A stretch of 35,113 nucleotides of DNA from a virus. The stretch is taken from IMG/VR virus record IMGVR_UViG_3300005589_000069, positions 1-35,113 of that record. One strand, 5' to 3'. The notes under the pieces are model-generated. The model searched no databases. It was not told the DNA's origin and saw nothing but the letters and a program-made list of their open reading frames with translations. Every line of letters starts with the position of its first letter. The stretch's first letter is position 1. Shown piece after piece: positions 1 through 35,113 of the stretch. The position numbers were made by a program, and so were the translations under genes.

Positions 1-30
1 TTAACACACTAACATTAATACGATAAGAAA

Positions 31-255
31 ATGAAACTTCATATACAAGATAGGATAAAAAGCATATTTAATGATGCTGGATATTACTTAAAATTCGAAT
101 GCTTTCCTTATTATGGTTCTGGCAATAAAGCGTTGCCAGAAAACCATAAAGGAAGTAGAGTTACAATAAACGCTTATAAAAAGTTTAAAGATAGTAGCGG
201 ACTGTCCGTTAGATATAAAACAAATATTCTTAGGCAGGGAACTAGATTTGAATAA
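31..255 (+). CDS. Hypothetical protein, 74 aa
   Basis: A complete small reading frame with an A-rich leader (AAGAAAATG). The product is basic and soluble-looking, with many Lys/Tyr residues and no signal peptide or membrane segment. I do not recognise the family. It sits at the window edge, ahead of the promoter at 281-311, so it probably belongs to an upstream transcript. Whether more of its operon lies outside the window cannot be seen. Confidence 0.55.
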   Translation: MKLHIQDRIKSIFNDAGYYLKFECFPYYGSGNKALPENHKGSRVTINAYKKFKDSSGLSVRYKTNILRQGTRFE

Positions 256-280
256 TATTATTATTTAAGCTTGAAGATAT

Positions 281-311
281 TTTGAAATTAAATTAATAAT
301 AATTATATTTG
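281..311 (+). promoter_or_regulatory. Bacteroidota-type promoter (TTTG-N19-TATATTTG)
   Basis: TTTG at 281-284 is followed after exactly 19 bases by TATATTTG at 304-311. This fits the Bacteroidota -33/-7 consensus TTTG/TAnnTTTG. The start codon of the next gene is at 316, only 4 bases after the -7 element, so a transcript from here would be leaderless or nearly so. It probably serves the packaging operon downstream. Confidence 0.7.
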
Positions 312-315
312 CAGT

Positions 316-525
316 ATGTTTACATTTAAGCCATGTATGGGAATTGATGAATTATTGATTAATGATCAGTCATTGTGGCAATTAGAATATAAGAGCGAGG
401 CAACACAAAACTTATTAGTATTCAAAGAAGATTATGTTATACTCACAACAGACTTAACAACAATGCTTGGATCAGAAATGAACACAACTTTTTATATTTA
501 CAGTTATAACTTTAGTATGAATTGA
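316..525 (+). CDS. Hypothetical protein, 69 aa
   Basis: The first gene after the promoter at 281-311, with its ATG almost at the predicted transcription start. The product has no visible motif, membrane span or signal peptide. The next gene starts one base after its stop codon, so the two are probably co-transcribed. The family is not recognised. Confidence 0.55.
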   Translation: MFTFKPCMGIDELLINDQSLWQLEYKSEATQNLLVFKEDYVILTTDLTTMLGSEMNTTFYIYSYNFSMN

Positions 526-526
526 T

Positions 527-805
527 ATGAAAAATCTGATATTGATTTTATTCTTAAATTTATTTATAGGATGTAATTCTATTGAATATATAATACTGAG
601 ATATCCAGACGGTAGATATGTATCATCATATACTTACATACCTTATTCATCATCTTATACAGGATCGAAACTTTTTGCAAAACGATTTATGTATTATAAA
701 AATGCATTTAAAGCAGTAGATGTGATAAGAGAAAATGAAGAAGGGAAATATAAGTATCAAATTATTGAAGTGAAAAGTAATCCGCTTTTAAAATATATAA
801 GGTAA
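527..805 (+). CDS. Small predicted lipoprotein, 92 aa
   Basis: The N-terminus MKNLILILFLNLFIGC is a lipoprotein signal peptide: a Lys, a hydrophobic core and a lipobox FIGC with Cys16 as the expected lipidation site. The mature part is short, Tyr/Ser-rich and of unknown fold. The stop codon overlaps the ATG of the small terminase gene by one base, so the lipoprotein is in the packaging operon. Phage lipoproteins sometimes block superinfection by masking receptors. That is only an analogy here, as no specific family is recognised. Confidence 0.6.
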   Translation: MKNLILILFLNLFIGCNSIEYIILRYPDGRYVSSYTYIPYSSSYTGSKLFAKRFMYYKNAFKAVDVIRENEEGKYKYQIIEVKSNPLLKYIR

Positions 806-1329
806 TGGCTGCACCAAAGAATAACCAATTCTGGAAACTAAGAAGTAAGCACGGAAGGGATAAGATATTTTCTTCACCTGCCATCTTTTTAGAAGCAGCA
901 ATGGAGTATTTTGAGAACGCAGATCAAAACCCTTGGTTTAAAAATGAAGTTGTTAAAACGGGTCAAGAAGCAGGAAAACTACTACCCGTTCCAACACAAA
1001 GACCATATACAATTGAAGCACTTTGTATTTTCTTAGACATAACGCATCAAACGTTTTTGAATTACGAAAAGGATGAGAAATATAAAGATTTTTTTGATGT
1101 CTTTACACACGTAAGGGATATGATAGAGAATAATCAGTTTGAGGGTGCGACCGTAGGAGCTTATAATGCTAACATAATTGCTCGTAAATTAGGGCTTGCT
1201 GATAAAAAAGAGCATGAAAGTCCAGATGGTTCAATGTCACCACAACCTAATATAATAGTTAACTCAAAAAATACAGGTAAACAGATTGAAAAACTTATAA
1301 AGGATGATAATAAACAGGTGGGTAGATAG
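805..1329 (+). CDS. terS: Terminase small subunit (DNA-packaging protein)
   Basis: A 174-residue protein directly upstream of the terminase large subunit region. It has the layout of phage DNA-packaging small subunits of the gp3-like class. The N-terminal part describes a chain of amphipathic helices (FLEAAMEYFENADQNPW, then a YTIEALCIFLDITHQTFLNY segment that looks like a DNA-binding helix-turn-helix at about residues 68-87). The C-terminus is a basic, flexible tail. The small subunit would recognise the packaging site and regulate the ATPase of the large subunit. One further gene (1433-1804) separates it from the large subunit, which is uncommon. Confidence 0.8.
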   Translation: MAAPKNNQFWKLRSKHGRDKIFSSPAIFLEAAMEYFENADQNPWFKNEVVKTGQEAGKLLPVPTQRPYTIEALCIFLDITHQTFLNYEKDEKYKDFFDVFTHVRDMIENNQFEGATVGAYNANIIARKLGLADKKEHESPDGSMSPQPNIIVNSKNTGKQIEKLIKDDNKQVGR

Positions 1330-1432
1330 TGAGGCTCTACATAAATGATGGTTGTAAAATGAGGACATAACAGCCTGTTTGTTATCGTACTGTAACAATG
1401 AGACTAACTAATTAATAATAAGATGATTAAAA
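1330..1432 (+). other. Short non-coding gap with small palindromes
   Basis: This gap between the small terminase gene and the next ORF contains TTGTTA at 1379-1384 pairing with TAACAA at 1393-1398, and ATAACA pairing with TGTTAT just before it. These GTTA/TAAC palindromes recall in miniature the junctions of the array at 31553-35113. No coding or clear promoter signal is seen. Confidence 0.3.
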
Positions 1433-1804
1433 ATGTGTTTAGGACACACTAAATATAACGATATGTACATGGATTGCTATTCAAGAGAAGGAGAAATACA
1501 ACAACAAAATAACGAAGGTTCTATTCAAGATGAATCTAAATTGACGACTAAATCAAAGATTGGATATAAATCTGGAGGTAAATTAAAATGGAAAGACAGG
1601 TTATCTCGTGAAGGTTTGAATAAAAATAAACCAAAAAATAAATCAGGATACCAAAAACTTAAAGCTAAAGTCAAAGAATTAGAACACGACATTAAAGTTC
1701 TAGTTAATGGATTTGAAACAGAAGAAGGGATGGATGTATTTATAAAATACAAAGATAAGTTCGAGTGCGTGGATGATATGAAAGATTGGGATGAGCGAAT
1801 TTAA
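1433..1804 (+). CDS. Hypothetical protein between terminase subunits, 123 aa
   Basis: A strongly hydrophilic, Lys-rich protein. The middle (about residues 38-75) is basic and Gly/Lys-rich, and the C-terminal third is a probable helix or coiled coil with acidic residues. It overlaps the start of the large terminase gene by 14 bases, which supports its being translated in the packaging operon. The N-terminus is uncertain, because in-frame ATG codons near 1460 could also serve. I do not recognise it. A DNA-binding accessory role in packaging or a HNH remnant is possible but unproven. Confidence 0.5.
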   Translation: MCLGHTKYNDMYMDCYSREGEIQQQNNEGSIQDESKLTTKSKIGYKSGGKLKWKDRLSREGLNKNKPKNKSGYQKLKAKVKELEHDIKVLVNGFETEEGMDVFIKYKDKFECVDDMKDWDERI

Positions 1805-2945
1805 GACCACTTCAGTATTTGAAAAAAATATAATAGCATACAATCAAGGAGTACCATTAATAATAAATCAAGGCGGTACACGTAGCTCTAAAACATGGTC
1901 AATACTACAGCTACTATTCTTAATAGCAATTAATTCAAAAGAACGTTTAATTATATCTATTGTTAGTCGTGCATTGCCACACTTAAAGCTTGGAGCTATG
2001 CGTGACTTTGATCATATATTATTATCATATGGCATTATACCCGACAAGGTAAAGAATAAAACAGATAACTATTATCTAATAGGTAACTCATTAGTTGAGT
2101 TCTTTGGTGCAGATCAAAAGGATAAGGTACACGGACCAGCAAGAGATATTTTATTTATCAATGAAGTAAACTTTCTTAAAGAAGATATATATGATCAACT
2201 TGTTATACGTGCAAAAGGAACCGTATTTTTAGATTATAATCCTACACAAAGGTTTTATGTACATGATGAAGTTATGCCAAATAATAAGCACGTATTCATT
2301 AAATCTACCTATTTAGATAACGATCATCTAAGCGAACAACAAATAGCAAGAATAGAATCTAAACGTAAGAATGAAAACTGGTGGAAGGTTTATGGATTAG
2401 GTGAAGTTGGTATATTAGAAGGACAAATATTAACGCATTGGAGATATGGCGAGTTTAATGATGTAATTCCTTATATGTTTGGTTTAGACTTTGGATTCTT
2501 TCCTGATCCAGATGCTTATTTAAAGGTAGCTGTTGACCATAAGAGAGAAAAGATATATTGCAAACAGTTGATATACGAAACTAACCAAGGAACAAATGAT
2601 TTAGTTAATGAATTAGTTAAACATACAAGCAAAAAAGAATTAATAATAGCCGAGAGTGCAACACCTAGAACTATTTACGATATAGGTAAACGTGGATTTA
2701 ATATAAAACCAGTTAGTAAAACTAAAACTGTAGCTGAATGGTTAAGAGCCATGCAAGATTATGAGATAATAATAACAGAAGATAGTTATGATTTAGAAAA
2801 AGAATTATCAAATTATCTTTGGTCTGATAAAAAAGCAGGAATACCAATGGATGATTTTAATCACTTAATAGATGCAATGAGATATGTATTCATGGAAACG
2901 AAAAGGGGCTCTGGTAAAATCAAAAGAAGCCACCACAATAGATAA
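1791..2945 (+). CDS. terL: Terminase large subunit (packaging ATPase/nuclease)
   Basis: A 384-residue motor protein that translocates DNA into the procapsid and cuts it. The ATPase half shows a Walker A motif GGTRSSKT (residues 28-35), a Walker B-type stretch ending in E125 (DILFINEVN), and the coupling segment LDYNPTQ (147-153). The RNase H-like nuclease half shows D233 in GLDFG, E288 in IIAES, and D361 in the HLIDAMRY motif. These are the acidic residues expected to bind metal. Length and motif order fit the phage terminase large subunit (Terminase_3/6-like) family. It overlaps its neighbours on both sides, consistent with a tight operon. Confidence 0.95.
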   Translation: MSEFKTTSVFEKNIIAYNQGVPLIINQGGTRSSKTWSILQLLFLIAINSKERLIISIVSRALPHLKLGAMRDFDHILLSYGIIPDKVKNKTDNYYLIGNSLVEFFGADQKDKVHGPARDILFINEVNFLKEDIYDQLVIRAKGTVFLDYNPTQRFYVHDEVMPNNKHVFIKSTYLDNDHLSEQQIARIESKRKNENWWKVYGLGEVGILEGQILTHWRYGEFNDVIPYMFGLDFGFFPDPDAYLKVAVDHKREKIYCKQLIYETNQGTNDLVNELVKHTSKKELIIAESATPRTIYDIGKRGFNIKPVSKTKTVAEWLRAMQDYEIIITEDSYDLEKELSNYLWSDKKAGIPMDDFNHLIDAMRYVFMETKRGSGKIKRSHHNR

Positions 2946-3474
2946 CCCTAAGCTTAAGAATTTACTTAAAAAGGATTTAGAATACCAAGAAAATATAGTT
3001 AATATATTCCTGAAAGTTAGAGGTAGTGCATTACCATATTATAAATCTATAATAGATGTACCTTATCATAAGATAAGTAACATGCGTAAAATAATCAGTA
3101 AAGACACAACATTAATAGACACTATTGAAATAATACACATACTTACAGGACTTAGTTACAAAAAAATAACTAACCTCACGACATTAAAAGCAATCAAATT
3201 ACATAACTTTGTCAAAGCCGGATTTGAAGAAATCATAAGGCTTGAAAAAACTTTAAGTAGAAAACATGAAGCTGCTGAGATTAAAGCAGGAGCCGAGAAG
3301 TTAAACAAGTATAGTGAAATGATTTCTATTAAATCAGTTATGGATTTTTATAATGAGCGATGGGAGCAATCAGAAGTAAGACCATATAAAGAATGTTTTG
3401 CAGTTTGGAGTATGAATGCAGATAAGAGTGATTTTGATAAGAATTATTTTAAAATAAAGACAGCTAAGAAATAA
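2884..3474 (+). CDS. Hypothetical phage protein, possible tail assembly factor, 196 aa
   Basis: A predominantly helical, basic protein with no recognised domain. Its start overlaps the end of the large terminase gene by 62 bases and its stop overlaps the next ATG by one base. A long helix with charged heptads (about residues 125-155) is visible. It lies before the tail genes and the tape measure, where tail assembly chaperones are often found, but I see no slippery frameshift site and no family signature. The role is therefore open. Confidence 0.55.
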   Translation: MYSWKRKGALVKSKEATTIDNPKLKNLLKKDLEYQENIVNIFLKVRGSALPYYKSIIDVPYHKISNMRKIISKDTTLIDTIEIIHILTGLSYKKITNLTTLKAIKLHNFVKAGFEEIIRLEKTLSRKHEAAEIKAGAEKLNKYSEMISIKSVMDFYNERWEQSEVRPYKECFAVWSMNADKSDFDKNYFKIKTAKK

Positions 3475-3926
3475 TGGCACGAGTATTAATTAAAGATATT
3501 ATAAAAGCAAAATCTATAGCCGATGGTTATGAGTTTGCTTATGGTCCAAGGTCGTTCTTAAATTATGAATTAACGTTAAAAGATTTAAAAAACGGGGTTA
3601 CTACGGTTTTAATGATGCCCCAAGTTGAGCGTGGATTATATTTAACGGAGCGACCTTTTCCAAGTACAACTGAGTTTAGTTTATTTCTTCAGTTTGCAAG
3701 AAAATGGGAGTCGGGCAATGCAACTAAATCTAAACTTGATGAAACATATGATCAAAAATATGAATTAAGAATTGAAGACATGGAAACGGCGGCTCTTAAT
3801 TTTATAAAAGAGTTAGCATGTGCTAATAATTTTAGGATGATAAGTCATAGCATTCAAGCTGAGATTAATTTATATGCTAGTAATGTTGATGCAGTTAATT
3901 GTGAATTTGTTTTAAGGACGGTATAA
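3474..3926 (+). CDS. Hypothetical structural/connector protein, 150 aa
   Basis: A mixed alpha/beta protein of 150 residues. It is translationally coupled to both neighbours by single-base ATG/stop overlaps. The repeated aromatic and charged segments and the C-terminal strand (CEFVLRTV) resemble small head-tail completion or tail-terminator proteins of Bacteroidota phages. This is a positional inference and no diagnostic motif is present. Confidence 0.5.
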   Translation: MARVLIKDIIKAKSIADGYEFAYGPRSFLNYELTLKDLKNGVTTVLMMPQVERGLYLTERPFPSTTEFSLFLQFARKWESGNATKSKLDETYDQKYELRIEDMETAALNFIKELACANNFRMISHSIQAEINLYASNVDAVNCEFVLRTV

Positions 3927-4405
3927 TGGCTGAAAGTTCAATGTTTAATTTCCTTAATAAAAGCATAACTGACTTAAAAGCTAATGCTGATCGGTTAGGA
4001 TTAACTTATACCGGTAAATATAAAGACGAATTAGAATCAAAAATAGATAAATCCGGCAACACAACCAAGTATCAAATATGGGGTGCTGAACACACAAACC
4101 ATATTATCAATGGTCGTGGTCCAAACAAAGATAAATCAGTAAGTGCAGCAAAGAAATTATATCCCATTGCTTTAGAGTGGGCTAGAACAAAAGGACCAAG
4201 TGTGCAGAATGTTAAACAATTCGCTTTTAGAGTTGCTTTAAAGTGGGTTTATAAAGGAATACAAGTTCCTAATCAATATAATCCCGGGACTGCCGTAAGT
4301 GACGTAATTAATGAGCGTTGGTTTAGAGATGGAATATCTGCTACTGGGGGGGCTGTGTTGGCTGAATTTAATTCAGAAGTATTAAGATCATTAAAAAGAA
4401 TATAA
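3926..4405 (+). CDS. Hypothetical neck/tail completion protein, 159 aa
   Basis: A 159-residue protein with a helical N-terminus, a segment NHIINGRGPNKDK (about residues 57-69) and a helical C-terminus. Size, basic character and position just ahead of the tail genes are those of HK97 gp10-like neck or completion proteins, but homology is not demonstrable by eye. A G7 tract (4346-4352) encodes the Gly-Gly of the C-terminal region. It overlaps the previous gene by one base. Confidence 0.5.
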   Translation: MAESSMFNFLNKSITDLKANADRLGLTYTGKYKDELESKIDKSGNTTKYQIWGAEHTNHIINGRGPNKDKSVSAAKKLYPIALEWARTKGPSVQNVKQFAFRVALKWVYKGIQVPNQYNPGTAVSDVINERWFRDGISATGGAVLAEFNSEVLRSLKRI

Positions 4406-4406
4406 T

Positions 4407-5939
4407 ATGGCAATAACGGTATTAAACGAATGGCAATATTTTGATCCTAGTTTTACAAGTGATCTTGTGAGTGTTTTTTCAAAGCTTAATTTATATTATA
4501 GAGCTACAAAAACAAACGTAATTTATAGTACAGTAAAGGTTGAAAACACAGTTACATCAAATAGCGTAACATTTAGAACCATTGAATTAGATGAAGATGC
4601 TACATATAAATATTATACATTAGATGGAGAACAGTTTTTTAAATATTGGTACTATAATCAAGGTGGAGTTGACATGCCTGAGTTTAAACCAGTTTTTGAT
4701 GGTGAATTTGTGAATACTGATTTTTCTCAACCTATAAGATTTACAATATCTACATATAAAGTAGGTGACATTCTTCTAGAAGATTCTACTAAAAATTATT
4801 ACATTGCTCCGCTTGGAACAAAGATGCCTTCTAAATTTGGATTTAACTTAGGTGAATTCTATTCAATAAGAAATTTGGGACCATTAAAATTATCAAATAA
4901 TACATTTAATCAAGTACCTATATATGGATCGTCTACTTTTGGAGGTTCTATGGAAATAAATAATTTAACAACAGGTAAGCAGTTATTTAATGGAGTGAAC
5001 CCCGGTTCTATAGTTGGAACTAAGGCGTTGTATTTTGAGAAAAGAATACAAAACATATGGACATCGACAAATCTATCTGTATATAAACCACTTGATGCTA
5101 CTGGTGTTCGCACATATAATCTAGGGACATATAATTATGGTGAAGTCGAAAGAGTTATTATAGATTTCGATAAAACAATATACTCAGATGATGGGTCAAC
5201 AAACAATAGGGATGAGTTAATATTTACGTACACATCAATACCAACTGAAACATATACGTCAACTCAACAAAAAGACAATAATAAAAATCATATTACTTTT
5301 AATGAGAAGCCAACAAATGCAGGAAGCGGAACCGTAAATATAACTTTAAAAATAGATAACGCAGATGTATTTTCATCTACACATGTTTATTTTGAAAAGA
5401 TGAAAGCTGTTGCAGAATTTACACCAGCGTATAGTGATTATATTTTAGCAAAAGGTCTTAATAAAATACATGTATATCATGGGACTGGTGATTATAATAG
5501 GGTCTTTGAAGTAGATTACGATCCATACGGGTGTTATGTTAATTTATTATTTAGTCATCCCCAATTTGGATATGTTAGTTATCCATTTGAGGGTATGAAA
5601 ATAGAAAGCTCATCCGATATAGCGGGAAACGAACTAGATATATTTTACACAACTATGATTAATGTTAATAAAATATCTGAGCTTACTGGAATAGAATCAA
5701 ATTCAAAAATAACAATAAGCTCACAAGTAAATAAAAAATATTGGGACATATTAAAAGAAGTATATAACTCGAGACATGTGTATTTATATGTTGGGGAAAA
5801 TGGAGGGTTAGATAGTGAAGTTAACTGGATTGACGTTAGAGTATCTGGCAGTTTTAATTTAAATGAAAATAAATCAAAAACGAGTGCATTATTTACTATT
5901 AATCTTGAATTACCAACTAAATTTAATAATAGATTGTAA
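4407..5939 (+). CDS. Large structural protein, probable tail/baseplate, 510 aa
   Basis: A 510-residue protein rich in Thr, Ser, Asn and aromatic residues in alternating beta patterns, without a signal peptide. This is typical of virion structural proteins such as distal tail or baseplate components. It is followed at a one-base overlap by a second large beta-rich protein and then by the tape measure gene, so it is probably part of the tail tip. The exact role (distal tail protein or adaptor) is not decided by the sequence. Confidence 0.6.
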   Translation: MAITVLNEWQYFDPSFTSDLVSVFSKLNLYYRATKTNVIYSTVKVENTVTSNSVTFRTIELDEDATYKYYTLDGEQFFKYWYYNQGGVDMPEFKPVFDGEFVNTDFSQPIRFTISTYKVGDILLEDSTKNYYIAPLGTKMPSKFGFNLGEFYSIRNLGPLKLSNNTFNQVPIYGSSTFGGSMEINNLTTGKQLFNGVNPGSIVGTKALYFEKRIQNIWTSTNLSVYKPLDATGVRTYNLGTYNYGEVERVIIDFDKTIYSDDGSTNNRDELIFTYTSIPTETYTSTQQKDNNKNHITFNEKPTNAGSGTVNITLKIDNADVFSSTHVYFEKMKAVAEFTPAYSDYILAKGLNKIHVYHGTGDYNRVFEVDYDPYGCYVNLLFSHPQFGYVSYPFEGMKIESSSDIAGNELDIFYTTMINVNKISELTGIESNSKITISSQVNKKYWDILKEVYNSRHVYLYVGENGGLDSEVNWIDVRVSGSFNLNENKSKTSALFTINLELPTKFNNRL

Positions 5940-7480
5940 TGGATTTATACATAGATAACGTAAGGGCAGACGTATTAAGAACTTCTTTTGCCATAAATTG
6001 GAGATGGTATGATATTGAGAATCCATTAAAAAGATATGCTGTTGCGTCTACTAATATGACACTGCCGTTTTCTGCAATAAATAATAATATATTTTCATTT
6101 ACTAATATCGCTGGATCAGATTTAACTCCTGTTTGGGACGAAGTGGAGGCAAAAATATATTTCGGCAACTATTTAGCTTTGGCTGGATTATTAAAATTAA
6201 ACAACATAGACATAACTAAAAAGCAATTTAATACAAGTATAAAGGGAGATAATAATGTGATTAATGATCTTAATGCAAATACTCCTAGAGATATAATGTC
6301 TGCCGATATGACGGCTAACATCCCTGTAGCGTGGAATACATTGTCATTAGCAATAGATAGTCTTAACTCTGGCAGTTATGGTTGGTTATTGCCTGTAATT
6401 GACGATGGAACAAATTTATTTGCACAGTCGGGAGCAACATTGGATTATGAAATTATTAGTGTGAATGATTTGAGAAGAAATGAATTATGGATTAGTTTAG
6501 ATAATTTTATAACTAGAGCCTTTTCATCTGCGTCAATTGATTTAAAAATATTTGAATCCGGTTCTATAGTGAATTATTCGGCAAGCTCAATAAAAACAAT
6601 TTGGGCTAATGAATATATGCCAGCATATCATATAGGATTAAAAGCGTCTACTCTAACTCCTAGAATTACAAGAACAGATACTGAGAGTAGATATTTTAAT
6701 TCAGGACAGGGAGTTATTACTAATGCTAATATAATTGTATGTGGTGGATTAGATACGTTTGATGTTTTTAAAGAAGTTTGTAGGAAATTTAACATGGGTA
6801 TATATATAGATCAAATAGATTCTAAAATAATAATGTTCGATTTAAATACAACTAACACGCCTACTATAGATTGGTCAGACAAATTAATATCACATAAAAA
6901 AACACCATTAATTAAGAATTACGCCAAAACAAATTATATTAAATTTAAACCTACAGATAATTTAGACGATACATTTGGTCAGATTACATTATTAAATAAC
7001 CCAGCAATTAAATATATTAAAGACACAAAAACATTAGGGACTATTAATGTGGCTATCCCCGGTGTGTATGATTATTATGGAACAACGGGGATATTATTAG
7101 AATCTAACATATTTAAATTAGATTATTTTTCATCTAAAGGTGCATACAATTCATTAGTTTTATTAAATAAATCTAATCTTTCAGCTATTAATTTTAATGT
7201 CACCGTCTATTCAATATATGGGAATACAGCAGCATCTAAACAACTTTATAAAATGAGTTTTTTAGATAGTAGTTCATATTTTAATTGGATCGAAGATAAG
7301 GCTTTAGATATTAGTGAATCGTATGACACCGAAATAGAATTAAATTTAAGTGATTTGGTAGATTTAAGACCTTGGAATTTAGTTAAGGTAAAACAAATAG
7401 GAGAAGAATTCTATATTAATGAAATAAAAAACTTAAACTTTAATAGACCAGCAAAGGTTAAACTTATAAAATTGGCATAA
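5939..7480 (+). CDS. Probable tail-tip/baseplate hub protein, 513 aa
   Basis: A 513-residue beta-rich protein. Near the N-terminus it has the pattern STNMTLPFSAINNNIFSF (about residues 38-55). A similar LPF..NN.IF stretch occurs in tail-tip proteins that accompany the tape measure in Bacteroidota siphophages. Such proteins form the hub under the tail tube. Both ends overlap the neighbouring genes by one base, so the set is coupled. The hub assignment rests on position plus this motif. Confidence 0.6.
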   Translation: MDLYIDNVRADVLRTSFAINWRWYDIENPLKRYAVASTNMTLPFSAINNNIFSFTNIAGSDLTPVWDEVEAKIYFGNYLALAGLLKLNNIDITKKQFNTSIKGDNNVINDLNANTPRDIMSADMTANIPVAWNTLSLAIDSLNSGSYGWLLPVIDDGTNLFAQSGATLDYEIISVNDLRRNELWISLDNFITRAFSSASIDLKIFESGSIVNYSASSIKTIWANEYMPAYHIGLKASTLTPRITRTDTESRYFNSGQGVITNANIIVCGGLDTFDVFKEVCRKFNMGIYIDQIDSKIIMFDLNTTNTPTIDWSDKLISHKKTPLIKNYAKTNYIKFKPTDNLDDTFGQITLLNNPAIKYIKDTKTLGTINVAIPGVYDYYGTTGILLESNIFKLDYFSSKGAYNSLVLLNKSNLSAINFNVTVYSIYGNTAASKQLYKMSFLDSSSYFNWIEDKALDISESYDTEIELNLSDLVDLRPWNLVKVKQIGEEFYINEIKNLNFNRPAKVKLIKLA

Positions 7481-9753
7481 TGGCAGAAAAAATATTAATA
7501 GCAGAATTAGATATAGATATAGGTGATGTTTTAAAAGAACAGCAGGAGCTAGGAAAACAATTAACCGATTTAAAAACTCAATTAAAAGAAGCTAAGGGAA
7601 CCACCTCTCAATATTCAGAAGAAAATATAAAAGCTGATGCTAAATTAAAAGTATTAAATAAACAATATGCTGCAAATCAAAGAATAGTTCAGGGCTTAAC
7701 TATAGCGCAAAAAGGAAGCACTGCAACGGTAGCAGAATCAAGATTAGCTGTTAGTGCTTTAAGTGCTGAGTGGGCAAAATCAGCTAAAACTTTTGGAGAG
7801 CAAGATGCTAGAACTATAAAATTAAAAAATGAACTAGGAAAATTAAACGAAGGACTAAAGCAGCAAGAGGGAAGCTGGGGAAATAATACTCGAAACGTAG
7901 GAGGATATGAAGATGCTATTGCAAAAGTTACTGGTGGAGCTAATTCTTTAGGAACAGCCTTGCCCGGAGCTGCAAAAGGAGCTGGTATATTAAATAAAGC
8001 TTTAAATATATTAAAAGCAAACCCAATAATATTAATTATAACAGCTTTAATAGCTGCTGTTCGCGGGCTTATAAAAATATTTTCAAAAAACGAAGCTAGT
8101 GTAGATAAGTATAATAAGATAATGAAACAACTTGGAGCGATCATTGATGAAATAACAGCTAGGGTTGGAAAATTTTTCAAGGCATTTAAGAATCTTTTAA
8201 CATTAGATTTTAAAAAGTTTGGCGAGGAAGTAAAAGAATCATTTACTGGAGTTGCTGATTCTATAAGAGATGCTGCTGCTGCTGCTCGTGAGATTGCTGA
8301 TTTAGAAGTATTAATAAGAAAAGAAACAATAGCCACAACCGAAGCACAGGCACAAAGAAGAAAACAAATTGCAGAACTTATATTATTAACACGAGATGAA
8401 GCGAAAAGTTTTGAAGAAAGGCGTAAAGCTTTACAGCAGGCAAATGCTTTAGAGGTTGCTAACTTAGAAGATCAATTAGCATTACAGCAAAAGCAAGTTG
8501 ATTTAGCTGAAAAAGAATTAGCTGCAACTCCTGAATTCCAAAGAAATGATGAACAAAGATTAAAAGTAGCACAAGAACGAGCAAAGCTTTTAGATTTAGA
8601 GACTGCATCAATAACAAGACAGAGAGAGTTATTTAATCGGGTAAATGAATTAAACAATAAAGCTAATGCAGAACAAAAAGCCGCTTTAGAAGCAGAAAAA
8701 AAACTAGAAGAAGAAGCTTTAAAAATAAAAGAAGAAGCAGCAAAGCGATCTATAGAACTATTAAACATTGAATTAGAGGCATTTAAATTAACACAACAAA
8801 CTAAATTAGAAGAAGGTAAACGAATTACCGATGAATTATATTTAAATGAAGTCGCTCGATTAGAAGAGTTAGCTGCCAGAGAACAGGAAATAAATCAAGC
8901 TAAATTTGATAATGAGTTAATTCAGAAAGAAGAATTTGAACTTCGAAAAGATGAGATAGACGCACAATTTAGAGAACAAAGAACAGCACTTGAAGAAGAA
9001 AGAAAACTTCTAGAAACAGAAGCGGCTTTAATTGATGAGGAAAATCGTAGAGCCTTAATGGAAGAAAATCTACTAGTCGATTTTGATATACGTTCTCAAT
9101 TATTAGAACAACAAAGGCAAGCTGAAGTTGCCACAGCTAATGCTCTAGGTGCTGACGTTGCTTTGATAAACAGAAAATTTGCTCAATTTGAAATCCAAAT
9201 AGAAAAGCAAAAGCAAAATGCAAAATTAAGTTTAGCTTCACAAGCTGCTGGAAATATAGCTTCTATATTTGGTCAAGAATCTAAAATAGGTAAAGCTGCC
9301 GCAATTGCACAAACAACAATTGATACTTATAAATCAGCACAAGCTGCATATAGTGCTTTAGCTGGGATTACGGTTGTTGGTCCTGTACTTGGTGCTATCG
9401 CTGCTGCTGCCGCTGTGGCTGGTGGTATAGCTAATATAAATAAAATAAGACAAACAAGCACAAGTGCTTCGGGTTCAATTTCTACCCCAAGCGTTTCGTC
9501 TGCTGGCATAAGTGGACCATCGGTTTCTTCTGGTGCCTCTGCTTCAACTGGAGGCGGGATAGGATCATTATCATCATCTAATTTAGGTGCGAGTTTAACA
9601 ACTCCATCTACGGGTGTTCAGGCGGCTCAAACAGAAGCTATACGAGAAGGTGTAGGAACTGCATTGCAAGAAAATCCAAACGTATTAGTTCTTGAAGAGT
9701 TTCAAGAAGTACAGGGTCGCCAAGTTGAAGTTAATACAGATGCGGAGCTTTAA
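7480..9753 (+). CDS. Tail tape measure protein, 757 aa
   Basis: At 757 residues it is among the longest proteins here, with the composition expected of a tape measure: long Glu/Lys/Ala/Gln coiled coils (about residues 5-75 and 270-610) and two hydrophobic stretches. The first is at about residues 175-200 (KANPIILIITALIAAVRGLI) and the second, Gly/Ala-rich, at about 620-650 before a Ser-rich tail. It sets tail length and is ejected ahead of the DNA. Its stop codon overlaps the stop of a minus-strand gene. Confidence 0.9.
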   Translation: MAEKILIAELDIDIGDVLKEQQELGKQLTDLKTQLKEAKGTTSQYSEENIKADAKLKVLNKQYAANQRIVQGLTIAQKGSTATVAESRLAVSALSAEWAKSAKTFGEQDARTIKLKNELGKLNEGLKQQEGSWGNNTRNVGGYEDAIAKVTGGANSLGTALPGAAKGAGILNKALNILKANPIILIITALIAAVRGLIKIFSKNEASVDKYNKIMKQLGAIIDEITARVGKFFKAFKNLLTLDFKKFGEEVKESFTGVADSIRDAAAAAREIADLEVLIRKETIATTEAQAQRRKQIAELILLTRDEAKSFEERRKALQQANALEVANLEDQLALQQKQVDLAEKELAATPEFQRNDEQRLKVAQERAKLLDLETASITRQRELFNRVNELNNKANAEQKAALEAEKKLEEEALKIKEEAAKRSIELLNIELEAFKLTQQTKLEEGKRITDELYLNEVARLEELAAREQEINQAKFDNELIQKEEFELRKDEIDAQFREQRTALEEERKLLETEAALIDEENRRALMEENLLVDFDIRSQLLEQQRQAEVATANALGADVALINRKFAQFEIQIEKQKQNAKLSLASQAAGNIASIFGQESKIGKAAAIAQTTIDTYKSAQAAYSALAGITVVGPVLGAIAAAAAVAGGIANINKIRQTSTSASGSISTPSVSSAGISGPSVSSGASASTGGGIGSLSSSNLGASLTTPSTGVQAAQTEAIREGVGTALQENPNVLVLEEFQEVQGRQVEVNTDAEL

Positions 9754-9950
9754 TTTGATTCATCTTTTTTATATGAATTAGTAATCACATCTATTAATTG
9801 AGTGATGTTTTTAATTTCATCATTGTAGGCTCTGAATATCTTCTGCTTAGTTTTAGTATTAAGCTTATATTCTATTCTATCCATAAAGTCCTTGACTTGT
9901 TTTGTTAGGACTGTTTGCTTCAGTATTAGGTTGCTGTGTAAGTCTATCAT
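9750..9950 (-). CDS. Minus-strand small helical protein, 66 aa
   Basis: The second gene of a two-gene unit transcribed against the late operon. Its ATG overlaps the TGA stop of the gene before it (ATGA arrangement at 9947-9950), which argues for genuine coupled translation. Its stop overlaps the tape measure stop on the other strand. The product is helical and charged with no membrane segment or motif recognised. Small counter-oriented units like this are often host-modifying accessory genes (morons) or regulators. Confidence 0.6.
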   Translation of the reverse strand: MIDLHSNLILKQTVLTKQVKDFMDRIEYKLNTKTKQKIFRAYNDEIKNITQLIDVITNSYKKDESN

Positions 9951-10171
9951 TTGTTTTTATAATATAATCGTTTAATTCCTTTATGTGAAATAGAGATTGA
10001 ACCCATATCAATTATTTGTTCTGATATCTCTTTGAATTGCGGTGCCAAATTTTTGCTTGGATCAATAGTTTTATAAACATAATATTCTAAAGATATTGTA
10101 TCTTTCTGTTTATCAGTCAGTGATGTATTTATAAACCACTGAGGAATCTGATCAAAATCTAATGTTATCAT
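9947..10171 (-). CDS. Minus-strand small protein, 74 aa
   Basis: The first gene of the minus-strand pair. A TATATTTG element lies on the minus strand (10200 down to 10193), about 21 bases ahead of the ATG at 10171. The product has an acidic N-terminal half and a basic C-terminus (KGIKRLYYKNK). I do not recognise a family. Its position inside the structural operon and opposite orientation suggest acquired accessory function or regulation of the neighbouring head genes. Neither can be shown here. Confidence 0.6.
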   Translation of the reverse strand: MITLDFDQIPQWFINTSLTDKQKDTISLEYYVYKTIDPSKNLAPQFKEISEQIIDMGSISISHKGIKRLYYKNK

Positions 10172-10192
10172 ATAGTTATGAATTAATAACTA

Positions 10193-10200
10193 CAAATATA
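10193..10200 (-). promoter_or_regulatory. Minus-strand -7 element TATATTTG
   Basis: The reverse strand reads TATATTTG at 10200-10193, matching TAnnTTTG, a suitable distance ahead of the minus-strand gene pair. A clear TTTG -33 box is not visible at the standard spacing, so the call is moderate. Confidence 0.45.
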
Positions 10201-10222
10201 AATAAAAAAATTAGATATTACG

Positions 10223-10230
10223 TACTTTTG
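10223..10230 (+). promoter_or_regulatory. Plus-strand -7 element TACTTTTG
   Basis: TACTTTTG fits TAnnTTTG and lies 21 bases ahead of the protease gene ATG at 10252. No good -33 box is present. If a -33 region exists it would overlap the divergent minus-strand -7 element, so the two promoters would share DNA. Confidence 0.45.
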
Positions 10231-10251
10231 TTAAAGAAATTTTAAATAAAT

Positions 10252-11313
10252 ATGAGTAGAGCGTATATTGCGATTATCGGAGAAGTAGGAGAACAGGTTC
10301 GGCTTGAAGATATTGTTGCACAAACTAACATGCACAAAGATTCAGAAGAACTGTTTTTTTTAGTAGCAGGACCGGGAGGTGATGCTGATGAAGGAGAAGC
10401 CATTGCAAATCATATAGCAAGTTTAAAGCAAAGAACTATAGCTAAAAATGTGGGTGATGTAGCTAGTATTGATGCTAATATATATTTAGCATGTGACTAT
10501 AGAATTTGGGATAAACCAAAGGGTAAGTTTTTGATTCATAATCCATGGATGACAGTTGAGGGTGATAGTTCTGAATTAAAAGAACATGCTGAATTTTTAT
10601 CTCAATATGAAACAAGGATAGCTAAGTTTATATCGGGTCAGACAGGATTAGATATTGATACAACTAAATCATTAATGAATAAAGATGATTTTCTTGATAA
10701 CGATAATCTAAAATCTTTAGGTATAGCACATGAAATTATTGAAAGTGAATTCAAGGCAGTAGCCAAATTAAATAAACAAAAAAAAGAAGAAATGGACAAC
10801 AAGGTAGTAGAGGAAAAACTTGGCGTCATTGAAGCTTTGTTGAAAAAATTAGGTGTAAAAAAACCTAAAGCAATAATTCTTCAAGATGCAAGTGGAATTG
10901 GAATTGAATTTCCAGACGTAGAAGAGGGCGTTGACCCTGTAGTTGGAGATAAAGCGACTGTAGATGGCGCACCAGCCGAAGGGGAATATGTAATGCCTTC
11001 GGGTGAAACATATGTTTTTGCAGCGGGAGAATTAACTAGTATTGTTCCTGTGGAAGATGAAACAGAAGCAATGAAACAAAAGATTGCAGAGCTTGAAAAT
11101 CAATTAGCGGAAGCAACGGCAAGTAAAGAAACTTCAGAGCTGGCTTTAGCTAAACAAAACGAAGAATCTGAAAAGATTAAAGTAGAATTTGAAAAGCAAT
11201 TGGAAGAAGTTAAAGCTTTAGTAAAAAGTGACACTAAACATGAAGATAAGAAAAAGGATGAAAAAGATGATGGTGTAAAATTAAGAGTAGGATATAAACA
11301 AAAAGAGAAATAA
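10252..11313 (+). CDS. ClpP-like head maturation protease with scaffold-like C-terminus
   Basis: The N-terminal domain (about residues 1-165) is a ClpP-fold phage prohead protease: Gly-rich VAGPGGDADEG at 38-48, nucleophile Ser72 in DVASIDANIY, and catalytic His96 in GKFLIHNPW. The rest (about 181-353) is acidic, has a coiled coil near residues 270-325 and ends in a very charged Lys/Asp tail, as expected of a scaffold. The protein would process and shape the capsid, being encoded just before the major capsid gene. An internal ATG at 10792, after a purine-rich AAAGAAGAA, could start a separate scaffold protein as in lambda C/Nu3. Confidence 0.85.
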   Translation: MSRAYIAIIGEVGEQVRLEDIVAQTNMHKDSEELFFLVAGPGGDADEGEAIANHIASLKQRTIAKNVGDVASIDANIYLACDYRIWDKPKGKFLIHNPWMTVEGDSSELKEHAEFLSQYETRIAKFISGQTGLDIDTTKSLMNKDDFLDNDNLKSLGIAHEIIESEFKAVAKLNKQKKEEMDNKVVEEKLGVIEALLKKLGVKKPKAIILQDASGIGIEFPDVEEGVDPVVGDKATVDGAPAEGEYVMPSGETYVFAAGELTSIVPVEDETEAMKQKIAELENQLAEATASKETSELALAKQNEESEKIKVEFEKQLEEVKALVKSDTKHEDKKKDEKDDGVKLRVGYKQKEK

Positions 11314-11315
11314 AA

Positions 11316-12383
11316 ATGGCTAGTTTAATTGATTTATCAGGATTGACATTAAATCCTGAAGAAGTAAGAGCGGCAAGCGAAGCAATATTTGAAAAAGTAT
11401 TCGTAAAGCCTGAATTGGAAGCAGTACACTCTATTAGAACAGGAATCACAATGAAAACACAGATTCCTTTTTATGGTAAGTTTGGTTTAGTTGGTAAAGC
11501 TGATCCGGGATCATGTGCTGTAAACGATGAAACACAAACAATTTCTACAACTGAGAAATATTGGGAACCTGAACTAATCTCTTATAGATTAACTCACTGT
11601 CAAGACAATGTAAGTGAGCTTTATAAGATGTGGGAAAAAGCTAAGAAGGTTAATCCTGACGAGTGGGAAATGATTGATAATGGAATGGTTGCATTCTTAG
11701 AAGATAGAACTGTAGATGCTTCAACTGAGGCTATCTTGAGATTAACCTCTTTTGGAGATACTGCTGCTGATAACGTTTCAGGTGGTGGACTAATCACTAA
11801 TGGAGTTGATAAAACTTATTTTACTCCTATTGATGGACTATGGAAACAGATTTATACAGGAGTAGCAGCAACAACTATTATTCGTTATACTATTACAGAA
11901 AATAGCGCAGCTTCATATGCAGCTCAGGATTCATTAGCTTCAGATAGAGCATTAAAGATTTTCCGTTATTTATATAGTAATGCAGATGCTAGAATGATGT
12001 CTGAAGGTAATATTGTATTTCAAGTTACCAGAACTATTTTAAATAACTGGCAAGATTATTTGGAAGATAAGTCTTTAGTATTTACATTACAGGAGGTTCA
12101 AGATGGAACAACTAAATTAACTTATCGTGGTATTCCTATTGTAATTCGTCATGATTGGGATCGCAATATACGATCTTATCAAGATAACGGAACTACTTAT
12201 AATGATCCACATAGAGTAATTTTAACTGACTTAAATAATATTCCTGTTGGAACACCAGAAACAGAATCATTTAAAAAGTTAGATATGTGGTATGAGCGCA
12301 AAGACAAGAAGCATTATATTGATGCGGCTTTCAGATTGGATGTAAAAGTTCTTGAAGAGTATATGATCGCTGTAGCATATTAA
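11316..12383 (+). CDS. Major capsid protein, 355 aa
   Basis: A 355-residue protein immediately after the protease-scaffold gene, the standard place for the major capsid protein. The sequence has a helical N-terminal region, then mixed alpha/beta character without a signal peptide. A pattern of Trp/Tyr-rich strands and the C-terminal KHYIDAAFRLDVKVLEEYMIAVAY resemble HK97-like coat proteins of Bacteroidota phages. No clear cleavage site of a long delta domain is apparent. It is followed by a gene with a strong ribosome-binding site. Confidence 0.8.
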   Translation: MASLIDLSGLTLNPEEVRAASEAIFEKVFVKPELEAVHSIRTGITMKTQIPFYGKFGLVGKADPGSCAVNDETQTISTTEKYWEPELISYRLTHCQDNVSELYKMWEKAKKVNPDEWEMIDNGMVAFLEDRTVDASTEAILRLTSFGDTAADNVSGGGLITNGVDKTYFTPIDGLWKQIYTGVAATTIIRYTITENSAASYAAQDSLASDRALKIFRYLYSNADARMMSEGNIVFQVTRTILNNWQDYLEDKSLVFTLQEVQDGTTKLTYRGIPIVIRHDWDRNIRSYQDNGTTYNDPHRVILTDLNNIPVGTPETESFKKLDMWYERKDKKHYIDAAFRLDVKVLEEYMIAVAY

Positions 12384-12384
12384 G

Positions 12385-12392
12385 AAAGGAGA
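12385..12392 (+). promoter_or_regulatory. Strong Shine-Dalgarno-like site (GAAAGGAG)
   Basis: AAAGGAG lies a few bases ahead of the ATG at 12397. It is the clearest anti-16S-complementary site in a window where most genes have only A-rich leaders, and suggests high expression of the next gene. Confidence 0.5.
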
Positions 12393-12396
12393 TAAA

Positions 12397-12813
12397 ATGA
12401 AAAAGATAATTATATTATTATTAATGTTTGTGCCGTTATTTTTAGCGGCTCAAACTGTAGTTTCAGAAGATATAGTATTAACTCAATATGGTGGAGTGGG
12501 TGACACATTAAACCTAAACGATGTTGTAACAGACACTTGGTATATTGATGAGTTTTCAACAGATGCTGAGGTTTATTGGGATATCGATAGTTTATCTGGC
12601 ACCCCTTCTGTTAAGTTAGGTTTTTATGGAAGTTATGATAATTCAGAATGGATTACGATAGACGAATCAACATTAACAATAGCTGTAGGAGATACTACTT
12701 TTGTGCAAAGTTCAGGTACGTTTCTTTATCCTTACTTAAAAAGAGAAGCAACGGCAGTTACTAACGCACAAAATATAAAGTATAGATCAGTAATTGTAAT
12801 TAAAAAGAATTGA
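12397..12813 (+). CDS. Secreted beta-rich protein of the head region, 138 aa
   Basis: The N-terminus MKKIIILLLMFVPLFLAAQ is a typical Sec signal peptide with a Bacteroidota-style cleavage before Gln. The mature part (about 118 residues) has alternating strands and resembles an immunoglobulin-like or jelly-roll decoration domain. Its place between the capsid and the next structural gene suggests a virion part, but a Sec signal is odd for something assembled in the cytoplasm. A surface-exposed or periplasmic role, for example superinfection exclusion, is the alternative. Confidence 0.65.
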   Translation: MKKIIILLLMFVPLFLAAQTVVSEDIVLTQYGGVGDTLNLNDVVTDTWYIDEFSTDAEVYWDIDSLSGTPSVKLGFYGSYDNSEWITIDESTLTIAVGDTTFVQSSGTFLYPYLKREATAVTNAQNIKYRSVIVIKKN

Positions 12814-12814
12814 T

Positions 12815-13396
12815 ATGGCAGAATGTTTAGATGCAATTGCACAAGGCATAACTAATGACTGTACAAAACAGCCCGTAAGAGGTCTTGTGAAAAAAGCTTG
12901 GATAGGATTAGTAGGTGATTTTGCTGAAACTCCAGATGGTACTAACGCAAATTTAATAACAGCTATTGCAAATTCATCAGGAAAACAATTCTATCCTGTG
13001 AATGCTTATAGACAAGATATAGATGCTGGGTTTGATTTGGTAGTATCAGAGAATTTACCAGAAAAATATGCTCACTATTTTAAAGTTGAACCATGGGACG
13101 AAAATGCAGATCAAGTTAATAATCTTGATGGAATGAATAAGATCGTAGCCATAGTAGAGCGAGAAGGTGGGTCCTTAAAAGATAGTGGTGATGGTGCTTT
13201 TCAAATTTATGGATTACAACACGGACTTTATAAGTCGTCTGCTACATTTAGGGCAAATGATAATGAAGGAGTTCCTGTTTATGAATTCATATCGAGAGAA
13301 GGACAGCAAGAATCACATTCTAAATATGTATTTTTCGATACTGATTATGCGACTACTCTTGCAGCAGTTGTGGCTTTAGAAACTCCGGGAGTATAA
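12815..13396 (+). CDS. Probable virion structural protein (tail tube-like), 193 aa
   Basis: A 193-residue protein with two N-terminal Cys (C4, C16) and mixed strands. It has no signal peptide and no membrane segment. It follows the capsid genes and precedes the connector/portal genes. Composition and length would fit a tail tube or major tail protein, but no hallmark motif is visible and a head protein is equally possible. Confidence 0.55.
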   Translation: MAECLDAIAQGITNDCTKQPVRGLVKKAWIGLVGDFAETPDGTNANLITAIANSSGKQFYPVNAYRQDIDAGFDLVVSENLPEKYAHYFKVEPWDENADQVNNLDGMNKIVAIVEREGGSLKDSGDGAFQIYGLQHGLYKSSATFRANDNEGVPVYEFISREGQQESHSKYVFFDTDYATTLAAVVALETPGV

Positions 13397-13863
13397 TGGA
13401 GTTAATAGATAAGATTCTTTCAACCGATATCCATGAGGCTATAGAAGTTTATAAGGATGAATTAAAGAAGTTGGGCAATGAGTTATATGGTATCCGTTGC
13501 GGCTCTTGTGGAAATCGGTTGATTGAAATTTATATTAAGTTGAGTAAAAACGGACACCAAATAATAAAAGCAAAAATGGATAGAATAGCTAGATTAAAGA
13601 AAAACGTAGTCCTTAGAATTGGTTCTATGGGAATCACATGGACTAATGAATCTGTTGATTTTACAGATAAAAAAGCATTGGAAGTTATTGAAAAGTTTCC
13701 TGCAATATCAAAACAATTTGAAGTTTTACCAAAAGCAGAGATAAAAGAAAAGACTCCAATGGAATTACTTAAAGAAGAAGCTACAGAATTAGAAATTGAG
13801 TTTGCTGGAAATATCAGTAAAGCAAATTTACAAAAATTAGTAGACGAAAAGAAAGCTGAGTAA
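13396..13863 (+). CDS. Probable small structural/connector protein with CxxC, 155 aa
   Basis: The N-terminal part contains a CGSC knuckle (YGIRCGSCGNRL, about residues 32-43) that may bind zinc. The C-terminus (EIEFAGNISKANLQKLVDEKKAE) resembles the HeH/LEM-like helix-extension-helix motif seen in phage head-tail proteins. The gene is coupled to both neighbours by ATG/stop overlap, and the portal gene follows. I infer a connector role without proof. Confidence 0.55.
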   Translation: MELIDKILSTDIHEAIEVYKDELKKLGNELYGIRCGSCGNRLIEIYIKLSKNGHQIIKAKMDRIARLKKNVVLRIGSMGITWTNESVDFTDKKALEVIEKFPAISKQFEVLPKAEIKEKTPMELLKEEATELEIEFAGNISKANLQKLVDEKKAE

Positions 13864-15092
13864 TGGGTATAATTAAGGGCTGGCAAATAGTAAAAACTCC
13901 ACCAAGAAAAAAGGAGAAGTTTAATAATAATTTAGGTATAATTCAGAATGGCATGGAAAATGATTATCCTACCAGAATGGAGTATGCAGTAAATAATTCA
14001 ATAACAGCTAAGGCGTGTGCTAATACTTACAAGCGATTTTTAATTGGAAAAGGATTTGAAGATGCAGCCCTTAATAAAATAATAGTAGGAAAAGACGAAC
14101 AAAAAAATACTAACATAACAGCATTAGATGCATTAATAAGTATAGCGCACGAATTTAGTAGGCATAATGGAACTTGGATAAAAACAGGATATAATGGCAA
14201 TTTAGAAGTAAATTCATTATATATAACACCTTCAAAATATTGTAGGTTTGGTAAAGAAGATTCTAAAAAATTTAAAGGTAAAATAGCAGTCTATGACAAT
14301 TGGGATTATATAACTAATCCTAGTGGAGAAAAATTTAATAAGAGTGAAATACAGATTTATAATATCTATGATAAGAAAAAAGATAATATTACTTATCAAA
14401 TAACCGGGAAAAAGAAACCTAAAGAAGCCGATTTAATAAAAGGACTTCAAACATGGAAAGGTCAAATATACTTTAAGTTTATTGATAAAGAGTTTACTTA
14501 TCCATTAAGCCCTATTGATGTTGAGCAGCATGATGCAGATACAGAATTTCAAATATCATTATTTAAGAATGGTGAATTAAGACGGGGGTTCTTTGCTAAA
14601 TACATGCTAATACATGAAACATTTGAAGATGACGCTGATTACACTGATTTTTTAAGTACAGTACAAAGCTTTGAAGGTGCTAGTGAAGGTGGCTCGATTA
14701 TGACAGTTGAAGTAGATAAGCTTTCTTCTGATGATAAAATGACTCCTGTGGCTCCTTTTGTAATGCAAAAGATAGAACAAAATATAAATGATGGTTTGTT
14801 TGAAAAATACGAGACATCAACAGCAAACAATATTCGTAAAGCTTACAATAACTTACCACCTGTATTGATAGATTATCAAGAAGGAAAATTAGGAGGTACA
14901 AGCGGAGAATCTATAACCGCTGCTGCCGAATATTACAATCAACAGACGGAGATGGATCGAATGGAGATAGAAACTATTTTCAAAGAGTTGATGTCTAACT
15001 GGCATATACCAGAATTAAGAGATAAGGAATGGAAAATATCAAAACTAACATATGGCACTTCTAATAACGGAAACGGAAACGAGAACAATTAA
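13863..15092 (+). CDS. Portal protein, 409 aa
   Basis: The portal forms the dodecameric gateway at one capsid vertex through which DNA is packaged. The sequence has a wing/stem composition and a conserved-looking C-terminal helix region (GGTSGESITAAAEYYNQQTE at about residue 343 on, then a helix ending IFKELMSNW) that is typical of siphovirus portals. It is somewhat short (409 aa). The 3' end overlaps the next gene by 41 bases. The tail GNGNENN is low-complexity. Confidence 0.75.
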   Translation: MGIIKGWQIVKTPPRKKEKFNNNLGIIQNGMENDYPTRMEYAVNNSITAKACANTYKRFLIGKGFEDAALNKIIVGKDEQKNTNITALDALISIAHEFSRHNGTWIKTGYNGNLEVNSLYITPSKYCRFGKEDSKKFKGKIAVYDNWDYITNPSGEKFNKSEIQIYNIYDKKKDNITYQITGKKKPKEADLIKGLQTWKGQIYFKFIDKEFTYPLSPIDVEQHDADTEFQISLFKNGELRRGFFAKYMLIHETFEDDADYTDFLSTVQSFEGASEGGSIMTVEVDKLSSDDKMTPVAPFVMQKIEQNINDGLFEKYETSTANNIRKAYNNLPPVLIDYQEGKLGGTSGESITAAAEYYNQQTEMDRMEIETIFKELMSNWHIPELRDKEWKISKLTYGTSNNGNGNENN

Positions 15093-15615
15093 GCCATTTT
15101 CTGAGAATAACTCGGATAGGTTTGAAGAAATAATGGAGGAAGTTCAAATAAATGAACTTCAGGATTTATTAGGGTTTGAATTATACCAAGATTTAATTAA
15201 TAATCCTGCAAGTCCACAGAATGCTATTTTATTAAACGGTACTATTTGGACTTATAACGATCAATCATTAAAGATGCATGGCTTAAAATACGTTTTAGCA
15301 CATTATTTTAATGCTAATTACACAAGAGAAATAAGGAAACAAGATACTTTCTCAGGATTAGTTCAACATAATTTTGACGAATCTAATCAAGTTAGCGAGA
15401 ATGATAGACGTTTAACTGAGTCGAGAGCAAGAGAAACGGCTGCTAAGTTTTGGAACGAAGTAAGATTATACTTAGATAACAATTCGGATACTTATACTTA
15501 TTGGTATTGTGGCTCAGGAAGGAAAGTTTTTAGACCTAAAATGAGAAGATTAACAAAGCTACATACTAATAATATAGAAACAATATATACGAACCCTAAA
15601 AGATGTTGTCCATGA
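15052..15615 (+). CDS. Head-tail connector-like protein, 187 aa
   Basis: A 187-residue helical protein. The order portal then connector is standard. The ELQDLLGFELYQDLI and LKYVLAHYFNANYTREI segments are of the kind seen in the connector (DUF6712-like) proteins of Bacteroidota phages. Four Cys/Lys-rich residues end the protein. The gene starts inside the portal gene, and its TGA overlaps the ATG of the next gene (ATGA at 15612-15615). Confidence 0.65.
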   Translation: MALLITETETRTIKPFSENNSDRFEEIMEEVQINELQDLLGFELYQDLINNPASPQNAILLNGTIWTYNDQSLKMHGLKYVLAHYFNANYTREIRKQDTFSGLVQHNFDESNQVSENDRRLTESRARETAAKFWNEVRLYLDNNSDTYTYWYCGSGRKVFRPKMRRLTKLHTNNIETIYTNPKRCCP

Positions 15616-17120
15616 GTGAGTTAACTATTGGAATAGATATGGGCACATATACCCCTGCCGATAATGGTTATACGATAACGTTAAATGAGCTTGATTTTAC
15701 ATTGAATTTTGAGCAAATTGTTCATATTGAAAATATGACACAGGGTAAGTTGTATTATAAAATAGCAGATAGATTATATTCAAATGCAAAAAATATATCA
15801 TTATCAAATAATGTAATAACCATACATAGTCAGGATAATAAACCAATACAGAAAGATGATGAGATAAAAATAAAGGTAGATGGAATTTCTAACACCCAAT
15901 ATCCAGTATCTATAAATGGTGATAGCTTATATGCTAGTGATATAGATATTGTAAATTCTGACAATGGAAATTTTAGCGGTACCGTTTTAGATTATTTCAC
16001 AAGTTTGAAAAGTGTTAATACTGATTCTACATCAAATAATCCTAAAACTATAAAAATATGGCTTAATAGAACTATTCAAACTCATGCAATAGGTTTTGGA
16101 TGTGATGATTTATCTAAATCGTTTTCTAATATAGTAATTAAAGCTTTAGGCTCTGGTGAGGCTGTGAGATATACAGACGATAGATATCAAAATGATAGTA
16201 CGAAAAGAAATAGTTTTTTATTAGAGTTACCGCCATTGGCATTAAATGGAATATTAATAGAATTTCATACTACCGATGAGGTTTGTTTATCCAATTTAAT
16301 AGTTTTTAAAGCTAATGATATTAATTCAAGGATAAAGGCAGTTAGTAGTTTAACTGGTAATGTAGAAACAGTCACATCTTATAGAAAAGCACTTGATGTT
16401 AATCCAGCTTACGTACATAGAAAAATCGTTAATGAAACATTTCATCAAAACACTGGCATATCATCAAATTTATCTAGTCCAGCATCAGTAGGTGATACTT
16501 CTGTTGTTGTGGTTAGTTCTGTTGGGTTTACGATTGGAAGTGAAATTGTTATTTGTGAGGGCGAAACTAGAGAAATAGGTCTTTTAACAATAACAGGAAT
16601 AGTTAGTAATACTCTAATACTAGATAGACCATTAGCTAACGATTATACTGTAGGGTTAAATGTTTGTGAAGTTATATCTAATATGGCTGTTTTAGGTACA
16701 TTAGCGTCTCCATCTGTGTTTGAAATAAAACCACCATTAAATACAGTTTGGCAAATAACAAGATATTTACCTAATATTGTAGATAACTTAGCAGCAGATG
16801 ATAGTAAATTTGGGGGAACCGCAGCTTTAACTAATGGAGTAGTTTTAAAAGCTACTACCGAAGCTGGTAGGAGTGTGGTTTTTTCAAATTGGAAAACAAA
16901 CGGGGATTTAAAATTAGATATGTATAATGTGGATTATACCGATAAAGCTGGTGGGGGTAATTATGGAGTTAACGGAAGATGGACATTTACATCATCTGAA
17001 GTTGTTGCGGAAATTGACGGAAGCGACCCATTACAAAAATTAGAAATATTAATACAAGATAACTTAACTGCTTTAGTTGATTTTAGAATTAAGGCGCAAG
17101 GACGAGTATTTAGCCCATAG
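15612..17120 (+). CDS. Large beta-rich virion protein (baseplate/upper fibre), 502 aa
   Basis: A Ser/Thr/Asn-rich, strand-forming protein without signal peptide, presumably part of the tail tip or fibre attachment. I place the start at 15612 rather than the upstream in-frame ATG at 15603, because 15612 forms an ATGA overlap with the previous stop. A segment around residues 275-350 (VGDTSVVVVSSVGFTIG and following) looks like an immunoglobulin/FN3-like strand repeat. The family is not recognised. Confidence 0.65.
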   Translation: MSELTIGIDMGTYTPADNGYTITLNELDFTLNFEQIVHIENMTQGKLYYKIADRLYSNAKNISLSNNVITIHSQDNKPIQKDDEIKIKVDGISNTQYPVSINGDSLYASDIDIVNSDNGNFSGTVLDYFTSLKSVNTDSTSNNPKTIKIWLNRTIQTHAIGFGCDDLSKSFSNIVIKALGSGEAVRYTDDRYQNDSTKRNSFLLELPPLALNGILIEFHTTDEVCLSNLIVFKANDINSRIKAVSSLTGNVETVTSYRKALDVNPAYVHRKIVNETFHQNTGISSNLSSPASVGDTSVVVVSSVGFTIGSEIVICEGETREIGLLTITGIVSNTLILDRPLANDYTVGLNVCEVISNMAVLGTLASPSVFEIKPPLNTVWQITRYLPNIVDNLAADDSKFGGTAALTNGVVLKATTEAGRSVVFSNWKTNGDLKLDMYNVDYTDKAGGGNYGVNGRWTFTSSEVVAEIDGSDPLQKLEILIQDNLTALVDFRIKAQGRVFSP

Positions 17121-17124
17121 TATT

Positions 17125-17313
17125 ATGAGATATAAGACAATTTTAAATAGAGTAAATAGATTTATATTAATATATTGGCATAAAATAAGATATGTAAGAT
17201 ATGCTATCTTATTTTTATTATTAATAGCATCATATTATTTTAAATGGAATTATGATTTAATTTTACCATTTTGTTTGATGTGGTTTTTTATGGAATTAAA
17301 AAAACGGAGATAA
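17125..17313 (+). CDS. Small membrane protein, 62 aa
   Basis: The ATG at 17125, after the stop of the preceding gene, gives a 62-residue protein with a basic N-terminus, two hydrophobic segments (YAILFLLLIASYYF and ILPFCLMWFF) and a KKRR end. Two-span proteins this small can act as holins or pinholins, although the endolysin lies about 4 kb away. Confidence 0.55.
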   Translation: MRYKTILNRVNRFILIYWHKIRYVRYAILFLLLIASYYFKWNYDLILPFCLMWFFMELKKRR

Positions 17314-17317
17314 AGAT

Positions 17318-17620
17318 ATGAGTACAGAATTAGAAAGATTATCAGGCAGCCACGGATGTGATACGGTAGGAGTAGAAACATTTAACGCTCCAAGTGGAAA
17401 AGCTATTTATGCTATATGGTGTAGAATAGATGGAGCTACAATAACATCTTATAAAGAATTACAATCATTTGGACTAGAAACAGAAGCTGAGGTATCTGTA
17501 AGTACAGGAACTAAAATAAGCACACCTATGGTGCTTGGTGAATTATGGACTTTTGATAAACCTTTAAGTCAAGTTGTTTGTTCTGTTGAGGGATTAACTG
17601 TATATTATGTTTCAAGATGA
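17318..17620 (+). CDS. Small structural protein, 100 aa
   Basis: A 100-residue Ser/Thr/Gly-rich protein with strand character. A GGAG stretch precedes the ATG. It overlaps the next gene by 4 bases. Such small proteins between baseplate and fibre genes are usually capsid or tail decorations. No motif identifies it. Confidence 0.55.
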   Translation: MSTELERLSGSHGCDTVGVETFNAPSGKAIYAIWCRIDGATITSYKELQSFGLETEAEVSVSTGTKISTPMVLGELWTFDKPLSQVVCSVEGLTVYYVSR

Positions 17621-18423
17621 TAATAACACCATTAAATACAATTTTAAGAGGGGCGGCACAAGCTGGATTTACAGAAGAATATCAAGCTGTTTTAGATGCT
17701 TGGACTATTAAGCCAGATGCATCAGTAAAGAATGCTCAAAATACTATGGTTAAAACTTTAGTTGATAATGGCATTTGGAGTAAATTAGATTTATTATACA
17801 TTTACGCAGGGCACACGAATGATAATGGGGAAAGTTTAATTAATTGGATAAATCCTGCAACTTTTCAAGCTACATTGTATAACAGTCCGGCTTTCGTGTC
17901 ACTTGAAGGATTTACGGGGAATGGAACAAGTGCTAAGATAGGGCATAATTGGATTCCTAATACTGACGGAGTTAATTATCAACAAGACTCAGCTTCTCTT
18001 TTTGTATACTCCAGAACAAACAATACAGAAAATGTTTATGATGTTTCTGCGTGGGGTGCGCCTTATTCATTAATGAGATTAAGAACTACTGGAGATCAGA
18101 CTGTCATGTATTTAAATCAAAATGGTTCAACAACAACAGCAGGACAAACAAATTCTTCAGGTTTTTATGTATCTACAAGAAATGACGGGGTTACATTAAA
18201 AGTTTATCGAAATTCTATAGAAATAGATTCAGAAGCAGACGCATCGACTGGAATGTCTGCAAATGAATTATTTTCATTAGGTGATAGTTCGCATGGAACT
18301 TGGAGCACAAAGCAGTTGAGTTGTTTGGGAGCAGGAGCAGGGTTATCCCCTGCTGAAGTTACAATACTAACAAATGCAATAGAAGCATATATGGACTCTA
18401 ATGGTAAGGGGGTTTTTTTTTAA
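17617..18423 (+). CDS. Fibre/tail LamG-like structural protein, 268 aa (frameshift possible)
   Basis: The N-terminal part (TEEYQAVLDAWTIKPDASV, then LVDNGIWSKLDLLYIYAG at about residues 48-66) and the concanavalin-like beta region that follows resemble phage fibre proteins found across Bacteroidota. The gene ends in a T9 tract (18413-18421) so that the zero frame meets TAA just after GVFF. A -1 shift there continues as LTNWDDNLTWNDNEKII, adding 17 residues to a stop at 18471-18473, inside the next gene. Either a programmed slip or a sequencing error is possible. Confidence 0.7.
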   Translation: MIITPLNTILRGAAQAGFTEEYQAVLDAWTIKPDASVKNAQNTMVKTLVDNGIWSKLDLLYIYAGHTNDNGESLINWINPATFQATLYNSPAFVSLEGFTGNGTSAKIGHNWIPNTDGVNYQQDSASLFVYSRTNNTENVYDVSAWGAPYSLMRLRTTGDQTVMYLNQNGSTTTAGQTNSSGFYVSTRNDGVTLKVYRNSIEIDSEADASTGMSANELFSLGDSSHGTWSTKQLSCLGAGAGLSPAEVTILTNAIEAYMDSNGKGVFF

Positions 18424-18456
18424 CTAATTGGGATGATAATTTAACTTGGAATGACA

Positions 18457-20325
18457 ATGAAAAAATTATATAAAATACTATTAATTAGCTTGTTACTTTT
18501 AAATAGTATATTTTCACATTCGCAAAATGTTGAAAAAGTACAAAATGGAGAATCTATGGTTTTGGTAAGACAGAAAATCAACACGATTATATCTAAAACA
18601 AACACCACAGACACATTGACTAAAAATTACGTTTTTGGGGATGACTCATTTATAACAAGCGAAACAGATCATTCTTTTAATTTTGGAAAAAATAATAAAT
18701 TATATGGTGATAAATCTGTAATTATTGGTAATAATAATCAATCTGGTGGTTTTTTTGTAGGATTAAGAGGGAATGGTGATTCCATTAAATTAGATGGTGC
18801 TTACGGAACTATGCTTAATAATAACGGTCGGTTATATAGGGGATATGGTATTACATTAGGCAGTCAGTCAATAGTAGATGGATATATGAGTGTGTCTGCT
18901 GGGACTAATACAATTTGCTCATCCAACGATGCTCATAGTGAAGGTAATGAAACTGTAGCTGGTAGGAGGTTATATTTTGAGGTAGAAATTACGGCAGGAA
19001 ATGACGGTGAGGATTATTATGATATAGATGGAAGTGGAGTGTCACCATTTACGGCATTAGGTGACCAATCAGGTCAGTTTTTTGCTTCGGTAGATAGTGG
19101 TGCATATAATTGGGAATCAAAAGTATTTTGGGATTATCCCTACTTTTTTATAAATACAGATAATAATGGCTTACTTCAGGTGCAATGTACGGGCGTTAAT
19201 TACAATGCTGAAACAAACAAAACAAGGGTTTATTATGAAGGTAATTATCCTGATATAACATGGATTACATCATGTAGATTTAATTCAACAGGGACAGGAA
19301 TTCATTCTGAAGGTAAATTTACAAGTGCATCAAACGGTGAAGGATCGCACGCAGAAGGAATGTTTAGTAGAGCGTGGGGAGGTGTTGGAACACATGCAGA
19401 GGGGTATTATTCATCAGCTACTGGGGCTACTTCTCATGCACAAAATTATGCAACATTAGCAAGTGGTTATTATAGTCATGCACAAAATTATTTTACTACT
19501 GCATCTGGTATATCTTCAACGGCTATGGGAGAAAACACAATAGCAGAGGGTAGGGGATCACTAGCATTGGGCTTAGAATCAAAGACTAATGATAATTATG
19601 AAGTTGCTTTCGCAAGTGGAAAATTCACTAATATTGGTGATGCACAAGGAATAAAATATGTTGTAAAAGGAATCACAACATCTGTTGGACCTAATGTTTC
19701 TATATTAAAAAAAATACGTGAACATACTGCATACACTGGGTTAACAATAGTTACTGGTGTTCAAACAACAAACACATTTGGAAGAATAGGAGAAGCTGGT
19801 AGTTGGACAATTAAATGGGGATTTTCTATCGATGATAAATATGTAATTGATTCTGTTAATATAACAGATGATAAAATATATTATACAGGTGATTCTTTAG
19901 AAGTAAATGATGTGTTGTGTTATGCTTCTTATACAGATTCATTAGAGAATACAAATGGAACTCCAATAGGGGGTTTATCTTCATCCTTTAAATTATATGT
20001 TCACACAAGCGGTAAAGATGGAGATGGGTTATATGTAAAAATAAAATTAACGGCAGGTGGTTCAGTGCGAGATTTAACAGATGCCCAAGAGTCTTTTTAT
20101 CATACAATGCATAGATATTATATACATGAGCCAACAACCGAGCTAATAAATTGGAGTTTTACTAATGATGGTGACGATGTAGGCAATGGAACAACAACAG
20201 GCATAAGACCAACGATGTATAGTAGAGTTACATATGATGAAATGAGATTTTACTTATATGGTTTAGCTGATAGAAGTATAAGGTGGGTAATGAATTCAGA
20301 TGTAACAATGGTAGGAACAGAATAA
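18457..20325 (+). CDS. Tail fibre/adhesin with YadA-like head repeats and Sec signal, 622 aa
   Basis: The N-terminus MKKLYKILLISLLLLNSIFSHSQ is a Sec signal with probable cleavage before Gln. I take the ATG at 18457 rather than 18451, since the signal peptide then starts properly. Residues about 280-375 carry the left-handed beta-roll repeats of trimeric autotransporter head domains (GEGSHAEG, GVGTHAEG, GATSHAQN, GYYSHAQN, GISSTAMG). The C-terminal 250 residues are a different beta-rich domain. The protein probably binds the host surface. A signal peptide on a phage fibre is unusual. Confidence 0.75.
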   Translation: MKKLYKILLISLLLLNSIFSHSQNVEKVQNGESMVLVRQKINTIISKTNTTDTLTKNYVFGDDSFITSETDHSFNFGKNNKLYGDKSVIIGNNNQSGGFFVGLRGNGDSIKLDGAYGTMLNNNGRLYRGYGITLGSQSIVDGYMSVSAGTNTICSSNDAHSEGNETVAGRRLYFEVEITAGNDGEDYYDIDGSGVSPFTALGDQSGQFFASVDSGAYNWESKVFWDYPYFFINTDNNGLLQVQCTGVNYNAETNKTRVYYEGNYPDITWITSCRFNSTGTGIHSEGKFTSASNGEGSHAEGMFSRAWGGVGTHAEGYYSSATGATSHAQNYATLASGYYSHAQNYFTTASGISSTAMGENTIAEGRGSLALGLESKTNDNYEVAFASGKFTNIGDAQGIKYVVKGITTSVGPNVSILKKIREHTAYTGLTIVTGVQTTNTFGRIGEAGSWTIKWGFSIDDKYVIDSVNITDDKIYYTGDSLEVNDVLCYASYTDSLENTNGTPIGGLSSSFKLYVHTSGKDGDGLYVKIKLTAGGSVRDLTDAQESFYHTMHRYYIHEPTTELINWSFTNDGDDVGNGTTTGIRPTMYSRVTYDEMRFYLYGLADRSIRWVMNSDVTMVGTE

Positions 20326-20336
20326 ATAATATAACT

Positions 20337-20432
20337 ATGAAAGACTTAGAATTAATTTTTAGAGTACCAGACGAAGACCCGCCACCTCCACCGCCAGATG
20401 ATGATGATGATGTACAAGCGCCACCTGAATAA
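20337..20432 (+). CDS. Tiny acidic proline-rich protein, 31 aa
   Basis: The reading frame translates as MKDLELIFRVPDEDPPPPPPDDDDDVQAPPE. The run of six Pro and five Asp is striking. Its GATGATGATGATGATG run is read in the next frame as a run of Met codons where the following gene may start. Tiny proteins ending in such runs are seen before lysis genes in Bacteroidota phages (from memory). The function is unknown. Confidence 0.5.
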   Translation: MKDLELIFRVPDEDPPPPPPDDDDDVQAPPE

Positions 20433-20790
20433 TAAGAAATTTAATATTCTGATAACATTATTATTTATTTTGGGTCTTTATCATTTAATAATGTTTGGAA
20501 TTAAAATAAATGCATTTGGATTAAGTGACGAATGCGTTAAAACAATAACACCGATAATGTATAGGTTTTATCATTTAAGCTATAATTTATTGGTAATAAT
20601 TGGAATAGTATTAAATTGGAATAAAAATGTATATAAAATTTTATGGTATTTTGGATTTAAGATACTTTATAATTTATTATTATTTATCCCAATCATAAAA
20701 GATAAATTACATTCAAGTTTTATTGATGGTGTTTCTTTTGGTATTTTGATAATAATAACATTAATATTAATATTTGATGAAAATAGGTAG
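20410..20790 (+). CDS. Multi-span membrane protein, about 126 aa
   Basis: A hydrophobic protein with about three or four transmembrane segments (FNILITLLFILGLYHLIM, LSYNLLVIIGIVL, NLLLFIPII, FGILIIITLILIF). It starts somewhere in a run of five ATG codons (20398-20412). I prefer the last, giving MYKRHLNNKK. It lies ahead of the lysis genes and may act with the holin. Four membrane spans is more than typical holins. Confidence 0.55.
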   Translation: MYKRHLNNKKFNILITLLFILGLYHLIMFGIKINAFGLSDECVKTITPIMYRFYHLSYNLLVIIGIVLNWNKNVYKILWYFGFKILYNLLLFIPIIKDKLHSSFIDGVSFGILIIITLILIFDENR

Positions 20791-21025
20791 AAAGGTCGCA
20801 GATTTTCTATTACATACGTTTTATATAATGTTCTTAGTATTATTATCGCTGTTTATATTTTGGAAAGTTTACGCAGAGGAATATATTAAAATATACATAG
20901 AAACACATATTCATGATACATATGGTCAATATATAATAAGAACATATAAAGATTGTGAATTAATAAAAAATTATGATTTACCTGTAAAAGATGACAACGG
21001 AGAAAGTAGAGAAATTGGAAATTGA
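20777..21025 (+). CDS. Single-span membrane protein, 82 aa
   Basis: Short N-terminal basic stretch MKIGRK, a long hydrophobic span (about residues 12-32), then a hydrophilic C-terminus ending in an Asp/Glu-rich tail. It has 14 bases of overlap with the upstream gene and 35 with the downstream one, typical of phage lysis clusters. I start at ATG 20777 rather than the in-frame TTG at 20774. Confidence 0.55.
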   Translation: MKIGRKVADFLLHTFYIMFLVLLSLFIFWKVYAEEYIKIYIETHIHDTYGQYIIRTYKDCELIKNYDLPVKDDNGESREIGN

Positions 21026-21305
21026 TGTAGCTGTTATTAAAACAAACATCGAATCATTAAAGGACGACACTAAATCGGTAAAAAACTTATTGAAGTGGTT
21101 TATTGTTTTATCATTAACAATACTAGCATTGGTTAGCGCTAATATATGGTCATCTTCTGGTAGTAGAAAAGTTCAGGAATTACATAATAAAAATATGCAA
21201 GAGATATTAATTCACAATTCAACAGTTATAGGAGATATGGCTAAGCAGGGAATTGAACACGGATGGTATAAACCATCAAAGGAAGCTTATCGGAATGCTA
21301 AATAA
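20991..21305 (+). CDS. Holin-like protein (XhlA-like layout), 104 aa
   Basis: A coiled-coil N-terminus (VEKLEIDVAVIKTNIESL with heptad pattern) followed by one transmembrane segment (FIVLSLTILALVSANIWSS, about residues 37-55) and a hydrophilic tail. This layout is the one of XhlA/holin partner proteins, which assist release of a phage endolysin. The endolysin gene starts 21 bases after its stop codon. Confidence 0.6.
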   Translation: MTTEKVEKLEIDVAVIKTNIESLKDDTKSVKNLLKWFIVLSLTILALVSANIWSSSGSRKVQELHNKNMQEILIHNSTVIGDMAKQGIEHGWYKPSKEAYRNAK

Positions 21306-21326
21306 TTGAAATAAAAGACTAAAATT

Positions 21327-21701
21327 ATGACACTATCAGACAAACAAGATGTATTCTTAGGTAATCAAGCAACATTAATTGATTATATCAGAAACGTACT
21401 TAAACTAAAAGTAACTGCGACATGGTTAGGTCGGGATAAAGCTAAACAGGCTGAGCTTGTTAGAAAAGGATTATCGAAAACAATGAAATCAAACCATTTA
21501 ACTAATACGGCTATTGATTTAAATATTTTTATGAATGGTAGAATTCTTAACCATTATAAAAAAGATGATCTAACAAAAGACGAATGGATAACATTAACTA
21601 AAATCGGTATGTTTTGGGAAAATCTTGATAAAATTAATCGTTGGGGTGGTTTCTTTGAATCTTTTTACGATCCCGGACACTTTGAAATGAATGTAAATTA
21701 A
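21327..21701 (+). CDS. Endolysin: M15 family peptidase, 124 aa
   Basis: A compact peptidase with the zinc ligands of the M15 (VanY/L-alanyl-D-glutamate or D-Ala-D-Ala) class: H57 and D64 in SNHLTNTAIDLN, then H118 in DPGHFE, with E120 possibly the catalytic base. It would cut peptide cross-bridges in the host cell wall. The lack of a signal peptide implies that a holin exports it, and holin-like genes flank it. Confidence 0.85.
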   Translation: MTLSDKQDVFLGNQATLIDYIRNVLKLKVTATWLGRDKAKQAELVRKGLSKTMKSNHLTNTAIDLNIFMNGRILNHYKKDDLTKDEWITLTKIGMFWENLDKINRWGGFFESFYDPGHFEMNVN

Positions 21702-21712
21702 AAACGGATATT

Positions 21713-21895
21713 ATGAAATTTAAAATTGTAATGACTTGGTCAAAAATAATGGCTTTAATTCTTTCCCTACTTGCTTTTTATATTGACATTAAGAATAACT
21801 TAGGCGGAACTGTGTTTATGTTCTCAATGCCTTTTGTAGTTTTTTTAATTACCGGCAAACAGTTTATTGATAAAAATAAACCAATTAAGCCATGA
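21713..21895 (+). CDS. Small two-span membrane protein, 60 aa
   Basis: Two hydrophobic segments (WSKIMALILSLLAFYID and FMFSMPFVVFLITG) and a Lys-rich end. Directly downstream of the endolysin and overlapping the spanin-like gene by 4 bases, it is a plausible holin. No family match is claimed. Confidence 0.6.
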   Translation: MKFKIVMTWSKIMALILSLLAFYIDIKNNLGGTVFMFSMPFVVFLITGKQFIDKNKPIKP

Positions 21896-22572
21896 AAATT
21901 CTAAGCTGGATATTAAAAGCATTTGATTTTATAAAAGGATATATAGAACTAATAAAAACGGTTTTAATTATTATTGCTTTTGTAAGTTCATTTGCTGGAA
22001 TTAAAAGTTGCATTAATCAAAAGAATGATAAAGATAATGTTGTAAATATCATTACAAGCGAATTAAAGCAAGTAAAAACCGAGTCAGGTAAAAAAGCAAC
22101 ACAAGCTGAAAACTGGGAATTTAAATACAAAGCACTTAAAAAAGTAACAGGTGAAATTTCGCAAGAAAACAGCGATTTAAAGAACGAATTAATTGAAGCA
22201 CGCAACACTATCAAAGATTATGGAATTCGTGAAAAAGATGTACAAAACTACATAAAAAACGAACTTGTAAGCAAGGATTCAATCAGAACAAAAGTTATAT
22301 TTTTAGATGGTGATAATATTGAGATAAAACCAATAAGAAAAGATCATATTAAAATAGACTTTGTTCAAGATAGTAATTTCTTAGATGTTATTTACGAATA
22401 TAATGCAAGTGTTCATACGATAATTAGTCGTTACCCTGAATTAAAAAACAATGGTAAAAAGCATTTCCCAAATTGGGGTTTTTTATTCGGTTGGGATTAT
22501 CATACAACATCAACAATAAACGATCCAAATGCTAGTATAGTTAATTTAGTTGAAATAACATTTGATAAATAA
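21892..22572 (+). CDS. Rz/spanin-like protein, 226 aa
   Basis: An N-terminal membrane anchor (about residues 23-43, hydrophobic VLIIIAFVSSFAGI), then a long coiled coil (about 45-125) rich in Lys/Glu/Asn, then a globular C-terminal region. The plan of an inner-membrane spanin is anchor plus coiled coil, and the protein is encoded just after the holin/endolysin set. The globular C-terminus is larger than in lambda Rz, so it may be a separate phage family. Confidence 0.55.
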   Translation: MKILSWILKAFDFIKGYIELIKTVLIIIAFVSSFAGIKSCINQKNDKDNVVNIITSELKQVKTESGKKATQAENWEFKYKALKKVTGEISQENSDLKNELIEARNTIKDYGIREKDVQNYIKNELVSKDSIRTKVIFLDGDNIEIKPIRKDHIKIDFVQDSNFLDVIYEYNASVHTIISRYPELKNNGKKHFPNWGFLFGWDYHTTSTINDPNASIVNLVEITFDK

Positions 22573-22661
22573 ATTGGGTTTCCCTTTTTTATTTAAAATA
22601 TTATTCCGATATTTGTACTTTCATGATTAATTTTTTGGGTTCATAATTGTAATTTTTCCTT

Positions 22662-22688
22662 AGCGCATCTTTCCGGGTGCGCTTTTTT
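22662..22688 (+). terminator. Intrinsic terminator after the lysis module
   Basis: AGCGCATC (22662-22669) pairs with GGTGCGCT (22676-22683) with one U-G pair and a 6-base loop, followed by a run of T. It marks the end of the late transcription unit. The early promoter lies about 45 bases further on. Confidence 0.7.
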
Positions 22689-22730
22689 CGTATCTTTTTT
22701 AAAAATAAATTAATTATTTTATCATAAAAG

Positions 22731-22761
22731 TTTGTTTATATGAAAAATTAGTTTACATTTG
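22731..22761 (+). promoter_or_regulatory. Early promoter (TTTG-N19-TACATTTG)
   Basis: TTTG at 22731-22734, 19 bases, then TACATTTG at 22754-22761. The match to the Bacteroidota consensus is complete. The first early gene begins at 22793. Confidence 0.75.
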
Positions 22762-22792
22762 TATAAGAAATTAATCATTAAAACTTTGCATT

Positions 22793-23035
22793 ATGAAAAC
22801 TTCAGAATTAAAAAAAGTATTAGAAACTTTAATCGAAAAACACGGAGATCAAGAAATTAGAATTGATGTTAGAGATTATTTCTCTAAGTATGGTTCTTAT
22901 GCTACTATTGATGTAGATACAACTGGACATATTTGGCATGGAATTTTTTGCCCTACTGAAAATGAAGTTAGATTAGATGTTCACTTAGAAGATAATATTG
23001 ATGGCAAGCATCCAAAGATAACATTTAGATCATAA
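22793..23035 (+). CDS. Early hypothetical protein, 80 aa
   Basis: The first gene after the early promoter at 22731-22761. It has a helical N-terminus (SELKKVLETLIEKHG) followed by short strands. The first early gene of a phage often encodes a host takeover factor, so it is a candidate of that kind, but no known family is recognised. Two hairpins follow it. Confidence 0.6.
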   Translation: MKTSELKKVLETLIEKHGDQEIRIDVRDYFSKYGSYATIDVDTTGHIWHGIFCPTENEVRLDVHLEDNIDGKHPKITFRS

Positions 23036-23044
23036 TCTCGCAGT

Positions 23045-23096
23045 TCCCGCAAAAGTCTGCGGGATTACTCACGCCTCCGATAAAAAGGGGGCTTTT
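23045..23096 (+). terminator. Two tandem hairpins between early genes
   Basis: TCCCGCA (23045-23051) pairs with TGCGGGA (23058-23064). GCCTCC (23073-23078) pairs with GGGGGC (23087-23092) and is followed by TTTT. The second could terminate or attenuate transcription between two early genes. Together they may form a regulatory leader for the gene at 23121. Confidence 0.45.
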
Positions 23097-23120
23097 GTGG
23101 TATAACCAAAACAATTAATT

Positions 23121-23330
23121 ATGAAAACAATAACAGTATCAATATTCATGAATAATACCATCGTAAAGAAAGACTTTAGATTAAAAGTTTTAAGCGATGA
23201 TGAGATTGAATATAGAATAGAGAAATTCATTGAGCTTGTAAAGACTGAGATTATATCAGGAGAAAACGAATATGTACAGGCTAATGATTTAATGGTAGAG
23301 ATTAGTAAATTCACTTATAAAATTAGTTAA
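23121..23330 (+). CDS. Hypothetical protein, 69 aa
   Basis: A small protein with N-terminal strands (KTITVSIFMNNTIVKKDFRL) and a following acidic helix. No motif is known to me. It follows the double hairpin at 23045-23096 and precedes a gene at a 1-base gap. Confidence 0.55.
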   Translation: MKTITVSIFMNNTIVKKDFRLKVLSDDEIEYRIEKFIELVKTEIISGENEYVQANDLMVEISKFTYKIS

Positions 23331-23331
23331 T

Positions 23332-23739
23332 ATGGAAGATCAATTAATAACATTCGAAACTGCTAAGTTAGCAAAAGAAAAAGGATTTGATTGGAAAGTG
23401 ACACATCATTATAGAAATGGATTAAATTACGATAAAGAACTTTTTAATGGTGGTAATCCGTATAATATGAATTGTTCTGAAGAACAAAAGCTATGGAGTG
23501 TGATGTTATATTCTGCTCCAACTCAAAGCCTACTTCAAAAGTGGCTAAGAGAAAAAAAAATACTAATTGAGGTTAGGCCTGTAGATGATTGGGATTGTTG
23601 GAATTATCAAATCGCAGGTGAAGATTTCTTATCTCCTTTACGTGTATTATTAAAAAGAATATCAGAATATCCTACATACGAAGAAGCCTTAGAAGAAGGA
23701 TTAAAAGATGGATTAAGATTAATTAATAATATAAAATAA
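23332..23739 (+). CDS. Hypothetical early phage protein, 135 aa
   Basis: The sequence shows a TQSLLQKWLREKKILIEVRP segment and an ending EALEEGLKDGLRLI. I recall similar arrangements (TQ..A..WLRE... and EEA.E.AL) from small proteins widespread in Bacteroidota phages, but no function is known for them. It shares a one-base stop/start overlap with the regulator gene that follows. Confidence 0.55.
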   Translation: MEDQLITFETAKLAKEKGFDWKVTHHYRNGLNYDKELFNGGNPYNMNCSEEQKLWSVMLYSAPTQSLLQKWLREKKILIEVRPVDDWDCWNYQIAGEDFLSPLRVLLKRISEYPTYEEALEEGLKDGLRLINNIK

Positions 23740-24113
23740 TGAACGACTTCAGAATAAAAGAAGCTGAGAAACACAGCAAAGAAAAAGGACTAAAACTAAA
23801 AAGAAGCGAATTAACCAAACTTCTTAAACCACATAGTTCAGAAGATTCAAAAAGGCATTTAAGCTCTAATCTTTTTGGTGATAGGATAAAGTTTATTCAC
23901 AGGTCTTGGATAGCAAAAATATGCACCTTTTATGGCGTTGACGCAAACTTTCTATTCAACATTAAGCCGATGAACTCAACTAGCTCAAATAAGGTTAAAA
24001 TAGCCTTAGAAATCGATTGTGATAATCGTATGGATTCGATAATTGAAGCTGAAGAAATACGTATAAAAATCGAGCGTGAATTTGATATTAAAACTAAACT
24101 TATTATATCATGA
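23739..24113 (+). CDS. Helix-turn-helix regulator-like protein, 124 aa
   Basis: Residues about 10-72 (KHSKEKGLKLKRSELTKLL and RSWIAKICTFYGVDANFLFN) resemble the repressor-type HTH proteins of Bacteroidota phages, in which the domain ends in GVD.NFLF. The C-terminal half (about 80-124) is a separate small domain with strands. It may repress early transcription, possibly at nearby promoters. A dimerisation role of the C-terminal part is an inference. Confidence 0.6.
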   Translation: MNDFRIKEAEKHSKEKGLKLKRSELTKLLKPHSSEDSKRHLSSNLFGDRIKFIHRSWIAKICTFYGVDANFLFNIKPMNSTSSNKVKIALEIDCDNRMDSIIEAEEIRIKIEREFDIKTKLIIS

Positions 24114-24469
24114 ACGAACTTACAATTATAAACGAAATTCTGGAACTATTAAAAAGATTTCTAGTAATGAGAGATCATAATAAATCATTAATGTATGCTA
24201 TTTTAGATAACTGTACAATAGTATATGAAATCAATAGTATGAGATTAATTAAATTAGGACGTACAGATATTGATAACTACACAAAAACAACTGCAAAAGA
24301 ACTAGCTAAATTAGATTTAATTCCAACCGGTAATGAATTGAAATTTGGATTTGAAAAAGAAGTAATTAGCAGTGTTTCTAAATTAGAATTAATCTCTATT
24401 GTTGAGCTTTTAAAGGCTGATTTAAAAAGTGAATTACATGTTATAGAACATATTGAAAAGCTTGATTAA
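24110..24469 (+). CDS. Hypothetical protein, 119 aa
   Basis: Helical N-terminus (ELTIINEILELLKRFLVMRDH), then a strand-rich middle and a helical end. It is coupled to the regulator gene by an ATGA-type overlap (24110-24113), so the two are probably translated together and could act as a pair. The family is not recognised. Confidence 0.5.
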   Translation: MNELTIINEILELLKRFLVMRDHNKSLMYAILDNCTIVYEINSMRLIKLGRTDIDNYTKTTAKELAKLDLIPTGNELKFGFEKEVISSVSKLELISIVELLKADLKSELHVIEHIEKLD

Positions 24470-24492
24470 TTAATTTGATTAGGTTAAATTTG
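24462..24492 (+). promoter_or_regulatory. Promoter (TTG-N20-TAAATTTG)
   Basis: TTG at 24462-24464, 20 bases, then TAAATTTG at 24485-24492. The leader then has TAAACTAAAA at 24494-24503, ahead of the ATG at 24513. The same leader motif occurs before genes at 27930, 29375 and 34180. Confidence 0.65.
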
Positions 24493-24512
24493 GTAAACTA
24501 AAAAATTGAACC

Positions 24513-24761
24513 ATGAAAAAGAAACTATTCAACATTGATGCTTATGAAGTATCAGTAACTATAAGAAGCTGTTTAAATAATCTACAATTAAAAACAGCTA
24601 ATAAATGCATTGAAAACTTTTACACTAAATGGTGTATTAAATTAACTCCAGAAGAAATTGTAAAATTCAAATTAAAAGAAACAAAAGAAGAGTTAATTGA
24701 GATATCAAACGATAAAGCAAATGAGTTATTAATTAACCTTAAAATGTCTTATTATGCATAA
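24513..24761 (+). CDS. Hypothetical protein, 82 aa
   Basis: The first gene after the promoter at 24462-24492. A mostly helical protein with a Cys/Trp pair (TKWCIKLTPEEIVKFKL). It overlaps the next small gene by 8 bases. No function is recognised. Confidence 0.5.
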   Translation: MKKKLFNIDAYEVSVTIRSCLNNLQLKTANKCIENFYTKWCIKLTPEEIVKFKLKETKEELIEISNDKANELLINLKMSYYA

Positions 24762-24930
24762 ATACGTACAAACATTTGAAGTTATAAGAATCTTCGAAAA
24801 CGATGAAGATGCAAAACAAGCAGGATTTTTAACTGCTAAAAACGAGCGTAAAAAGTTTGATAATCAATGTAAATTTTTAAAACTTGAGAGATTAGACGGG
24901 TTGATTCCTGTTGAGATAGAAATTAAATAA
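24754..24930 (+). CDS. Small hypothetical protein, 58 aa
   Basis: A reading frame with ATG at 24754 that overlaps the previous gene by 8 bases. The product is mixed alpha/beta and Lys/Glu-rich. It ends 6 bases before the ERF recombinase start, so it is in the recombination operon. Its function is unknown. Confidence 0.55.
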   Translation: MHKYVQTFEVIRIFENDEDAKQAGFLTAKNERKKFDNQCKFLKLERLDGLIPVEIEIK

Positions 24931-24936
24931 AAAGAT

Positions 24937-25563
24937 ATGAAAGCATTATTAACAAAAATTCAATTAGTATCTGATGCAATTAAAGGCATCGAAAAAGATA
25001 TGAAAGTAGGGACTGGAAACTATTCTTATAAAGCTGTTTCTGATACAATGGTAACATTGAGAGTTAAAGAAGCAGAAAAAGAAGCAGGAATAATATCAAT
25101 TCCGGTTAAGCAAGAATTAATAAGCTCTGAAATTTTAAGAGTAAATAAAAAGCAAAAAAATTCAAGCGAAACAGTTGAAACAATTCAATATGTAGATGTT
25201 GTTAAAATGACATTAAGAATATACGATATTGAATCTGATAAATTTATCGATGTAGAATCATTTGGTCGCGGTTTAGACAGTTCTGATAAAGGATTCGGGA
25301 AAGCTTCAACTTATGCTAGAAAATACGCTTTATTGAATGCCTATAAAATTGCAACAGGCGAAGACCCAGACGCAGAATTGAGTAAAAAAGAAACTGCAAC
25401 TTCAAAAGATGAGATAAGAATAAAAGTAGTAGATTATTTAAGTAAAAATAATGAATACTGTTTAGATATAACAAAGCATTTTAAACTTTCTAGTTTAGAT
25501 GATTTGACAAACGACCACGTATCTAAAATTTATTCTAATCTTCTAAAAAAGAAATTAATATGA
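24937..25563 (+). CDS. erf: ERF-family single-strand annealing protein
   Basis: A 208-residue recombination protein that anneals complementary single strands. The core, at about residues 108-145, reads SFGRGLDSSDKGFGKASTYARKYAL and ends TGEDPD, the hallmark of the ERF superfamily. The earlier YKAVSDT segment (31-37) also fits. The C-terminal part is a short helical domain. It is followed by an exonuclease with a 4-base overlap, the classic annealing protein/exonuclease pair, and later by an SSB. Confidence 0.9.
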   Translation: MKALLTKIQLVSDAIKGIEKDMKVGTGNYSYKAVSDTMVTLRVKEAEKEAGIISIPVKQELISSEILRVNKKQKNSSETVETIQYVDVVKMTLRIYDIESDKFIDVESFGRGLDSSDKGFGKASTYARKYALLNAYKIATGEDPDAELSKKETATSKDEIRIKVVDYLSKNNEYCLDITKHFKLSSLDDLTNDHVSKIYSNLLKKKLI

Positions 25564-26165
25564 AAAGTATGTATATAGGTAGTGGCGACACGTCCGCTAT
25601 TTTAGCGGGTAAGAAAACACTTGCATATAAAAAGATTCTACAGCGATTTGTAAGCGATGAAAAGCCGCATTATAACGCTAAAGCTTCTCCGATTGATGCA
25701 TTAAGAACTGGCGCAATACTTGAAGAAAGATATCATTTATATTTAGAAGATGATTTTTATCCTCAATGCTATGTTATTTGTGATGAATTTGATGTACTTA
25801 AATCAACTTTAGATTTTGCAAAATATAACGATAATAAAGTTATTGAATTCCAAGAATTAAAAACTTGTCAGTTTAATGACTTTTTAAAGTTGCAAAATGC
25901 CGATATTAACTATATAAAAAAGAACTATAAAAACAATTATAATCAAGTTCAACAACAATTATTATGTACTGGATTAGATAGTGCAACGCTTGTTTTTCTC
26001 GTTGTTTATGAGTATATTGATGAAGTAAATTATAGCAGAGATATTTTAGATGATGAAGTAATTAAATTTGAAATTAAAAGAGATGAAGATGTAATATCTA
26101 AAATAATTGAAAGGGCTTCATTTTTTCAAACAATTAAAGATTTATATAATGAAAATTTACGTTAA
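25560..26165 (+). CDS. YqaJ/lambda-type exonuclease (PD-(D/E)xK nuclease), 201 aa
   Basis: The sequence shows the pattern of the YqaJ viral recombinase family: ALRTGAILEERYH (about residues 47-59), the D of KSTLDF (D85), and the E-x-K pair of IEFQELKT (E99/K101). These residues would bind metal and cut the 5' strand to make 3' overhangs for the annealing protein. Its ATG overlaps the ERF stop by 4 bases. Confidence 0.8.
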   Translation: MKSMYIGSGDTSAILAGKKTLAYKKILQRFVSDEKPHYNAKASPIDALRTGAILEERYHLYLEDDFYPQCYVICDEFDVLKSTLDFAKYNDNKVIEFQELKTCQFNDFLKLQNADINYIKKNYKNNYNQVQQQLLCTGLDSATLVFLVVYEYIDEVNYSRDILDDEVIKFEIKRDEDVISKIIERASFFQTIKDLYNENLR

Positions 26166-26562
26166 GAAAACATCAACTGGATTAGTTCCTATTTATAATT
26201 CAGATTACGAAGGATTAAAAGAATGTAAATTAAAGCTAGGTGAAGAATACGAAGTTGAGATTAAGAAGAAACGAAACTACAAATTTCACAAAAAATACTT
26301 TGCCTTACTTAATTTATGTTTTGAAAATCAAGATAAATTTGAAGATATAAATGATTTAAGATATTACTTAACAATGAAATCTGGATTTGTAAAAAAAATA
26401 GATACTGGAAACGGAATAATGCATATTCCTAAATCTATAAGTTTTTCAAATATGGATGAAATAGAATTCGATAATTTATATCAATTAACAATAACAACTG
26501 TATGTAATTTTATCGGAATAGAGAAAGAAGATTTATTAAATGAAATATTAAACTTTATGTAA
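26149..26562 (+). CDS. DUF1367-like phage protein, 137 aa
   Basis: I start at ATG 26149 (MKIYVKK), overlapping the previous gene by 17 bases, rather than at an upstream TTG at 26107. The segment KKRNYKFHKKYFALLNLCFENQ (about residues 37-58) is characteristic of the DUF1367 family of phage proteins that sit beside recombination genes (NinB-like context). An exact function is not known. Confidence 0.65.
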   Translation: MKIYVKKTSTGLVPIYNSDYEGLKECKLKLGEEYEVEIKKKRNYKFHKKYFALLNLCFENQDKFEDINDLRYYLTMKSGFVKKIDTGNGIMHIPKSISFSNMDEIEFDNLYQLTITTVCNFIGIEKEDLLNEILNFM

Positions 26563-26564
26563 CT

Positions 26565-26921
26565 ATGAATTTTGAATTTAAAGGACAATTAATTGAAAAA
26601 TATGATACGATTCAAGTATCTGACAAATTTAAGAAACGTGAATTTGTATTAGTAAAAACTGAAATAGTAGGTCAACAAGAATTTACAGATCATGTTAAAT
26701 TTCAATTAACACAAGATCGATGTAATTTAATTGATAATTACGCTGTAGGGAATGAGCTAAACGTATTTTTTAATTTACGTGGTAATCGTTGGGAAAAAGA
26801 AGGTAAGGTAAGTTACTTTACTAATCTTGATGTTTGGAAAATCGAAGGTGCAACCAGTGTAAATAATGCACCAGATGAAATACCCCCAATACCAACTGAA
26901 GAGGATGATTTACCATTTTAA
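26565..26921 (+). CDS. ssb: Single-stranded DNA-binding protein (DUF3127-like)
   Basis: An OB-fold ssDNA-binding protein typical of Bacteroidota phages. The N-terminus FEFKGQLIEKYDTIQVSD plus KFKKREFVLVKTE is diagnostic of DUF3127, followed by KFQLTQDRCNL and FNLRGNRW. The acidic C-terminal tail EEDDLPF (last seven residues) has the SSB-tip form that docks partner proteins. It lies in the recombination operon. Confidence 0.85.
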   Translation: MNFEFKGQLIEKYDTIQVSDKFKKREFVLVKTEIVGQQEFTDHVKFQLTQDRCNLIDNYAVGNELNVFFNLRGNRWEKEGKVSYFTNLDVWKIEGATSVNNAPDEIPPIPTEEDDLPF

Positions 26922-26933
26922 AAACAGAAAATC

Positions 26934-27131
26934 ATGTCATTAAGAACAGAAAAAGAAGTAAATAAAGAAATTCATGATAAGAGTTTACAAATAGATTATT
27001 TAGATGATTTTCTAAAAACAATTTATAAAGGCTCTGATGTTAAGAATAAAGTAGAAAAAGAACTAATAACACTAAGAAGGGAATTAGAATTATTAAGGTG
27101 GTTTATAAAAGATGATAATTTACCTTTTTAA
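26934..27131 (+). CDS. Small helical protein with SSB-like C-terminal tip, 65 aa
   Basis: An almost entirely helical, charged 65-residue protein (a hairpin of two helices, about residues 5-25 and 35-58). It ends in KDDNLPF, the same type of tail as the SSB encoded just before (EEDDLPF). It is too small for an OB fold, so it probably uses the tail to bind partners of SSB. I do not recognise a family. Confidence 0.6.
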   Translation: MSLRTEKEVNKEIHDKSLQIDYLDDFLKTIYKGSDVKNKVEKELITLRRELELLRWFIKDDNLPF

Positions 27132-27133
27132 TT

Positions 27134-27427
27134 ATGGAATTCAAGAATCAGAAAGAAATGTTTAATTACATTTGGGAAACAAGGGAGCATAAGTCTGAAC
27201 TTTCAGGCTTACCCCTTTTGCCCAAAGGACACTTTCAATGGCACTGGCAATTTTTGCATGTATTACCAAAAGGCACTTATCCTAAATGGAAATTAAATCC
27301 AGATAATGTTTTACTAGGAACTGTAGCCGAACATGCAAATCAAGAATTGTATGAAGTATTTACAGAAAAGCACACTGAATTAAAACGACAATACTATAAA
27401 GAATTTTACGGAAAGGAGTTTGAATAA
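27134..27427 (+). CDS. HNH-like nuclease, 97 aa
   Basis: The middle and C-terminal part (SELSGLPLL, then FLHVLPKGTYPKWKLNPDNVLL and AEHANQE) follows the plan of HNH-type phage nucleases: a His before L-P-K, the Asn-Pro-Asp-Asn pair, and a final His. There are no zinc-binding Cys pairs. It overlaps the next start by one base. Recombination-associated phage HNH/Holliday-type nucleases lie in this position. Confidence 0.6.
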   Translation: MEFKNQKEMFNYIWETREHKSELSGLPLLPKGHFQWHWQFLHVLPKGTYPKWKLNPDNVLLGTVAEHANQELYEVFTEKHTELKRQYYKEFYGKEFE

Positions 27428-27684
27428 TGAAAAAAGAACAATTCGATAATACTTATTTTAAAAAAGATCAAGTAGTAATTTACAGCCGAAAAAAGCACCT
27501 TTTAAAAGCCGTAGATTTCATTAGACGAGATTTTGGTATAGTTTTACCAAACAAAGCAGATGACATTGAACTTGGCTTAAAATGGGTCAGTTTTGCCCAT
27601 TGTGATATAATCGATGATATTGATGAATCAATTAAAGAATTAGAGTTAAAAGATAAATTAAAAGAAATAGGTAAAAAATATTAG
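27427..27684 (+). CDS. Hypothetical protein, 85 aa
   Basis: A basic, helical N-terminus followed by a strand-rich centre and a charged C-terminal helix. No domain is recognised. Its ATG overlaps the previous stop by one base, and the next tiny gene begins 2 bases later. Confidence 0.5.
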   Translation: MKKEQFDNTYFKKDQVVIYSRKKHLLKAVDFIRRDFGIVLPNKADDIELGLKWVSFAHCDIIDDIDESIKELELKDKLKEIGKKY

Positions 27685-27686
27685 TT

Positions 27687-27854
27687 ATGAGAAAGCGAGA
27701 AGTAAAGAAAATGATTAATTTTATGAAAAAACATAGAGAAAAAGGAATGGCTTCTTTTAATGTAACCACAACTAACGAAATGTTTATAATTTCAACTAAA
27801 ACGTGGGATGGATATGAACAAGAAACTTTAAGATTAAAAGTTGATTTACGATAA
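27687..27854 (+). CDS. Small basic hypothetical protein, 55 aa
   Basis: A Lys/Arg-rich short protein (MRKREVKKMINFMKKHREKG) followed by a strand-rich C-terminus. The start follows the upstream stop by 2 bases. Its basic N-terminal helix might bind nucleic acid. It is unrecognised. Confidence 0.45.
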   Translation: MRKREVKKMINFMKKHREKGMASFNVTTTNEMFIISTKTWDGYEQETLRLKVDLR

Positions 27855-27903
27855 ACATGTTCTATAACATACAATCATTTTCAAATCGTATTATTTAATT
27901 GAG

Positions 27904-27911
27904 TATTTTTG
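27904..27911 (+). promoter_or_regulatory. -7 element TATTTTTG and leader motif
   Basis: TATTTTTG fits TAnnTTTG and is followed by TAAACTAAAA (27913-27922), ahead of the ATG at 27930. A -33 box is not clear. Confidence 0.45.
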
Positions 27912-27929
27912 ATAAACTAAAATTTAATC

Positions 27930-28259
27930 ATGAAAAAAATATCAAGAGAATACCTAAACAATCAAATCATTAACAAACTAGACTTTGAACAGTTTTATCT
28001 AGATTTTCAAGATAGAACAGAAAAAGACTATGAAGTAGAATATGAAGTTGACGGTTATAAATTCTTAACAGTTTTTACCGTTGAAGTACCTCACAACTAT
28101 TCACCTAGAATTAAAGTAGAAAATGAATTTTGGGGAACTAGGATAAATGGAAAACAAGAAACTGAATTTAAAGCAATTTACCGATCAAATGGAAGTAAAA
28201 CTTTAGATCAGCTTTTTGATGAGTGGATAGAAAATTATAAAGAGTGGTTATATGAGTAA
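27930..28259 (+). CDS. Hypothetical protein, 109 aa
   Basis: A mixed alpha/beta protein of 109 residues, rich in Glu and Tyr. It contains strands in its middle (KDYEVEYEVDGYKFLTVFTV) and a helical C-terminus. It is the first gene after a promoter-like element and begins a run of four tightly overlapping genes. No function is recognised. Confidence 0.5.
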   Translation: MKKISREYLNNQIINKLDFEQFYLDFQDRTEKDYEVEYEVDGYKFLTVFTVEVPHNYSPRIKVENEFWGTRINGKQETEFKAIYRSNGSKTLDQLFDEWIENYKEWLYE

Positions 28260-28419
28260 GATAAGATTAGATTCAAATAATGCGTGCGTTTGGTGTGGAG
28301 AGCCAACAGATGAATTAAGGACAATTACAATTGATAATAAAAAAGTAGTTGTAAATCTTTGTAAAAAATGCGAGGATAGAACAGAAAAAGAGATTGTTGA
28401 ATTAATAGGGAAATTATAG
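28252..28419 (+). CDS. Small zinc-knuckle protein, 55 aa
   Basis: CVWC at residues 12-15 and CKKC at 37-40 form two CxxC pairs, as in small zinc ribbons. The ATG overlaps the previous gene by 8 bases and the next gene starts immediately after the stop. It may bind nucleic acid or another protein. Small zinc proteins of this kind are common in phages and are usually uncharacterised. Confidence 0.6.
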   Translation: MSKIRLDSNNACVWCGEPTDELRTITIDNKKVVVNLCKKCEDRTEKEIVELIGKL

Positions 28420-28599
28420 ATGGCAAAGCGCAAGATAAAACTTTGTAAAGGATTCGATCATAACAGATGTAAAACTTGCAAACGTAAAGATAAAAAATCT
28501 GAACCATTAGTTCAATCATTAGCACCTGATGGAACTTGTATTTATTTTGTTCAGGATGCAAAAGTAATTAATAGACCAACTAAATTCTATTATGATTGA
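28420..28599 (+). CDS. Small Cys-rich protein, 59 aa
   Basis: A strongly basic start (MAKRKIKLC) and Cys residues at 9, 17, 20 and 40 could form a zinc site. The ATG follows the preceding TAG directly, and its stop overlaps the methyltransferase start by 8 bases. It may modulate the methyltransferase it is coupled with, but this is speculation. Confidence 0.55.
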   Translation: MAKRKIKLCKGFDHNRCKTCKRKDKKSEPLVQSLAPDGTCIYFVQDAKVINRPTKFYYD

Positions 28600-29266
28600 A
28601 ATAACTAACGAAGATAATATGGAGCTTATGGCTCGTTATGCTAATAATTATTTTGAATTAGCTATAGTTGATCCTCCTTATGGAATAGGAATAACTGGGA
28701 CAGTAGGTGGGGATAAACCTTTTGGAAGTAAAAAAACACAAGTGGGGGGGGGAAAAGTTGCAAAATGCAAGATTTATAATTCATTTGATGATACTAAATC
28801 TCCAGATATAAAATATTTTAATGAACTAATTCGAATATCTAAAAATCAAATTATATTTGGAGCTAATCATTTTATATCTAAAATTCCTTATGATAGTTCT
28901 TGTTGGATTGTATGGGATAAAGATAATTCAGGTAATTTTGCGGATTGTGAACTTGCGTGGACATCTTTTAAAACATCAGTAAGGAAATTTAAATGGCGAT
29001 GGAATGGTATGCTACAGCAAAACATGAAAAATAAAGAAGATAGGATACATCCTACCCAAAAACCAGTTAAACTTTATGAATGGTTATTAATGAACTATGC
29101 TAAACAAGGAGATAAAATATTAGATACGCATTTAGGTTCTGGAAGTATTGCGATCGCTTGCCACAATTTAGGCTTTGATTTAACAGCTTGTGAATTAGAC
29201 AAAGAGTATTACGATGCTGCAATTAAACGATTAAATTTACATAAAAGTCAAAAAAGATTGTTTTAA
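28592..29266 (+). CDS. DNA adenine-N6 methyltransferase (beta class), 224 aa
   Basis: Motif IV DPPY is at residues 27-30 and comes before the AdoMet-binding motif I (DTHLGSGS, about 178-185), the beta-class order. HPTQKP at 153-158 is the other conserved segment. Such phage methyltransferases protect DNA from host restriction or alter regulation. No partner restriction gene is adjacent. Codons 51-54 lie in a G9 tract (28744-28752) that could alter frame, with possible phase variation. Confidence 0.85.
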   Translation: MIEITNEDNMELMARYANNYFELAIVDPPYGIGITGTVGGDKPFGSKKTQVGGGKVAKCKIYNSFDDTKSPDIKYFNELIRISKNQIIFGANHFISKIPYDSSCWIVWDKDNSGNFADCELAWTSFKTSVRKFKWRWNGMLQQNMKNKEDRIHPTQKPVKLYEWLLMNYAKQGDKILDTHLGSGSIAIACHNLGFDLTACELDKEYYDAAIKRLNLHKSQKRLF

Positions 29267-29268
29267 AT

Positions 29269-29299
29269 TTTGCAGTCTCATTTATTTAAACTATATTTA
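29269..29299 (+). promoter_or_regulatory. Promoter TTTG-N19-TATATTTA with repeated 9-mer
   Basis: TTTG at 29269-29272 and TATATTTA at 29292-29299, 19 bases apart. CAGTCTCAT occurs at 29273-29281 and again at 29300-29308, bracketing the -7 element. This looks like a direct-repeat operator on the promoter. Confidence 0.55.
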
Positions 29300-29316
29300 C
29301 AGTCTCATAGATAAAT

Positions 29317-29356
29317 ATCCCCGTTGGTAGAGGTGGTTCGAAGGGGATTATTTTTT
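29317..29356 (+). ncRNA. Leader hairpin with tRNA-like D/T motifs
   Basis: ATCCCC (29317-29322) pairs with GGGGAT (29343-29348) around a loop containing GTTGGTAGAG (a D-arm-like string) and GGTTCGAA (a T-loop-like string), then a run of six T. It may be a transcription attenuator in the leader of the gene at 29375 or a degenerate tRNA fragment. The T run favours an attenuator. Confidence 0.4.
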
Positions 29357-29374
29357 AAACTAAAAGTTACAAAT

Positions 29375-29548
29375 ATGTTCAGATTAAAGGTGTTAAAATT
29401 AATTAATGATTATGGAATTAAAAGAGAATATATTATTGAACTAATAAGTTCTAATAGAAATTCTTTTCAAAAGAAAATGAAAGGTGAAGTTGAATTTTCT
29501 GAGCATGAAAAGGAATTGATTAAAAATAAATATGGTAGTATAATGTAA
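29375..29548 (+). CDS. Small HTH-like protein, 57 aa
   Basis: ATG at 29375 fits the leader (AAACTAAAAGTTACAAAT). The upstream in-frame TTG at 29324 is rejected because it falls within the leader hairpin. The protein, rich in Lys/Asn, has the length and helix spacing of a Cro-like regulator (KLINDYGIKREYIIELISSNRNSFQKKM). Nearby operator-like repeats (29273-29308) support regulation of its own promoter. Confidence 0.5.
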   Translation: MFRLKVLKLINDYGIKREYIIELISSNRNSFQKKMKGEVEFSEHEKELIKNKYGSIM

Positions 29549-29584
29549 TTTTTTTTAAATATTAATTAACAAAAAAGTAAAATT

Positions 29585-29782
29585 ATGAAAGACAATGGAT
29601 TAATAGTAGTAATTATTTATTTCGTAGTTGTAGCCTTTTTGGTTATTGGAGAAATAAAATGTATAGTAAAGGCTGTAAAATGTAATTGGGAACCAATTGG
29701 AAAGGCTGAAATAATTTATACTGCATCAGCATGTACAGGAATTGGAACTATAGTTGGATGGATTGACATTGAAGATAAATAA
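29585..29782 (+). CDS. Small membrane protein, 65 aa
   Basis: A hydrophobic segment (LIVVIIYFVVVAFLVIGEI, residues about 5-23) followed by a Cys-containing region (CIVKAVKCNW) and a second moderately hydrophobic part. A single-span or two-span envelope protein is likely. The T-arm-like minihelix begins one base after its stop. Confidence 0.5.
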   Translation: MKDNGLIVVIIYFVVVAFLVIGEIKCIVKAVKCNWEPIGKAEIIYTASACTGIGTIVGWIDIEDK

Positions 29783-29824
29783 TTCCTAAATGGTTCTTGC
29801 GTGGTTCGATTCCACGCATAGGAA
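29783..29824 (+). ncRNA. tRNA-acceptor/T-arm-like minihelix
   Basis: TTCCTA (29783-29788) pairs with TAGGAA (29819-29824) and immediately inside, TGCGTGG (29798-29804) pairs with CCACGCA (29812-29818) around the exact T-loop TTCGATT. This is an acceptor plus T-arm without anticodon or D arms. It may be a tRNA remnant, an attachment-site core, or a true minihelix RNA. Confidence 0.4.
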
Positions 29825-29869
29825 CAATAACACATAATAAAAGCTACATTAACACCTTAATTAAGTATT

Positions 29870-29901
29870 AATACATTGTAAATGATGTATTGTTAAATTT
29901 A
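29870..29901 (+). promoter_or_regulatory. Inverted repeat AATACAT-N8-ATGTATT and TAAATTTA element
   Basis: AATACAT (29870-29876) and ATGTATT (29885-29891) flank 8 bases and sit two bases upstream of TAAATTTA (29894-29901). The gene starts at 29912. The pair looks like an operator for a dimeric regulator near a weak promoter. Confidence 0.4.
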
Positions 29902-29911
29902 TAATAGGAAT

Positions 29912-30685
29912 ATGGCCAAAGATAAAAAAGGATTCGTTTTATATGCTGATCAAAGAAGCACTTTTGATAAATTACCTGACGATAAGGCTGGGGAGTTAAT
30001 AAAACATATATTTGCATATGTAAACGATGAAGATCCTGAACCAAAAGATTTAATTATAGACATTGCATTTGAGCCAATAAAGAATCAATTAAAAAGAGAT
30101 TTAAAAAAGTGGGAAGAAATAAGAGAGAAGAGAAGTAAGGCTGGCAAAATAAGTGCCGAATCAAAGAAACAAAAACAACATGTGTTAACAAATGTTGAAA
30201 GTGTTGATCAAACGTTAACAAAATCAACTGTAAAAGATACAGTAAATGTAAATGATAATGTAAATGATAATGAAAGTGTAATAAATACAATAGGATTTAT
30301 TTCTAAAAAATTTGGAATAAGCGAAGTAAAACATTTCCTTAATTATCGAACTATTCATAATTGTGTCGTATGTCAATTTAATTTAGGAGATGAGCTATTT
30401 AAACATTTTAAAGATCAAGTGTGGAATTATTTTATCTATAAAGACTTAGCACAAGAAAAACTTCATTCATTTAAAGGATTCATAGGAAATCCAGAAGAAA
30501 AATATATAAATGGTGGATGGAATGCTGAAAACTGGATTAAAAAACACAATGATTTAAAAGCTAAAGAAGCTGGAATCGATAGCGTTGTTTATCCATCTGA
30601 TGATAACGAAACAAAAAAATATCCCTCAAAAAAGAGAAATTATAATGAAACTGATCTTACTAAAATAGGAGATTTAAAGAAATAA
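29912..30685 (+). CDS. Replication protein (DUF6291-like), 257 aa
   Basis: The N-terminal part (KDKKGFVLYADQRSTFDKL, then a helical region to about residue 80) is of the DUF6291 type found in phage replication initiators of Bacteroidota. The middle has a low-complexity VNVNDNVNDNE repeat (111-121). The C-terminal domain (about 125-210) is helical and ends in a Lys-rich tail. It probably loads the host helicase at the phage origin, since no helicase is encoded here. Confidence 0.65.
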   Translation: MAKDKKGFVLYADQRSTFDKLPDDKAGELIKHIFAYVNDEDPEPKDLIIDIAFEPIKNQLKRDLKKWEEIREKRSKAGKISAESKKQKQHVLTNVESVDQTLTKSTVKDTVNVNDNVNDNESVINTIGFISKKFGISEVKHFLNYRTIHNCVVCQFNLGDELFKHFKDQVWNYFIYKDLAQEKLHSFKGFIGNPEEKYINGGWNAENWIKKHNDLKAKEAGIDSVVYPSDDNETKKYPSKKRNYNETDLTKIGDLKK

Positions 30686-30718
30686 AACACAAGAATAACG
30701 AATTAAGAAAATAGAATT

Positions 30719-30877
30719 ATGAAAGATAAAAACGATTTAACAGAAGAAATGATAAACAAATACAGAACCAAATTTGGATGTAAAAGTACTGAAATATGTT
30801 GGTGTGAAATATGTACTTCAATAGAAAAAATAGTACTTGATACACTAGAATATGCAAAGAATAAATTGGATGAGTAA
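30719..30877 (+). CDS. Small Cys-rich protein, 52 aa
   Basis: Residues 21-32 (CKSTEICWCEIC) contain four Cys in close spacing, suggesting a zinc-binding ribbon. The gene overlaps the following gene start by 8 bases. It follows the replication gene. Its function is unknown. Confidence 0.55.
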   Translation: MKDKNDLTEEMINKYRTKFGCKSTEICWCEICTSIEKIVLDTLEYAKNKLDE

Positions 30878-31058
30878 TATAAACCTAACAGAAGCCGAAA
30901 CAGAACGTATACTAAGAATAGTAAAACTATACGGTCAAGATAAAAAAGTTCTTTTAAGGCGTGAACTTGAAGAACTTGTTTTAAAATCAAAAACATCAGT
31001 AAAATATCAATTAACTAGAAAAAAATATTATAAACCTGTTATAAAACATAAAAGTTAA
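30870..31058 (+). CDS. Hypothetical basic protein, 62 aa
   Basis: I choose ATG 30870 (MSNINLTEAETERIL), which overlaps the preceding stop region, instead of an earlier ATG at 30852 that would overlap the previous gene more. The product is a helical, basic protein with a helix pair resembling a winged-helix regulator (ERILRIVKLYGQDKKVLL). The function is unknown. Confidence 0.5.
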   Translation: MSNINLTEAETERILRIVKLYGQDKKVLLRRELEELVLKSKTSVKYQLTRKKYYKPVIKHKS

Positions 31059-31059
31059 A

Positions 31060-31090
31060 TTGATTTTTAAAGTATTAAAGGTTAAATTTG
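31060..31090 (+). promoter_or_regulatory. Promoter TTG-N20-TAAATTTG
   Basis: TTG at 31060-31062 and TAAATTTG at 31083-31090 are 20 bases apart. The promoter faces the array region and is the last strong one in the window. Confidence 0.6.
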
Positions 31091-31091
31091 G

Positions 31092-31125
31092 TGAAAAATG
31101 AACGCTAGTTATGAAAAATGAACGC
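31092..31125 (+). repeat. Tandem 20-base duplication at a start codon
   Basis: TGAAAAATGAACGC at 31092-31105 and again at 31112-31125. The two copies give GTG-AAA-AAT-GAA-CGC-TAG and ATG-AAA-AAT-GAA-CGC, so a duplicated gene start precedes the ORF at 31111. It looks like a slipped-replication duplication. Confidence 0.6.
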
Positions 31126-31209
31126 CCTATATATATGGCACGTGAACTCGATAATGCAGATGATAGATGTCACGTTTTTACGGGTATAAACGTGACAAAT
31201 ATAAGATGA
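31111..31209 (+). CDS. Small ORF or broken gene, 32 aa
   Basis: The frame starting at 31111 reads MKNERPIYMARELDNADDR and ends at TGA 31207-31209. The same frame continues open beyond the TGA to 31359. A perfect 10-bp hairpin lies within it (31168-31197). It is either a short gene directly after a promoter or a gene with a premature stop. Confidence 0.4.
   Translation: MKNERPIYMARELDNADDRCHVFTGINVTNIR
31168..31197 (+). repeat. Perfect 10-bp hairpin
   Basis: TGTCACGTTT (31168-31177) pairs perfectly with AAACGTGACA (31188-31197) around TTACGGGTAT. No T-run follows, so it is not an intrinsic terminator. It may be an operator or origin-type palindrome. Confidence 0.5.
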
Positions 31210-31233
31210 AGCTTTTTAGAACGGACTCGCAGG

Positions 31234-31359
31234 ATGTTCAAGTCAATAGGTTTTGAGAATTTTAATTTTTCACCAGAGAAAATGTGGGACGGTAAAATTA
31301 AATATTATATTATTGCGGCGCAGATAGCCGTACTGAAATTGATTGAAATTAGGAAATAA
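31234..31359 (+). CDS. Small ORF, 41 aa, in frame with the preceding one
   Basis: The frame encodes MFKSIGFENFNFSPEKMWDG and continues to a TAA at 31357-31359. It is in the same frame as the ORF at 31111, separated by one TGA. It may be a separate gene, the C-terminal part of a broken gene, or not translated. Confidence 0.35.
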   Translation: MFKSIGFENFNFSPEKMWDGKIKYYIIAAQIAVLKLIEIRK

Positions 31360-31382
31360 ATTTTTAACTTAAAATATAAACC

Positions 31383-31676
31383 ATGACTAAATTAGAGTTA
31401 TTAATTATCAAATGGCAGAAAGAGTTGGATTTTATAGAATCTAATTTACTTAAATGCATAGATGAAAATAATAATGATGATGAACGATTTTATTCTGGTA
31501 AGAAAATCCGACTCGTATTATGTATAGAAGAACTTAAAAATTTACCGAATGAACTCAAAGGTGTTAGCAATAACGAGCAAAATAAAAATATTTACGATCG
31601 TGTTTTATGCACTTATGACAAAGTATGTACTAAAGATATAACAGAATGTATTACGTGTAAGTATAGTAATGAGTAA
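31383..31676 (+). CDS. Hypothetical protein, 97 aa
   Basis: A Lys/Glu/Asn-rich protein with four Cys near the end (VLCTYDKVCTKDITECITC), possibly zinc-binding. The 3' part of the gene (31553-31575) contributes arms to the inverted-repeat array, so either the array unit was inserted into or fused with this gene, or the arms overlap it by chance. The family is unknown. Confidence 0.45.
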   Translation: MTKLELLIIKWQKELDFIESNLLKCIDENNNDDERFYSGKKIRLVLCIEELKNLPNELKGVSNNEQNKNIYDRVLCTYDKVCTKDITECITCKYSNE

Positions 31677-31687
31677 ATTGTATTTTG

Positions 31688-31705
31688 CGCCCGCTAGATG
31701 CGGCG
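31688..31705 (+). repeat. Bulged hairpin after gene 31383-31676
   Basis: CGCCCGC (about 31689-31695) pairs with GCGGCG (31700-31705) if one C is left bulged. It lies within the first array interval (31563-31716). Single bulged bases recur in array stems. Confidence 0.4.
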
Positions 31706-31806
31706 TTATTGCTAACGGCTGCGATAAACGTAGTTTATAAATTGAGTAGAGATTTATTTTTAAAAGCGAAGCGTAGGGAATTTTTTATTAATTTAAATTA
31801 TATAAA

Positions 31807-32445
31807 ATGAAACAGTATCACAAAATTCAAACGGTATATTTCAGAGACCCTGAAAATAACCATAAAACATTACTTGAAGGAACTTGGGCTAAGCCAGAGT
31901 TTGAACTATTAAAAGACATTGATTGGATTTGCACTGAAAAGATTGACGGCACAAATATTCGTATTATGTGGGATGGTGAAAATGTACGATTTGGAGGAAA
32001 AACAGATAATGCACAAATACCAACTATCTTAATAGAGGCATTGCAAGATACATTTACAAATGAAATAATGAAAGAGTGTTTTTCTGACTCTGATAATGTT
32101 TGCTTGTATGGTGAGGGATATGGTAAAAAGATACAAAAAGGAGGAAATTATTTATCAGATAGGGCAGATTTTATTCTGTTTGATGTAAAAGTTGGTGATT
32201 GGTGGTTAACAAGAGAAGCAAATGAAGATATTGCAACCAAACTTAATATTGGAGTAGTTCCTATTATTGGAACTTGGAAATTAGAAGAAGCAATTGAATA
32301 TGTTAAGAATGGTTTTAAATCTACTATTGCCGAAAATAAAGAATATTTAGCTGAAGGATTAATAATGAAGCCAGTAACTGAACTGTTTAATAGAAAAGGC
32401 GAACGAGTAATTACTAAAATTAAACACAAAGATTTTTCTAAGTAA
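31807..32445 (+). CDS. RNA ligase (Rnl2-like nucleotidyltransferase), 212 aa
   Basis: Adenylation motif I is KIDGTN with K45 as the predicted AMP-binding lysine. The following motifs are in order: GEGYG (about residues 99-103), FDVKVGDWW (motif III), AEGLIMKP (motif IV), and ITKIKHKDF near the C-terminus (motif V). It would join RNA or nicked RNA/DNA ends, for instance to repair tRNA cut by host defences. The gene lies in the second interval of the inverted-repeat array, flanked by its own 16-base inverted repeat. Confidence 0.85.
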   Translation: MKQYHKIQTVYFRDPENNHKTLLEGTWAKPEFELLKDIDWICTEKIDGTNIRIMWDGENVRFGGKTDNAQIPTILIEALQDTFTNEIMKECFSDSDNVCLYGEGYGKKIQKGGNYLSDRADFILFDVKVGDWWLTREANEDIATKLNIGVVPIIGTWKLEEAIEYVKNGFKSTIAENKEYLAEGLIMKPVTELFNRKGERVITKIKHKDFSK

Positions 32446-32459
32446 TTTCGAAGAAATTA
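32443..32459 (+). repeat. Short hairpin at RNA ligase stop
   Basis: TAATTTC (32443-32449) pairs with GAAATTA (32453-32459) around GAA. It begins at the stop codon and may protect the mRNA end. Confidence 0.4.
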
Positions 32460-32632
32460 TAAAGTGCGGTGGGGCTTTTTAAAATAAATATTGAGAACAA
32501 TTTTTAAACTCAAAAGAAATTGATTAAGATACTGTCTAAATTACGTTTATCGGTTGTTATGTTCCGTTATCGTAGCGGACAGATAGAACCTTTTGAGATT
32601 ATCGCAGCCGTTAGGCATAAAAATTTTAGGAA
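32446..32632 (+). other. Intergenic array DNA with bulged hairpin
   Basis: The section contains TACGTTTATCG (32542-32552), the complement of 31722-31732, and GTTCCG/CGGAC (about 32561-32579) with one bulged base, around the motif ATCGTAGCG. No ORF is visible. Confidence 0.4.
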
Positions 32633-32878
32633 ATGGAAAACTTAAAAGACAAAGTTTACAACTTTAAAACAAAGAACAAAGAAGGTTTCACTAACAAGGA
32701 AATGGAAACTTTATTAAAAGATTATCCAAACATACACATGGATAAGTTTAACAACGCAATGATGGGGAATACCTGTATGATAATAGATGAAGAAATAATA
32801 AACTACCATTGTGATGTTTTATCTGCATTGCGCTGTGGGTTAGAAAATAGAAACCTTCGTTATTATGAATGGGATTAG
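32633..32878 (+). CDS. Array-borne hypothetical protein, 81 aa
   Basis: An Asn/Met-rich soluble protein with an amphipathic N-terminus. The start follows the GTTAGGCATAAAAATT arm closely, and a perfectly complementary arm (32935-32950) lies after the gene. The gene therefore occupies an interval bounded by its own inverted repeat. It has no recognised family. Confidence 0.5.
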   Translation: MENLKDKVYNFKTKNKEGFTNKEMETLLKDYPNIHMDKFNNAMMGNTCMIIDEEIINYHCDVLSALRCGLENRNLRYYEWD

Positions 32879-32906
32879 CTTATTTGTGTGTAAGCAAAGA
32901 AGAAGG

Positions 32907-32920
32907 GCAGCGTTAGCTGC
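32907..32920 (+). repeat. Palindrome GCAGC-GTTA-GCTGC
   Basis: A perfect 5-bp hairpin whose loop is GTTA, the array core motif. It lies just after the gene at 32633-32878 and before the array arm at 32935-32950. Confidence 0.4.
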
Positions 32921-32958
32921 TTAGGATGGGCGGGAATTTTTATGCCTAACACCTTTGA

Positions 32959-33012
32959 GTGTATGCGTTGCAAATCGTGAGCGATAGCGGAGATAATGGA
33001 AGCATAACACAC
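32959..33012 (+). repeat. Bulged hairpin after the array arm
   Basis: GTGTATGC (about 32959-32966) pairs with GCATAACAC (about 33002-33010) with one bulged A. The loop carries GTGAGCGATAGCGGAG, similar to the loop motifs of the other array hairpins. Confidence 0.45.
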
Positions 33013-33073
33013 GGCAAGTAGTGGATGGGAATTTTAGAACATATATTAATATAAACACTTAAATTAATTAGAA

Positions 33074-33283
33074 ATGAATAAATTATTTGAAGTATCACCA
33101 CCGACAATGCCAAATTTTGTTAGGTTTAAAAAAGAAGCTGGATTGAGACAAGATGGATTTAAGGTTGATGAAGGGTTTCCGATAATTAACTTTACAAGAG
33201 AAGAGGCAGAAGAATACGGACAGTTAATGAAGGACACCTTTATAAAACATTGGGAGCGTAAGAAAGGCTTAAACGAGGTATAG
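33074..33283 (+). CDS. Hypothetical protein, 69 aa
   Basis: A short basic protein, mostly helical at its C-terminus (TREEAEEYGQLMKDTFIKHWERK). The 5' leader is A-rich. It is preceded by the bulged hairpin at 32959-33012 and followed by the loop element at 33302-33434. I do not recognise it. Confidence 0.5.
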   Translation: MNKLFEVSPPTMPNFVRFKKEAGLRQDGFKVDEGFPIINFTREEAEEYGQLMKDTFIKHWERKKGLNEV

Positions 33284-33370
33284 CGCATAATTTATATTTG
33301 GTGTTGTATGGTGGGATGGATTTTTGAGCGAGGGCATCTGTTGCGCTAGATAAACTAACTAAAATAGAAT

Positions 33371-33472
33371 ATGATGAATTACAGTAAAAACTATTTTGAA
33401 ACTATAAATACATTTAGCGCAATAGCATACAACAGTTTGGCGTGTATGCGTAGTTGTAACGATTTTGCCTAA
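33371..33472 (+). CDS. Possible tiny ORF, 33 aa
   Basis: An ATG-started frame (MMNYSKNYFETINTFSAIAY) runs across two array arms. It is short and repeats constrain the sequence, so it may be chance. No support beyond an open frame is seen. Confidence 0.2.
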   Translation: MMNYSKNYFETINTFSAIAYNSLACMRSCNDFA

Positions 33473-33597
33473 TTAATTATAAGTGCCAGACCTTATATTC
33501 AACGATTATAAGGCTACGGACTTATACTGATTATTTTATAGGGCAAAAAGAAAGTTACAAACTAGCATCGATTGATCATACAATTACGCATGACACG
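33441..33597 (+). ncRNA. Large bulged hairpin, possible structured RNA
   Basis: CGTGTATGCGTA (33441-33452) pairs with TACGCATGACACG (33585-33597) with one bulged G. TAGTTGTAAC (33451-33460) pairs with GTTACAAACTA (33554-33564) with one bulged A. TTTTGCC (33463-33469) pairs with GGCAAAA (33542-33548). CCTTATA/TATAAGG (33491-33497/33507-33513) is an apical hairpin. It is non-coding. Confidence 0.45.
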
Positions 33598-33658
33598 ATA
33601 GTTACACATTGTGTACCGTCGAGTAAGAAAAAATTAACAATGAAAAACACATAAAATT

Positions 33659-34012
33659 ATGAGTAAACCAAAAGTTATTTGTATTTGCGGGTCAACGCGA
33701 TTCGCTGATCTCCATGCTATAAAGCGTTGGGAATTTGAAAAAACAGCAGAAAACATATGTCTTATGATTAATTACCTTCCAGAATGGTATGCTAAACAAG
33801 AATTTGGCGATGGTAAGAACGATCATTTCGGGGAGGCTTGCGGATTAGAAGCATCATTGGATAAATTACACTTCGCAAAGATTGATCTATGTGACGAAGT
33901 TTATGTAATTAATTACGAGGGTTATATTGGAGAAAGTACAAGAAATGAGATTAATTATGCTAAAGGCAAAGGTATTCCGATTATTTATATGGAGGAAACT
34001 CTAAACGAATAA
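33659..34012 (+). CDS. Nucleoside 2-deoxyribosyltransferase-like protein, 117 aa
   Basis: The N-terminus VICICGSTRF (residues 6-15) is a Rossmann-type nucleotide-binding loop. The C-terminal segment ending in DEVYVIN, then GYIGESTRNEINYAKGKG (about residues 88-105), with E92/E97 as candidate catalytic acids, is typical of the deoxyribosyltransferase/DUF4406-like family. It may process nucleotides or their derivatives. The flanks AACAGTTTGGCG (33431-33442) and CGCCAAACTGTT (34028-34039) pair around it. Confidence 0.7.
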   Translation: MSKPKVICICGSTRFADLHAIKRWEFEKTAENICLMINYLPEWYAKQEFGDGKNDHFGEACGLEASLDKLHFAKIDLCDEVYVINYEGYIGESTRNEINYAKGKGIPIIYMEETLNE

Positions 34013-34034
34013 TTTTATGCAATCGAACGCCAAA

Positions 34035-34107
34035 CTGTTACACATAATGAGTGTAACAGGAGCGTAGCGGGTTACACGTCCCCTCGACGGGGCATTATGT
34101 GTAACAG
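34035..34107 (+). repeat. Array hairpin with 15-bp perfect arms
   Basis: CTGTTACACATAATG (34035-34049) pairs with CATTATGTGTAACAG (34093-34107). The loop contains a second copy GTGTAACAG (34051-34059), the motif GGAGCGTAGCGGG, and a CCCC-TCGAC-GGGG stem. GTTACACATTGTG at 33601 is a further related copy upstream. Confidence 0.65.
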
Positions 34108-34179
34108 CCAAGAATAAGGGAAGGTTTTAAGATGCCTTCGATTACAGAAGTTAATTATTAAACTAAAATAAATATTATC

Positions 34180-34443
34180 ATGAATACAGGATGGATTTAC
34201 AAACAGTTCAAATTTAATATGAGCACAAAAAAGATGTCAAACATAATGTACGCACTTATCATGACAAAAGCTTCTATGACAGGATCGCATGGTATAGGGA
34301 TTTATGAATATGATAGAAGTATAAATTGCAGACATTATGTTGATATAATGATACACATTAATCCATGCGAGACGGATAATTTTGAAAAAATAGCTCATGT
34401 TAAATTATCTGATCCTATAAAAGTACATTTAAATAGTGAATAA
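34180..34443 (+). CDS. Hypothetical protein, 87 aa
   Basis: A Met-rich protein (several Met near residues 14-33) with a hydrophobic segment (MYALIMTKASM) and a strand-rich C-terminus. A TAAACTAAAA leader is upstream (34159-34168). The gene lies between perfect arms TAACAGCCAAGAATA and TATTCTTGGCTGTTA. No function is recognised. Confidence 0.5.
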   Translation: MNTGWIYKQFKFNMSTKKMSNIMYALIMTKASMTGSHGIGIYEYDRSINCRHYVDIMIHINPCETDNFEKIAHVKLSDPIKVHLNSE

Positions 34444-34463
34444 TATTTATCCTTAATAATGGT

Positions 34464-34539
34464 ATCTTAAAACTTGCCCTTTATTCATAGTTATACATTG
34501 TGACTTTAGGATGAAGTTTATTAGAACACAAGTTTTAAG
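34464..34539 (+). repeat. Hairpin CTTAAAACTTG/CAAGTTTTAAG
   Basis: CTTAAAACTTG (34466-34476) pairs with CAAGTTTTAAG (34529-34539). The first arm also pairs with GTTTTAAGAT (34124-34133) upstream of the gene, so a gene-spanning fold and a local fold compete. The loop contains TAGTTATACATTGTG, a near copy of 33599-33613. Confidence 0.5.
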
Positions 34540-34560
34540 GTGTGAAGGACTATTCTTGGC

Positions 34561-34642
34561 TGTTATAGCATAATGGGTTTTGGTTTTTGCGCTAAGGAGC
34601 GAGGGCATTTAGGGAAGGACAGCGAGTCATTATGCTATAACA
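34561..34642 (+). repeat. Array hairpin with 15-bp perfect arms
   Basis: TGTTATAGCATAATG (34561-34575) pairs with CATTATGCTATAACA (34628-34642). The loop reads GGTTTTTGCGCTAAGGAGCG and continues GAGGGCATTTAGGG. Its right end overlaps the left arm of the next interval in AACA. Confidence 0.65.
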
Positions 34643-34734
34643 CTGAGAAAAATATGGGATGGCTTTTTAAGGGCAAATCATAGAAGTTAAATAAAAGAAT
34701 TAAACATTAATATTAATATAAAACAAAAATTATT

Positions 34735-34899
34735 ATGCAAACATTTAAAAAAATTCACAGAGTATTTGCTTTTATCATGTTTATATTATCGATAATTGCT
34801 TGGGTGTACTTTATTTATGAGAGTATGTTATTGGAAATGTGGATAGCAAATATTTTTACATGGATTGGTGCTATTCTAATTTATCTTTCTGACGAATAA
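34735..34899 (+). CDS. Two-span membrane protein, 54 aa
   Basis: Two hydrophobic segments (FAFIMFILSIIAWVYFIY and IANIFTWIGAILIYL) with a Lys/His-rich start. It sits between perfect 18-bp arms (34639-34656 and 35016-35033). Its envelope function is unknown. A small membrane protein in a cassette array could be a toxin, a defence effector or an exclusion factor, but nothing specific supports any of these. Confidence 0.55.
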   Translation: MQTFKKIHRVFAFIMFILSIIAWVYFIYESMLLEMWIANIFTWIGAILIYLSDE

Positions 34900-34909
34900 T
34901 TTTTGAACT

Positions 34910-34948
34910 CATAGCGAAAGCCCTTAAAAAGCTTTCCTATGATTTTTT
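34910..34948 (+). terminator. Terminator-like bulged hairpin after membrane gene
   Basis: CATAG-c-GAAAGC (34910-34921) pairs with GCTTTC-CTATG (34931-34941) with one bulged C, followed by ATTTTTT. It is the only array stem that ends in a clear T-run. The stem overlaps GCCCTTAAAAAGC (34920-34932), which also pairs with 34662-34674. Confidence 0.5.
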
Positions 34949-35030
34949 AGTTAGCATTTGCAATATTAGGAGATAAACTTATCAGATACAATATGAACAT
35001 ACAGCCGAGGGACGGCATATTTTTCTCAGT

Positions 35031-35113
35031 GTTAGCCTCAAGAATATTAGGTTTTTGCGCTTTGACGAGGAAGGGCGAGGAACGAGCTAGGAGGGGCGTA
35101 TTGTTGAGGCTAA
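35031..35113 (+). repeat. Array hairpin cut by the window end
   Basis: GTTAGCCTCAA (35031-35041) pairs with TTGAGGCTAA (35104-35113), so a C is expected as the next base. The loop reads GGTTTTTGCGC, then GACGAGGAAGGGCGAGGAACGA, again the purine-rich motif. The array continues beyond the window. Confidence 0.55.

Follow-up and report, generated by a model that had tools for sequence, protein, structure and literature searches.

A chain of inverted-repeat junctions in a tailed-phage genome as part of a probable integron-like cassette array

Integrons are reported to be rare in Bacteroidetes by surveys that search for them with IntI and attC models (PMC9024848). IntI itself is defined by an additional domain (PMC9668308). 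Integrons and CALINs have also been described from bacteriophages, among them the virulent Polaribacter phage P12002L (Qi et al. 2023, PMC9892861). The open-licence papers covered here report phage integrons, none of them with the recombinase type described below, of which an earlier description is possible. Here we analyzed a window of 35,113 nt (positions 1 to 35,113 of the virus record IMGVR_UViG_3300005589_000069) and found by sequence comparison that a block at 31553-32960 very probably belongs to a cassette array of integron-like type in the genome of a tailed phage, with a TT core as the predicted place of recombination. The features seen in the sequences that point to this reading are a chain of junctions in the window, a homologous array ending at a recombinase gene, and an attI-like site with matched cassette ends.

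The block contains four junctions, which an earlier note had taken to close on each other as a four-armed cruciform resembling a Holliday junction. The arm pairs are exactly where they had been placed, with 31563-31575 pairing perfectly with 31704-31716 over 13 bp, 31712-31727 with 32599-32614 over 16 bp and 32610-32625 with 32935-32950 over 16 bp; the outer base stem, put at 14 bp, exists and is perfect as well, and recalculation gave its length as 15 bp (31553-31567/32946-32960). The junction cores read GTTA, TAAC, GTTA and TAAC in order, as was claimed. Junctions S1 (31553-31575, ACTCAAAGGTG-TT-AGCAATAACG) and S3 (32599-32625, TTATCGCAGCCG-TT-AGGCATAAAAATT) lie on the plus strand with the core TT between their halves. 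S2 (31704-31727) and S4 (32935-32960), with which the next gene unit (ORF 33074-33283) begins on its left, lie on the minus strand, and the plus strand at S2 reads CTAACGGCTGCG, an attC-like motif. Read in the GTT direction, S1 is ACTCAAAGGT-GTTA-GCAATAACG, S2 is TTATCGCAGCC-GTTA-GCAATAACG, S3 is TTATCGCAGCC-GTTA-GGCATAAAAATT and S4 is ACTCAAAGGT-GTTA-GGCATAAAAATT. Two left and two right half-sites flank GTTA, and each of their 2×2 combinations is present, which suggests the footprint of cutting and joining at a shared core.

In addition to the RNA ligase gene and the orphan gene already noticed, the block includes the 3′-terminal part of another gene, ORF97 (97 aa, 31383-31676, plus strand), which crosses S1 and has its last third in unit A, a [TT..AA] hairpin of 152 nt (31564-31715, plus strand). 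ORF97 has no Pfam or PHROG match, and a suspected homology to ORF95 of a second virus record, G001, was not supported; an ORF of G001 crosses a TT junction as ORF97 does (L114:282-569, junction at 450). Unit B carries the RNA ligase gene (212 aa, 31807-32445, plus strand; Pfam PF09414, 1.2e-19; PHROG 548, 5.8e-28), which sits in the loop of an attC-like pair at 31713-32558 (plus strand). The left end of this pair, AAC-GGCTG-CGATAAACGTAGTTTA, and its right end, TAAATTACGTTTATCG-GTTGTT (32537-32558), were folded as joined ends, and the layout is that of the attC-like elements of the loci L128, L140, L155 and L159. Inner inverted repeats (31752-31767/32474-32489) surround the RNA ligase gene inside the outer arms, and its DNA at 32284-32361 displays 79.5% identity to Prevotella Lak phages across 78 nt. 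Unit C (32611-32949, plus strand, ends TTAGGCATAAAAATT and AATTTTTATGCCTAA) contains ORF81 (81 aa, 32633-32878), for which homology to an ORF of a third record, G002, was suspected and not supported. Relatives of ORF81 in three other viral contigs are without the flanking repeats of unit C, and so these repeats are part of the array, not of the gene.

The array does not stop at 32960, where the block had been closed; the chain reaches 35113 with at least five further arm pairs, all of its units being given on the plus strand. Unit D (33302-33434, ends GTTGTATG and CATACAAC, 9-bp arms) is followed by unit E (33431-34039, ends AACAGTTTGGCGT and ACGCCAAACTGTT) with a 117-aa ORF at 33659-34012, the 67-nt hairpin F (34038-34104, TTACACATAATG..CATTATGTGTAA, arms reaching 34035/34107), and unit G (34102-34565, ends TAACAGCCAAGAATA and TATTCTTGGCTGTTA) with an 87-aa ORF at 34180-34443 that has no relative among the viral contigs. 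The 78-nt hairpin H (34563-34640, arms reaching 34561/34642), unit I (34638-35034, 19-bp arms) with a 54-aa ORF at 34735-34899, and hairpin J (35032-35113, TTAGCCTCAA..TTGAGGCTAA), at whose AA core the contig ends, complete the chain. Arms overlap at one core all the way through 33302/33434, 33431/34039, 34035/34107, 34102/34565, 34561/34642, 34638/35034 and 35032/35113, and short [TT..AA] hairpins alternate with [AA..gene..TT] gene units; unit C and two further hairpins in G001 have an ORF in the [TT..AA] half. Inner inverted repeats (34662-34674/34920-34932) flank the 54-aa ORF of unit I. Just left of the array, TGAAAAATGAACGC occurs twice at 31092-31125 in exact copies 20 nt apart, a 19-nt hairpin lies at 31163-31202, and the DNA methyltransferase gene of the phage (PF01555) is located outside the array at 28592-29266. 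The window end at 35113 falls exactly on the TAA of a junction core, and a population carrying different cassettes may have caused the assembly to break there. Comparison of the array DNA with annotated phages and plasmids gave no useful match.

Chance as the origin of the junction chain was ruled out by dinucleotide-preserving shuffles of region 31301-35113 (400 runs) and by about 585 kb of other phage DNA. Eight junctions with both arms paired were observed in this region vs at most one per shuffle, and six chained arm pairs vs at most one. When all 32 3-nt cores were scanned, only GTT/AAC, together with the overlapping frames ACA, CAG, CTA and TAA, stood out in the window, and the background scan of the other phage DNA gave a GTT-core count of 1.

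All four stems form in a single-strand fold of the block. A purpose-built, four-armed Holliday-like cruciform that extrudes from the DNA and serves, say, replication or packaging would account for the perfect 13-16 bp stems and the outer 15-bp stem, but we consider it extremely improbable, as the arms are up to about 870 nt apart and enclose genes, the chain runs past the block, and closed blocks in G001 have either four junctions (L114:43-618) or six (L088:3895-4965). The arms are a local part of a longer chain, with no fixed number of arms to a closed block; the four-armed shape is not special, since a block closes wherever an arm type comes back further along. What stands of the proposal that units were inserted at one GTTA/TAAC core is an apparent joining at a common core, while a dedicated Holliday-type four-armed cruciform is not supported. 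Nested small transposons (MITE-like, with terminal inverted repeats) in a palindromic target would also give gene-carrying units with inverted repeats at their ends. This explanation is very unlikely, as the terminal repeats vary between units, the flanks too are inverted repeats, and relatives have a conserved recombinase with an attI-like site; no transposase was found in the window ORF list or among ten window proteins scanned. Ordinary transposons with terminal inverted repeats (TIRs) and nested MITEs were rejected on the inconstancy of the unit ends.

A relative without this exact block was not found, and the closest to an empty-site comparison is hairpin H, whose right neighbour differs between the window and the locus L088, the switch falling exactly at the AA core. 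L088, retrieved with a pattern built from hairpins H and J, is part of G001, a virus record of 43,754 nt. The G001 array is homologous to that of the window (84% identity over window 34439-34605), shares the leader of unit I (AAATATGGGATGGCTTTTTAAGGGC) and has about 17 junctions, in which TT is the strictly common core and almost always has a purine on both sides. One type of hairpin in G001, TTGGGCATAATTG, has three different right partners, one of which is the attI-like site, and the switch again occurs at AA. The same leader and hairpin as in the array were found in G002. In other phages, too, homologous pieces change neighbours precisely at the shared core: the RNA ligase loci L005 and L006 show 91% identity as far as the final C of GGGTAAC (L005:3967, L006:2274), past which they are unrelated. 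Among 60 loci with relatives of the RNA ligase gene, none has a junction chain around the gene and two share the exact TAAC border.

The loop of hairpin H is empty in the window and holds a 71-aa ORF in the L088 homologue (L088:1986-2265). The borders of this insertion lie in the loop, not at the TT core, and the loop-bordered ORF may represent a second way of gaining genes. Inner arms in L088 (TTTTTAAGGG/CCCTTAAAAA) flank several genes, similar to the inner repeats of the window, and two ORFs of G002 (L117:6050-6322 and 6382-6747) contain one unit-end repeat arm in their coding sequence, like ORF97.

The G001 array ends with its last hairpin (L114:969-1044), and a tyrosine recombinase gene starts 56 nt on; a GIY-YIG endonuclease gene (L114:1897-2289) overlaps the 3′ end of this gene. 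The window contig has no recombinase gene (PF00589 absent) and stops inside hairpin J. The G001 recombinase consists of 266 aa (PF00589, 3.1e-37), and of 79 viral loci found with relatives of it, 77, on contigs of about 4 to 465 kb, were used. Alignment of 25 recombinases revealed R132, K157, H216, R219, H242 and Y251 as invariant catalytic residues with the H-x-x-R motif, and PDB 4a8e (3.3e-31) is among the best sequence matches, which are to Xer recombinases. By sequence the protein is nearest to XerA/XerC-like proteins and then to integron integrases, with scores under every family cut-off: 156 bits vs 220 for XerA (NF040815), 139 vs 329.6 for XerD, 134 vs 335 for XerC and 140 vs 265 for the integron integrase model TIGR02249. 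When it is aligned to 2a3v, an integron integrase structure, residues 201-265 of the latter are passed over and face a stretch of just 15 residues in the phage protein, which indicates that the recombinase is without the additional domain of IntI. Bacterial relatives share at most 49% identity, being present in 61 of 198 Bacteroidota genomes at E 1e-40 and in 1 of 395 at E 1e-65, and none has a junction chain in the surrounding 3.8 kb or so. No chromosomal source was thus found, given that the bacterial relatives are distant and devoid of the chain. Isolated phages gave distant matches only (Cellulophaga phages at 39%); from the distant matches, our guess would be Bacteroidota hosts.

A strict nine-base scan for double junctions around the 77 recombinase loci gave few chains; cassette ends came to light in a test anchored at the attI-like site. 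In 65 of 70 loci the recombinase start is preceded, at a distance of about 55 nt, by this putative site, AAC with a TATnATATATA-like stretch (conserved as TAAC-TATnATATATA), and the mean information is 1.21 bits per position right of its AAC vs 0.33 left. For the sequence ending at this AAC, a reverse-complement partner within 1.5 kb upstream was found at 9 nt in 35 of 50 unique loci (control AACs, 3.3%), at 10 nt in 28 of 50 (control, 1.8%) and at 11 nt in none of the 50. The ends abutting the attI-like site vary among loci and match within a locus, as expected of cassette ends. The terminal unit beside the site has a median length of 268 nt and usually a small ORF, and an [AAC..GTT] hairpin directly precedes the terminal cassette in 19 of 34 loci vs 4.9% in the control. 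The motif TAACG[GA][CT]T (TAACGRYT), also present at window 31713 in junction S2, has 137 matches within 5 kb upstream of the recombinase vs 7 within 5 kb downstream; it has a 30-fold higher density upstream, with matches on the plus strand only. Of the attC boxes (GTTRRRY/RYYYAAC), the strict GTTRRRY form occurs in 4 of about 33 junctions counted by eye, and the TT core is kept. Among the 77 loci, 22 reach a contig end less than 1.5 kb before the recombinase and 2 do so behind it, a count that is only supportive since some of the 22 contigs begin inside the recombinase gene.

Phage integrase genes often adjoin an att site, and the left side of the attI-like site is variable, so the recombinase might be an ordinary prophage integrase and the boundary between conserved and variable DNA an attL/attR with host DNA on the variable side. 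We regard this as highly improbable, because the variable side has cassettes with matched 9-10-nt repeat ends and attC-like hairpins on one strand only, and because in G001 it is the phage's own array. The stems could alternatively act on RNA, with long-range stems bracketing transcripts to terminate, protect or process mRNAs and GTTA as a by-product. Stems that flank single genes and form in the single-strand fold would fit, as would the second inner stem pair (GTTTTTAAGGG/CCCTTAAAAAC) of some gene units; this explanation is nonetheless unlikely, for it does not account for the overlap of adjacent arms, which is exactly the core, for the switching of partners at the core or for an attI-like site beside a recombinase, and no Rfam family matches the block. 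A role of the stems at the RNA level may exist as a side function.

For the cassette array, we infer that recombination is carried out by the phage recombinase. Short genes stand in units with inverted repeats at both ends, and neighbours share the two-base core of R-TT-R junctions; an Xer-like recombinase without the IntI-specific domain would act on folded single-stranded hairpins, exchanging strands by cutting and joining at the TT core. Cassettes would enter beside the attI-like site and be gained, lost and shuffled. The four-way pairing would then be the trace of one or more units joined between half-sites of matching type, and the four-junction block could have arisen when two units together, either B plus C or, just as well, A plus B, entered a core with one arm type on both sides; insertion of B plus C offers a slightly simpler history because ORF97 crosses S1. 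The window phage would have, or have had, a recombinase gene in the region that the contig does not cover, or would borrow one. Weighed against the array are the window contig, which carries no recombinase, two integron traits that do not hold here (the IntI domain and the strict GTTRRRY box), the place of most window and G001 genes in the [AA..TT] half, and the fact that no empty-site relative of the block was found.

Should this mechanism be right, a platform for shuffling genes is carried by many environmental phages themselves (77 recombinase loci in one scan). It would explain the base-exact movement of small accessory genes such as RNA ligase between phages, and would let an origin of integron integrases from Xer-like enzymes be tested directly. 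Such a system would probably have escaped the surveys, since its recombinase scores under the IntI cut-off and the surveys rely on IntI and attC models. Chances are about even that it is a separate phage-borne integron class with a compact Xer-like recombinase, perfect hairpins and a two-base core, representing either a second origin or a surviving Xer-like stage before IntI.

Compared with TIR transposons, the array has unit ends that vary, and no transposase was seen in the window ORF list or among the ten scanned proteins. The best sequence matches of the compact 266-aa recombinase, which is without the IntI insertion, are Xer proteins (archaeal XerA, XerC/D), but it scores under the Xer cut-offs and has cassette arrays and an attI-like site as its genomic partners in place of a dif site. 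The phage integrons described before (PMC9892861) likewise place cassette arrays on phages, and a CALIN, an attC array without a recombinase gene, is what the window contig looks like; unlike the present system, whose associated recombinase is of another type, they came from searches with IntI and attC models, and IntI1 was used to test them. Phage-borne integrons are therefore already published, and what is new here is the recombinase type, the core, the perfect stems and the apparent frequency in environmental phages. As in integrons, small genes stand in tandem, mostly in one orientation, with hairpin sites between them; the core has GTT/AAC polarity, the attC-like sites fold as single-strand hairpins, and an attI-like site lies directly beside a tyrosine recombinase gene with variable cassettes abutting it, the recombinase being next to the array itself in G001 and, judged by cassette-like ends, in most of the 50 unique loci. 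Unlike in integrons, the recombinase is without the additional domain of IntI and under its cut-off, the core is R-TT-R instead of G-TTRRRY, and the stems are long and perfect. The genes of the window and G001 lie mostly in the [AA..TT] half, inside the loop of the attC equivalent, in contrast to the [TT..AA] half in ordinary integrons, and some ORFs cross a junction. The system would thus work like an integron but is not filed as one, since the IntI domain and the strict GTTRRRY box do not apply to it.
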